From a virus: DNA of 31,509 nucleotides. How positions within the stretch are numbered: the first letter of the stretch is position 1; each line of letters opens with the position of its first letter. The notes under the pieces are model-generated. The model searched no databases, was not told where the DNA came from, and saw only the letters and a program-made list of their open reading frames with translations. The DNA lies in the IMG/VR virus record IMGVR_UViG_3300031607_000012, positions 1-31,509 of that record. One strand, given 5' to 3'. Of the stretch, positions 1 to 31,509 are shown in pieces. Both the position numbers and the translations under genes were made by a program.

Positions 1-33
1 GCCCCTGGCGCGGGCGTTTCACTGTCTGACAGA

Positions 34-261
34 GTGTGCATAGTCAAAGCAGCGGCGGCTGCTATAGCACTACGCGATTATCCCCTCAGCGGCCGCGAAA
101 CTCGGTTAAGGGACCTGTTTTTGGATTGGTTTAATAATTATCTGACAGTCGAGACATTCGCAGAACACATAGGATTGTCGGTAGCTGACGCGAGGGAGCG
201 TATAGAGAAGGGACGCATAATTCACGAAAATAATGTCGAGCGCATTGAACGGGAGTCTTAA
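34..261 (+). CDS. Small phage protein with HTH-like C-terminal half
   Basis: Function not recognised. The reading frame is open from base 1 of the window. The first usable start inside it is the GTG at 34, which has no clear ribosome-binding site and no in-frame ATG after it, so the true start may lie to the left of the window. The C-terminal part (about residues 27-65) reads FLDWFNNYLTVETFAEHIGL followed by an Ala/Arg-rich helix, a helix-turn-helix-like pattern seen in small early phage proteins. It may be a DNA-binding accessory protein, but that is inference. It is followed 2 bp later by the next ORF, so the two are probably cotranscribed. Confidence 0.6.
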   Translation: MCIVKAAAAAIALRDYPLSGRETRLRDLFLDWFNNYLTVETFAEHIGLSVADARERIEKGRIIHENNVERIERES

Positions 262-263
262 TA

Positions 264-461
264 ATGAACGTAATATCATCAAAATACGCGGCCATAGTGG
301 ACGGCGAGCACACTGGCCTGGCGGGGTGTAGCAATGCGAAGGACTGTATGCGTGCTGATCAGTGTATGCGTGCTGATCGACAGCTAGACCGGGCGCTGCG
401 AGTAACAGCGCCCCAAACCGGTTACGACTGTCGTTTATTTATCCCATACGTAACAGCGTAA
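264..461 (+). CDS. Small hypothetical protein with a tandem 6-residue repeat
   Basis: A 65-aa protein of unknown function, with no recognised domain. The ATG lies 2 bp after the stop of the preceding ORF, with GGGAG about 11 nt upstream. A tandem 18-bp repeat gives CMRADQ-CMRADR at about residues 28-39, and Cys residues occur at 22, 28, 34 and 55. The Cys spacing does not match a zinc finger I know. Coding status rests on position, start context and the tight fit between neighbours, so it is less certain than the genes downstream. Confidence 0.45.
   Translation: MNVISSKYAAIVDGEHTGLAGCSNAKDCMRADQCMRADRQLDRALRVTAPQTGYDCRLFIPYVTA
345..378 (+). repeat. Tandem 18-bp repeat
   Basis: The 16-mer TGTATGCGTGCTGATC occurs at 345-360 and again at 363-378, giving an 18-bp period. 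It is in frame inside the small ORF 264-461 and duplicates six residues. Confidence 0.9.
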
Positions 462-467
462 CAAACA

Positions 468-487
468 AGCGTGCTACCTGGCACGCT
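468..487 (+). promoter_or_regulatory. Intergenic stem-loop
   Basis: AGCGTGC (468-474) pairs perfectly with GCACGCT (481-487) around a 6-nt loop, in the 49-bp gap between two small genes. No T-run follows, so it does not look like an intrinsic terminator. A transcript-processing or stability hairpin is possible. Confidence 0.45.
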
Positions 488-510
488 GCAACACAACGGA
501 GCAATTTACA

Positions 511-741
511 ATGAATAAAGCAGAGCAAGTTATACCGGACGGCGTCCGGTACCGCGTAGAATTGGAAGGCCCGAACTGGGGCAACGGTGCAGACAAAGCG
601 ATAATTATTGTCAATGCAATAGATGAAGAATCAGCGACAGAGTATGCACTCTGGCAGTATGAGCAGTGGAACCCAAGTGGTGCAGCATATACCCACGTTA
701 CCAGCGTGCACGAAACCGACTACCAGCCGACCAACTATTAA
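511..741 (+). CDS. Hypothetical small early protein
   Basis: A 76-aa acidic protein of unknown function. The ATG is preceded by GGAG about 10 nt upstream. The sequence alternates short beta-like stretches (VRYRVELEG, KAIIIVNAID) with a helix (EESATEYALWQYEQW), compatible with a small alpha/beta fold. No catalytic or metal-binding motif is visible. It belongs to the run of small + strand genes typical of a phage early region. Confidence 0.65.
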   Translation: MNKAEQVIPDGVRYRVELEGPNWGNGADKAIIIVNAIDEESATEYALWQYEQWNPSGAAYTHVTSVHETDYQPTNY

Positions 742-825
742 CAAAATATGACTAAAAAGGGCGCGAAAGGGTATACAAACCATAGCGCCTTGGCTATAGT
801 CAAAACTCAGATAAGGGGCAAAACC

Positions 826-1155
826 ATGACAACACATAACACAACACAGGCGATTGCTGAGTACAAGGCCGAATGGCAAGGGGCGCGCGACTACCATTCG
901 GGCATAGTGTGCAACCCTTTAAATCATGGCGCGCGGGTCGAGTCTGCCTGGGCGGACCGGTACCGTTCTGGCTATGACCGGGCGCGTACTACCGACCAAA
1001 ACAGCGTGAAATACATTCGGGTCGTTCGCTGGGCGCGGCGACGGTGCACGGATGATGACGGTGCCATGATATTGTTCGATGGGCATGACTTCACTGACTA
1101 TGTGAGAGTAGAACGCGCGGCGTGGGAAAAATGGATGGCGGGGGAAACGACATGA
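826..1155 (+). CDS. Hypothetical early protein, basic and aromatic-rich
   Basis: A 109-aa protein of unknown function. I prefer the ATG at 826 over the in-frame ATG at 748 because AAGGGGC sits about 8 nt before 826, and the 748-825 stretch looks like non-coding leader with a small inverted repeat (ATAGC...GCTAT at about 783-798). Residues about 5-65 are helical and rich in Tyr and Arg. The end contains a beta-like stretch (AMILFDGHDFTDYVRV) followed by WEKWMAG. The stop overlaps the next start as ATGA (1152-1155), implying translational coupling. Confidence 0.6.
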   Translation: MTTHNTTQAIAEYKAEWQGARDYHSGIVCNPLNHGARVESAWADRYRSGYDRARTTDQNSVKYIRVVRWARRRCTDDDGAMILFDGHDFTDYVRVERAAWEKWMAGETT

Positions 1156-1406
1156 AAGCAACGTTTGAGGGCAAAGACCAAAATTGGACGGACCAGCAAA
1201 CCATCTATTGGTTTTCTGTCGAAGTTGAACATGTTGACAGAGAAGGGCGACTCGATTTTGATGAAGAAGGGCTTTATGGTGTCGTTGAGGGCCGTAACCA
1301 GGGCATTGTCGATGACAGAGGTGAGCCGTTAGAAGGAATGTATTTTCAAGACAAAATCGAGCTGCTGCTGAAAAACGCGGTAACCGACCAAATGCGCGCG
1401 GAATAA
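1152..1406 (+). CDS. Hypothetical protein, paralogue A of a duplicated pair
   Basis: An 84-aa acidic protein of unknown function. The start at 1152 overlaps the preceding stop (ATGA) and has GGCGGGGGAA upstream. An in-frame ATG at 1122 lies inside the previous gene and is less likely. It is clearly paralogous to the next gene: both begin MKAT(F/Y).GKD, carry IYWF, the GVVEGR..GIVDD segment, and end KNAVTDQMRAE. The strand-like segments around Gly turns suggest a small beta-rich fold. The last 31 coding bases and the leader after the stop are part of a 55-bp repeat shared with the paralogue. Confidence 0.7.
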   Translation: MKATFEGKDQNWTDQQTIYWFSVEVEHVDREGRLDFDEEGLYGVVEGRNQGIVDDRGEPLEGMYFQDKIELLLKNAVTDQMRAE

Positions 1407-1425
1407 ACCAACAACTGAGGTACAT
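1371..1425 (+). repeat. 55-bp direct repeat, copy 1
   Basis: This segment matches 1660-1714 with one mismatch in 55 bases. It covers the 3' end of the paralogue, its stop codon and the leader of the following gene, showing a recent or conserved gene-plus-leader duplication. Confidence 0.95.
1411..1420 (+). promoter_or_regulatory. Repeated ribosome-binding leader ACAACTGAGG
   Basis: The exact 10-mer ACAACTGAGG occurs at 1411-1420, 1700-1709, 2465-2474 and 2695-2704. Each copy ends 8 or 9 nt before an ATG (1429, 1718, 2484, 2713). A shortened form, ACTGAGGTA, precedes the ATG at 12348. GAGG is the Shine-Dalgarno core. Conservation of the flanking ACAACT suggests spread of a common translation-initiation module or binding by a shared regulator. 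Confidence 0.75.
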
Positions 1426-1428
1426 GAT

Positions 1429-1695
1429 ATGAAAGCGACATATAAAGGAAAGGACGAAACTAACAACTATTGGTCCAGCGCCCTGACAGCGACATATAAA
1501 GGCAAGTATGACAACCAGCAGGACGAAAACATCATCTATTGGTTCGACGTACAGGGGTACGACTATGGAGTGGTCGAAGGTAGGACTCCCGGTATAGTCG
1601 ATGATGAAGGCGTGCCAGTCAAAGGTGGGTATTATGAAAGCAGACTCGAAGCCGCATTGAAAAACGCGGTAACCGACCAAATGCGCGCGGAATAA
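1429..1695 (+). CDS. Hypothetical protein, paralogue B of a duplicated pair
   Basis: An 88-aa acidic protein of unknown function and the paralogue of the upstream gene. It carries an extra N-terminal duplication: the ATYKGK motif appears at residues 3-8 and again at about 21-26, so its first 20 residues look like an internal copy. The core IYWF...GVVEGR.PGIVDDEG and the KNAVTDQMRAE tail are shared with paralogue A. Translation starts 8 nt after ACAACTGAGG. The duplication suggests dosage or divergence of a small early effector, but no function can be assigned. Confidence 0.75.
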   Translation: MKATYKGKDETNNYWSSALTATYKGKYDNQQDENIIYWFDVQGYDYGVVEGRTPGIVDDEGVPVKGGYYESRLEAALKNAVTDQMRAE

Positions 1696-1714
1696 ACTAA
1701 CAACTGAGGTACAT
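1660..1714 (+). repeat. 55-bp direct repeat, copy 2
   Basis: Second copy of the repeat at 1371-1425. The single difference is ACTAAC here against ACCAAC in copy 1. It ends just before the start of the clamp-like gene. Confidence 0.95.
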
Positions 1715-1717
1715 AAC

Positions 1718-2413
1718 ATGGACAACACAGAATCGCACACGTTAAGGCAGACCGTTGCACGCCTGGCGCTGCACGCGTCGAATCGAAGGGTAGACGCAGA
1801 GCAGTCGGTCGCGGAGTTAATCGACCGGCTTGAGCACTGCCAGGCTGCGATTGACCCGGACCATACGGGCTGGCACCTTGGCCTCTTTGCTGTGCTGTAC
1901 AAACAGTACATGCCCAAACTGGGCAGGGTGGCCAAAACTCCCTGGCCGTGGGTAGCTCAAGCGGCGGCTACCAAGGACCCGCGCCGACAGCTTTACTATG
2001 TCTACGTTACCGAGCAATGGGTATACGGCACTGACGGGCACCGTGGGCACCGTTTGCACAACGGGCATGACCTGGCGCCGGGGTTTTATAACTCAGTTGG
2101 CGACCGGGTTAGTGAAGGCGAACGTTCACCACAGGGCGACTTATTCCCGGACATTGCGCGCCTGTTCAATGTGCCCTTTAGCCACGACCTGGTGCTGCCA
2201 GTCAAGGGCGAAGAAATGCTGCGAGAAAACAAAGAGGGCACCCAAGTTGTGCTACACAACGACGCGGGTGAGCACGATTGCTGGGTTAACTATAAATACT
2301 TGCAGCAAGCGCTCGGGATGGGTGAGCCGTCGCGTTTTTATCGCGCTGGGGGGCAAATAAGGCTTGATTGGGACGACGGTCGCGCTGCTTTAATCATGCC
2401 CGTACGTGACTGA
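1718..2413 (+). CDS. Sliding-clamp-like protein (single beta-clamp domain?)
   Basis: Probable DNA polymerase processivity clamp or clamp-like protein. The sequence shows YVYVTEQWVYGTDGHRGHRLH (in part residues 94-114), matching the (V/A)TDGHRL signature of bacterial DnaN domains. NYKYLQQAL follows at 191-199, resembling the DnaN strand-helix segment N..YL...L, and the protein ends ALIMPVRD, like the DnaN terminus MPMRL. The clamp-like part spans about residues 75-231, one clamp domain, and the first 75 residues are helical and unrecognised. DnaN has about 366 residues in three domains, whereas this protein has 231. It lies in the early block that also encodes a family A polymerase. A clamp role is inferred from motifs only. 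The start follows the ACAACTGAGG leader by 8 nt. Confidence 0.5.
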   Translation: MDNTESHTLRQTVARLALHASNRRVDAEQSVAELIDRLEHCQAAIDPDHTGWHLGLFAVLYKQYMPKLGRVAKTPWPWVAQAAATKDPRRQLYYVYVTEQWVYGTDGHRGHRLHNGHDLAPGFYNSVGDRVSEGERSPQGDLFPDIARLFNVPFSHDLVLPVKGEEMLRENKEGTQVVLHNDAGEHDCWVNYKYLQQALGMGEPSRFYRAGGQIRLDWDDGRAALIMPVRD

Positions 2414-2451
2414 ACCAACTGTCCGCCCCCACCAGGTGGGGGCGTACGGGC
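2398..2451 (+). promoter_or_regulatory. Strong nested stem-loop after the clamp-like gene
   Basis: CGCCCCCACC (2424-2433) pairs with GGTGGGGGCG (2435-2444). An outer, partly exclusive pairing joins GCCCGTACG (2398-2406, which includes the end of the coding region) to CGTACGGGC (2443-2451). The two stems share bases 2443-2444. There is no U-tract, so a factor-independent terminator is unlikely. An mRNA-processing, stability or attenuation element is plausible. Confidence 0.55.
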
Positions 2452-2483
2452 GAGCGAGCCACTAACAACTGAGGACCAGCGCT

Positions 2484-2702
2484 ATGAACAAAAGTAGGGC
2501 GAAGCATTTATCAGCATTGATACGGAAAATAGAAATTCTTAACGACAAGATAGAAGACACACCCTTAAGACACGCTATCAGTGAAAAACTGGTAGCGCTT
2601 AGAATGGACATATTAGGAAAGAAAGCGCGGCCCGCCGTCGATGAGGTACGTTACCAAACTACCCCGTTTAAAGTTGACCAACAAACTACAAACAACAACT
2701 GA
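2484..2702 (+). CDS. Small basic helical hypothetical protein
   Basis: A 72-aa protein of unknown function. Residues 1-48 form one or two amphipathic helices rich in Lys, Arg, Leu and Ile, and the rest is a polar Gln/Thr/Asn tail. The ATG follows the shared ACAACTGAGG leader by 9 nt. The size and charge fit a small nucleic-acid- or protein-binding accessory factor, but nothing specific can be said. Confidence 0.65.
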   Translation: MNKSRAKHLSALIRKIEILNDKIEDTPLRHAISEKLVALRMDILGKKARPAVDEVRYQTTPFKVDQQTTNNN

Positions 2703-2712
2703 GGTATAGATC

Positions 2713-3327
2713 ATGGGCAACACAATGACTGACAAAAAAGCAGAATTTATTCGCGCGCTGGTAGCAATTAACTTGGGTTTGCCGACCTGGATAACAGTGC
2801 GAGGCGACAATGTCCCGCGCTATCTGTCTGCGCGGGACGACGGGGACCAAGTAAAACATTACGTTCTTTCCGCACCAGGTGAGGGCGATACAGCGCCGAC
2901 CTTGATTGATGATGAGGGCGACACCTTGAGCTTTACACTCCGCGAGTGTAAGCAGTGGGACGTAACGTTTCATTATGATGCAAGCGCTGCAACGCGTATC
3001 GAGATAAACGAGGCCGCGCGCGTGTTTACGGGTGAAGTACCTGATAATTATAATTGGGAATTGCCCAGCGCGCTGCGGGAAGAGGGCGAACTAAAATTGC
3101 AGGAATTTTATGATTGGGCGGTATCAAACCGGGTGCCGCTTTACATGGTGATCGGATGGAGCAAAAAAGGCGATACCGAGGAATGCGGTGAATTTAAATC
3201 GACTGGCGCGACAATGGGACGCCTTAGCCAGTCGGTGGGCAAGGTGTCCAGGGCGGCACGATCACCGGAGGAGAAGGCTGACTCTGCACGCGATATGGTT
3301 GCGAGCTTACTGCGCGGTTTCAAATAA
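2713..3327 (+). CDS. Hypothetical early protein (204 aa)
   Basis: Not recognised. The first ATG at 2713 has the ACAACTGAGG leader 8 nt upstream. A second ATG at 2725 is possible but less well placed. The N-terminal half is acidic and probably beta-rich (residues 22-85). A WDVTFHYDA segment lies near residues 82-90, and a helical part (about 119-140) is followed by VPLYMVIGWSKKGD. The C-terminus, rich in Ser, Arg and Ala, ends in an amphipathic helix. No metal-binding or catalytic signature is visible. Confidence 0.7.
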   Translation: MGNTMTDKKAEFIRALVAINLGLPTWITVRGDNVPRYLSARDDGDQVKHYVLSAPGEGDTAPTLIDDEGDTLSFTLRECKQWDVTFHYDASAATRIEINEAARVFTGEVPDNYNWELPSALREEGELKLQEFYDWAVSNRVPLYMVIGWSKKGDTEECGEFKSTGATMGRLSQSVGKVSRAARSPEEKADSARDMVASLLRGFK

Positions 3328-3334
3328 ACTCACG

Positions 3335-3351
3335 GGCCCCGTATAGGGGCC
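3335..3351 (+). promoter_or_regulatory. Stem-loop covering the methyltransferase ribosome-binding site
   Basis: GGCCCC (3335-3340) pairs with GGGGCC (3346-3351) around a GTATA loop. The only good Shine-Dalgarno sequence for the ATG at 3357 is AGGGG (3345-3349), which falls inside the 3' arm. If the RNA folds this way, translation of the methyltransferase would be repressed. This is inference from sequence. Confidence 0.45.
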
Positions 3352-3369
3352 GACCAATGGGGCAAATAA
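3348..3369 (+). repeat. 22-bp direct repeat bracketing the methyltransferase gene, copy 1
   Basis: Exact 22-base match to 4031-4052, beginning GGCCGACCAATGGGGCAAAT. The flanking bases differ at both ends. This copy contains the proposed ATG (3357) of the methyltransferase gene. Confidence 0.95.
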
Positions 3370-4052
3370 AAGTGAACGTACTAATAGGATGCGAATACAG
3401 TGGCGTAGTCCGCGACGCCTTTATAGCCGCTGGTCATCATGCAATTAGTGTCGACCTACTGCCGACGGAATCACCCGTCGACTCTTCAGTGTGTATTCAC
3501 CACGAAGGCGACCTGATTGATTTTGTCGATCAGTGCAACGGCGCTTCTCTGTTCTTTGATTTGTTGATAGCGCACCCGCCCTGCACCTATTTGTCTGGTA
3601 GCGGGCTGCACTGGAACAAGCGTGTTCCTGGCAGGGCGGCTAAAACAGAACAAGCGCTTGATTTTGTGCGCTACATTATGGACCTGGACATACCGCGTAT
3701 AGCGATAGAAAACCCCGTGGGCTGTATTAGTACGCGCATTGATGCGACGCTTTATGGTTTCGACAACGCCAAAGCGGCACAGTACATACAGCCCTTTGAT
3801 TATGGGCACGACGCAAGTAAAAAGACGGGGTTATGGTTAAAGAATCTACCTCCCCTTACTGCTGACGCTAATAATTACGTGGAGCCAAGACTGATAGAGT
3901 ACCCAAAAAATTCTGGCTCAATAGTTAAACGCTGGGCGAACCAGACGGACAGTGGGCAGAACAAGTTACCGCCCAGCGCAACACGCGCGAAAGACCGCGC
4001 CAAATTTTACACTGGCTGGGCGAACGCCATGGCCGACCAATGGGGCAAATAA
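3357..4052 (+). CDS. C5-cytosine DNA methyltransferase-like protein, short form
   Basis: Predicted S-adenosylmethionine-dependent DNA cytosine methyltransferase-like protein of 231 aa. Visible motifs are a nucleotide-binding-like GCEYSG (residues 11-16, position of motif I), an acidic end of strand 2 (SVDLLPTE), AHPPC with the candidate catalytic Cys76 (motif IV), and IENPVG (117-122, motif VI). The C-terminal RAKFYTGWANAMADQW is typical of compact phage members. It is shorter than classical C5 enzymes (over 300 aa) and has no evident target-recognition domain, so its specificity and activity are open. It could modify phage DNA against host restriction. The start and stop codons each lie in one copy of a 22-bp direct repeat, and the ribosome-binding site is in a hairpin. 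An alternative start is GTG 3372. Confidence 0.75.
   Translation: MGQIKVNVLIGCEYSGVVRDAFIAAGHHAISVDLLPTESPVDSSVCIHHEGDLIDFVDQCNGASLFFDLLIAHPPCTYLSGSGLHWNKRVPGRAAKTEQALDFVRYIMDLDIPRIAIENPVGCISTRIDATLYGFDNAKAAQYIQPFDYGHDASKKTGLWLKNLPPLTADANNYVEPRLIEYPKNSGSIVKRWANQTDSGQNKLPPSATRAKDRAKFYTGWANAMADQWGK
4031..4052 (+). repeat. 22-bp direct repeat bracketing the methyltransferase gene, copy 2
   Basis: Exact copy of 3348-3369. Here the same bases are read in another frame as the C-terminal residues ADQWGK plus the stop codon. The next gene begins 1 bp later. Confidence 0.95.
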
Positions 4053-4053
4053 C

Positions 4054-4275
4054 ATGCGTGTTAATTATAGGAGGGGATGGCAACGAAAAGTGCTAGGGCT
4101 GCTGGTCATGTTGGAGGCGCTTATAGCGTTTGCACTGATATTTGTTGTGCTGCTTTTGGTAGCTAATTGGGACTACCAGGACGAGCTGGCAGAGTACCAG
4201 CACGCGTGCACTATGATCGAAGCGGGCGCCTGGCCGATAGAGGTCGAGCCATCATGTAAGGATGAGAAATTATGA
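4054..4275 (+). CDS. Small single-pass membrane protein
   Basis: A 73-aa protein with a basic N-terminus (MRVNYRRGWQRK), one long hydrophobic segment (about residues 13-38, LGLLVMLEALIAFALIFVVL onward) and an acidic C-terminal tail containing two Cys. By the positive-inside rule the N-terminus is cytoplasmic and the tail periplasmic. The ATG at 4054 lies 1 bp after the methyltransferase stop. The end overlaps the next gene by 4 bp (ATGA). Its place two genes before a secreted transglycosylase-like protein allows a role in envelope remodelling, but a spanin or inhibitor function cannot be shown. Confidence 0.65.
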   Translation: MRVNYRRGWQRKVLGLLVMLEALIAFALIFVVLLLVANWDYQDELAEYQHACTMIEAGAWPIEVEPSCKDEKL

Positions 4276-4808
4276 GAGCGTATTATTGTAAAAAAGCAAA
4301 GCGCATGGTGTCTACAACGCCCCGCGTTCCAGGGTTTGGGCCACGCTGTGACTACTGTGGTATCACTGTCGCTGACTCCGATTTTAAGCGTAAACACCTG
4401 GACGATTACCCGGCGATCGAGCCGTCGCAAGCATTAAAAAACAGTAGCCTACGTTTTGGTGGCGAGGCGCTGTATGCAGAGCGCGACATTCAAAAAATGG
4501 GTGGTTTTTACAGCCGACACGTGCGCGCGCTCACTAACGAGGGCCTGTACTCAAAGTCCGACATTGCAGCGGAGCTAGGCTGGCGTGATCAGCAGATTGA
4601 GGCGCTACAGCTAATTGTCAGTCTTGATTTTAAACCAGTGATACCGCTCACTGACGAGCAGCGCAAAGCAATACTTGGTAGCGGCACTGATTCGACGCGC
4701 CGTTGCCGGATAATAATAAGCGGCTCACATTCCAGGTGTAATAGCTGTGGACTGGTTTGGGATACAAACGACTGTGACCCGCCAAACTGCGGTGGGCGAG
4801 CCCTGTGA
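4272..4808 (+). CDS. Cys-rich zinc-ribbon-like protein with HTH-like centre
   Basis: A 178-aa protein of unknown function with an AAGGATGAG ribosome-binding site just before the ATG. The N-terminal part has a CDYC knuckle (Cys26, Cys29). A central segment (about residues 91-112, SKSDIAAELGWRDQQIEAL) resembles a helix-turn-helix. The C-terminal part has CNSC (156, 159) plus Cys168 and Cys173, a plausible four-Cys zinc ribbon. The architecture suggests a nucleic-acid-binding protein. It overlaps both neighbours by 4 bp, so it is cotranslated with them. It is the first of three Cys-rich proteins before the polymerase. Confidence 0.65.
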   Translation: MRAYYCKKAKRMVSTTPRVPGFGPRCDYCGITVADSDFKRKHLDDYPAIEPSQALKNSSLRFGGEALYAERDIQKMGGFYSRHVRALTNEGLYSKSDIAAELGWRDQQIEALQLIVSLDFKPVIPLTDEQRKAILGSGTDSTRRCRIIISGSHSRCNSCGLVWDTNDCDPPNCGGRAL

Positions 4809-4813
4809 TACTA

Positions 4814-5338
4814 ATGAAAGCCATTCGTTTTTTGGTCTTATCCCTGTTCTGGCTAATTATGTTGTGGGGGCTGGCGTCTCTAGCCCGCGCGCAGTGCCCC
4901 CAGTTCACAGCAGAGCAGCAATGGTTACTGGACGCGGGTTGCGCCTATGGTCGCCAGCATGACTTGTGCGCAGAGACGATGGCTGTGATTTGGCAAGAGT
5001 CTTTCGACTGTTTTGGTGGCGCCCCTGTGTGTCGCGTTAACGTGAACGACGGGCTGTATGGCAGCTATGGCGTGATGCAGGTGCAACTGACGACCGCGCT
5101 GTGGATGCTGGACTGGCCGATCAATGCTGACAATGCGGATGTTGTGCAGGCGATGATAATGGCGAATGACGTGTTCGGTATAAAACTGGGTGTAGCGTAC
5201 CTGGTGCTGCACAGAGAGCGCGGGTTGCATGACATGCTGGCAAAGTACCGGGGTACTGGTGAAGACGCACACAGCTACGCGCACCAGGTCATGGAGCGCA
5301 TGGAGACATTTAAAAGTTGTGGGGTGGGCTATGCTTAA
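4814..5338 (+). CDS. Secreted lytic transglycosylase-like (SLT) protein
   Basis: Predicted periplasmic peptidoglycan-cleaving enzyme. From the ATG at 4814 the protein has 174 aa. A GTG at 4805, overlapping the previous stop, is an alternative start that adds three residues. Residues 1-26 form a Sec signal peptide (KAIR, hydrophobic core, ARA before Gln27). The mature part has an SLT-like pattern: AVIWQES with candidate catalytic Glu62, YGSYGVMQV (82-90, like the GLMQ motif), and a later helical segment with KYRGTGE and the HSYAHQVMERM helix. Six Cys residues in the mature region fit disulfides in the periplasm. No lipobox is present. It sits among early + strand genes rather than with the holin and endolysin, so it may act before or independently of lysis. 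Confidence 0.7.
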   Translation: MKAIRFLVLSLFWLIMLWGLASLARAQCPQFTAEQQWLLDAGCAYGRQHDLCAETMAVIWQESFDCFGGAPVCRVNVNDGLYGSYGVMQVQLTTALWMLDWPINADNADVVQAMIMANDVFGIKLGVAYLVLHRERGLHDMLAKYRGTGEDAHSYAHQVMERMETFKSCGVGYA

Positions 5339-5356
5339 TCCAGCAAGTAAACCCTG

Positions 5357-5707
5357 GTGTGGGGTGTGAACTGGGAAGAGCGGGCGAGTCTGTATTACCA
5401 GCAGCTTAATGGCAGGCCGCGCCCCTATCGCCCTTACCGCTGCGCTCAGTGTTACGCGCGCAAAGCTATGCCGCGTGAGTTATGGCAGTACAAGCGCTGT
5501 CCTAAGTGCACCCATTGCGGGGCCAAGGACTGGTGGATAGATAACCGGCGCTTCATGGAATGGCAACAACGCCTGGACCGGTTCGCAAGCTGTCGCTGTG
5601 ATGGCGCTTGGTTCCCGCACCGGCCTGGTTCCCTCCCTTTGTGTATCCATGCAGTGGAGGGTCAAATCAGCAGCAATTTATTTTTGAGCGGAGAGACGAG
5701 CGGATGA
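5357..5707 (+). CDS. Cys-rich zinc-binding-like phage protein
   Basis: A conserved-looking 116-aa protein of unknown function. No ATG is available, and the start is GTG 5357 or GTG 5366. Cys pairs occur at CAQC (29, 32) and CPKCTHC (48, 51, 54), followed by DWWIDNRR. A CRCDGAWFPHRPGSLPLC segment (79-96) has the C.C...(F)PHR.GS..C pattern that I associate with small phage zinc proteins near replication genes. The last about 15 residues are probably not part of the fold. The stop overlaps the next ATG (ATGA at 5704-5707). Confidence 0.6.
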   Translation: MWGVNWEERASLYYQQLNGRPRPYRPYRCAQCYARKAMPRELWQYKRCPKCTHCGAKDWWIDNRRFMEWQQRLDRFASCRCDGAWFPHRPGSLPLCIHAVEGQISSNLFLSGETSG

Positions 5708-6144
5708 CCAAAAAATACTATGTCGATGACATCAACGGCAAAATGTGCCCGTACTGTCACGAGGCGGCGGAAATGGTAAAGGGTACGGAGGTCTACCCCC
5801 GACGCCCGGAGCTGGCAAAGCTGAACTTCTGGCGGTGCAAGCCATGCCGCGCTTATGTGGGCTGTCACAAGCCAAACAAGAAGATGAAATTCGATGGCAC
5901 TGAACCTTTGGGAAGACTGGCTGACCCCCAGCTGCGTCATTTACGACACCGCGCGCATGAGTGGTTCGACCCCTTATGGCGTGATCAAAGTGAAAAGATA
6001 TTTTCTAAACGGGAAAGTGCCTATGCGTTTCTGAGTGACAAGATGGCGCTGCACAAAGACGATACACACATTGGCATGTTCGACGGAGCGCAGTGTGAGC
6101 AGGTTATGGCGCTGGCCAAACAACTAAGAGGCACGATCGGATGA
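5704..6144 (+). CDS. DUF3268-type zinc-finger protein
   Basis: A 146-aa phage protein of the DUF3268 type, by motif recognition. CPYC (15, 18) and CKPC (45, 48) form a probable zinc ribbon. They are followed by YVGCH, then PLGRLADPQLRHLRHRAHEW (68-87) with FDPLW, and HIGMF (122-126) near the end, all hallmarks of this family. The biochemical role is unknown, and zinc plus basic residues suggest nucleic-acid binding. The start at 5704 has a GAG-rich leader and overlaps the previous stop. The end overlaps the polymerase start by 4 bp (ATGA), so the gene is coupled to replication genes. An earlier in-frame ATG (5608) lies inside the previous gene and is rejected. Confidence 0.8.
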   Translation: MTKKYYVDDINGKMCPYCHEAAEMVKGTEVYPRRPELAKLNFWRCKPCRAYVGCHKPNKKMKFDGTEPLGRLADPQLRHLRHRAHEWFDPLWRDQSEKIFSKRESAYAFLSDKMALHKDDTHIGMFDGAQCEQVMALAKQLRGTIG

Positions 6145-7940
6145 GACTGGTTATAGACTTTGAGAGCTACTACGACACAGAGTATTCCTTGGGAAAGATG
6201 CCGACGCACCAGTACATACGCGACCCGCGATGGAAGTGCCTGGGGTGCGGCTTAAAGATTGACGATGAACCTCCCTTCTACTTGGCGGGTGTAGGTGAGT
6301 TAGAATACTTTTTCGGGACGCTCAACTGGAGCCTGGTGACAGCAGTGGCGCACAACGCCCAGTTCGATGGCTCTGTGCTGTGGGAGCACTTCGGTAAACG
6401 CGCCCCGCGCACATGGATAGACACGATGCTGTTAGCGCGCTGGGCGATCAGCCAGGGTCACTTAAGCCCTGATATGACGACCTCCCTGTGGGCGCTGGCG
6501 CCACTTGTGGGGATGCAGAAGGGCGACACAGCCGCGGCAGTTGCAGCGGGTGGCCAGCAGCTCGCGGACTATGGTGTGGACGACGTGATCATTGAAGACA
6601 AGCTGTTGCGCATGCTAATGGGCTTCAAGCCACCACGTGATGAGTTGATGTACATGGACCAGCATGTGCGCATGGCCACCGAGCCAGTGCTTGACATTGA
6701 TGTGCCGATGCTTGAAGAGGCAGCAAAGTCCGATCCGCGTGAAGAAGCGTTCAAAAAGATACTGCGCAAAGACGCCAATTTTAAAGTGCTGTTGGAGAAA
6801 AACGGGATTGTGCCCGAGTACAAGACAACCCCCACGGGCAGAACAAAGATGGCGCTCGCAAAAACGGACGTGTTCATGCAGTCGTTGACCAAGCACCCCA
6901 ACATCAAAGTGCGGCGCTTGGCCGAAATGCGACTGGGCAGCGCCAGCAACCTGGTCCGCACCCGCGCGCAGCGGTTCTTGAATGTAGGCGCTCCCCTGCC
7001 TGTGCCGTTGCTCTACTATGCAGCAGGGCCCGGACGTAGCGGTGGGCAGGACAGCAGCAACATGCAGAACCTACCCCGCAAAGGCCCCCTGCGGCACGCG
7101 GTCAAGGCGCCGGAGGGGCACAAGCTGATTGTAGGTGACTCGCGGCAAGTTGAAGCGCGGACAGTCGGGTGGCGCGCCGGTGATAAAAAACTACTGACAG
7201 CGTTCGGCACGACTGACCCCTACCGCACCTTTGCGGGCCACTTCATGTATGGCAAGGCCCCGGAGGACGTTACGGCCGACGAGCGGTTTATGGGCAAAGC
7301 GGGCATGTTGGGGCTGGGCTTCGCGCAGAGCGCATACGGGTTTCAAGAGGGCATACGGGCGAAGGATGACAAGCATGTGCCTATTGAGACCTGCAAGCTC
7401 GGGCACAAGGCGTATCGGGAGGGGTTCGACCAGGTGCCGAAGTGGTGGAAAGCTGTGTTCCAGAACGCCATCCGGGATGGTGAATTGACGCTGCCAAGTG
7501 GGCGCAAGCTGATCTACCCCGATCTGACCAGTGAGGTTAAACCATTCACGTTCATGGACGCCGAGACTGACACTTGGGTTACCAAGGACATGCGCCAGTA
7601 TGAGTACACCCGCCCCAAGATATTCAGTGGCCGGGGTAGCCAGAGAAAGACGGTCAATTTTTGGAAAGGGTTGGCAACTGAGAACGACACCCAAGCGACG
7701 GCGCGTGACATCGTGTTTTGGCAGCTGCGCCACTGCGCCGATGAGGGTCGCAGTACAGGCAAGTGGAAAATGGTGTGGATGACCCACGACGAAGGCGTGT
7801 TTGTAGCCAAAGAGGGGGAGGATACCACCCTGTGTGCTGAACGTCTGGCGTACTGGCTGACACAGAACCCCTCCTGGGCGCACGGCCTACCCCTTGAGGG
7901 AGAAGTTAAAATTGGGCAAGCCTATGGAGACTGCAAATAA
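6141..7940 (+). CDS. Family A DNA polymerase with 3'-5' exonuclease
   Basis: Replicative phage DNA polymerase, 599 aa. The exonuclease domain (about 1-170) shows Exo I VIDFES (Asp6, Glu8), Exo II HNAQFD (Asn72, Asp76) and Exo III YGVDD (Tyr144, Asp148). The polymerase domain has motif A VGDSRQVEAR (Asp333), motif B with Arg382, Lys386 and Tyr399-Gly400, and motif C HDE (549-551). Motif A is unusual: the common DYSQIELR reads DSRQVEAR here, although the metal-binding Asp is kept. No 5'-3' exonuclease domain is present, as expected for phage polymerases. A single CLGC pair (33, 36) occurs in the exonuclease domain. The gene overlaps both neighbours and leads the replication cluster. Confidence 0.95.
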   Translation: MRLVIDFESYYDTEYSLGKMPTHQYIRDPRWKCLGCGLKIDDEPPFYLAGVGELEYFFGTLNWSLVTAVAHNAQFDGSVLWEHFGKRAPRTWIDTMLLARWAISQGHLSPDMTTSLWALAPLVGMQKGDTAAAVAAGGQQLADYGVDDVIIEDKLLRMLMGFKPPRDELMYMDQHVRMATEPVLDIDVPMLEEAAKSDPREEAFKKILRKDANFKVLLEKNGIVPEYKTTPTGRTKMALAKTDVFMQSLTKHPNIKVRRLAEMRLGSASNLVRTRAQRFLNVGAPLPVPLLYYAAGPGRSGGQDSSNMQNLPRKGPLRHAVKAPEGHKLIVGDSRQVEARTVGWRAGDKKLLTAFGTTDPYRTFAGHFMYGKAPEDVTADERFMGKAGMLGLGFAQSAYGFQEGIRAKDDKHVPIETCKLGHKAYREGFDQVPKWWKAVFQNAIRDGELTLPSGRKLIYPDLTSEVKPFTFMDAETDTWVTKDMRQYEYTRPKIFSGRGSQRKTVNFWKGLATENDTQATARDIVFWQLRHCADEGRSTGKWKMVWMTHDEGVFVAKEGEDTTLCAERLAYWLTQNPSWAHGLPLEGEVKIGQAYGDCK

Positions 7941-8599
7941 TGAGAATGATACACAGCTATTCAGCCCTGGCAGAGTGGAAGCAATGCCCGCGCCTGCACA
8001 AAGCAAAATACATCGACAAGAAGATAAAGTTCGTCGAAACCCCGGCGATCATCAAAGGCAACGTGGACCACAAGATACTGGAAATGGCGTTTGCTGCAAA
8101 AGACGTGCCACCAGCAGAGTACACGGTCACCCCTGGGCTGTGGGACCGGATGCAAGCACTCCGCGCGAAGCCTGAGAAGCAGTCTGCGATGGACCGGGAC
8201 GGGCGCCCCTGTGGGTTCTTTGAAAAGGATAAGGTCTGGCTGCGGGGCAAAATTGATTTGTATGCCGGTATACCGCACACAGGCGACCGCCCTGGTGCAA
8301 TTATGATTGACTGGAAATCGGGCAACTCCAATTATACCGATACATTTCAGGCCGACGTTTACGGGGCCATGGAGTGGGCGCAACACGGGTCCAAAGAAAC
8401 GCTGTTTATCTGGCAGTATATCCGCCGTCCTTTGAAAGATAATCCGCCGCCGATCAGGGTGCGTAACGAGCGCGCCTACGAGCAGGTTGTCGATCTTATG
8501 GAGCGGGTAGAAGCTGACGATGAGCACCCCCCGCGCCCCAGCTGGAAGTGCCGATTCTGCGATGTAAAAACCTGCGAATACAACGAGAATAAGCGATGA
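7940..8599 (+). CDS. PD-(D/E)XK nuclease, Cas4/RecB-like with four-Cys cluster
   Basis: Predicted Mg-dependent DNA nuclease or exonuclease of the Cas4/RecB superfamily, 219 aa. The start motif YSALAEWKQCPRLH (7-20) gives Cys16. His44 lies in GNVDHK, Asp106 in RGKIDLY, the D-x-K motif is IDWKSG (Asp124, Lys126), and Gln137 is in FQADVYG. The C-terminus has CRFCDVKTC (Cys204, 207, 212). One N-terminal Cys plus three C-terminal Cys is the arrangement that binds an iron-sulfur cluster in Cas4 and AddB. No CRISPR genes are near, so a role in phage recombination or DNA end processing is more likely. It begins on the last base of the polymerase stop codon. Confidence 0.88.
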   Translation: MRMIHSYSALAEWKQCPRLHKAKYIDKKIKFVETPAIIKGNVDHKILEMAFAAKDVPPAEYTVTPGLWDRMQALRAKPEKQSAMDRDGRPCGFFEKDKVWLRGKIDLYAGIPHTGDRPGAIMIDWKSGNSNYTDTFQADVYGAMEWAQHGSKETLFIWQYIRRPLKDNPPPIRVRNERAYEQVVDLMERVEADDEHPPRPSWKCRFCDVKTCEYNENKR

Positions 8600-8955
8600 A
8601 AGCCCCCATTAAAATGAAAAACGAATCCGACGTTAAGGCGGTCATAAAAGACGTTATCGACTGCGTACATGGCTGGTACTACATGCACGTTCCCATTGGC
8701 TATGGGCGCAGTGGCATTCCAGACTTTACGTGTTGCATCAATGGCCGGTGCGTAATGATTGAAGCTAAGTTTTCGATGCGCAAAACCAACGGCCGGCAAG
8801 AGGAAGAGTTAGAAGACGCGCGGGCGTCTGGCGGGGTCGCCATTGTGGTCAACCAATGGGGGCTTGTCGATATGGGGATAGTGCTGGCGCGCGTAGCTAA
8901 AGGGCTTCCTGTCGAAGACAAGATTCACCGGTTCCAATACAAGGCGCCAAAATGA
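8596..8955 (+). CDS. VRR-NUC domain nuclease
   Basis: A stand-alone VRR-NUC endonuclease of 119 aa. The PD-(D/E)XK core is visible as GRSGIPDF (Asp43), MIEAK (Glu56, Lys58) and a downstream Gln68, followed by ASGGVAIVVNQW, which matches the last strand of the family. Proteins of this family cut structured or branched DNA, often act as a dimer, and commonly sit beside phage SNF2-type helicases, as here. It overlaps the preceding gene and the helicase gene by 4 bp each, so the three are probably cotranslated. Confidence 0.88.
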   Translation: MKAPIKMKNESDVKAVIKDVIDCVHGWYYMHVPIGYGRSGIPDFTCCINGRCVMIEAKFSMRKTNGRQEEELEDARASGGVAIVVNQWGLVDMGIVLARVAKGLPVEDKIHRFQYKAPK

Positions 8956-10487
8956 GCTGGATAACGCTACCGGACCCACCTGCCATCATAGCCAAAGCTC
9001 ACCTCCCTGACGCAGCAGTGGAGGGGCTTAAATTCCTCCGGCGAACGATCAAGGGTACGCCAGTCACCATCCTGAAACATGACTATCAGACCTGGATGAC
9101 GTTGCGCAGCCGGGGCATGTTGGCACCTCACCCCATGGAGCGGTATAAGTACCCGGGCCGGTTCACCCCCATGGAGCACCAGCGCCGGACTGCTGAGTTT
9201 TTTGCCCAGCACATAAAGTGCTTCTGCACCAACGGCCTACGCACAGGCAAGACCCTGAGCGCTATCTGGGCGGCTGATTACTTGATGGAGCAAAAAGCCA
9301 TCCGCCGGGTGCTGATTGTGGCCCCATTGAGTATCTGCGAGATTGTCTGGGAGCGAGAGCTGTTCAAGACGCTGTCCAATCGGCGTGTAGCTGTGCTCAA
9401 GGGCACCCGGGCGCGCAAGCGACAGATTGCCCAGGATACCCGGTTCGACTTCATCGTGGTCAACCCAGAGAGCCTGGAGCTGGTGCGGGACCAACTGCCG
9501 CTGGTGGACCTAGTGATCGTCGATGAGTTTACTAAGTTTAAGAACCACCGGGCTAACCGGTACAAGGCCCTGCACTACGTGGCCAGCGAGCGGCGCTTGT
9601 GGATGCTCAGTGCTACCCCGGCGCCCCAACGGCCTACGGACGCCTACGGCCCTATTCGACTGGTAAACCCCAAGCGGGTGGGTTTCAAGGCGTTCGAGAG
9701 TATGACTATGCTGCAAGTCAGCAAGTTTACGTGGATCAATAAAAAAGAGTGCGACGTGGTGATAGCCGACTGGATGCAACCTGCGATTCGATACAAGCGG
9801 GAAGACTGTATCGAGATTCCAGATAAGGTGACAGAGAACTTAAACGCGGGGCTTACTGATAAGCAACTCGAGCTGATCAAGGCGTTTGCGGACAAAGCTA
9901 TGACTGAAATGGATGGCACGAAAATTTCGGCGCCGAACGCAGCAGCGGTCTTGACCAAGACGCTCCAGGTCATGGCAGGTGGTGTGTACGGTGTTGACGC
10001 CGACGGAGAGCGCGTTACGCACAAAGTCCCAGCTGACCCCTACTTTGAGGCGGTCGAGGAAGTGGTGGAGCAGGCCAGCGGCCCAGTGCTGATCTTCACC
10101 AGTTTCCAGTCGTCAGTCACCGCCACGTATGACTACCTGGTGAGTAAAGGCTACCGGGTAGCCAAGGTTATGTCTGGGACCAAAAACCGCATGGCCATAT
10201 TCGACCAGGTACAGCACGGGGAGCTGGATGCGATCGTAGCAATCCCCGAGACGATGAGCCATGGGCTCAACTTGGCTGCGAGCAGCACAGTGCTGTGGGC
10301 TAGCCCGCCGTTTTCTTTTGAGACGTATGATCAGGCCAACCACCGGGTTTTAAGTTCTGATCAGAAAAACAAGGTTTTAGTGTTGCATTTGATACAGAAT
10401 GCGCTATCTTTGCAACTGTTTAAGCGGTTAGAGACCCGTGAGAAACTGCAAGACTCTGTACTTACATTACTGGAAGGAAGGATTTGA
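8952..10487 (+). CDS. SNF2-type superfamily 2 helicase/translocase with degenerate motif VI
   Basis: A DNA-dependent ATPase of 511 aa with two RecA-like lobes. Motifs: Q-like FTPMEHQ (71-77), motif I GLRTGKT (95-101), motif II VDEF (190-193), motif III LSATPAP (219-225), motif IV LIFTSFQSSV (380-389) and motif V HGLNLAASSTV (437-447). Motif VI reads QANHRVLSSDQ (461-471), where SNF2 proteins normally have QA.DR.HR.GQ: Arg465 is kept but the second Arg is replaced by Ser468 and the HRxG part is lost. ATPase or coupling properties may therefore differ. Its neighbour is a VRR-NUC nuclease, a pairing known from many phages, suggesting a role in replication fork or recombination intermediates. Confidence 0.9.
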   Translation: MSWITLPDPPAIIAKAHLPDAAVEGLKFLRRTIKGTPVTILKHDYQTWMTLRSRGMLAPHPMERYKYPGRFTPMEHQRRTAEFFAQHIKCFCTNGLRTGKTLSAIWAADYLMEQKAIRRVLIVAPLSICEIVWERELFKTLSNRRVAVLKGTRARKRQIAQDTRFDFIVVNPESLELVRDQLPLVDLVIVDEFTKFKNHRANRYKALHYVASERRLWMLSATPAPQRPTDAYGPIRLVNPKRVGFKAFESMTMLQVSKFTWINKKECDVVIADWMQPAIRYKREDCIEIPDKVTENLNAGLTDKQLELIKAFADKAMTEMDGTKISAPNAAAVLTKTLQVMAGGVYGVDADGERVTHKVPADPYFEAVEEVVEQASGPVLIFTSFQSSVTATYDYLVSKGYRVAKVMSGTKNRMAIFDQVQHGELDAIVAIPETMSHGLNLAASSTVLWASPPFSFETYDQANHRVLSSDQKNKVLVLHLIQNALSLQLFKRLETREKLQDSVLTLLEGRI

Positions 10488-10489
10488 TT

Positions 10490-10870
10490 ATGGCCGTCAC
10501 TATTGATCACTTGACCAAAGCGTACTTGGAGCGTCGGGACACATTATCTGCTATGAACGACGCACATACCCTAAACACAGCCACGGTCAAGGAGGAAATG
10601 CAGAAGCTGGAGACCGCTCTTATGTTCAAGCTGGATGAGCAGGGGAGCACCAGCGCCAAAACAATCTACGGTACACCATACAAGCAGAAGTGGGAGGGCA
10701 CGAAGGTCAAGGACCGGGAAGCATTCTTTGCTTGGGTCAAAGAGAATGACCGCTTTGACGCCTTACCTGCGAGCTGCACCAAGACCATCGTGCTGGAAGA
10801 AGACGAATTGCCCCCGGGCATTGAGTACACCAGCGGTTATAAAGTTAACGTGAGGAGCGCTGCAAAATGA
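10490..10870 (+). CDS. Conserved phage protein of unknown function in the replication cluster
   Basis: A 126-aa protein. I choose ATG 10490, with GGAAGGAAGG ending about 9 nt upstream; an in-frame TTG at 10484 is less likely. Residues 1-45 form a coiled-coil-like helix (YLERRDTLSAMND and onward). They are followed by STSAKTIYGTPYKQKWEG, a D-rich segment with FFAWVKENDRFDALP, and a terminal PPGIEY...YKVNVRS. The S.KT..GT.Y...W pattern and the PPG...V.VR end are familiar from small proteins in phage replication modules, but I know of no assigned function. Its place between helicase and HTH genes suggests an accessory replication role. Confidence 0.75.
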   Translation: MAVTIDHLTKAYLERRDTLSAMNDAHTLNTATVKEEMQKLETALMFKLDEQGSTSAKTIYGTPYKQKWEGTKVKDREAFFAWVKENDRFDALPASCTKTIVLEEDELPPGIEYTSGYKVNVRSAAK

Positions 10871-11070
10871 GCACGTCTGAGAACCTCTTGACGGAAGAGG
10901 AAGCCGCCGAGCGCATTGGGCGCACCCGGCACTGGCTCCGTCGGAAACGTCTGAATGGGGAGGGCCCTGCCTTCATCCCTGTGGGGGTCAAGATTCACTA
11001 CGATCTGGGAGACCTCGACGCTTGGCTGAACAGTCTTAAACAATCACCTGGAGATAAAAACCATGAGTAA
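10867..11070 (+). CDS. Excisionase/MerR-like helix-turn-helix protein
   Basis: A 67-aa DNA-binding protein. LLTEEEAAERIGRTRHWLRR (7-26) is a winged-helix/HTH start typical of AlpA/excisionase-like proteins. IPVGVKIHYDLGDLDAWL (37-54) is the usual R/K.I.Y...DLD.WL end of the family. In phages without an integrase such proteins are usually regulators. It overlaps both neighbours (ATGA at the start, 8 bp at the end), with GAGGAG about 10 nt before the ATG. It may control the surrounding replication operon or help load replication proteins, which is inference. Confidence 0.85.
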   Translation: MSTSENLLTEEEAAERIGRTRHWLRRKRLNGEGPAFIPVGVKIHYDLGDLDAWLNSLKQSPGDKNHE

Positions 11071-12298
11071 AGACCTTGCAACCCTTGCAAATAACATGCC
11101 AGCGCACTTGCGCCCGGTGGCCCCCGAAGCAGCTGACGACTTCACAGATGGGATTGGTGAGAGCTTCCCGCTTCCCTTTTTGTCCATCAAGGGTAAGGAG
11201 TTCCGGTTCCGTAAAGATGGGCAGGAGGTAAACACCCGCAAGCGGGAACTGTCAGTTGTAATGCTGGCGGCGCGCCCCGCCGTGTCTAAGCGCTTCTACG
11301 CCAAGAAGTATGAGAGTGGCGCGGATGAAGCCCCGGATTGCTCATCCATGGATGGTGTCACCCCTGACGTAGCTGAACCTGTGAGTAGCACCTGCGCTAA
11401 GTGCCCAAACAACGCTTGGGGCTCTAAAATCACTGAGGGCGGCAAGGAAGGTAAGGCGTGCGCTGACTACAAGCGCGTTATCCTTTGGGCTGTTGACACG
11501 TTGCCTGACAACCCACTGGTGCTGGACTTGTCCGCTACTAACATGCGGTTCAGCAAAGAGCAGCGCAAAGACCGTTCAGAAATGGACTTTAAGACCTACG
11601 TTGAAATGCTGAAAAAGCATGGCATGTCGCCTCACCAGGTTGTGACCAACGTTTCGTTCACTGCCGCTGAATACCCGCAGCTGTGCTTTGCCATGGAGCG
11701 ATTTGTCACTGAGGAAGAGTGGGAGCAGATTGGTAAGCTGCGTGAAGGCGATGATATTGCCCAGGTACTGAAACTTGACGCGCACACGCCCCCTGTTGCT
11801 GCTACCAGTGACGCGTCACATAATTATGACGTATCCACTGGGGCGCACCCACCCACTGCCGACGAAGCAGCAGCCGCCCAAGTCGCAGCTGCCGACGAAG
11901 CAGCCAACCAAGCCGCAGCTGTTGCCGCTGAGAAGAAAGCAAACGCTGCTGAGAAAAAGGCTGCAACGGCTGCAAAGAAAAAAGCGGCTGCGGAAGCGCT
12001 GCTTGCTGAAAAGGAGAAGGAAGAAATCGTCTATCTGGTGAACATGGAGACGGACGAGTTCGGCGCAGTGCCTGAGCGTAAAACCCAGTTGTTCCTGGAC
12101 ATGGGCTACACGAAGGTTTCCAAGGCCATGTACGATAAGTTGGGTGGCAAAACCACTGACGGCGCGACAACAGAGGGTGTGGCAGCTGCCCCCGAAGTCA
12201 AAGAAGAAAAGCCCGCCGAGGTCAAGGCTGAGGTAGCTGAAGCCGACGACGATGACATCATGGCCGAAGTGATGAGCATGTTTAGCGATAAGGTCTAA
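11063..12298 (+). CDS. Zinc-containing, acidic-tailed putative ssDNA-binding protein
   Basis: A 411-aa protein in four parts. Residues about 30-240 form a beta-rich globular domain (PLPFLSIKGKEFRFR, VVMLAARP) with Cys93, CAKC (111, 114) and Cys133 as probable zinc ligands. Residues 268-321 are an Ala/Lys/Glu-rich helical linker. Residues 322-360 form a small domain (IVYLVNMETDEFG to YDKLGG). The last 30 residues are acidic and end ADDDDIMAEVMSMFSDKV. An acidic tail with terminal hydrophobics is the hallmark of SSB, T7 gp2.5 and T4 gp32, used to recruit partner proteins. Taken with its position between helicase and primase, an ssDNA-binding or replication scaffold role is likely, though not proved. 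The ATG follows GGAG by 9 nt. Confidence 0.6.
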   Translation: MSKDLATLANNMPAHLRPVAPEAADDFTDGIGESFPLPFLSIKGKEFRFRKDGQEVNTRKRELSVVMLAARPAVSKRFYAKKYESGADEAPDCSSMDGVTPDVAEPVSSTCAKCPNNAWGSKITEGGKEGKACADYKRVILWAVDTLPDNPLVLDLSATNMRFSKEQRKDRSEMDFKTYVEMLKKHGMSPHQVVTNVSFTAAEYPQLCFAMERFVTEEEWEQIGKLREGDDIAQVLKLDAHTPPVAATSDASHNYDVSTGAHPPTADEAAAAQVAAADEAANQAAAVAAEKKANAAEKKAATAAKKKAAAEALLAEKEKEEIVYLVNMETDEFGAVPERKTQLFLDMGYTKVSKAMYDKLGGKTTDGATTEGVAAAPEVKEEKPAEVKAEVAEADDDDIMAEVMSMFSDKV

Positions 12299-12310
12299 CA
12301 ACCTGCTACA

Positions 12311-12330
12311 AGCGGGGGTCAAACCCCGCT
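12311..12330 (+). promoter_or_regulatory. Intergenic stem-loop
   Basis: AGCGGGG (12311-12317) pairs with CCCCGCT (12324-12330) around a GTCAAA loop and is followed by only three T residues. It may be a weak attenuator or terminator after the ssDNA-binding-like gene. The ACTGAGGTA ribosome-binding leader of the HTH gene begins 2 nt later. Confidence 0.5.
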
Positions 12331-12347
12331 TTACTGAGGTAACTTCC

Positions 12348-12668
12348 ATGAACTTTCCAACACCCGCCAGAGTTGACCTACAAGTCAGTACCCTGGTGAC
12401 TAACTATCTGAAAGCGGGGGAGAGTGCTAATCTTACTGACCTGGCTCTGGCTGACTTAGCCGGTATCACGAAAGTAACTCTGTATAGATGGCGCTCTGCT
12501 ACCCCTGACCGGAGGTTAACTGTAATGAATTTTATGTCCCTAGTTGCTGCTCACAAAGCGTTGGACCAAGGATTTGAAGCGGGAGAACTGCCGGTAAAAA
12601 ACAGGAAGGGTTCACGGCGGTTTGTTAACAAAGCCCGCAGCGTCACCCCAGCTTCACCCTCCAAATAA
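12348..12668 (+). CDS. Small HTH protein, Cro/repressor-like
   Basis: A 106-aa protein with a central helix-turn-helix (about residues 29-52: DLALADLAGITKVTLYRWRS). The recognition-helix pattern VTLYRWR resembles Cro/C1-type and phage regulatory proteins. Its C-terminal tail is basic (KNRKGSRRFVNKAR), fitting DNA contact. Translation uses the leader ACTGAGGTA 8 nt upstream. It sits 9 bp before the primase-helicase gene and after a hairpin. It may regulate the early operon, but the target is unknown. Confidence 0.75.
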   Translation: MNFPTPARVDLQVSTLVTNYLKAGESANLTDLALADLAGITKVTLYRWRSATPDRRLTVMNFMSLVAAHKALDQGFEAGELPVKNRKGSRRFVNKARSVTPASPSK

Positions 12669-12677
12669 GGGTACTGT

Positions 12678-15428
12678 ATGTCTCTGTTATCAGCACTCTG
12701 GCAAGACAGCTACGCCGGACGCCGGTGTATCGTCGGCATAAAGAACGGCGTTGTTAAGCACTTCTGGTTTTCCACTCTGGAAGACGCAGAGGGTAAAGCC
12801 CAGTCGCTCGATGATACGGGCCACGACGTGTACTTCTCACCTTCTCAGTTTGACCCGACAATGGTGGAGACCCTGCGGGAGCAGAAGCACCCTCGCACGG
12901 GGCGGTCCCTTAGCGGGCGGGAGCAAAAAGCTGTTGGCGGTGTGTCCGGACTGTGGCTGGACCTGGACTGGGGAGAGAGCAAGCCCTACCAGTCGTTCCG
13001 CAGCATGATGGAGTCGTTCAAAGACTGGTGGGATAAAAATAGCTTGCCTGCCCCCAGTTACATCATTGGGTCCGGCAGGGGCGTTCACGTCTACTGGTTA
13101 CTTGACCAGCCATACAGCCTGGAAGACTGGCAGCCGGTTGCGCAGCACTTAAAACAGGCGTGCGCACTGGGCGGGCTGCACATCGACATGACCCGCACAG
13201 CGGACAGCGCCAGCCTGCTAAGAGTCCCGGGTACCCACCACCGCAAAGACCCCGACAGCCCGCAAGATGTAAAAGTGCTGGTCGAGAAGCCCCACCCGGT
13301 CAGCTTGCATGAATTTTCTACTGCGTTGCCCGACGTAGGCCCCCAGCGCGCTGTGCCCGTGCGGGGCGCTCCTGCTGTTAAGGATGAGTGGGACACCGAG
13401 CAAGCGTTGCCCCCAGGCGACTTCCCCACCATATCTAAGAGCTGCCAGCAAATAGGCCATTTCGCCTTTGTAAAGGGCAAAGTCAGTGAACCGTACTGGC
13501 GTGCCGCCCTTTCAGTGATATGGCGCTGCGAAGATGGCCCGGAGCTGATACACACCTACTCCGTCGGGGATGAGCGCTACGATGCGGCCGAGACGATCAG
13601 CAAAGCGGAGAACACCCAAGGCCCAGCCACCTGTGGCCACTTCCAAGACATTAACCCCACAGGCTGTGAGGGCTGCCCCTTCAACGGCAAGATAACATCG
13701 CCTATCAATATCAGTACCGCCAGTGAAAAGATCGTAGAAAGCGACGGCGAAGGCGGCACAGAGGTCGAGATAACCTTTCCCAGTCGCTACACCGTCAATA
13801 AAACCGGTGTGTACTTAAAGGCTACAGAGGAAATACCAGCGACCCGGTTAACAGCTGTGCCTATCTGGCTTTCTGACATACGTGTATCCGCTCGCAACGA
13901 GCAAGAGCGGGGTTCCAGCCACCTGCACCTGCGCTGGCGTGATATTCATGGCGTGATGAGTGGCGCCCTGATCGAACAGTCAGAAGTGCATGAAGATCGG
14001 GCGTTGAAAAAATGGCTGGCGGACCACAACCTGGCGGCGTTTGTCTATGGGACTAAAGGATTTGTTATGTATATTAACCAGTTAGTAGCTGAAAACTACC
14101 GGCAAAGGGGGGCTACTACCGTTTACCAGCAACTAGGCTGGCACGATGACTTTTTTGTTATGGGCAAACAGGGGGTTGACGCTGACGGCTTGCGCGACGT
14201 TGCGTTACGTTCGAGCAATACTATTTCACAGCTTGAGGTTAGGGGAAGTCTGTCAGAGTGGACTAACGCTGTGCGGGCCCTGGATAAACCCGAGTACAGC
14301 ACCCACGCCTTTGCGCTGTGCGCCGCGCTGGGCTCACCGATACTGGACCGGGTGGGTAAGGATGGCGCTGTTATCGCGTTGGTTGGTGCTAGTGGACGTG
14401 GTAAGACCCTGGCAGCACAGCTGGGTATCAGCGTGTTTGTGGACCCTAAAATAACCACGGAGTCCGGCTCTAGTACCGACGCGGGCTTGGAGCTGCGTCT
14501 GGGAGCCAACAAGAACGTGCCGGTACTGGTCGATGAGGTCACCACCATGAAGACCTGGCGCCTTGCCAATTTGATCTATATGGCAGCAAATGGCACAGGT
14601 AAAGCGACCGCCACACGCAACCGGGAAGACCGCAAGCGCCTCACCTGGAGGCTGACCACGTTTCTAACCAGCAACCACTCCCTCATGGACCAGGCGAACA
14701 ACGAGATTGAAGAGGCGCACCGGCAAAGACTGTTGGAGATACCGTTCAACGTCACAATGCCCAAAGAGGAAGCAGCGCCCCTGTACACTGCGGCTATGAA
14801 CAACCCGGGGGTAGCAGGTGTAGAGTACCTTAAAACGCTGTTAAAGCACGCGGACAAGCTGGAGGCACTGTTCAACCTGGTGCAGCGCTACGTGGAGAAG
14901 CGTACCGAGGCAGCTGACGCTAACCGGTTTATCACCTGGACGCTTACGGCCGCGCTGCTGGGGGGCATCCTGGGGCGGATAGCTGGCATCATCACCTTTA
15001 ACCCGGTCAAGGTAGTGGACGAAATAATCGACAACATCAAAGGGGTCTATCAGGCCATAGAGGACGACGCGACACGGGCTAAGAACGCCCTGCTGGACGC
15101 ACTTAACGACAACAGCCGTCACGTATGTTTCTGGGCAGCCAACCAAGCGGGTGACTACGACGTGGACGGCGCTGTGGCGCGGGTGCGGGACGATGACCTG
15201 TTCGTGCAGAGTAAGTTTATGAACAAGGTGTTCACTGAGCAAAAGATAAATCGCTCTGGCATAAAAGAGTGGCTCGACGAAGTAGGCTTTGGTGGCAAGG
15301 CGGTACGCATGAGGCTGTCGCCCAACTCACCGGGACCGGTGCACTGCTACCGCTTCTCAATGGCTGGGCTGGACATGCGGGGAGCGGATATATGGGACAC
15401 ACCCGCTAAAAAACCTGCCGACGAATGA
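12678..15428 (+). CDS. Primase-helicase fusion (AEP primase-like plus DUF927-type ATPase)
   Basis: Probable bifunctional replication protein, 916 aa. The N-terminal third matches archaeo-eukaryotic-type primase/PrimPol motifs: LWLDLDW with Asp95 and Asp97, SGRGVHVYW (132-140) with His137, and LLRVPGTHHRK (180-190). A zinc knuckle follows (Cys319, His321, Cys330, Cys333), with the CEGCP..GKI.SPI pattern. The C-terminal half is a DUF927-like superfamily 3 type ATPase: Walker A GASGRGKT (570-577), Walker B VPVLVDE (614-620), sensor TSN (664-666), and HRQRLLE (681-687). The tail (about 810-900) may be a winged-helix domain. It would prime and unwind DNA for the family A polymerase. AAGGG lies 6 nt before the ATG. 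Confidence 0.88.
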   Translation: MSLLSALWQDSYAGRRCIVGIKNGVVKHFWFSTLEDAEGKAQSLDDTGHDVYFSPSQFDPTMVETLREQKHPRTGRSLSGREQKAVGGVSGLWLDLDWGESKPYQSFRSMMESFKDWWDKNSLPAPSYIIGSGRGVHVYWLLDQPYSLEDWQPVAQHLKQACALGGLHIDMTRTADSASLLRVPGTHHRKDPDSPQDVKVLVEKPHPVSLHEFSTALPDVGPQRAVPVRGAPAVKDEWDTEQALPPGDFPTISKSCQQIGHFAFVKGKVSEPYWRAALSVIWRCEDGPELIHTYSVGDERYDAAETISKAENTQGPATCGHFQDINPTGCEGCPFNGKITSPINISTASEKIVESDGEGGTEVEITFPSRYTVNKTGVYLKATEEIPATRLTAVPIWLSDIRVSARNEQERGSSHLHLRWRDIHGVMSGALIEQSEVHEDRALKKWLADHNLAAFVYGTKGFVMYINQLVAENYRQRGATTVYQQLGWHDDFFVMGKQGVDADGLRDVALRSSNTISQLEVRGSLSEWTNAVRALDKPEYSTHAFALCAALGSPILDRVGKDGAVIALVGASGRGKTLAAQLGISVFVDPKITTESGSSTDAGLELRLGANKNVPVLVDEVTTMKTWRLANLIYMAANGTGKATATRNREDRKRLTWRLTTFLTSNHSLMDQANNEIEEAHRQRLLEIPFNVTMPKEEAAPLYTAAMNNPGVAGVEYLKTLLKHADKLEALFNLVQRYVEKRTEAADANRFITWTLTAALLGGILGRIAGIITFNPVKVVDEIIDNIKGVYQAIEDDATRAKNALLDALNDNSRHVCFWAANQAGDYDVDGAVARVRDDDLFVQSKFMNKVFTEQKINRSGIKEWLDEVGFGGKAVRMRLSPNSPGPVHCYRFSMAGLDMRGADIWDTPAKKPADE

Positions 15429-15447
15429 GCGGTTATTTAATAGCCGC
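15429..15447. terminator. Palindromic hairpin at the convergent gene junction
   Basis: GCGGTTA (15429-15435) pairs with TAGCCGC (15441-15447), with one G-U or A-C position depending on the strand, around a TTTAA loop. It lies exactly where the + and - strand blocks meet, overlapping the last codons of the - strand gene. A bidirectional terminator is plausible from position, but neither side has a proper U-tract. Confidence 0.4.
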
Positions 15448-15780
15448 ACCGCCGAACATCCGCACAGCGCGGTAGATGATATGCCGGTGAATCAGATTCA
15501 CCCCTTCATCTTTCATCGCCCGCAGGAACAGCTTGTCTGCTGCTTTGCGGGTCATTTTGTCGTTCTTCACCAGCTTCCGGTAGCACCAGTCGTGAATCAC
15601 AGCAGCAACAACGGTGCGGCCTTTAACGCGCGAATAGATACCAGGAATGCGCGGCACGCTGTCCAAGTCTGTGACGAACCCGGCTTCTACTGTGACTCCC
15701 CGGTACCGGTATTCAGATATGACAATCCAGCGCCCTGGCTGGCTGCCCGAGGTCAGGTGTATCGGTTTAATGCGAGCCAT
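15433..15780 (-). CDS. DUF1353 family protein
   Basis: A 115-aa phage protein of the DUF1353 type. Visible family features are EAGFVTDLDSVPRIPG, VVAAVIHDWCYR (the H-D-W-x-Y core) and a C-terminal helix with AD.LFLRAM and YRAVRMFGG. The family commonly sits beside phage lysis genes, and its function is unknown. I prefer the ATG at 15780 (MARIKP) because GAGG lies 8 nt upstream. This overlaps the endolysin end by 14 bp. It is the last gene of the - strand block and ends 4 bp from the primase-helicase stop. Confidence 0.85.
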   Translation of the reverse strand: MARIKPIHLTSGSQPGRWIVISEYRYRGVTVEAGFVTDLDSVPRIPGIYSRVKGRTVVAAVIHDWCYRKLVKNDKMTRKAADKLFLRAMKDEGVNLIHRHIIYRAVRMFGGAAIK

Positions 15781-16216
15781 ATTTAACGTCCTCGCGGCTA
15801 AAAGGAGCCGCCCATTCATCGTACAGGAATATTATCTTAGGCAAACCAATTTCAACTCGCCGGTCTATGTGTAGGAACCCGTCGTGAAACCCCAGCGCCC
15901 AGCCCAGTTTCCAGCACAAGCGGGCCAGTTCAAATTTGTCCTTCACCCCCATGCTGCGCCACCGTATATCAAAGGCCATACAGCCATTGGTGGGGTGCTT
16001 GGGGTTTTCGGTGAGGTGCAGGCTGAACTTATGGCCCCCCACTTTGGCGTTGTGGGCGGGTGACCGGCAAGCGCTGTTGAGGTAGAGCGGTGCGCCCCAT
16101 GTTACCCGCAAATAAGGGAGCTGGGCAGCCGCCCGACTGTCTATTCTGAGCGTCCCGGAACTGGGGCAAGCCAGCTCTTCCTCAGTAAAGTATGGTAATT
16201 CAGTCCTGTGTTCCAT
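15767..16216 (-). CDS. Endolysin, M15-type peptidase
   Basis: A cell-wall peptidase cutting peptidoglycan stem peptides (M15_3-like), 149 aa. Zinc ligands are visible as FSLH (His67), CMAFDI (Asp83) and FLHID (His116), the SxH...D...HxD arrangement of the family. The start of the fold has LNSACRSPAHNAKVGG. There is no signal peptide, so export should depend on the neighbouring holin-like protein. It overlaps the holin-like gene by 17 bp and DUF1353 by 14 bp, forming a compact lysis cassette at the end of the late operon. No Rz/Rz1 pair was seen next to it. Confidence 0.9.
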   Translation of the reverse strand: MEHRTELPYFTEEELACPSSGTLRIDSRAAAQLPYLRVTWGAPLYLNSACRSPAHNAKVGGHKFSLHLTENPKHPTNGCMAFDIRWRSMGVKDKFELARLCWKLGWALGFHDGFLHIDRRVEIGLPKIIFLYDEWAAPFSREDVKYGSH

Positions 16217-16493
16217 CGTCGTTGCCCAACCCTGCCATTCGTGCTTCGTGTTCCCGGCGAAGATGTTCCAACCGGCGCTCCCGAGCCTTGTTCTTCATGT
16301 CCTGGTGCTTGGCCCATACAAGGTAACTGTAGTAGAAAGCGGTCAAAAACACACCTGCCACCAAAGAAAAGGCCGTTACTAAAGGCATGTAGTTCACTGC
16401 CACTGCGTTAGCAGTGTCCGCAAGTTTTACCAGAACGGACAGGCACACAGTGCAGGCGCTGGCCATAAGCGCTTTGGCTTCCGTCGGTATCAA
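16200..16493 (-). CDS. Holin-like membrane protein
   Basis: Probable holin that permeabilises the inner membrane for the endolysin, 97 aa. Two hydrophobic segments are visible: about residues 9-22 (LMASACTVCLSVLV) and 37-60 (LVTAFSLVAGVFLTAFYYSY onward), followed by a highly charged cytoplasmic tail (KNKARERRLEHLRREHEAR). This fits a class II-like holin. I choose a TTG start at 16493 because GGAGG lies 5 nt upstream and it begins just after the previous gene ends. An ATG at 16466 is a possible second start, and dual starts are common in holins. The ORF can be extended to 16586, but that overlaps the preceding gene. Confidence 0.65.
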   Translation of the reverse strand: MIPTEAKALMASACTVCLSVLVKLADTANAVAVNYMPLVTAFSLVAGVFLTAFYYSYLVWAKHQDMKNKARERRLEHLRREHEARMAGLGNDDGTQD

Positions 16494-16512
16494 AAATGCC
16501 TCCAAGGCGTTA

Positions 16513-19296
16513 TTACGGGGTAAGTGTGCCACGTTGTGGGTCGCCTCTGGGCGTCTGTTCAACTGGTTCACCCTGTAGCGGATCATCCTGCACCAATTCT
16601 AAAAAGGGCTCCATGCCCAGTCGCCCAAGAATTTTTTCTGCCGCCTGCGAGCCGAGTGTCACTTTATTAAGATCAGCCAACAGTGCAATCTTTTCCGGGT
16701 CAGCCATGGCCTTGGCCAGCGCCCTTTGGGTCCCTTCACTGGCGACACCCATGGAGGCGGTAAACGCCCTACCCCGTGCAGACAGCGGTGCGAATGGCAC
16801 CCGTGCGAATCTCATTACCCCTTGCAGCCCTGGCTGGGCCCGCGCGAACATAGTGGACAGGTCCAGTGGCACAGGCTTTTCCAAGTCCCTGTTGACTACG
16901 CGCAACACGTCACGCACCAGCCCCAGGTTTTCGTTGAAGCTGTCACCCAACACACTCTTCGTCAGCAAGGATTGGTCCGACCGCAAGAACTGGTCAATGG
17001 AGTCAGCGCTAAGGCGCCCTCTGCTGTCTGTAACGCTATCCCGCACATTAGTAGCCAAGGAGCGATCAAACAGCCCACGTCGGCTTTCAGGCAGCAAGCG
17101 GCGCACAATCTGTGCATCCCGTGGCCCCATGTTACTTAACACTTCACTGGCCAGCCGTGCAGGATCGGCGGTACGCAGCCCAACCAGTTTTTCCATGCGG
17201 TTCAACAGGCTTGTCATGGTTTTTTCCGCCTCGCCCAGCTTTACTGCAGCGCGGCGCGCATCGCTCAGGGAACCAACTATTTCTGGCCGACCCTTAAAAA
17301 GCACTTCGAGCGAATCCTTGTTATTACGCAGAAATGTACGCAACCGGTTAGGGTCAATTCGCCCTGTTTCATCATTCACGAAACGACGCTGTATGGTGCC
17401 CAGAACAGAGTCCTGAGTAGACAGCAAGGCGGATTGCGCGTTAGGCAACGAACCCAGGGCGTCTACAAATTCCTGCGACACTTCACGGCCGCGCAGTAAC
17501 CGGTCTACGGATTCTTCCCCGCTGAGAGCGAACAGCCCGGTGCGCGGGTCTTTTTCCATGAACCGGCCCACGATGCCCTGGTCAATCTGACGGGCCGCGT
17601 CAGCATATTGTGACTCCAGCTGCAGTACGCTGCGCAGCTGGTCGTCGCCCAAAGAATCGTTACGGGCTTTAACAATAGAGTCCTGCATACGCTTTAGAAT
17701 GCGCTCCCGCTGGGGCTCATCCCGTATGCTGGGGCGACGTAGCTCCCGGCGGACATCGCGCAACACCCGTTGGGTCTCACCCAAGCTAGGCGGGTTGTCC
17801 ACGAGCTGTTTGGTCCACTCCAGTACGTTGTTAGGCCCCATCGTCAGCACGTCATCAACTGCTGTGCCAGCGCTATCCGCTTCGGTTAACAGCCTTGACT
17901 GTTCCTGCAAGCTGATAGAACGCAAAATGTCCTGACCTTCCTGACCACGCAGTCGCGCAGCTTCCGCGCGCACCGGCTCGAAACTTATTCTTATATCGCC
18001 TTCCTGTTGCAGGTCGTCGAACTGGCGACGCAACGGGGCGAACACTTCCTCCCGCTGTTGTTCAAGGATACGGCGCGTGTTGGCTGCCGCATCTTCTGGG
18101 GCTCTGGCAGTGGCGAAAGCTGCACTTTCCGCATTCCTTAATGACCCTTCAGCGTCGCGGGTATTACGTGCTGCCACAGTTGTCAGACTGCGACCTATTG
18201 CGGCCCGGTCCTGCGGTGTGGCAGGGGGGCCGAAAGTAGCGTCGTCGAGTTTACCCACAATGCGTTTCTGTTCCTCCCCAATCTCACGCAGACCACTACC
18301 CACTTCACGGTTGGACATAGCGGCGGATTCTGCACGGATGACCTCTGGAGAGCGTGCTACCTGCCCTGTGGTCAAAGGCAGCGCATCCCCTGTAACCGAC
18401 TCGACCCGTCCCGACAGTTTCTTGGCTTCGTCTATGACTTCCCGCATTGGCCTGTCGCCTAGGGCGTCCAGGAGGGACATAGGAACCCCTGATGCTGCAG
18501 CCAGCGCGCGTCTAAACGCCCCAACTGCTGCACCCCCCACTATGGTTGCAACTGATGCTTTACCACTGCGCTTCATCGCGCGGTCCATTATCTCATTTGG
18601 GGTTAAGTCGATCAGCCCCCGATCCGCCGCTCTGGACAGGCGGATCAGCTCACCCATGCCCTCACCAACACCTGTACCTAATACTGTACCAACCCCTGCC
18701 CCCGCAGGGCCTGCCACTGAGCCCCCCAAGAACCCTGCTACGCCGCCGACTACACCACCACCAAGGACCATACCACCTGGAGCGCCACCAGTTATATCAC
18801 CCATACCAGCACCAGGTGGGTTAAAAATAGTCCATTGCCCAGCACCAGGTGGCTTAAATTCCAGCTCTTCTGTTTGGGGGCCTATTCGCACTTCTGAGTC
18901 ATCACCCAACGCGCGACGGGCCAGTTCTATCTGGCTTGCAGGGTCCTGTGCACTAGGAGAACCTAAACCGAACTGATACCGGGCAGACAGTGGCGCGCCC
19001 TGCGGGGAAATATCGTTTGGCAAGCCTGCAATACCATTATCAGCTCGGGGCGTGGCGGCACCCATGCGAGGTGGCACGTCTTGCGCGCTCGGGGCTCCAG
19101 TACCTGTGGACTGCGGCGTGGCGGCCCCCATGCGAGGTGCGGCAACTTGCGTACCAGGGGCGTCTGTACTCACAGCCCGTGGCGTGGCGGCACCCATGCG
19201 AGGCGAAGCACCTTGCGCTGACTGCTCAATCGGCACAAAGCGGAAACCAGTGGGAGGCTGCGCTTGCTCCTGTTCTATTGGTACGAACTTGGCCAT
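16513..19296 (-). CDS. Large internal virion / DNA ejection protein
   Basis: A 927-aa structural protein, probably ejected with the DNA. It begins with two FVPIEQ motifs (4-9, 20-25), then three copies of PRMGAATP at residues 32, 54 and 76, an exact 22-residue period. The Gly/Ala-rich stretch 166-216 (GGMVLGGGVVGGVAGFLGG and onward) could insert into or cross the host membrane. The remaining about 700 residues are mostly long charged helices (coiled-coil-like) without enzymatic motifs. Short N-terminal motifs and a Gly-rich segment before a helical body are usual for podovirus ejection proteins. It follows two smaller internal-protein genes with 1-bp spacings, just before the lysis cassette. 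Confidence 0.75.
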   Translation of the reverse strand: MAKFVPIEQEQAQPPTGFRFVPIEQSAQGASPRMGAATPRAVSTDAPGTQVAAPRMGAATPQSTGTGAPSAQDVPPRMGAATPRADNGIAGLPNDISPQGAPLSARYQFGLGSPSAQDPASQIELARRALGDDSEVRIGPQTEELEFKPPGAGQWTIFNPPGAGMGDITGGAPGGMVLGGGVVGGVAGFLGGSVAGPAGAGVGTVLGTGVGEGMGELIRLSRAADRGLIDLTPNEIMDRAMKRSGKASVATIVGGAAVGAFRRALAAASGVPMSLLDALGDRPMREVIDEAKKLSGRVESVTGDALPLTTGQVARSPEVIRAESAAMSNREVGSGLREIGEEQKRIVGKLDDATFGPPATPQDRAAIGRSLTTVAARNTRDAEGSLRNAESAAFATARAPEDAAANTRRILEQQREEVFAPLRRQFDDLQQEGDIRISFEPVRAEAARLRGQEGQDILRSISLQEQSRLLTEADSAGTAVDDVLTMGPNNVLEWTKQLVDNPPSLGETQRVLRDVRRELRRPSIRDEPQRERILKRMQDSIVKARNDSLGDDQLRSVLQLESQYADAARQIDQGIVGRFMEKDPRTGLFALSGEESVDRLLRGREVSQEFVDALGSLPNAQSALLSTQDSVLGTIQRRFVNDETGRIDPNRLRTFLRNNKDSLEVLFKGRPEIVGSLSDARRAAVKLGEAEKTMTSLLNRMEKLVGLRTADPARLASEVLSNMGPRDAQIVRRLLPESRRGLFDRSLATNVRDSVTDSRGRLSADSIDQFLRSDQSLLTKSVLGDSFNENLGLVRDVLRVVNRDLEKPVPLDLSTMFARAQPGLQGVMRFARVPFAPLSARGRAFTASMGVASEGTQRALAKAMADPEKIALLADLNKVTLGSQAAEKILGRLGMEPFLELVQDDPLQGEPVEQTPRGDPQRGTLTP
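19048..19203 (-). repeat. Three 66-bp-spaced coding repeats (PRMGAATP)
   Basis: Near-identical 24-base units at about 19180-19203, 19114-19137 and 19048-19071 encode PRMGAATP. The + strand shows GGCGTGGCGGC, CCCATGCGAGG or close variants each time. The spacing is exactly 66 bp, so the repeat keeps the reading frame whenever copies are gained or lost. Confidence 0.9.
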
Positions 19297-19297
19297 G

Positions 19298-20755
19298 CTA
19301 TTCCGCCTCTATGTGACCTATCACGCTTCCATCGTCGCCTAAAACTTCCCAGCGGCCATCTGCACTGCGGTTGCCCAAGCTGGTGTTGGGGGGCAGGGCA
19401 CTGCTAGCCTCCACTTCTGTCATCCCTGCTGCCTGACTGCCTGCACCCGTACCGCTGGTCACGCCGCTGCGCTGGTCGAGCTCCGCCAGCTTGGCTTGGC
19501 GCCGCGTTTCAAAGGCACTGGTGTCGATGGACGCTGACTGTGACAGGAAGGCGCGCGCTGCGTCTGTATCCTCAGCGGCCAGCGCGCCTCTACGGCGTTC
19601 AACCGCCAATTCAGCACTCGCCATAAGACTTGCGACCGCCATTTTGTTCGCCATTTCACTTCGCCCGAAGTTGGCGAACGCGGCCCGCGCCATTTCAACT
19701 TCTTTTTGGTTCAAGTTACCCTTGAACTTCGAGAAGCCATTAATGATCAGCTCGGTGCTTACCCGAACAAACTCTTCTTTTTTAGCAATTTCTTCTGGTG
19801 CAATACCCAAGCCTTCCGCCACGGAATTTAGGTTCAAGCCAAAGTCGTCAGCGATTTGCTGCAGGGGCAGTAACAATTCTTGCCCACGGCCTGTGCTTAC
19901 ACCTGCCACGAGCAGGTCACCAGCTTCCTGCAGTCCGGGCAGCATGTTGGCCGCTACGTCGCCTGCTTGTACGGTACTTTCTATGGCGGATACCAACATT
20001 TTCGCGTTAGCTTTTGCGTAAGCAGTCTCGCTTGTGTTGTTGATGGTTACACCAGAACTCACAGGGGCCGCTTCCCCTGGTGCATCGCTGCGTAGCACAA
20101 ACGTTTGCCCGGTAGGGGAATCAGGGTCGTCTACAGCCACCACCGGTTGATTGTTGGTCAACAGCAATTTACGGCCCGCAACGAAGTCTTCCCTGGGTAT
20201 AAAACCGGAATCAAAGTCTGCCTTCAACTGAGCAATGTCCGAATAAATTTTGGGCTCGCCCTTGTTTCGGAACACTTCTTGGTTGGTCCCCGGGTCGACC
20301 AGTGCTGCACCTTCTGCTACAGATATTGGCGTTGGCGCTGCGGGGGTAGCCGCCATGCTCAATACGCCCTCGACGCCTTGGTCAGCGAATAACTTCGCAA
20401 ACGCGGTTGGGTCGCTCTGAATCCGCGCCAGTAACTGCTGGGCGTCAGTGCCCTGCCCCGACGGTTGCGGTGTAGGCGGCTGTTGCGGCTGCCCACCACC
20501 CAAGGCGAATTGGAGCGGGTTTTGCTGCACCTGCTGATTGACTGACTGCAGGGCACCTGGGTTCATGGCCCCGTTCTCTATCAGGATACTTTGCAGCGCC
20601 TTGCGGAAGGGGTCAGACTCTTCTATAGCTTGGCGTTCCATTCTGTTTCGCGCCAGCTCGCCGCCACCGACTGTACCGATGGCTTGCCCCAGGGTGCCAC
20701 CTAAACGAGCGGCTGCACTCGGCCCCGACGGGCCTGTTGCTAATACGCGTGCCAT
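19298..20755 (-). CDS. Internal virion / ejection protein (485 aa)
   Basis: A probable structural protein, helical and Ala/Gln-rich. The N-terminus has a Gly/Ala segment (LGGTLGQAIGTVGGGELARN), then a Gln/Pro-rich low-complexity linker (about residues 79-103). A helix-rich middle follows (ANMLPGLQEAGDLLVAG; EEFVRVSTELIINGFSKFKG) and a short beta-like C-terminal end (SADGRWEVLGDDGSVIGHIE). No enzymatic motif is seen. It sits between two other probable internal proteins, with gaps of 1 bp on each side, so the three are likely made in fixed proportion and packed together. Confidence 0.7.
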   Translation of the reverse strand: MARVLATGPSGPSAAARLGGTLGQAIGTVGGGELARNRMERQAIEESDPFRKALQSILIENGAMNPGALQSVNQQVQQNPLQFALGGGQPQQPPTPQPSGQGTDAQQLLARIQSDPTAFAKLFADQGVEGVLSMAATPAAPTPISVAEGAALVDPGTNQEVFRNKGEPKIYSDIAQLKADFDSGFIPREDFVAGRKLLLTNNQPVVAVDDPDSPTGQTFVLRSDAPGEAAPVSSGVTINNTSETAYAKANAKMLVSAIESTVQAGDVAANMLPGLQEAGDLLVAGVSTGRGQELLLPLQQIADDFGLNLNSVAEGLGIAPEEIAKKEEFVRVSTELIINGFSKFKGNLNQKEVEMARAAFANFGRSEMANKMAVASLMASAELAVERRRGALAAEDTDAARAFLSQSASIDTSAFETRRQAKLAELDQRSGVTSGTGAGSQAAGMTEVEASSALPPNTSLGNRSADGRWEVLGDDGSVIGHIEAE

Positions 20756-20756
20756 A

Positions 20757-21587
20757 TTAGCTGTCCCCCGCTGCTAGAGACGTCCCTAAACCACTGGTGT
20801 AAGCGTTAACCCCTGCTGCTACCGCACCTTGCGCTAGCCCCGGCGTACCTGCTTGGCCTTCCAGAACTACCGTATTCGGAGCAGACACACCCGCCCCCAA
20901 CGACAGCGCTTGCAACAGTTGTTGCTCACGGCGGCGGAACTCTTCCATGCCTCTATCAATGCCTAGTTGCTCAATGAGCCGCGGCAGCGCCTGTGCCTCC
21001 AGGGTAGCCAGCATGGTGTCAACTTGTTGGCGTTCGAGCCCAGGAATGGCCATGGCTGCCTGCTGTTGGCGGTCGCGCTCCCCACTGGTCACTTGGGTTG
21101 CTGTGTCACCCAGCGCGCTGGCAAAACCACCAGCAGCACGAGCGCCCGCCATCTGGAACGGGCTTGACCCCTCACCTTGAATTTGTTGGCCCGCTTGGGT
21201 GAACTGGGAGCGTAACCCTGGGACCACTTCTTCCTGGAACTGCTCAATAATGGGGCGTTGTGCAGTCTGGATAAGACTGGCAAGCATGGGGTTAGTATTC
21301 GGGTCCATGCTACCTGTAGCCGTACCGGACAAGGTACCCAATGCGCCCTGAGTAGCGCTAGGCTGCGCGCCAACCCCCATAACGTTGTTGAGTACCATCT
21401 GCTCGTTGCTCGTAATACCAGCGGTCATGGGGCCAGTGAACGCGTCACCCCCACCAGAAGACAGTAAACCGGATATACCACCTGCCACCTGCGGCTGTAA
21501 CGCGTTCCAGGAGTCTGGTGTAACGTCGACAACCTGTGAAGGGGTGCCAGAAGAGCCAAAGAGCAAATCCTCGAATGGTGACGCCAT
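20757..21587 (-). CDS. Virion protein, probable ejection/tail-core component (276 aa)
   Basis: A 276-aa Gly/Ala/Gln-rich protein. The N-terminal half has Gly/Ser-rich turns (GGISGLLSSGGGDAF). The centre is a long amphipathic helical region (about residues 105-235: IIEQFQEEVVPGLRSQFTQA and onward, ending in EEFRRREQQLLQAL), and the C-terminal end is small-residue rich. No catalytic motif is visible. Similar short helical proteins precede the large ejection proteins in many podoviruses, and position is the main argument here. The next upstream gene is only 4 bp away. Confidence 0.65.
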   Translation of the reverse strand: MASPFEDLLFGSSGTPSQVVDVTPDSWNALQPQVAGGISGLLSSGGGDAFTGPMTAGITSNEQMVLNNVMGVGAQPSATQGALGTLSGTATGSMDPNTNPMLASLIQTAQRPIIEQFQEEVVPGLRSQFTQAGQQIQGEGSSPFQMAGARAAGGFASALGDTATQVTSGERDRQQQAAMAIPGLERQQVDTMLATLEAQALPRLIEQLGIDRGMEEFRRREQQLLQALSLGAGVSAPNTVVLEGQAGTPGLAQGAVAAGVNAYTSGLGTSLAAGDS

Positions 21588-21591
21588 GGTA

Positions 21592-22038
21592 TTACCCCAA
21601 TAGTGGTGAACTTGTTAAGTCAAACTCAAAAACACGCCCAACCTCTTTTGACGGGCCTAAGTTCCTGAATAATTGCCGGAAAGGCCGTGGCTTGCGGTTG
21701 GAGTCAACAGTCAACAGTCTATGACATTTATTAGCAGTAGCAAGCGTCACAATGGCTTCGATCATGTTTTCACGGGCTTTCGGGGCTTTTTGGGAATAGA
21801 AATGCTGCACAGTTGCCACCCCCTTTCCACTAAACGCCAGCACAGCCAGCACCTTGAACTGTTCATCTTCCCGGGTTACCAGCACGGCTGCGTTCGGCAG
21901 GGCCACTGCGTCGCGCACAGACTCGGCCCCTTGCTCGCCGGGACTAAACGCATGGTGCTCATACGCGCGCGTGACCAGCTCCTGTATAGCCGGGTTTTCC
22001 AGCGCTTTTGTGGTGGTCACTCGTAGTGTTTTGATCAT
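21592..22038 (-). CDS. GNAT-like protein in the virion operon
   Basis: A 148-aa protein with a probable acetyltransferase (GNAT)-like layout. A first helix (ENPAIQELVTRAYEHH) is followed by strands around AAVLVTRED and FKVLAVLAFSG, then the strand VATVQHFYSQ leading to a helix KARENMIEAIVTLATANKC, and RLLTVDSN with a late FRNLGPSKEVGRVFEF. The R/Q-x-x-G-x-G/A acetyl-CoA loop is not clear, so enzyme activity is uncertain. GNAT-like proteins of unknown role occur among internal-protein genes of podoviruses. It may have a structural or host-modifying function. The start has only a weak ribosome-binding site. Confidence 0.55.
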   Translation of the reverse strand: MIKTLRVTTTKALENPAIQELVTRAYEHHAFSPGEQGAESVRDAVALPNAAVLVTREDEQFKVLAVLAFSGKGVATVQHFYSQKAPKARENMIEAIVTLATANKCHRLLTVDSNRKPRPFRQLFRNLGPSKEVGRVFEFDLTSSPLLG

Positions 22039-22073
22039 AGATAAAATGCCATCTGCCCATTTATAAAAGATAG

Positions 22074-23042
22074 TTAAACCGTTCTTTTTTCCGACTTAAT
22101 GACATGAACATACGGGGAAACTACTTCCGATACAGCCAAGTAGAGACCGTTAGGGCTAAAGTCAACACTAGTACCAAAGTAACCTAACTCTATAGTGTCC
22201 GCCACGAGAGACCAGTCAGAGGTATCTATAACACTAAAATAAGGAGTTTCTTCATGTGCAACAGCCAAATAGCTACCATCTGTGCTGAAATCCACATCCC
22301 TTATAGCTTCCTCTATAAGGGAAATACTAGCTATGTTCGTCCAGCCGGTTGTTTCAAGGACAGATATGTAGGGAGAAACAGAGTTAGTAACTACCAGCTT
22401 AGACCCATCTGGACTAAATTGCACAGCGGTGACAAAATCGGAAAAGTTAGGTATTCCCGCTAATTCTGACCAGTCAGTTGTATCTATTACTTTTAGATAA
22501 TAAGGTCCAAACCCAGCACTAAACGCCAAAAGAGTGCCTGCCGGGTTGAAACACACGTCACGGCATACTTCTGTAGCTGTGGCCGTATTTGAAAGTATTG
22601 ACCAGTCAGAGGTATCAAGTATAAATAAGGCGTTCTGATAAGCTACAGCGTGACCAAAAGCCAAATAATCTCCGTTGGGACTAAAATCTACAGCGTACGC
22701 CGCCGAAGTTCCTGAGATAGCAGGAGTAGTAATTTTAGACCAGTCAGAAGTATCATAAACTAATAAGTACGGGTATGAAGACCCAGCAAGCGCCATCATT
22801 GTGCCGTCTGGACTAAAAGATATATCTATTATACCTACACCAATGTAAAGGCTATCTACTACTAAACTCCAGTCGCTGGTGTCTATCACATTCAGAGTAC
22901 CATTAGAACCAGTCGCTAACAGAGTTGAATCATGGTTAAATTCAGCGCAAAAAGCGGCTTCTCCTACATTTGTTAGCCCTTGAACTAAGCCCCACGCACT
23001 ACCAGTCGCCACCCGAAGCATTTTGTTCATTAAAAAACTCAC
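22074..23042 (-). CDS. Seven-bladed WD40/YncE-like beta-propeller virion protein
   Basis: A 322-aa protein made almost wholly of seven repeats of about 43-46 residues. Each blade has a (V/A/S).FSPDG..LA strand pair and ends at (V/I)DTSDWS: DTSDW at residues 54, 97 and 143, DTTDW at 187, ETTGW at 230, DTSDW at 273, with W17 in the first blade. This is a WD40/lactonase-like propeller without visible catalytic residues, so binding is the likely role. Lying among tail genes, it may be an adhesin or tail decoration. The gene is more A/T-rich than its surroundings (22801-22860 has 22 G+C of 60, against 35 of 60 at 23281-23340), hinting at later acquisition. The start is GTG 23042 with AGGTGAT upstream; ATG 23030 is an alternative. 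Confidence 0.8.
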   Translation of the reverse strand: MSFLMNKMLRVATGSAWGLVQGLTNVGEAAFCAEFNHDSTLLATGSNGTLNVIDTSDWSLVVDSLYIGVGIIDISFSPDGTMMALAGSSYPYLLVYDTSDWSKITTPAISGTSAAYAVDFSPNGDYLAFGHAVAYQNALFILDTSDWSILSNTATATEVCRDVCFNPAGTLLAFSAGFGPYYLKVIDTTDWSELAGIPNFSDFVTAVQFSPDGSKLVVTNSVSPYISVLETTGWTNIASISLIEEAIRDVDFSTDGSYLAVAHEETPYFSVIDTSDWSLVADTIELGYFGTSVDFSPNGLYLAVSEVVSPYVHVIKSEKRTV

Positions 23043-23356
23043 GATGGATCACCTACGACTGCGCCGTACAGCGTGCTGCCAACTTTGAACAGCTCGACAA
23101 TAGACTCCCCGGTGGCCAGTGTAGGTGCGTCCCCGCCGACCCACAGTATCGTGGGCCAGGTCACTGCATAGCCCGCTGACGTTATAATCAGTGTCACGCT
23201 GTGCCCAGACGTAAAGCTCTCAGTGACTGTGCGGTTAGCACCCAAGGTCCAGGTCTGGATGCCCCCGTTTGCTGGGTCTAGGTCCACACTGGCCCCGTCT
23301 GTAATGGCGAATACAATTTCTGGTTCGCCCCGTCGCGCTAATAGATATTCAGCCAT
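23039..23356 (-). CDS. Small beta-rich tail-associated protein
   Basis: A 105-aa protein predicted to be mostly beta strand. Segments such as GGIQTWTLGANRTVTESF, HSVTLIITSAGYAVTWP and ILWVGGDAPTLATGESIVEL match a domain found in phage tail fibre and virion proteins (the WP.I.W.GG..P.L pattern followed by a short strand and YG). A structural, receptor-contacting or trimer-forming role is likely. It overlaps the 132-aa gene by 8 bp upstream and the propeller gene by 4 bp downstream, so the propeller is translationally coupled to it. Confidence 0.7.
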   Translation of the reverse strand: MAEYLLARRGEPEIVFAITDGASVDLDPANGGIQTWTLGANRTVTESFTSGHSVTLIITSAGYAVTWPTILWVGGDAPTLATGESIVELFKVGSTLYGAVVGDPS

Positions 23357-23747
23357 ACTGTGTGACCTCGGTGTAATAGCCGACAGTGCCGCGTCGCTCT
23401 ACCAGGCCCTGTTGGAAAAATAGTTGATAAATCTCGTTTTTGTAGTTTACACGGGTTCGCTCCGGGGCCAAAACTGGGCGAGAATTGACCCGGTTCCGAC
23501 TCACTTCAAACCCCAGCCTGCCGTCTCGCACGAACAACGTCACCACCCCGTTCTTACTGGGCATCGTAGGGCCGTAGTACGCCTGGTATGTATCACCACT
23601 AAACCCGGCTGGCAGGGGTGACACAATGCGCAGGTGTTCGTCAGCAGGGGCGCACATTAACGCCCAGACTTCCCCTGTACCCCGATCAGTCAACGCCATA
23701 GGGCGAAAACGTGGGGGTATGCGGGGTAGCATTTTTGTCCGTTTCAT
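23349..23747 (-). CDS. Hypothetical tail-region protein (132 aa)
   Basis: Not recognised. A basic N-terminus (MKRTKMLPRIPPRFRPM) precedes alternating strands (EVWALMCAPADEHLRIV; GVVTLFVRDGRLGFEV) and a C-terminal segment rich in Tyr (YKNEIYQLFF; GYYTEV). Probably a minor virion or tail-fibre-associated protein, from its position between small tail genes. It overlaps both neighbours (4 and 8 bp). Confidence 0.65.
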   Translation of the reverse strand: MKRTKMLPRIPPRFRPMALTDRGTGEVWALMCAPADEHLRIVSPLPAGFSGDTYQAYYGPTMPSKNGVVTLFVRDGRLGFEVSRNRVNSRPVLAPERTRVNYKNEIYQLFFQQGLVERRGTVGYYTEVTQYG

Positions 23748-24058
23748 CCGAGATTCACCCAGTTTGTCCCATCCGAGCCCCGGAACTTCTGCCCGGTGCT
23801 GCCATCGCTGACATAGATTATAGCGCCTTCATGGTCTGACGCCGCTGGTAAGGCTGCTATGACGACGCTCTGCAAAGGCAAGGGGGCTTTCATCGCCACG
23901 TCGCCATCTGTGTTCAACGAGCTGTTGATGCGGTATCCGTACTGCTGGAATAAGCGAATCAGCTGCCTGATCAGCTCGCTGCCCCATATCTGCAGGCCAC
24001 GAACGTCGTAGTTTTTGGGTGCAGGGAGCGCGGGGCGCTCTTCAACTGGTGCTGGCAT
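23744..24058 (-). CDS. Small tail-region protein (104 aa)
   Basis: Function unknown. I choose ATG 24058 (MPAPVEERPALPAPKNYDV), because the longer frame upstream reads as the other frame of the preceding gene. A helical part (IWGSELIRQLIRLFQQYGY) is followed by a C-terminal beta part: PLQSVVIAALPAASDHEGAI, then IYVSDGSTGQ and FRGSDGTNW. That last pattern (G.I.YVSDG..G....GSDGTNW) is common at the ends of phage tail-fibre and head-fibre proteins. A role in fibre attachment is plausible. It overlaps the 68-aa gene by 17 bp. Confidence 0.65.
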   Translation of the reverse strand: MPAPVEERPALPAPKNYDVRGLQIWGSELIRQLIRLFQQYGYRINSSLNTDGDVAMKAPLPLQSVVIAALPAASDHEGAIIYVSDGSTGQKFRGSDGTNWVNLG

Positions 24059-24248
24059 TCTCACACTCACAAGGCTGTTGCAACTGGGCCAACGTGCCCC
24101 GACGCATCTTATGGCAGTGTTGGCACGTTGTGTGCAGGTCATTTTGGGTAGCGAAGTTGGCGTCATAGACAGCCTTGGCCTTAGCGCTATCAGCACCTGC
24201 CTTGCGCTTCAACGCAGCGTCGATTGCTTCCCGACTAAAATCAGTCAT
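24042..24248 (-). CDS. Small Cys-rich zinc-finger-like protein
   Basis: A 68-aa protein with a helical N-terminal half (FSREAIDAALKRKAG, AKAKAVYDANFA) and a Cys cluster (TTCQHCHKM ... QQPCECE). The Cys and His residues in this small area could bind zinc. The start overlaps the 615-aa tail gene stop (ATGA), indicating coupled translation. The role is unknown, and a metal-binding accessory protein inside a tail operon is uncommon. Confidence 0.6.
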   Translation of the reverse strand: MTDFSREAIDAALKRKAGADSAKAKAVYDANFATQNDLHTTCQHCHKMRRGTLAQLQQPCECENASTS

Positions 24249-26092
24249 CGTTCGCTCCCCGGTATAACTTCCATATCGTAGCCAGTCAGTGTCCAGGCGT
24301 GGCCAATGCCCTCGGTCTCGAACTCTACCTCAACGTAGCGAGCTGACACACGGGGCGACACAAAGTGCCTACTGGTGTTCTGCTGCAAACTGTACTCCTG
24401 CGTCTTCTCCAACACCATAGCACCTGCTGGCTGGTCCGTGGTGCGTATGTTGACCGTCAGGGTATAGTTGGCAGCGGCTTCGGTCTCAGTCATCGGGTAG
24501 ATGCGCTGTATTACGCCCTTGCGCTTTGTGTCGCCCAGGGGGCGGCGCCCGAACTTGGCGTAGCTGCGCATGGCCACTCCATTCTTGCTGTCTGTGGTAC
24601 CCATAGCGAAAATGTCGCCCGTCTCCGTACCAAACAGGTTGAATGGAAACGACGCCAGAAAGAAGCGCTCGTCCCACCGGTAAGTTTGGTCGGCCCACGT
24701 ATTAAGAATGTCGCTGAACCGTAAGGTCTGAACACGCTCGTAAAGCCCCATGGCTGTCGCTGGTAACTCCCGGCGGGTGTAAGGCGTGGGAGCGCGCCCA
24801 ATATCTTCCAGGTAGTGCTCAACGTAGGCCTGTTCCGGTGGGCCCGTCTCAGGGCTCGCGTCGGTGTTTTGCGGGACAACCCAAAGCAGCTCCCCATTTT
24901 TTTCATCGAAATGTGACAGGAGGCGTTTAAAGCGCTTGGGTGATACCTTTCTGAGTGTGTCAAACCAAACGTGGTTGTTGGATTGAATCAGATTAACCCC
25001 ATCGAAGCTGTATTGGGCGTCTGGACCCAAGAACCGGTGATAGTCACCGTAGTCAGCAATGGCGCGGCCGTTACGCGGTCCTACTCTATCCACAATGGTT
25101 CGGAACACATACATCAATGGAGGTCCGACAAACTGCGCCAGCGTGATTGACCGTTCAGCATAAAACACCAGGTTGTCACCCAAGAGAAACGCTGCGCTCA
25201 ACGGGTCGGCGCCGCTGTGGATGATGAACTCTGACGCCTCCAGGGTTGCCACGTCTTCCGGACGCCCAATGGCGGAAGTACGGGCGCTGAAAGGCCGGTT
25301 GTCACCACTGACATTGATGTTTATATAGATCATCGTGTTTTTGTAGACCGCGAGCGATCGGGCTGTTTCGAGCCCTCCCAAGTCAGGGCGGTACATTTGG
25401 TCATCAGTGCCGTTCCAGGCCAGCACAGAATCCACCCCGTTGGTGCCGTACCAGCGGTCACCATCGACCCCTACTGTCAGGTTCTGTGCTGAATAAAACA
25501 GGGCGGTTTCGTAGTAGTCTTCGACTGTTCCCGTCTGCGCTTGCCGCAGGGTGTAGCCCAGCCCGGACGCTGTAACGCCTGTATAGTTCGGGGTGACCTG
25601 GATAACGTCACCCGCTACCTCAGTTACCTCGTACCAGTCTTCCGTCGGGTCCACCTGCCCAGTTGCACCAACGTGAATGAAGTCACCTATTTTGGCGTTA
25701 TCCGCCCAGCTGGTGCCAGTCCCCGTCATTTCCGGGTCGCCATTGGTTACAGCGACTGTACCCGTCTCGTAGCGCGGGGTCAGATAACTTAACGTGGCGG
25801 GGCCTTCATTGAACAAAAAAACGTCGGTCGTGTTGCCAAATACAGTAGCCTGGCCCCCATCCCGCAGAAAGAAACTTTCGATCAGCGTGACGGGTTTGTT
25901 GTCCAGGTTAAGCGGGTCGACCGCGTCTTCTGGGAACGGCCCCCAGCCAACGTTGTCGCGGATTATTTTGCGTTCTTTGATACGCATATTCAGGCAGTCA
26001 CGCAGGCCGCGCTTGGGTACTTCCAAAGAAGGTATCCCCAAGTAAAGGCCCAAATTGGGGCTGTTGACCAACAAGCTTTTTTGACTCGCCAT
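24245..26092 (-). CDS. Tail structural protein (tail nozzle/stabilisation-like)
   Basis: A 615-aa, beta-rich structural protein. The N-terminal region (GLYLGIPSLEVPKRGLRDCL followed by NMRIKERKIIRDNVGWGPF) and regular strands with Trp/Tyr-rich turns resemble the large tail proteins that follow the adaptor in podoviruses with a short tail. I choose ATG 26092 (MASQKSLL), because AGGGG lies about 10 nt upstream and the longer frame would overlap the fibre gene. Residues about 110-180 (GTVAVTNGDPEMTGTGTSWA and on) resemble an inserted beta domain. No enzymatic motif is visible. It probably makes the tail tube or nozzle between adaptor and fibre. The exact homologue is not recognised. Confidence 0.7.
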   Translation of the reverse strand: MASQKSLLVNSPNLGLYLGIPSLEVPKRGLRDCLNMRIKERKIIRDNVGWGPFPEDAVDPLNLDNKPVTLIESFFLRDGGQATVFGNTTDVFLFNEGPATLSYLTPRYETGTVAVTNGDPEMTGTGTSWADNAKIGDFIHVGATGQVDPTEDWYEVTEVAGDVIQVTPNYTGVTASGLGYTLRQAQTGTVEDYYETALFYSAQNLTVGVDGDRWYGTNGVDSVLAWNGTDDQMYRPDLGGLETARSLAVYKNTMIYININVSGDNRPFSARTSAIGRPEDVATLEASEFIIHSGADPLSAAFLLGDNLVFYAERSITLAQFVGPPLMYVFRTIVDRVGPRNGRAIADYGDYHRFLGPDAQYSFDGVNLIQSNNHVWFDTLRKVSPKRFKRLLSHFDEKNGELLWVVPQNTDASPETGPPEQAYVEHYLEDIGRAPTPYTRRELPATAMGLYERVQTLRFSDILNTWADQTYRWDERFFLASFPFNLFGTETGDIFAMGTTDSKNGVAMRSYAKFGRRPLGDTKRKGVIQRIYPMTETEAAANYTLTVNIRTTDQPAGAMVLEKTQEYSLQQNTSRHFVSPRVSARYVEVEFETEGIGHAWTLTGYDMEVIPGSER

Positions 26093-26126
26093 GGTTGTTA
26101 AACCCCTAGCCAGACGGACGTATACT

Positions 26127-27119
26127 TCATACTGTAAACTCCGCGTCACCGCCCAGGGTCCATGAAGATACATTTAGAGTATCACCAGTATCTTGGCCAG
26201 TATCCCCTGATATTTGTAAAACATCCCCAATAGAGACTGAAATAGATTGTGTGTCAGTCACTGCGCCAGTGACGTCGCTCACTGAAAATAAGATTGCCAA
26301 AACATTATTTTTAAACACTGATACAGTTGCATTGTCTGAGCTTGCAGATATTACCGATCTGACCGTTCCAGACGCTGTGATAATAACGCTTGGCCCAAAT
26401 TCAGTCCTGTCTGGGATCACCTTTAATACATCGTTACTGGCGTTATTGCCCTGCATTCTAGGTGCCACCCACCTAACAGTAGAAGACGCAGTAACTGTTT
26501 TACTTCCTATCCTAGCTGAAACCCAAGCATCTTCAGCAGCCCCTGTTTGAAACTTTTCAGCTCCTAGAGTACCAGTAGCTACTTTATCATTAGTTACAGC
26601 ATTATCGGCTACTTTATCATTAGTTACCGAGTTATCGGCCAGTTTGGCCGTTGTCACGAAACCATCCGCCATCTTGCCCCGGCCCGCCGCGTCCGCTGAT
26701 AGGAGGGCAGCCGCTAGTTTGGCCGTTGTAATGTAACCATCCGCCATCTTGGCGCGACCTGTGGCGTCAGCACTGAGTATGCCGTCCACGAGATTAGCGG
26801 TAAGCAAAACTATACCGGTAAAAGACACTACACCTGCGTTGGTCAGCTTAGTTTCGTTCCCGGCTGGGTCTTGGTAGAACAGCTCAATAACGCCCGAACC
26901 CACGTCTTTGGTGTAGAAGTGACCTTGGCCCGCTACCGCTGTTGGGGTAGTCTGAGCGAGTAGCTTCACGACTTCATGCTTGCCTATATCGCTATCGTCA
27001 GTCGCCCTATGATCGACACCAAAGTTCGTGACTACCGCAGCCCGCGCCGCCCGCGCGTTCTGCGGGTATTGCGAAACAATGTCGCCGTCTTCCGGGTTAC
27101 TTACGTCCCAATCAGCCAT
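26127..27119 (-). CDS. Tail fibre with repeated shaft and distinct tip domain
   Basis: A 330-aa probable receptor-binding fibre. Residues 1-95 are an N-terminal attachment region. The shaft follows, with SADATGRAKMADGYITTAKL (116-135) nearly repeated at 141-160, then ADNSVTNDKV and ADNAVTNDKV (161-180), patterns typical of collagen-like or beta-helical fibre shafts. Residues 195-330 are a Ser/Thr/Val-rich beta tip with no resemblance to the base. The composition changes sharply: 26281-26340 (tip) has 18 G+C of 60, while 27001-27060 (base) has 40 of 60. This suggests the tip was exchanged with another source. Host-range variation is the expected consequence. The stop is 34 bp before the next start. 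Confidence 0.78.
   Translation of the reverse strand: MADWDVSNPEDGDIVSQYPQNARAARAAVVTNFGVDHRATDDSDIGKHEVVKLLAQTTPTAVAGQGHFYTKDVGSGVIELFYQDPAGNETKLTNAGVVSFTGIVLLTANLVDGILSADATGRAKMADGYITTAKLAAALLSADAAGRGKMADGFVTTAKLADNSVTNDKVADNAVTNDKVATGTLGAEKFQTGAAEDAWVSARIGSKTVTASSTVRWVAPRMQGNNASNDVLKVIPDRTEFGPSVIITASGTVRSVISASSDNATVSVFKNNVLAILFSVSDVTGAVTDTQSISVSIGDVLQISGDTGQDTGDTLNVSSWTLGGDAEFTV
26579..26638 (-). repeat. Tandem 30-bp repeat in the fibre shaft
   Basis: The blocks 26579-26608 and 26609-26638 differ at 3 of 30 bases and encode the two ADN(S/A)VTNDKV units. Exactly 30 bp, so copies can change in number without a frameshift. It lies at the boundary between the G/C-rich base and the A/T-rich tip. 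Confidence 0.9.
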
Positions 27120-27120
27120 G

Positions 27121-27810
27121 TTATCTCCTAATGCCCCGGGCGGGGCCGTATACGGCGCGACGTGGGGCCAAGGTTAGCCGACGGGTCGCTTTGGATTTTT
27201 TGTCTTGCTTCACGCCCAGCTGGAACTGGGTCTCGGCACGAGTTAACAGGTTGCTGGCGGTCACCGAGTCGCGGTTCATCAAACAGGCTTCCCCAGCGGC
27301 TGCGTAGGTGACGTACCAGCGCATGTTATTGGTCATCCAGTTGGTGTCAGTGTCGAGTGAAAGCGCTGCTGAAAAGGCGTAGTACGGCACATAAATTCGA
27401 TACTCACCATCTGTATAGTCAGAGTCGCCATCGGGCAACGGGTAGACCGAAAAATTGGTTTGGTCTTCAAACAGAAACTCGGGGTCACCGTCGTCGTCCG
27501 TGTCATTGTTATACCGGCGTATCATTTCCGACGCGCTGGGCGCCCACTCAAATTCGCGGGTCGTTCCGTCGTCCAGCAAAACATAGGGGTCAGTCAGGCG
27601 GGCTTTCCAAAGAGGGGGCACCGTGTCGACGATGCGCGTGTCTACTGTTGTTACCAGCGCTACTTCCGCTTCCATGTAACGAAAGTTATGCCGAACTTCC
27701 GCGTCACGAATAGCTTTGACGATGAAGTCAGGAACAAGCGCGTCTGTCTCGGCGGGTAGGTCGAGCGTGAAGTTTCGCACGTCTGTCTGTAGTACGGAAA
27801 AAGCTGTCAT
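27121..27810 (-). CDS. Head-tail adaptor-like protein
   Basis: A 229-aa protein, probably the adaptor or head completion protein beneath the portal. It has helical N- and C-terminal parts (VPDFIVKAIRDAEVRHNFRY; NMRWYVTYAAAGEACLMNRD) around an acidic beta domain (YVLLDDGTTREFEWAPSASE ... NFSVYPLPDGD). F.VYP.P followed by a Y.I.VPYY strand is a pattern I recognise from podoviral adaptor-type proteins. The order capsid, small head proteins, adaptor, fibre, tail protein also supports the call. It is preceded by a strong terminator-like hairpin ending 13 bp before its start. Confidence 0.65.
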   Translation of the reverse strand: MTAFSVLQTDVRNFTLDLPAETDALVPDFIVKAIRDAEVRHNFRYMEAEVALVTTVDTRIVDTVPPLWKARLTDPYVLLDDGTTREFEWAPSASEMIRRYNNDTDDDGDPEFLFEDQTNFSVYPLPDGDSDYTDGEYRIYVPYYAFSAALSLDTDTNWMTNNMRWYVTYAAAGEACLMNRDSVTASNLLTRAETQFQLGVKQDKKSKATRRLTLAPRRAVYGPARGIRR

Positions 27811-27822
27811 ACGATCCCCATT

Positions 27823-27854
27823 AAAAAAGCGGGCGGGTTTAACCCCTACCCGCT
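27823..27854 (-). terminator. Intrinsic terminator inside the late operon
   Basis: Read on the - strand, AGCGGGTAGGGGTTAAACCC is followed by GCCCGCT and a run of six T residues. The G/C stem closes around a GTTAAA loop, and the T-run ends at 27823. This is the clearest factor-independent terminator in the window. It lies after the head genes and 13 bp before the adaptor start, so head and tail genes may be expressed at different levels. Confidence 0.8.
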
Positions 27855-27875
27855 TTCCATATCATAGCTCGTTTA

Positions 27876-27941
27876 CTACGACTTGTCAGGCTTGCCCGGT
27901 TTATGGGGCTTCGGCTGTCGCCGTTGCCTGCGTTTAGCCAT
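27876..27941 (-). CDS. Possible 21-aa basic peptide
   Basis: A short frame on the - strand from ATG 27941 to TAG 27876, beginning MAKRRQRRQPKPHKPGKPDK. It is preceded by GGAAGACGAAG at usual ribosome-binding distance and overlaps the end of the 137-aa gene. The composition is extremely basic and Pro-rich. It fills the space between that gene and the terminator. Too short to be certain; it could be a DNA-condensing or regulatory peptide, or chance. Confidence 0.35.
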   Translation of the reverse strand: MAKRRQRRQPKPHKPGKPDKS

Positions 27942-28347
27942 CTTCGTCTTCCGAGTCCGTCATTTCTTTGAGGAGCTTTTCCGCCTCGGCTTTGGTCATA
28001 TCGTTTTTAGTGACGCGTTGCTCACCATCATAGATTGCCCACTTGCCACGCCCCTCGCTCTTCGCTACCAAACCATCGCTGTCTGCGTCGGCCAAGTTTT
28101 TCAGGTCTGCTTCCTTCAAGGCGTACTCTTCTTCAATCTCAGCGCGCGCCTTGTCCATTTTCTCTTTCATGGACCGCTGTTTACTCAGCAGTTCGGTATC
28201 GAACCCCGCCACGTTTGCAATGGCGGGCTTGGTCTCGTTACCGTTCTCATCCAGATAAACTCCGGGCAAGTCCTTGTACATGAAAACTCGAAAGCCCGCC
28301 GGATGGGTGCGTATAGTGACCCCACGGTCACGGTCGATTGCGCTCAT
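27934..28347 (-). CDS. Hypothetical head-region protein (137 aa)
   Basis: Function unknown. The N-terminal half looks like a small beta fold (GVTIRTHPAGFRVFMYKDLP, GVYLDENGNETKP). A long charged helix follows (TELLSKQRSMKEKMDKARAE, then IEEEYALKEADLKNL). The C-terminus is strongly acidic (EMTDSEDEDG). Its place between a small head protein and the adaptor suggests a head-associated or assembly role. Residues VAKSEGRGKWAIYDGEQ form a further beta-like motif. Confidence 0.65.
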   Translation of the reverse strand: MSAIDRDRGVTIRTHPAGFRVFMYKDLPGVYLDENGNETKPAIANVAGFDTELLSKQRSMKEKMDKARAEIEEEYALKEADLKNLADADSDGLVAKSEGRGKWAIYDGEQRVTKNDMTKAEAEKLLKEMTDSEDEDG

Positions 28348-28350
28348 ACG

Positions 28351-28653
28351 TTATTGTCTCCGGCGTCCGATAATGTCGTAGCTTACAGTATCTGTACTGT
28401 CGCTCGCGGTTAAGGTTGTTGTGCTCGCGTTCGTGGGCTCCCAGGCAAAAATGTTAACAACGCCAGCGCCCACTGTATAAGTGAGCACCGAAGCTGTCGG
28501 CACTGTTCCGCCTTTCAGGGTCAAACTGACGGAATCAACACTGGCGAAGGGTACGGATACCACAGTGGGGTTGGCGCCATCCAGCGCCACCTCACCAGAC
28601 AAAACCTCTTTGCCCGTCCGTACTGCTTCACCTAAAGCTCCGTAAAGGCTCAT
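28351..28653 (-). CDS. Small head-associated protein (100 aa)
   Basis: A 100-aa beta-rich protein (VVSVPFASVDSVSLTLKGGT; VVNIFAWEPTNASTTTL) with the Thr/Ser/Val-rich composition of small phage capsid proteins. The pattern of Val/Ser strands around F.S...V.L..GG resembles structural subunits placed downstream of the coat gene. It lies 3 bp from the 144-aa protein gene. No enzymatic features. A decoration or head-completion role is possible. Confidence 0.6.
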   Translation of the reverse strand: MSLYGALGEAVRTGKEVLSGEVALDGANPTVVSVPFASVDSVSLTLKGGTVPTASVLTYTVGAGVVNIFAWEPTNASTTTLTASDSTDTVSYDIIGRRRQ

Positions 28654-28656
28654 GGC

Positions 28657-29091
28657 TTAGACCTCCGTACTGTTGGCCAGCAGGCTGTCATAACCGGTTT
28701 GCATCGGCAGCTTCTGGTACTCAATGAACACCACACCGTCACCTGCTGACGCAGCCGTAGTGACCTGGAAAATGATCTGGTCACCGGGCTTAACAACAGT
28801 CCGGCTGGTCAGGTCATTATAGGCCATCATGCCGTTAGCGAAATCAGCGTCGTTACCCAGGTCGATAACCCCTGCGTCACTATCACCCCGGGTGAATGTG
28901 CCATCCCCGTCGGAGCTGTTGATGTCGGCGGCGATCACAGCATCTGTGGAGCCGTCGTAGGTGGTGGTGCCAACTACGCCCACACGGATGAGCAACATAG
29001 GCGTTACTACCGTGTAAGTGTACTTGTCGCCGGTAGAGTCAATGGCAACTACGCCACTCTCCACCGTCTGATAAACACGATCATCGCTCAT
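28657..29091 (-). CDS. Head decoration-like protein (144 aa)
   Basis: A 144-aa beta-rich, acidic protein immediately downstream of the coat gene. The start has AAGGAG 8 nt upstream. Segments such as YTVVTPMLLIRVGVVGTTTY and VVKPGDQIIFQVTTAASAGD alternate short strands and Gly/Asp turns. The small size, composition and position after the major capsid gene suggest decoration or head-stabilising function, but no specific family is recognised. Confidence 0.65.
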   Translation of the reverse strand: MSDDRVYQTVESGVVAIDSTGDKYTYTVVTPMLLIRVGVVGTTTYDGSTDAVIAADINSSDGDGTFTRGDSDAGVIDLGNDADFANGMMAYNDLTSRTVVKPGDQIIFQVTTAASAGDGVVFIEYQKLPMQTGYDSLLANSTEV

Positions 29092-29103
29092 GGCGGCAGC
29101 TCC

Positions 29104-30024
29104 TTATGAACTGGTAACGTGAATGACGCGGGCGTAACTGGCACTGTCCCAGACAAGCCCAGCCTCCAGTGTACCAACCCAGCCTGTATCGCGGAAACGC
29201 CCCAGGTCTTGGGGAATGCCTGCACGCAATTCCGGCTCATCGACTGTAGCCATGACCACCGCGTCCGAACCGAAGGCAACCGCTTCACCCAGGATACCAC
29301 CAGAGCCTAAACTATCGCTCAGGGCGTCTGAGTTGTTGCTTTCGACTAACATGAAGCCTTCAACATCTTTCAGACGGCCGTTGACCATCGGAGCAGACGT
29401 GGTGGGGGCGAACCAATCTTTGTATTCCGGGTCGTTTTTAAGACCCCGGGCAGCCTTAGTCGACAAAATCATGCCGTACAGGCCGTTGCGGTACTTCGGA
29501 ACTTTCAGATAACGCAGTTCGTCGTGGATTTTGCGCAGGTCAGCAATAGTCAGGTTACTATCAGCCTGAGTGCTTGGCGTGCCATCCGTGTCGAACGCGC
29601 CGCCACTGGCCGTTGGAATGTACTTGTAGACAGTCGCCTTGAAAGCATCCGCTACCATGTCATCCATCGTCAGTGCCATCTGGTCGCGCAGCACGCGTTG
29701 GAACTGGTTGTTCAGGTCAAAGTGCGTGAGGTTCTTTTCAAAATCCGTCATCGGAATCTTGAAACCCCATTCAGACACAATAATCTGTTTGGTGTCGATC
29801 AGTGGGCGACCACTGGGCAAGCGGTCAAGCTCGCTGACGCGGTTCGCTTTGGCGAGTGGAAAGACGCGAGTGATTGTTAAGGACTGGCCCTTGCCACGCC
29901 CAAATCCGCCTTCTGCACGGGCGTACCGGGCAAAAACGGTGTCAGCAATCGCTGCCTCACGAATCTTTGAACTCATGTGGTGGTCTTTGTAGACCCCTGT
30001 GGGTGCATCCCAGGTCCAGGCCAT
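29104..30024 (-). CDS. Major capsid protein (HK97-fold type)
   Basis: The main coat protein of the virion, 306 aa. The usual layout is visible: an N-terminal part with RVSELDRLPSGRPLIDTKQI, then VSEWGFKIPMTDFEKNLTHF with a long helix (NNQFQRVLRDQMALTMDDMV), a peripheral domain (IADLRKIHDELRYLKVPKYR, GLYGMILSTKAARGLKND) and a late GILGEAVAFGSDAVVMAT segment. These resemble N4 gp56-type and related HK97-fold coats, though the precise family is uncertain. The scaffold gene is 12 bp upstream. The ribosome-binding site is AGAGGA. No procapsid protease was recognised in the visible part. Confidence 0.85.
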   Translation of the reverse strand: MAWTWDAPTGVYKDHHMSSKIREAAIADTVFARYARAEGGFGRGKGQSLTITRVFPLAKANRVSELDRLPSGRPLIDTKQIIVSEWGFKIPMTDFEKNLTHFDLNNQFQRVLRDQMALTMDDMVADAFKATVYKYIPTASGGAFDTDGTPSTQADSNLTIADLRKIHDELRYLKVPKYRNGLYGMILSTKAARGLKNDPEYKDWFAPTTSAPMVNGRLKDVEGFMLVESNNSDALSDSLGSGGILGEAVAFGSDAVVMATVDEPELRAGIPQDLGRFRDTGWVGTLEAGLVWDSASYARVIHVTSS

Positions 30025-30036
30025 GGTGTAATCCTC

Positions 30037-30825
30037 TTAGATCAGTCCGTGTTTCGCTTGTGTTTCTTGCATTTGCGCAATGAAACCTTTGGCGGGCGCC
30101 GCTGCCGGCGTCTTGCCCCGTGGTTTTTTACCCCCTGAAACACCAGCAGTACGGAGCGCAGTAGGGTGAGCACCCTCGCCGTTATCTCCGTCTCCCAGTT
30201 TCAGTTCTTTTTTTATCCGTTCGGCCACGCGAGATTTAAAGTTGGCCGGGTCGGACAAAATAGCTCGCGCCGGGTCAAGACCTTGCGCTCGATATTCACT
30301 GGCGATCAAAGCGGTGGCACCCTGTACCGTTGACTCATAAGTTGCCAAATCAGGGTGCTCCGTTTTAAATTCGTTCCATACTTGGTCCAGACTCTGACTC
30401 TGCCCATTAGAACTCTGTGCACTTTTAGCAGCGTATTCAATAGCTTGCTGCGACTTTTTGGCAATGGCTGTTTTAAATTCGTCAGGTTTTTCGACTGGGT
30501 CAGGTAAGTCATCCCAGTTAACCGGCTCTGGGCCAGTTTCTGCTGGCTGGCCACGGTGCATGAGCTGGTCAATGACCATCTGGTTGTGCTGCTCACGGGA
30601 CGCCCAGCGCGCTTCCTGTGCTTCAAACCGGGCCTGCATAGCATCCAGTTTGGCTTGTACGGGGTCGTCGTCTTCATTACTCGCCGGAGTGGAGCCAGTT
30701 GGCGCTATCGCGTCTTCTTCGTCCAGACCGTTAATGTCATCGCCTATTGGAGGGAACGACACTGCTTCAAGCCCTTCTTCATCAGGGTTCACATCACCTT
30801 GTACCTTCGCGTTTTTGATAGCCAT
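30037..30825 (-). CDS. Capsid scaffolding protein
   Basis: A 262-aa assembly scaffold, inferred from composition and position just before the coat gene. The N-terminal half is acidic (LEAVSFPPIGDDINGLDEED) and the centre is a coiled coil (VQAKLDAMQARFEAQEARWA). Further helices follow (ATALIASEYRAQGLDPARAI), and the basic C-terminus (GGKKPRGKTPAAAPAKGF) ends in a short helix of the type used by scaffolds to bind coat. AAAGG lies upstream of the ATG. No protease motif is visible. Confidence 0.8.
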   Translation of the reverse strand: MAIKNAKVQGDVNPDEEGLEAVSFPPIGDDINGLDEEDAIAPTGSTPASNEDDDPVQAKLDAMQARFEAQEARWASREQHNQMVIDQLMHRGQPAETGPEPVNWDDLPDPVEKPDEFKTAIAKKSQQAIEYAAKSAQSSNGQSQSLDQVWNEFKTEHPDLATYESTVQGATALIASEYRAQGLDPARAILSDPANFKSRVAERIKKELKLGDGDNGEGAHPTALRTAGVSGGKKPRGKTPAAAPAKGFIAQMQETQAKHGLI

Positions 30826-30865
30826 GTGTAAATACCTTTTACTGTCAATGGGAGTATATTTTAAA

Positions 30866-31138
30866 TCAAGGGGAAGTCAAATCGCTTTCAAAACGCTTTG
30901 ACGCCGCTGTGGCCTTGCGTTTGCTCGCTCTTATCGTTCGCTTTAACTGGTCCATAGCATAAAGTTCCATCCATTTCTGAATCGCCAGTTGGGGTTCAAG
31001 CGTTTTCCCCGAGTCCAGCAATTCAAATACTTGGGCCTTGGTGCGCTCCTCACGTTCCTCGAACCGCTTACCAACAGCGGCTTCGAGGCGTTCAGCTATG
31101 TCACCCTGCCCCAGATCAATCAGGTCATCCGCGCTCAT
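30866..31138 (-). CDS. Small helical protein between portal and scaffold (90 aa)
   Basis: A 90-aa charged, almost wholly helical protein (DIAERLEAAVGKRFEEREER; QLAIQKWMELYAMDQLKRTI) with a basic tail. The start overlaps the portal stop (ATGA), so the two are translationally coupled. Function unknown; a portal- or scaffold-binding assembly factor is plausible from position. The 40-bp gap before the scaffold gene is A/T-rich, with no convincing promoter. Confidence 0.7.
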   Translation of the reverse strand: MSADDLIDLGQGDIAERLEAAVGKRFEEREERTKAQVFELLDSGKTLEPQLAIQKWMELYAMDQLKRTIRASKRKATAASKRFESDLTSP

Positions 31139-31509
31139 ATCCCGCCTTCCATTGGGTTAGAAGACTCCCCCGGTGGGCGCGGCTGCGAGCCCTGCGGTTG
31201 CCCTGGCTGCGCGGCGCCCATTACCTGTTGGATCATTTTCTCGCGCTCACTGAGCTGTAATTCCAGCTTGTCCACACCAAACAAAGTAAACATGCGCTCG
31301 ATTAACTGGCCCATGTCCACTTTCTCTAAGAAGGACTTCAACAGAATTTCATTCCCGGAAACCGTCTGAAGCATAGACATTAGGTTGCGCAGTTTGCTTT
31401 GCCGATCAATCAGGCCACTGATAGAGCGAACCTTGAACTTTATCTTACGGGTCCGAAACTCTTCCTTGCGGGCCTGGAGCATCGCCGCCGTTTCAGCACC
31501 CAGCTCTGC
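31135..31509 (-). CDS. Portal protein, C-terminal part (truncated by window edge)
   Basis: Only the last about 124 residues are in the window, and the frame is open to base 31,509. The visible part starts AELGAETAAMLQARKEEFRT. It contains helical segments (IDRQSKLRNLMSMLQTVSGN; LLKSFLEKVDMGQLIERMF) and a Pro/Gly/Gln-rich tail (QPGQPQGSQPRPPGESSN). This matches the C-terminal helices and flexible tail of podoviral portal proteins, which form the ring through which DNA passes. The N-terminal clip and stem cannot be seen. The gene order portal, small protein, scaffold, coat supports the call. Confidence 0.75.
   Translation of the reverse strand, partial: AELGAETAAMLQARKEEFRTRKIKFKVRSISGLIDRQSKLRNLMSMLQTVSGNEILLKSFLEKVDMGQLIERMFTLFGVDKLELQLSEREKMIQQVMGAAQPGQPQGSQPRPPGESSNPMEGGI

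Follow-up and report, generated by a model that had tools for sequence, protein, structure and literature searches.

What does it mean when a viral gene is bracketed by two exact copies of the same short sequence? The question is raised by a gene for a C5-cytosine DNA methyltransferase-like protein (positions 3372–4052, + strand) in a viral DNA of 31,509 nucleotides, referred to below as the window. The 22-mer GGCCGACCAATGGGGCAAATAA occurs at 3348–3369 (copy 1), between the upstream gene 2713–3327 (+ strand, 204 aa) and the methyltransferase gene, and again at 4031–4052 (copy 2), where it constitutes the final 22 bp of the methyltransferase open reading frame; both copies are on the + strand. 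A preliminary description of this DNA regarded the arrangement as a removable cassette or a programmed deletion.

The repeat and the gene that it brackets

The identity of the two copies is exact, and the bases next to them differ, as had been described, each copy being embedded in its own unique flanks. A chance origin is ruled out by comparison with shuffled and Markov sequences: in 100 length-matched first-order Markov sequences, exact direct repeats reached maxima of 13–17 bp, as against the 22 bp observed. No third copy with up to three mismatches is present in the window, and none is expected from 100 shuffles either. A diverged extension of the repeat beyond 22 bp (from 3370 and from 4053 onwards) was rejected, with P values of only 0.03–0.06. 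The 11-base part of the repeat reported to recur at 2350–2360 is indeed found there, inside a coding frame (GGQIR), and since it is coding, and the chance that some 11-mer of a 22-mer recurs in the window is roughly 0.2 by our own estimate, it needs no explanation; a special meaning for this near-chance match was rejected.

The product of the bracketed reading frame is a predicted small phage-type C5-cytosine DNA methyltransferase with a class I methyltransferase fold of the M.HhaI/DNMT3 type. It matches phrog_757 (PHROG 757; E 4.6e-49, residues 5–230 of the window protein) and no model in the Pfam and NCBIfam libraries, and tblastn identified methyltransferase relatives in 150 phage records, all at less than 60% identity. 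At the catalytic Pro-Cys motif, Pro74 and Cys76 are invariant among 34 sequences, with Pro75 preceding Cys76 in the window protein, and the segment Glu118-Asn119-Pro120, which holds the Glu-Asn motif, is nearly invariant in the same set. The predicted structure model, for which the alignment comprised the window protein and the fetched homologous loci, has a pLDDT of 90.1, and compares with DNMT3A/3B, M.HhaI and M.HaeIII at Z 12–13 over about 205 residues, with an rmsd of 4–5 Å.

The position of copy 1 relative to the gene depends on the choice of start codon. The reading frame is open from ATG 3357, which lies in copy 1, and a start at this codon would merely prepend MGQIK to the protein. The N-termini of the homologues follow the pattern M-[NRK]-VLI-x-CE-x-SG, and their initial methionine aligns with GTG 3372, two bases past copy 1. 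Because the homologues begin where GTG 3372 stands, this codon is probably the true start, which would place the whole of copy 1 before the gene. The earlier assignment of the start codon to copy 1 and of the stop codon to copy 2 is thus upheld for the stop, while ATG 3357 is only the first possible start. An intergenic hairpin, GGCCCC-GTATA-GGGGCC (3335–3351, + strand), reaches 4 bp into copy 1 with its 3′ arm; its fold is not significant relative to shuffled sequences (z −1.39), and it lacks a T-run.

Origin of the upstream copy

Based on comparison with homologues, copy 2 is taken as the original, coding for the conserved C-terminal tail of the methyltransferase. It reads, in the frame of the gene, ATG-GCC-GAC-CAA-TGG-GGC-AAA-TAA, i.e., (M)ADQWGK-stop, and closes a C-terminal motif, A-x-A-M-A-x-x-W-G, which is the C-terminus in most close homologues, often with the stop codon directly after it, and which, in the structure model, is predicted to close the C-terminal helix. 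A position-by-position scan of the fetched loci with the 22-mer placed all of the best 15 matches listed (17–19 of 22 letters) at methyltransferase 3′ ends, and one homologue with 43% protein identity (L002) carries ATGGCCGACCAGTGGGGC at its 3′ end. The preliminary description had also considered that the repeat might be explained by a protein motif conserved at the two ends of the gene; such a motif is found at the 3′ end only.

Copy 1, read in the frame of the upstream gene as GCC-GAC-CAA-TGG-GGC-AAA-TAA, has the same reading as the methyltransferase tail. Retaining ADQWGK-stop as it does, and with the near-matches listed above all being methyltransferase 3′ ends, copy 1 most likely duplicates the 3′ terminus of the methyltransferase gene itself. 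The junction that follows it, TAA-AA-GTG, looks like a head-to-tail junction between two gene units. We therefore consider it reasonably probable that copy 2 is the original and that copy 1 is a duplicate of the tail, set before the gene by local recombination.

Such an arrangement could arise if the methyltransferase gene, or its end, were duplicated in tandem, tail to head at TAA-AA-GTG, and most of the first unit were subsequently deleted, so that only its final 22 bp would be left as copy 1. Alternatively, the same product would result if a polymerase switched templates and so inserted the 22 nt in a single step. The order of events is one that we infer, and tandem duplication followed by deletion is the most likely route, since phages amplify and delete segments at identities of 6–10 bp, as in T4 (PMC9391042). 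The loss of the first unit is likewise an inferred step, because no other trace of that unit remains: similarity to the gene in the region 2713–3347 is no better than in shuffled sequences (P 0.67). On the downstream side (4053–4500), a weak candidate for a methyltransferase remnant (P 0.02 by mononucleotide shuffling) was rejected. No tandem methyltransferase pairs were found among the sampled loci, and the event appears as a singleton, since translated remnants of the methyltransferase tail were absent upstream of the gene in the other family members examined. No close relatives that could polarise the duplication were found.

A local duplication as the origin of copy 1 is further supported by the neighbourhood, where a 63-bp duplication of a 3′ end is found about 2 kb away. 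The two segments (1369–1431 and 1658–1720, both + strand) are 95% identical and bracket the gene 1429–1695; each comprises the 3′ end of a gene, its stop codon and the leader that follows, the first belonging to genes 1152–1406 and 1429, and the second to genes 1429–1695 and 1718. Genes 1152–1406 and 1429–1695 are tandem paralogues whose proteins are 49% identical overall, and the 95% identity of the 63-bp segments suggests a subsequent exchange involving the 3′ ends of the paralogues. The layout around 1429–1695 matches the repeat arrangement of the methyltransferase gene, and here the upstream gene has been retained. The longest exact repeats between gene start and gene end among 30 genes of the window belong to gene 1429 (40 bp), the methyltransferase gene (22 bp) and gene 1718 (14 bp), followed by 19298–20755 (12 bp) and gene 2484 (11 bp, a shared leader), and the remaining genes have 10 bp or less. 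An exact leader, AACAACTGAGG, is present at 1410, 1699, 2464 and 2694, i.e., before genes 1429, 1718, 2484 and 2713.

Additional structured or repetitive segments are present in the window. A strong G+C-rich hairpin with a perfect 9-bp stem and without a T-run is located at 2424–2444, just past gene 1718–2413. The large reading frame 16513–19296, in the structural half, contains three imperfect repeats with a spacing of 66 bp (19041–19218), the reading frame 26127–27119 contains tandem repeats of 30 bp and 75 bp (26578–26787), and units resembling GACCAGTCAGAGGTATC are repeated at 22209–22767 within the reading frame 22074–23042.

Taken together, ordinary phage genome evolution looks like the best account of the 22-bp repeat, which would then represent the scar of a local duplication or recombination, and not a built switch.

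Alternative explanations of the repeat

A different origin, which we hold possible but doubtful, is that the methyltransferase gene entered by recombination at a short sequence shared between gene junctions, such as a stop codon, a ribosome-binding stretch or a hairpin arm, and that flanking copies were left behind. Two-sided junction repeats are found in other members of the family. L308 has a 19-bp hairpin arm that continues into a similar ribosome-binding stretch and ATG, the whole being present on both sides of the gene (2463–2503 and from 3051 onwards), and its methyltransferase has a C-terminal extension beyond the conserved WG that is made from the repeat. The junction repeats of L150 and L084 match at 34 of 39 bp and 32 of 42 bp, respectively, while those of L030 and L019 are leaders of 25 bp and of 21/22 bp. 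In Aeromonas phage phiWae15 (L003), the last 17 bp of the upstream gene (DDEL-stop; 2983–2999) are identical to those of the methyltransferase gene (3663–3679); no empty-site relative of this phage was found. A locus from a Chloroflexi MAG (L115), with a junction repeat of 14 bp, carries TAACGCAAACCGTTRGG at 2470–2491 and 3153–3174, on both sides of the methyltransferase gene, and GTTRRRY looks there like a putative integron attC core. The junction repeats in the family vary in kind, and include ribosome-binding leaders, parts of neighbouring genes and one that is possibly of integron type. As a separate observation, two methyltransferase loci with equal match length and score (L135 and L137) are located about 10 kb apart on one chromosome (CP026657.1).

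Repeats of at least 14 bp were present at 8 of 226 methyltransferases compared with 14 of 1536 neighbouring reading frames (pooled p = 0.004), and the leader AACAACTGAGG before four nearby genes is also in line with entry at a junction. The enrichment is suggestive, but the threshold of at least 14 bp was picked after seeing set A (7 of 155 methyltransferases against 13 of 1032 neighbouring reading frames, p = 0.010), and significance is not reached in the independent set B by itself (1 of 71 against 1 of 504, p = 0.23). A further point against entry at a shared junction is that the repeat in the window is methyltransferase-family coding sequence, and not a leader present at other genes. The junction repeats in the family nevertheless agree with a model in which genes arrive through recombination at their borders, a process considered for boundary sequences (PMC3029335). 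A broader proposition appears rather unlikely to us, namely that short gene-junction copies mediate both gain and loss of the small phage C5-cytosine methyltransferases of PHROG 757 by recombination, with paired repeats marking recent moves in many unrelated phages and with the window gene still excisable. L003, L019, L030, L084, L150 and L308 constitute a testable list of loci with junction repeats that could reveal a route by which phages gain genes.

That the repeats are kept by selection for excision, yielding modification-plus and modification-minus phage, is improbable. The geometry on which this idea was built is correct: the gene stands between exact repeats of 22 bp, and crossing-over between these would remove 683 bp and leave a single copy 1 bp before ATG 4054, the start of the next gene (4054–4275, + strand, 73 aa, hydrophobic segment, PHROG 6168). 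The gene could accordingly be deleted cleanly if the copies recombined, at whatever frequency an identity of 22 bp permits, and an origin by recombination fits as well. Nothing indicates programming, however, and for a removable or programmed cassette we find no support. Protein coding accounts for one of the copies, and the repeat was not seen upstream of the methyltransferase homologues in the fetched loci. None of the window genes scanned was recognised as encoding a site-specific recombinase, a scan that covered genes carried on this possibly incomplete contig only. Searches of IMG/VR and the phage collection yielded neither an empty site nor a close relative; the 22-mer has no exact match elsewhere in IMG/VR, and a megablast search with 20 kb against the phage collection gave no match.

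As for the surrounding genes, no relatives were found of the upstream gene 2713–3327 and no syntenic relatives of the genes flanking the methyltransferase gene, and none of the methyltransferase-neighbouring genes is shared by 80 IMG/VR loci with related DNA polymerases. A search with 14 early genes against all loci, including Rollin, RHph_TM3_14A and the 80 polymerase loci, gave a match to KPP25 only. Two candidate relatives were rejected: phage vsMR (31 kb), where only the methyltransferase matches (46% identity), and KPP25, which has matching replication proteins and one matching small early gene (5357) but no synteny around the methyltransferase. With no close relative found in these searches, the cassette reading stands as improbable and unproven.

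It is also very improbable that copy 1 is retained as a translation leader of the methyltransferase gene, whatever its origin. The sequence TGGGGC places GGGG 9 nt before GTG 3372 in copy 1 and 8 nt before ATG 4054 in copy 2, a spacing that fits a weak ribosome-binding site at both genes, but GGGG is a poor Shine-Dalgarno match, an exact identity over 22 bp far exceeds the needs of a shared ribosome-binding site, and the origin of copy 1 would be left unexplained. Finally, although the sequence is an assembled IMG/VR virus record, an artefact of metagenomic assembly is scarcely credible, since the copies sit in different unique flanks and assembly is hardly able to create a repeat of 22 bp, which is shorter than the usual assembly k-mers.

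Comparison with known systems

A repeat-bracketed gene can pass for a cassette when one of the copies is the conserved 3′ end of the gene itself, and similarities to several known arrangements are noted. As with phage morons, an extra gene is placed among phage genes, but no related genome that lacks the window methyltransferase is known. The start-associated sequences of Cluster K mycobacteriophages (PMC3203893) are short repeats before start codons, to which AACAACTGAGG at four genes in the window may be compared; AACAACTGAGG differs in its letters and has far fewer copies, and the 22-bp repeat is not of this kind.

A likeness in form is offered by the boundary sequences at mosaic phage-genome junctions (PMC3029335) and by the PeSL cassettes of T4-type phages (cited in PMC4503421), which are reported to have border repeats with a stem-loop. 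Both share with the window short repeats at gene borders, with a possible role in recombination and the exchange of genes, whereas the repeat described here is the coding end of a gene, and not a widely shared leader or promoter, and has no known exchange partner.

The dmd-tifA region of T4, where tandem amplification and deletion occur at microhomologies of 6–10 bp (PMC9391042), provides the comparison for the proposed route. The T4 events were seen under selection and their repeated units are intact, while a 22-bp remnant without an intact first unit is found here. What the two would have in common is a local head-to-tail duplication and a compensating deletion at short identities, processes that are fast in phages.

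Follow-up and report, generated by a model that had tools for sequence, protein, structure and literature searches.

A seven-bladed propeller encoded directly behind a short fibre-anchored tip gene: a probable swappable receptor-binding head of a phage

We consider it probable that a propeller gene in an IMG/VR virus record of 31,509 bases (the whole stretch analysed, hereafter the window) encodes a separate, swappable receptor-binding head that plugs non-covalently onto a virion-anchored socket, the product of the gene directly upstream, g105. On the minus strand, the gene order runs from the capsid through small genes, g229, the fibre-like g330, g642, g150 and g132 to g105 and the propeller, followed by a 148-aa gene, three internal-protein-like genes and the lysis genes. 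An earlier reading of the sequence alone had placed the propeller between small tail genes and internal-protein genes, which is right. The features discussed below are as follows.

21592..22038, minus strand: 148-aa gene, right boundary of the slot, conserved beside the internal-protein genes in relatives
22074..23042, minus strand: propeller gene (putative adhesin), 322 aa, GTG start, seven WD40-like blades at residues ~32-319
22995..23042, minus strand: candidate docking peptide MSFLMNKMLRVATGSA, the N-terminal segment of the propeller, in the top 2.1% of control ORF starts; pLDDT <50
23039..23042, minus strand: GTGA overlap of the propeller GTG start and the g105 TGA stop, offset -4; predicted translational coupling
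23039..23356, minus strand: g105, short putative adaptor made of a virion-anchor motif and a tip domain
23049..23054, minus strand: AGGTGA, Shine-Dalgarno-like, 6 bases ahead of the propeller GTG
23051..23302, minus strand: tip (putative socket) beta-domain of g105, residues 19-102; HMM E 2e-30; AlphaFold2 pLDDT 80, pTM 0.70
23333..23356, minus strand: g105 residues 1-8, MAEYLLAR, common to fibre N-termini (M[TA]E.LFAR) of L018, L024, L028, L029, L030 and L033
23349..23747, minus strand: g132, small tail gene preceding the fibre slot, with homologues in the same place in relatives (e.g. L042)
23744..24196, minus strand: g150, left boundary of the exchanged slot; its homologue is fused into ~370-aa proteins in L024, L030, L033 and L042

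The call of a seven-bladed propeller was borne out by each approach. A single-blade profile placed seven blades in register in the ORF (whole-ORF E 6e-104), and beta-propeller/WD40 models of Pfam matched it (EML_2 1.6e-35, WD40 6.8e-18). The AlphaFold2 model, predicted from the single sequence, has 26 strands (pLDDT 75, pTM 0.79) and resembles WD40 propellers in the PDB over ~290 residues (5yzv, E 7.7e-18). Blade profile, model and PDB matches agree on seven WD40-like repeats that measure ~43 aa and each form a four-stranded sheet. The DTSDWS blade ends noted earlier are exact in blades 1, 2, 3 and 6, while blade 4 carries the variant DTTDWS and blade 5 ETTGWT. Protein identity between blades is 19-41%, and a very recent blade amplification is therefore not the case. 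Blade 7 is probably closed by an N-terminal strand ('velcro'), as judged by eye from the fit of the N-terminal LRVATGSAWGLV to the missing blade-7 end, in a region (residues 1-29) that the model gives at pLDDT <50. A direct search with the propeller gave nothing close in viral contigs and only three weak relatives in phage records, so that a synthetic blade consensus was used for the scans described below. Among the nearest relatives found (36% identity) is the propeller of L048, a phage of 65% G+C, where one 1468-aa ORF (L048:1294-5700) holds a DTSDWS propeller and then many PAPA.L.L..PQ repeats. L056 was not accepted as a phage adhesin, being a STAND/WD40-like protein of cellular type.

We compared base composition across the window. 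The propeller gene has 42.7% G+C and a GC3 of 35.0%, while the other 29 genes measured lie at 50-59% and 45-71%, respectively, g105 having a GC3 of 59%. The gene is thus the clear A/T-rich outlier that the sequence-only reading had described, although the 37% quoted there, taken from a local sample of 60 bases, makes the contrast look larger than it is.

The same locus was then compared in 42 relatives found with the capsid protein, which was taken for synteny because a search with the nozzle-like g642 protein found zero loci. None of the 42 loci encodes a propeller. Between g642 and the internal-protein genes, L018, L024, L028, L033 and L042 instead carry fibre/spike-like proteins of 476-726 aa, further relatives that span the interval carry other proteins, and in L006, L026 and L027 the slot is empty, with g150 abutting the 148-aa gene. 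The large slot proteins start MTEFLFARL, MTEVLFARL, MTEHLFARL and similar, and the pattern M[TA]E[VYFHLI][LR][FL][AVL]R was found in 7 of the 8238 ORFs from all loci, namely six slot fibre genes and g105 of the window. Because g105 carries the N-terminus of this fibre family, g105 and the propeller together occupy the fibre slot; what had been described as an insertion in the operon is better put as replacement of the distal part of a fibre. Had every relative carried the gene with the composition of its neighbours, the sequence-only reading would by its own terms have been refuted; this was not the case. In L024, L033 and L042, moreover, an additional gene separates the fibre from the internal-protein genes; by eye it is lysozyme-like, and the window has no such gene.

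These findings bear on the three roles that had been offered for the propeller. The adhesin gains support from the tail-fibre slot of the relatives, from the position behind a fibre-anchored tip-domain gene and from the class of interchangeable, fibre-coupled proteins described below. A decoration of the tail survives solely in the sense of a receptor-binding head. The third option, a host-directed protein delivered with the ejection proteins, fails in that the 148-aa and internal-protein genes are conserved while the propeller slot is exchanged; we rejected an ejected or host-directed protein on the basis of the fibre-slot position. In its wider form, in which the propeller would be moron-like cargo (e.g. 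for superinfection exclusion or as a signalling decoy) that stands in the late operon by chance, this explanation agrees with the A/T-rich composition, the absence from relatives and the adjoining internal-protein genes. We nevertheless regard it as very unlikely, given that the start of the gene overlaps g105 in the fibre slot, that pairs of this kind recur in unrelated phages and gene orders, and that the PADLOC defence library gave no match to the propeller.

Beyond its N-terminus, g105 consists of a single domain of ~85 aa, SIQTWTL..NRTPT...VTWP...W.GG.APTL....ELWKVGSTLYGA.VGD. Pseudomonas phage POR1 and several viral contigs have the same domain at the end of a gene that immediately precedes a separate propeller gene. 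g105 itself matched no PHROG or Pfam family; seven relatives weakly match phrog_19200 'virion structural protein', and PHROG tail-fibre families were hit by long tip ORFs (L126, 1.5e-82; L205, 4e-69; L142, 5e-67). The AlphaFold2 model of g105, folded from an alignment that left out rows from annotated phage records, has structural matches to phage spike and tail proteins, including the N-terminal region of CBA120 TSP4 (7rej, Z 6.7) and T4 gp9 (Z 6.6); no gp10 row is among the matches listed, and a search of the PDB with the tip sequence returned nothing significant. Foldseek E values never fall below 0.001. Since just the first two matches reach Z 8, we take the predicted structure as support for a phage tail/spike domain, rather than as proof of function.

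We next asked how often a tip domain and a separate downstream protein occur together. Viral contigs were scanned from the propeller side, with the YPWSGSGFGTKY consensus, and from the tip side. The queries were consensus sequences that we wrote ourselves and the best 80 loci per scan were kept, so the frequencies describe that sample, the contigs of which are partly redundant. In the propeller-side scan, a tip ORF ended immediately upstream of a separate propeller ORF in 62 of 77 loci; 15 lacked an upstream tip ORF, and 6 more start too near the contig end. In the tip-side scan, 82 of 85 tip ORFs were followed by a coupled ORF, defined as one of at least 100 aa starting between -9 and +12 of the stop, compared to 618 of 1355 control ORFs (46%) in the same loci, with no more than 10 residues left after the tip domain. 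Across all tip ORFs, the commonest offsets between tip and partner were -1 (94) and -4 (33). The window shows the same layout, an ORF with a C-terminal tip domain and then, immediately coupled, a separate ORF. The arrangement was likewise found in phages POR1, CRP-1, S-CREM2, MW202701 and MW202710 and in four bacterial genomes. The pair is ORF75/76 in POR1 and gp42/gp41 in CRP-1, a Roseobacter phage.

Loci of the propeller-side scan contained no fusion of tip and propeller. This bears on the idea that a frameshift divides a single fibre protein into g105 and the propeller, whether through assembly error, mutation or a programmed shift. The two frames are one base apart, and a one-base change near 23040 could suffice to put them in a single frame; tip and partner, however, are separate in every pair examined, the Shine-Dalgarno-like AGGTGA precedes the propeller GTG, and by eye no slippery heptamer lies before the g105 stop, a TTTTTTA following it. 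We rejected a programmed frameshift fusion on these grounds, and a split gene of any origin is the least probable of the alternatives weighed here.

Few of the tip-side partners are propellers like that of the window; the remainder are different proteins. Deduplication left 121 partners, in 28-29 groups that share no detectable similarity beyond residue 25; the families include WD40-like and LVIVD propellers, Laminin_G_3 (LamG), F5/8 type C and DUF7483, which are typical binding folds. Complete propeller ORFs have 7, 14 or 21 blades in 70 of 85 cases. Partners of the DUF7483 type, in MW202710 and CRP-1, match C-terminal parts of phrog_19943 (a family of 1227-aa virion proteins) and phrog_24898 (a tail-fibre family), and such a domain therefore also exists covalently attached in fibres elsewhere. 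Pfam assigns DUF7483 to the partner at L224:4303-6264, and phrog_24898 'tail fiber protein' matches the partners of both L224 and L221 (L221:4276-6201), which suggests that DUF7483 is a phage adhesin domain.

The variety of partners is also what weighs against a tail-fibre assembly chaperone. Genes for the chaperones T4 gp38, Mu Tfa, V22 gp27 and Pam3 gp25 likewise lie directly downstream of the fibre (PMC7289586, PMC9608196), overlapping genes would suit co-folding, for which there is a chaperone precedent (PMC9608196), and a separate ORF could act on g105 before assembly. In those systems, in contrast, a recognisable chaperone would be expected to serve variable client tips, whereas here the variation lies in the downstream protein and the tip ahead of it is conserved, for which reason the chaperone fits less well. 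The downstream proteins belong to ~28 unrelated, binding-type families, some of which match covalent parts of virion proteins or fibres elsewhere; moreover, no helical trimerisation domain or matching family was found in Pfam/PHROG, and the propeller model is all-beta. A chaperone acting like T4 gp38, Mu Tfa or V22 gp27 is, in our judgement, unlikely.

Returning to a plugged adhesin, we examined where partners resemble each other. Partners often start ML..K(L/V/A)(R/K/Q)(G/A)A. A short form of this motif lies within the first 16 residues of 67 of 121 partners, compared to 81 of 1778 control ORFs, in a set (also used for the Mantel tests) that counts partners identical over their first 60 residues once and in which closely related sequences remain. 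With a docking PWM trained on non-propeller partners alone, 60% of the held-out propellers scored higher than the control 95th percentile, and the window propeller, with MNKMLRVATGSA, fell in the top 2.1% of controls, a moderate score. The docking motif is weak and present in about half of the partners. Between partners of different families, tip similarity was associated with similarity of the first 16 residues (Mantel rho 0.40, 0/500 permutations), in contrast to partner residues 36-75 (rho 0.07, 48/500 permutations). In pairs of loci such as L112/L135, L078/L067 and L119/L130, DNA identity is ~70-100% across the tip ORF and the first ~30 partner bases, and ~25% by 60 bases into the partner gene. 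Partner residues 1 to 10-15 therefore evolve with the tip, and the drop in identity between 30 and 60 bases puts the swap point just behind the first 10-15 residues. The pattern in these sequences is as expected if the peptide contacts the tip as plug and socket, although linkage of adjacent DNA would give the same. In 94 of 116 cases, the G+C content of the partner is lower than that of its own tip ORF (p 9e-15); A/T richness is thus a property of the partner class, of which the window propeller is a strong example.

The moderate score of the window peptide (top 2.1% of controls), together with the missing stalk of g105, would also suit a propeller that sits directly on the tail hub as the virion protein of this slot, its adjacency to g105 merely reflecting operon order. 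In one scan, however, the ORF directly ahead of the propeller is a tip ORF at 62 loci of many different gene contexts, which leaves direct attachment to the hub highly improbable.

The analysis drew throughout on sequences and predictions. Our preferred reading, the plugged receptor-binding head, would work as follows. The propeller would be the adhesin of the podovirus's second fibre, made as its own polypeptide. As a minimal adaptor, g105 would be anchored to the virion by its first residues, like the long fibres of the relatives, and its beta tip domain would act as the socket; g105 has no stalk, and its geometry differs from that of the long fibres. Translation of the propeller would follow that of g105 directly, by coupling at GTGA, and its N-terminal MNKMLRVATGSA segment would dock non-covalently on the socket, leaving the propeller to face outward and bind a molecule of the host surface. 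Because the docking peptide alone must match the socket, the remainder of the gene would be free to be swapped by recombination for any domain that carries a fitting peptide, and such replacement would account for the foreign base composition. A separate polypeptide, unlike a fusion, would also permit a fibre trimer to carry a single adhesin.

Two known arrangements offer precedents. The best reading is that the pair works like S16 gp37/gp38 or the conserved-peptide systems of K1-5 and KP32, although its sequence resembles none of these. In S16, a single gp38 adhesin caps the gp37 trimer (PMC6851490). As in S16/T2-type phages, where gp38 determines host range, is horizontally swapped and sits by its N-terminus on the fibre tip (PMC6851490, PMC12892980), a separate candidate adhesin gene stands directly downstream of the fibre gene, here with a GTGA overlap. 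In contrast, gp38 attaches through a three-helix bundle with tryptophans and binds through a polyglycine sandwich, whereas the window pair has a short peptide-like N-terminus and then a propeller, with a ~85-aa beta-domain as the putative socket; no S16-type glycine-rich motifs (polyglycine II sandwich) were found in the propeller sequence. The second receptor-binding proteins of K1-5, G7C and KP32 dock by a conserved peptide (PMC6872550, PMC13082707): an anchored adapter or first receptor-binding protein gives the docking domain, and the second carries a 7-29-aa conserved N-terminal peptide in front of an exchanged distal part. A short N-terminal peptide on unrelated distal domains is likewise seen for the present class, by motif and Mantel test, the peptide of the window being moderate. 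In these systems, RBP1 offers a T4gp10-like dock close to its N-terminus and the second protein is usually a depolymerase; in the present class, by contrast, the fibre ORF carries the putative socket as its final domain, the genes overlap and the partners are mainly propellers or lectin-like folds, that of the window being WD40-like. A gp10-like match to the tip domain was not found by sequence. Propellers of the phrog_19311/POR1 ORF76 type share the fold, and POR1 ORF76 is a separate ORF that overlaps (ATGA) a collagen-like fibre ORF ending in a tip-type domain; they differ in identity (23%) and blades (YKRSGD-type as opposed to DTSDWS in the window) and are functionally unannotated. Host-recognition metaviromic islands of marine phages (PMC3909814) are similar in that environmental phages have hypervariable neighbourhoods of tail-fibre and carbohydrate-binding-protein genes; in the parts of that report available to us, the variable unit is not resolved and no tip domain, docking peptide or coupled pair is reported.

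Most likely, the two-gene plug-and-socket arrangement recurs in many unrelated, mostly uncultured phages. A more far-reaching proposal, which we put forward tentatively as possible rather than probable, is that short-, long- and contractile-tailed phages share a standardised fibre socket, a small C-terminal tip domain open to any separately encoded adhesin whose N-terminal plug of ~10-15 residues matches it, and that whole adhesins (propellers, LamG, F5/8C, DUF7483 and others) pass between unrelated phages one gene at a time, the crossover falling just within the plug. We found no description of the tip/partner pairing in the literature on propellers as phage receptor-binding proteins, interchangeable adhesins and DUF7483, in a search that mostly covered papers outside subscription. 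No virion proteins vary more than the receptor-binding proteins, which makes those of uncultured phages difficult to identify. If the pairing holds true, the conserved tip domain would mark the next gene as an adhesin, whatever its fold, and environmental phage genomes could be surveyed systematically for receptor-binding proteins; phage propellers, usually annotated 'WD40 repeat, unknown function', would gain a testable role in host recognition.

Several loci merit separate mention. Two tip and partner pairs with unlike partners are present in each of L058, L064, L089, L091, L094, L095 and L109, which are natural multi-adhesin phages. The bacterial contigs with such a pair (L217-L220) come from Pseudomaricurvus, Rhodobacteraceae, Ottowia and Acidovorax Leaf78, and their pairs probably lie in prophages or phage-like particles; the Ottowia partner is an F5/8 type C (galactose-binding-like) domain. 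In the cultured cyanomyovirus Synechococcus phage S-CREM2 (L222), the pair gp115/gp116 lies beside baseplate wedge genes and is annotated hypothetical. The window itself has a second fibre-like gene, g330 (26127-27119, minus strand), with PHROG tail-fibre hits, VTNDKVADNAVTNDKVATG repeats and an A/T-rich stretch of its own (44-48% G+C at 26100-26700). Because the counterpart of g330 in L006 (11324-12190) has a tip-type domain at its end, this phage group may have two fibre systems.
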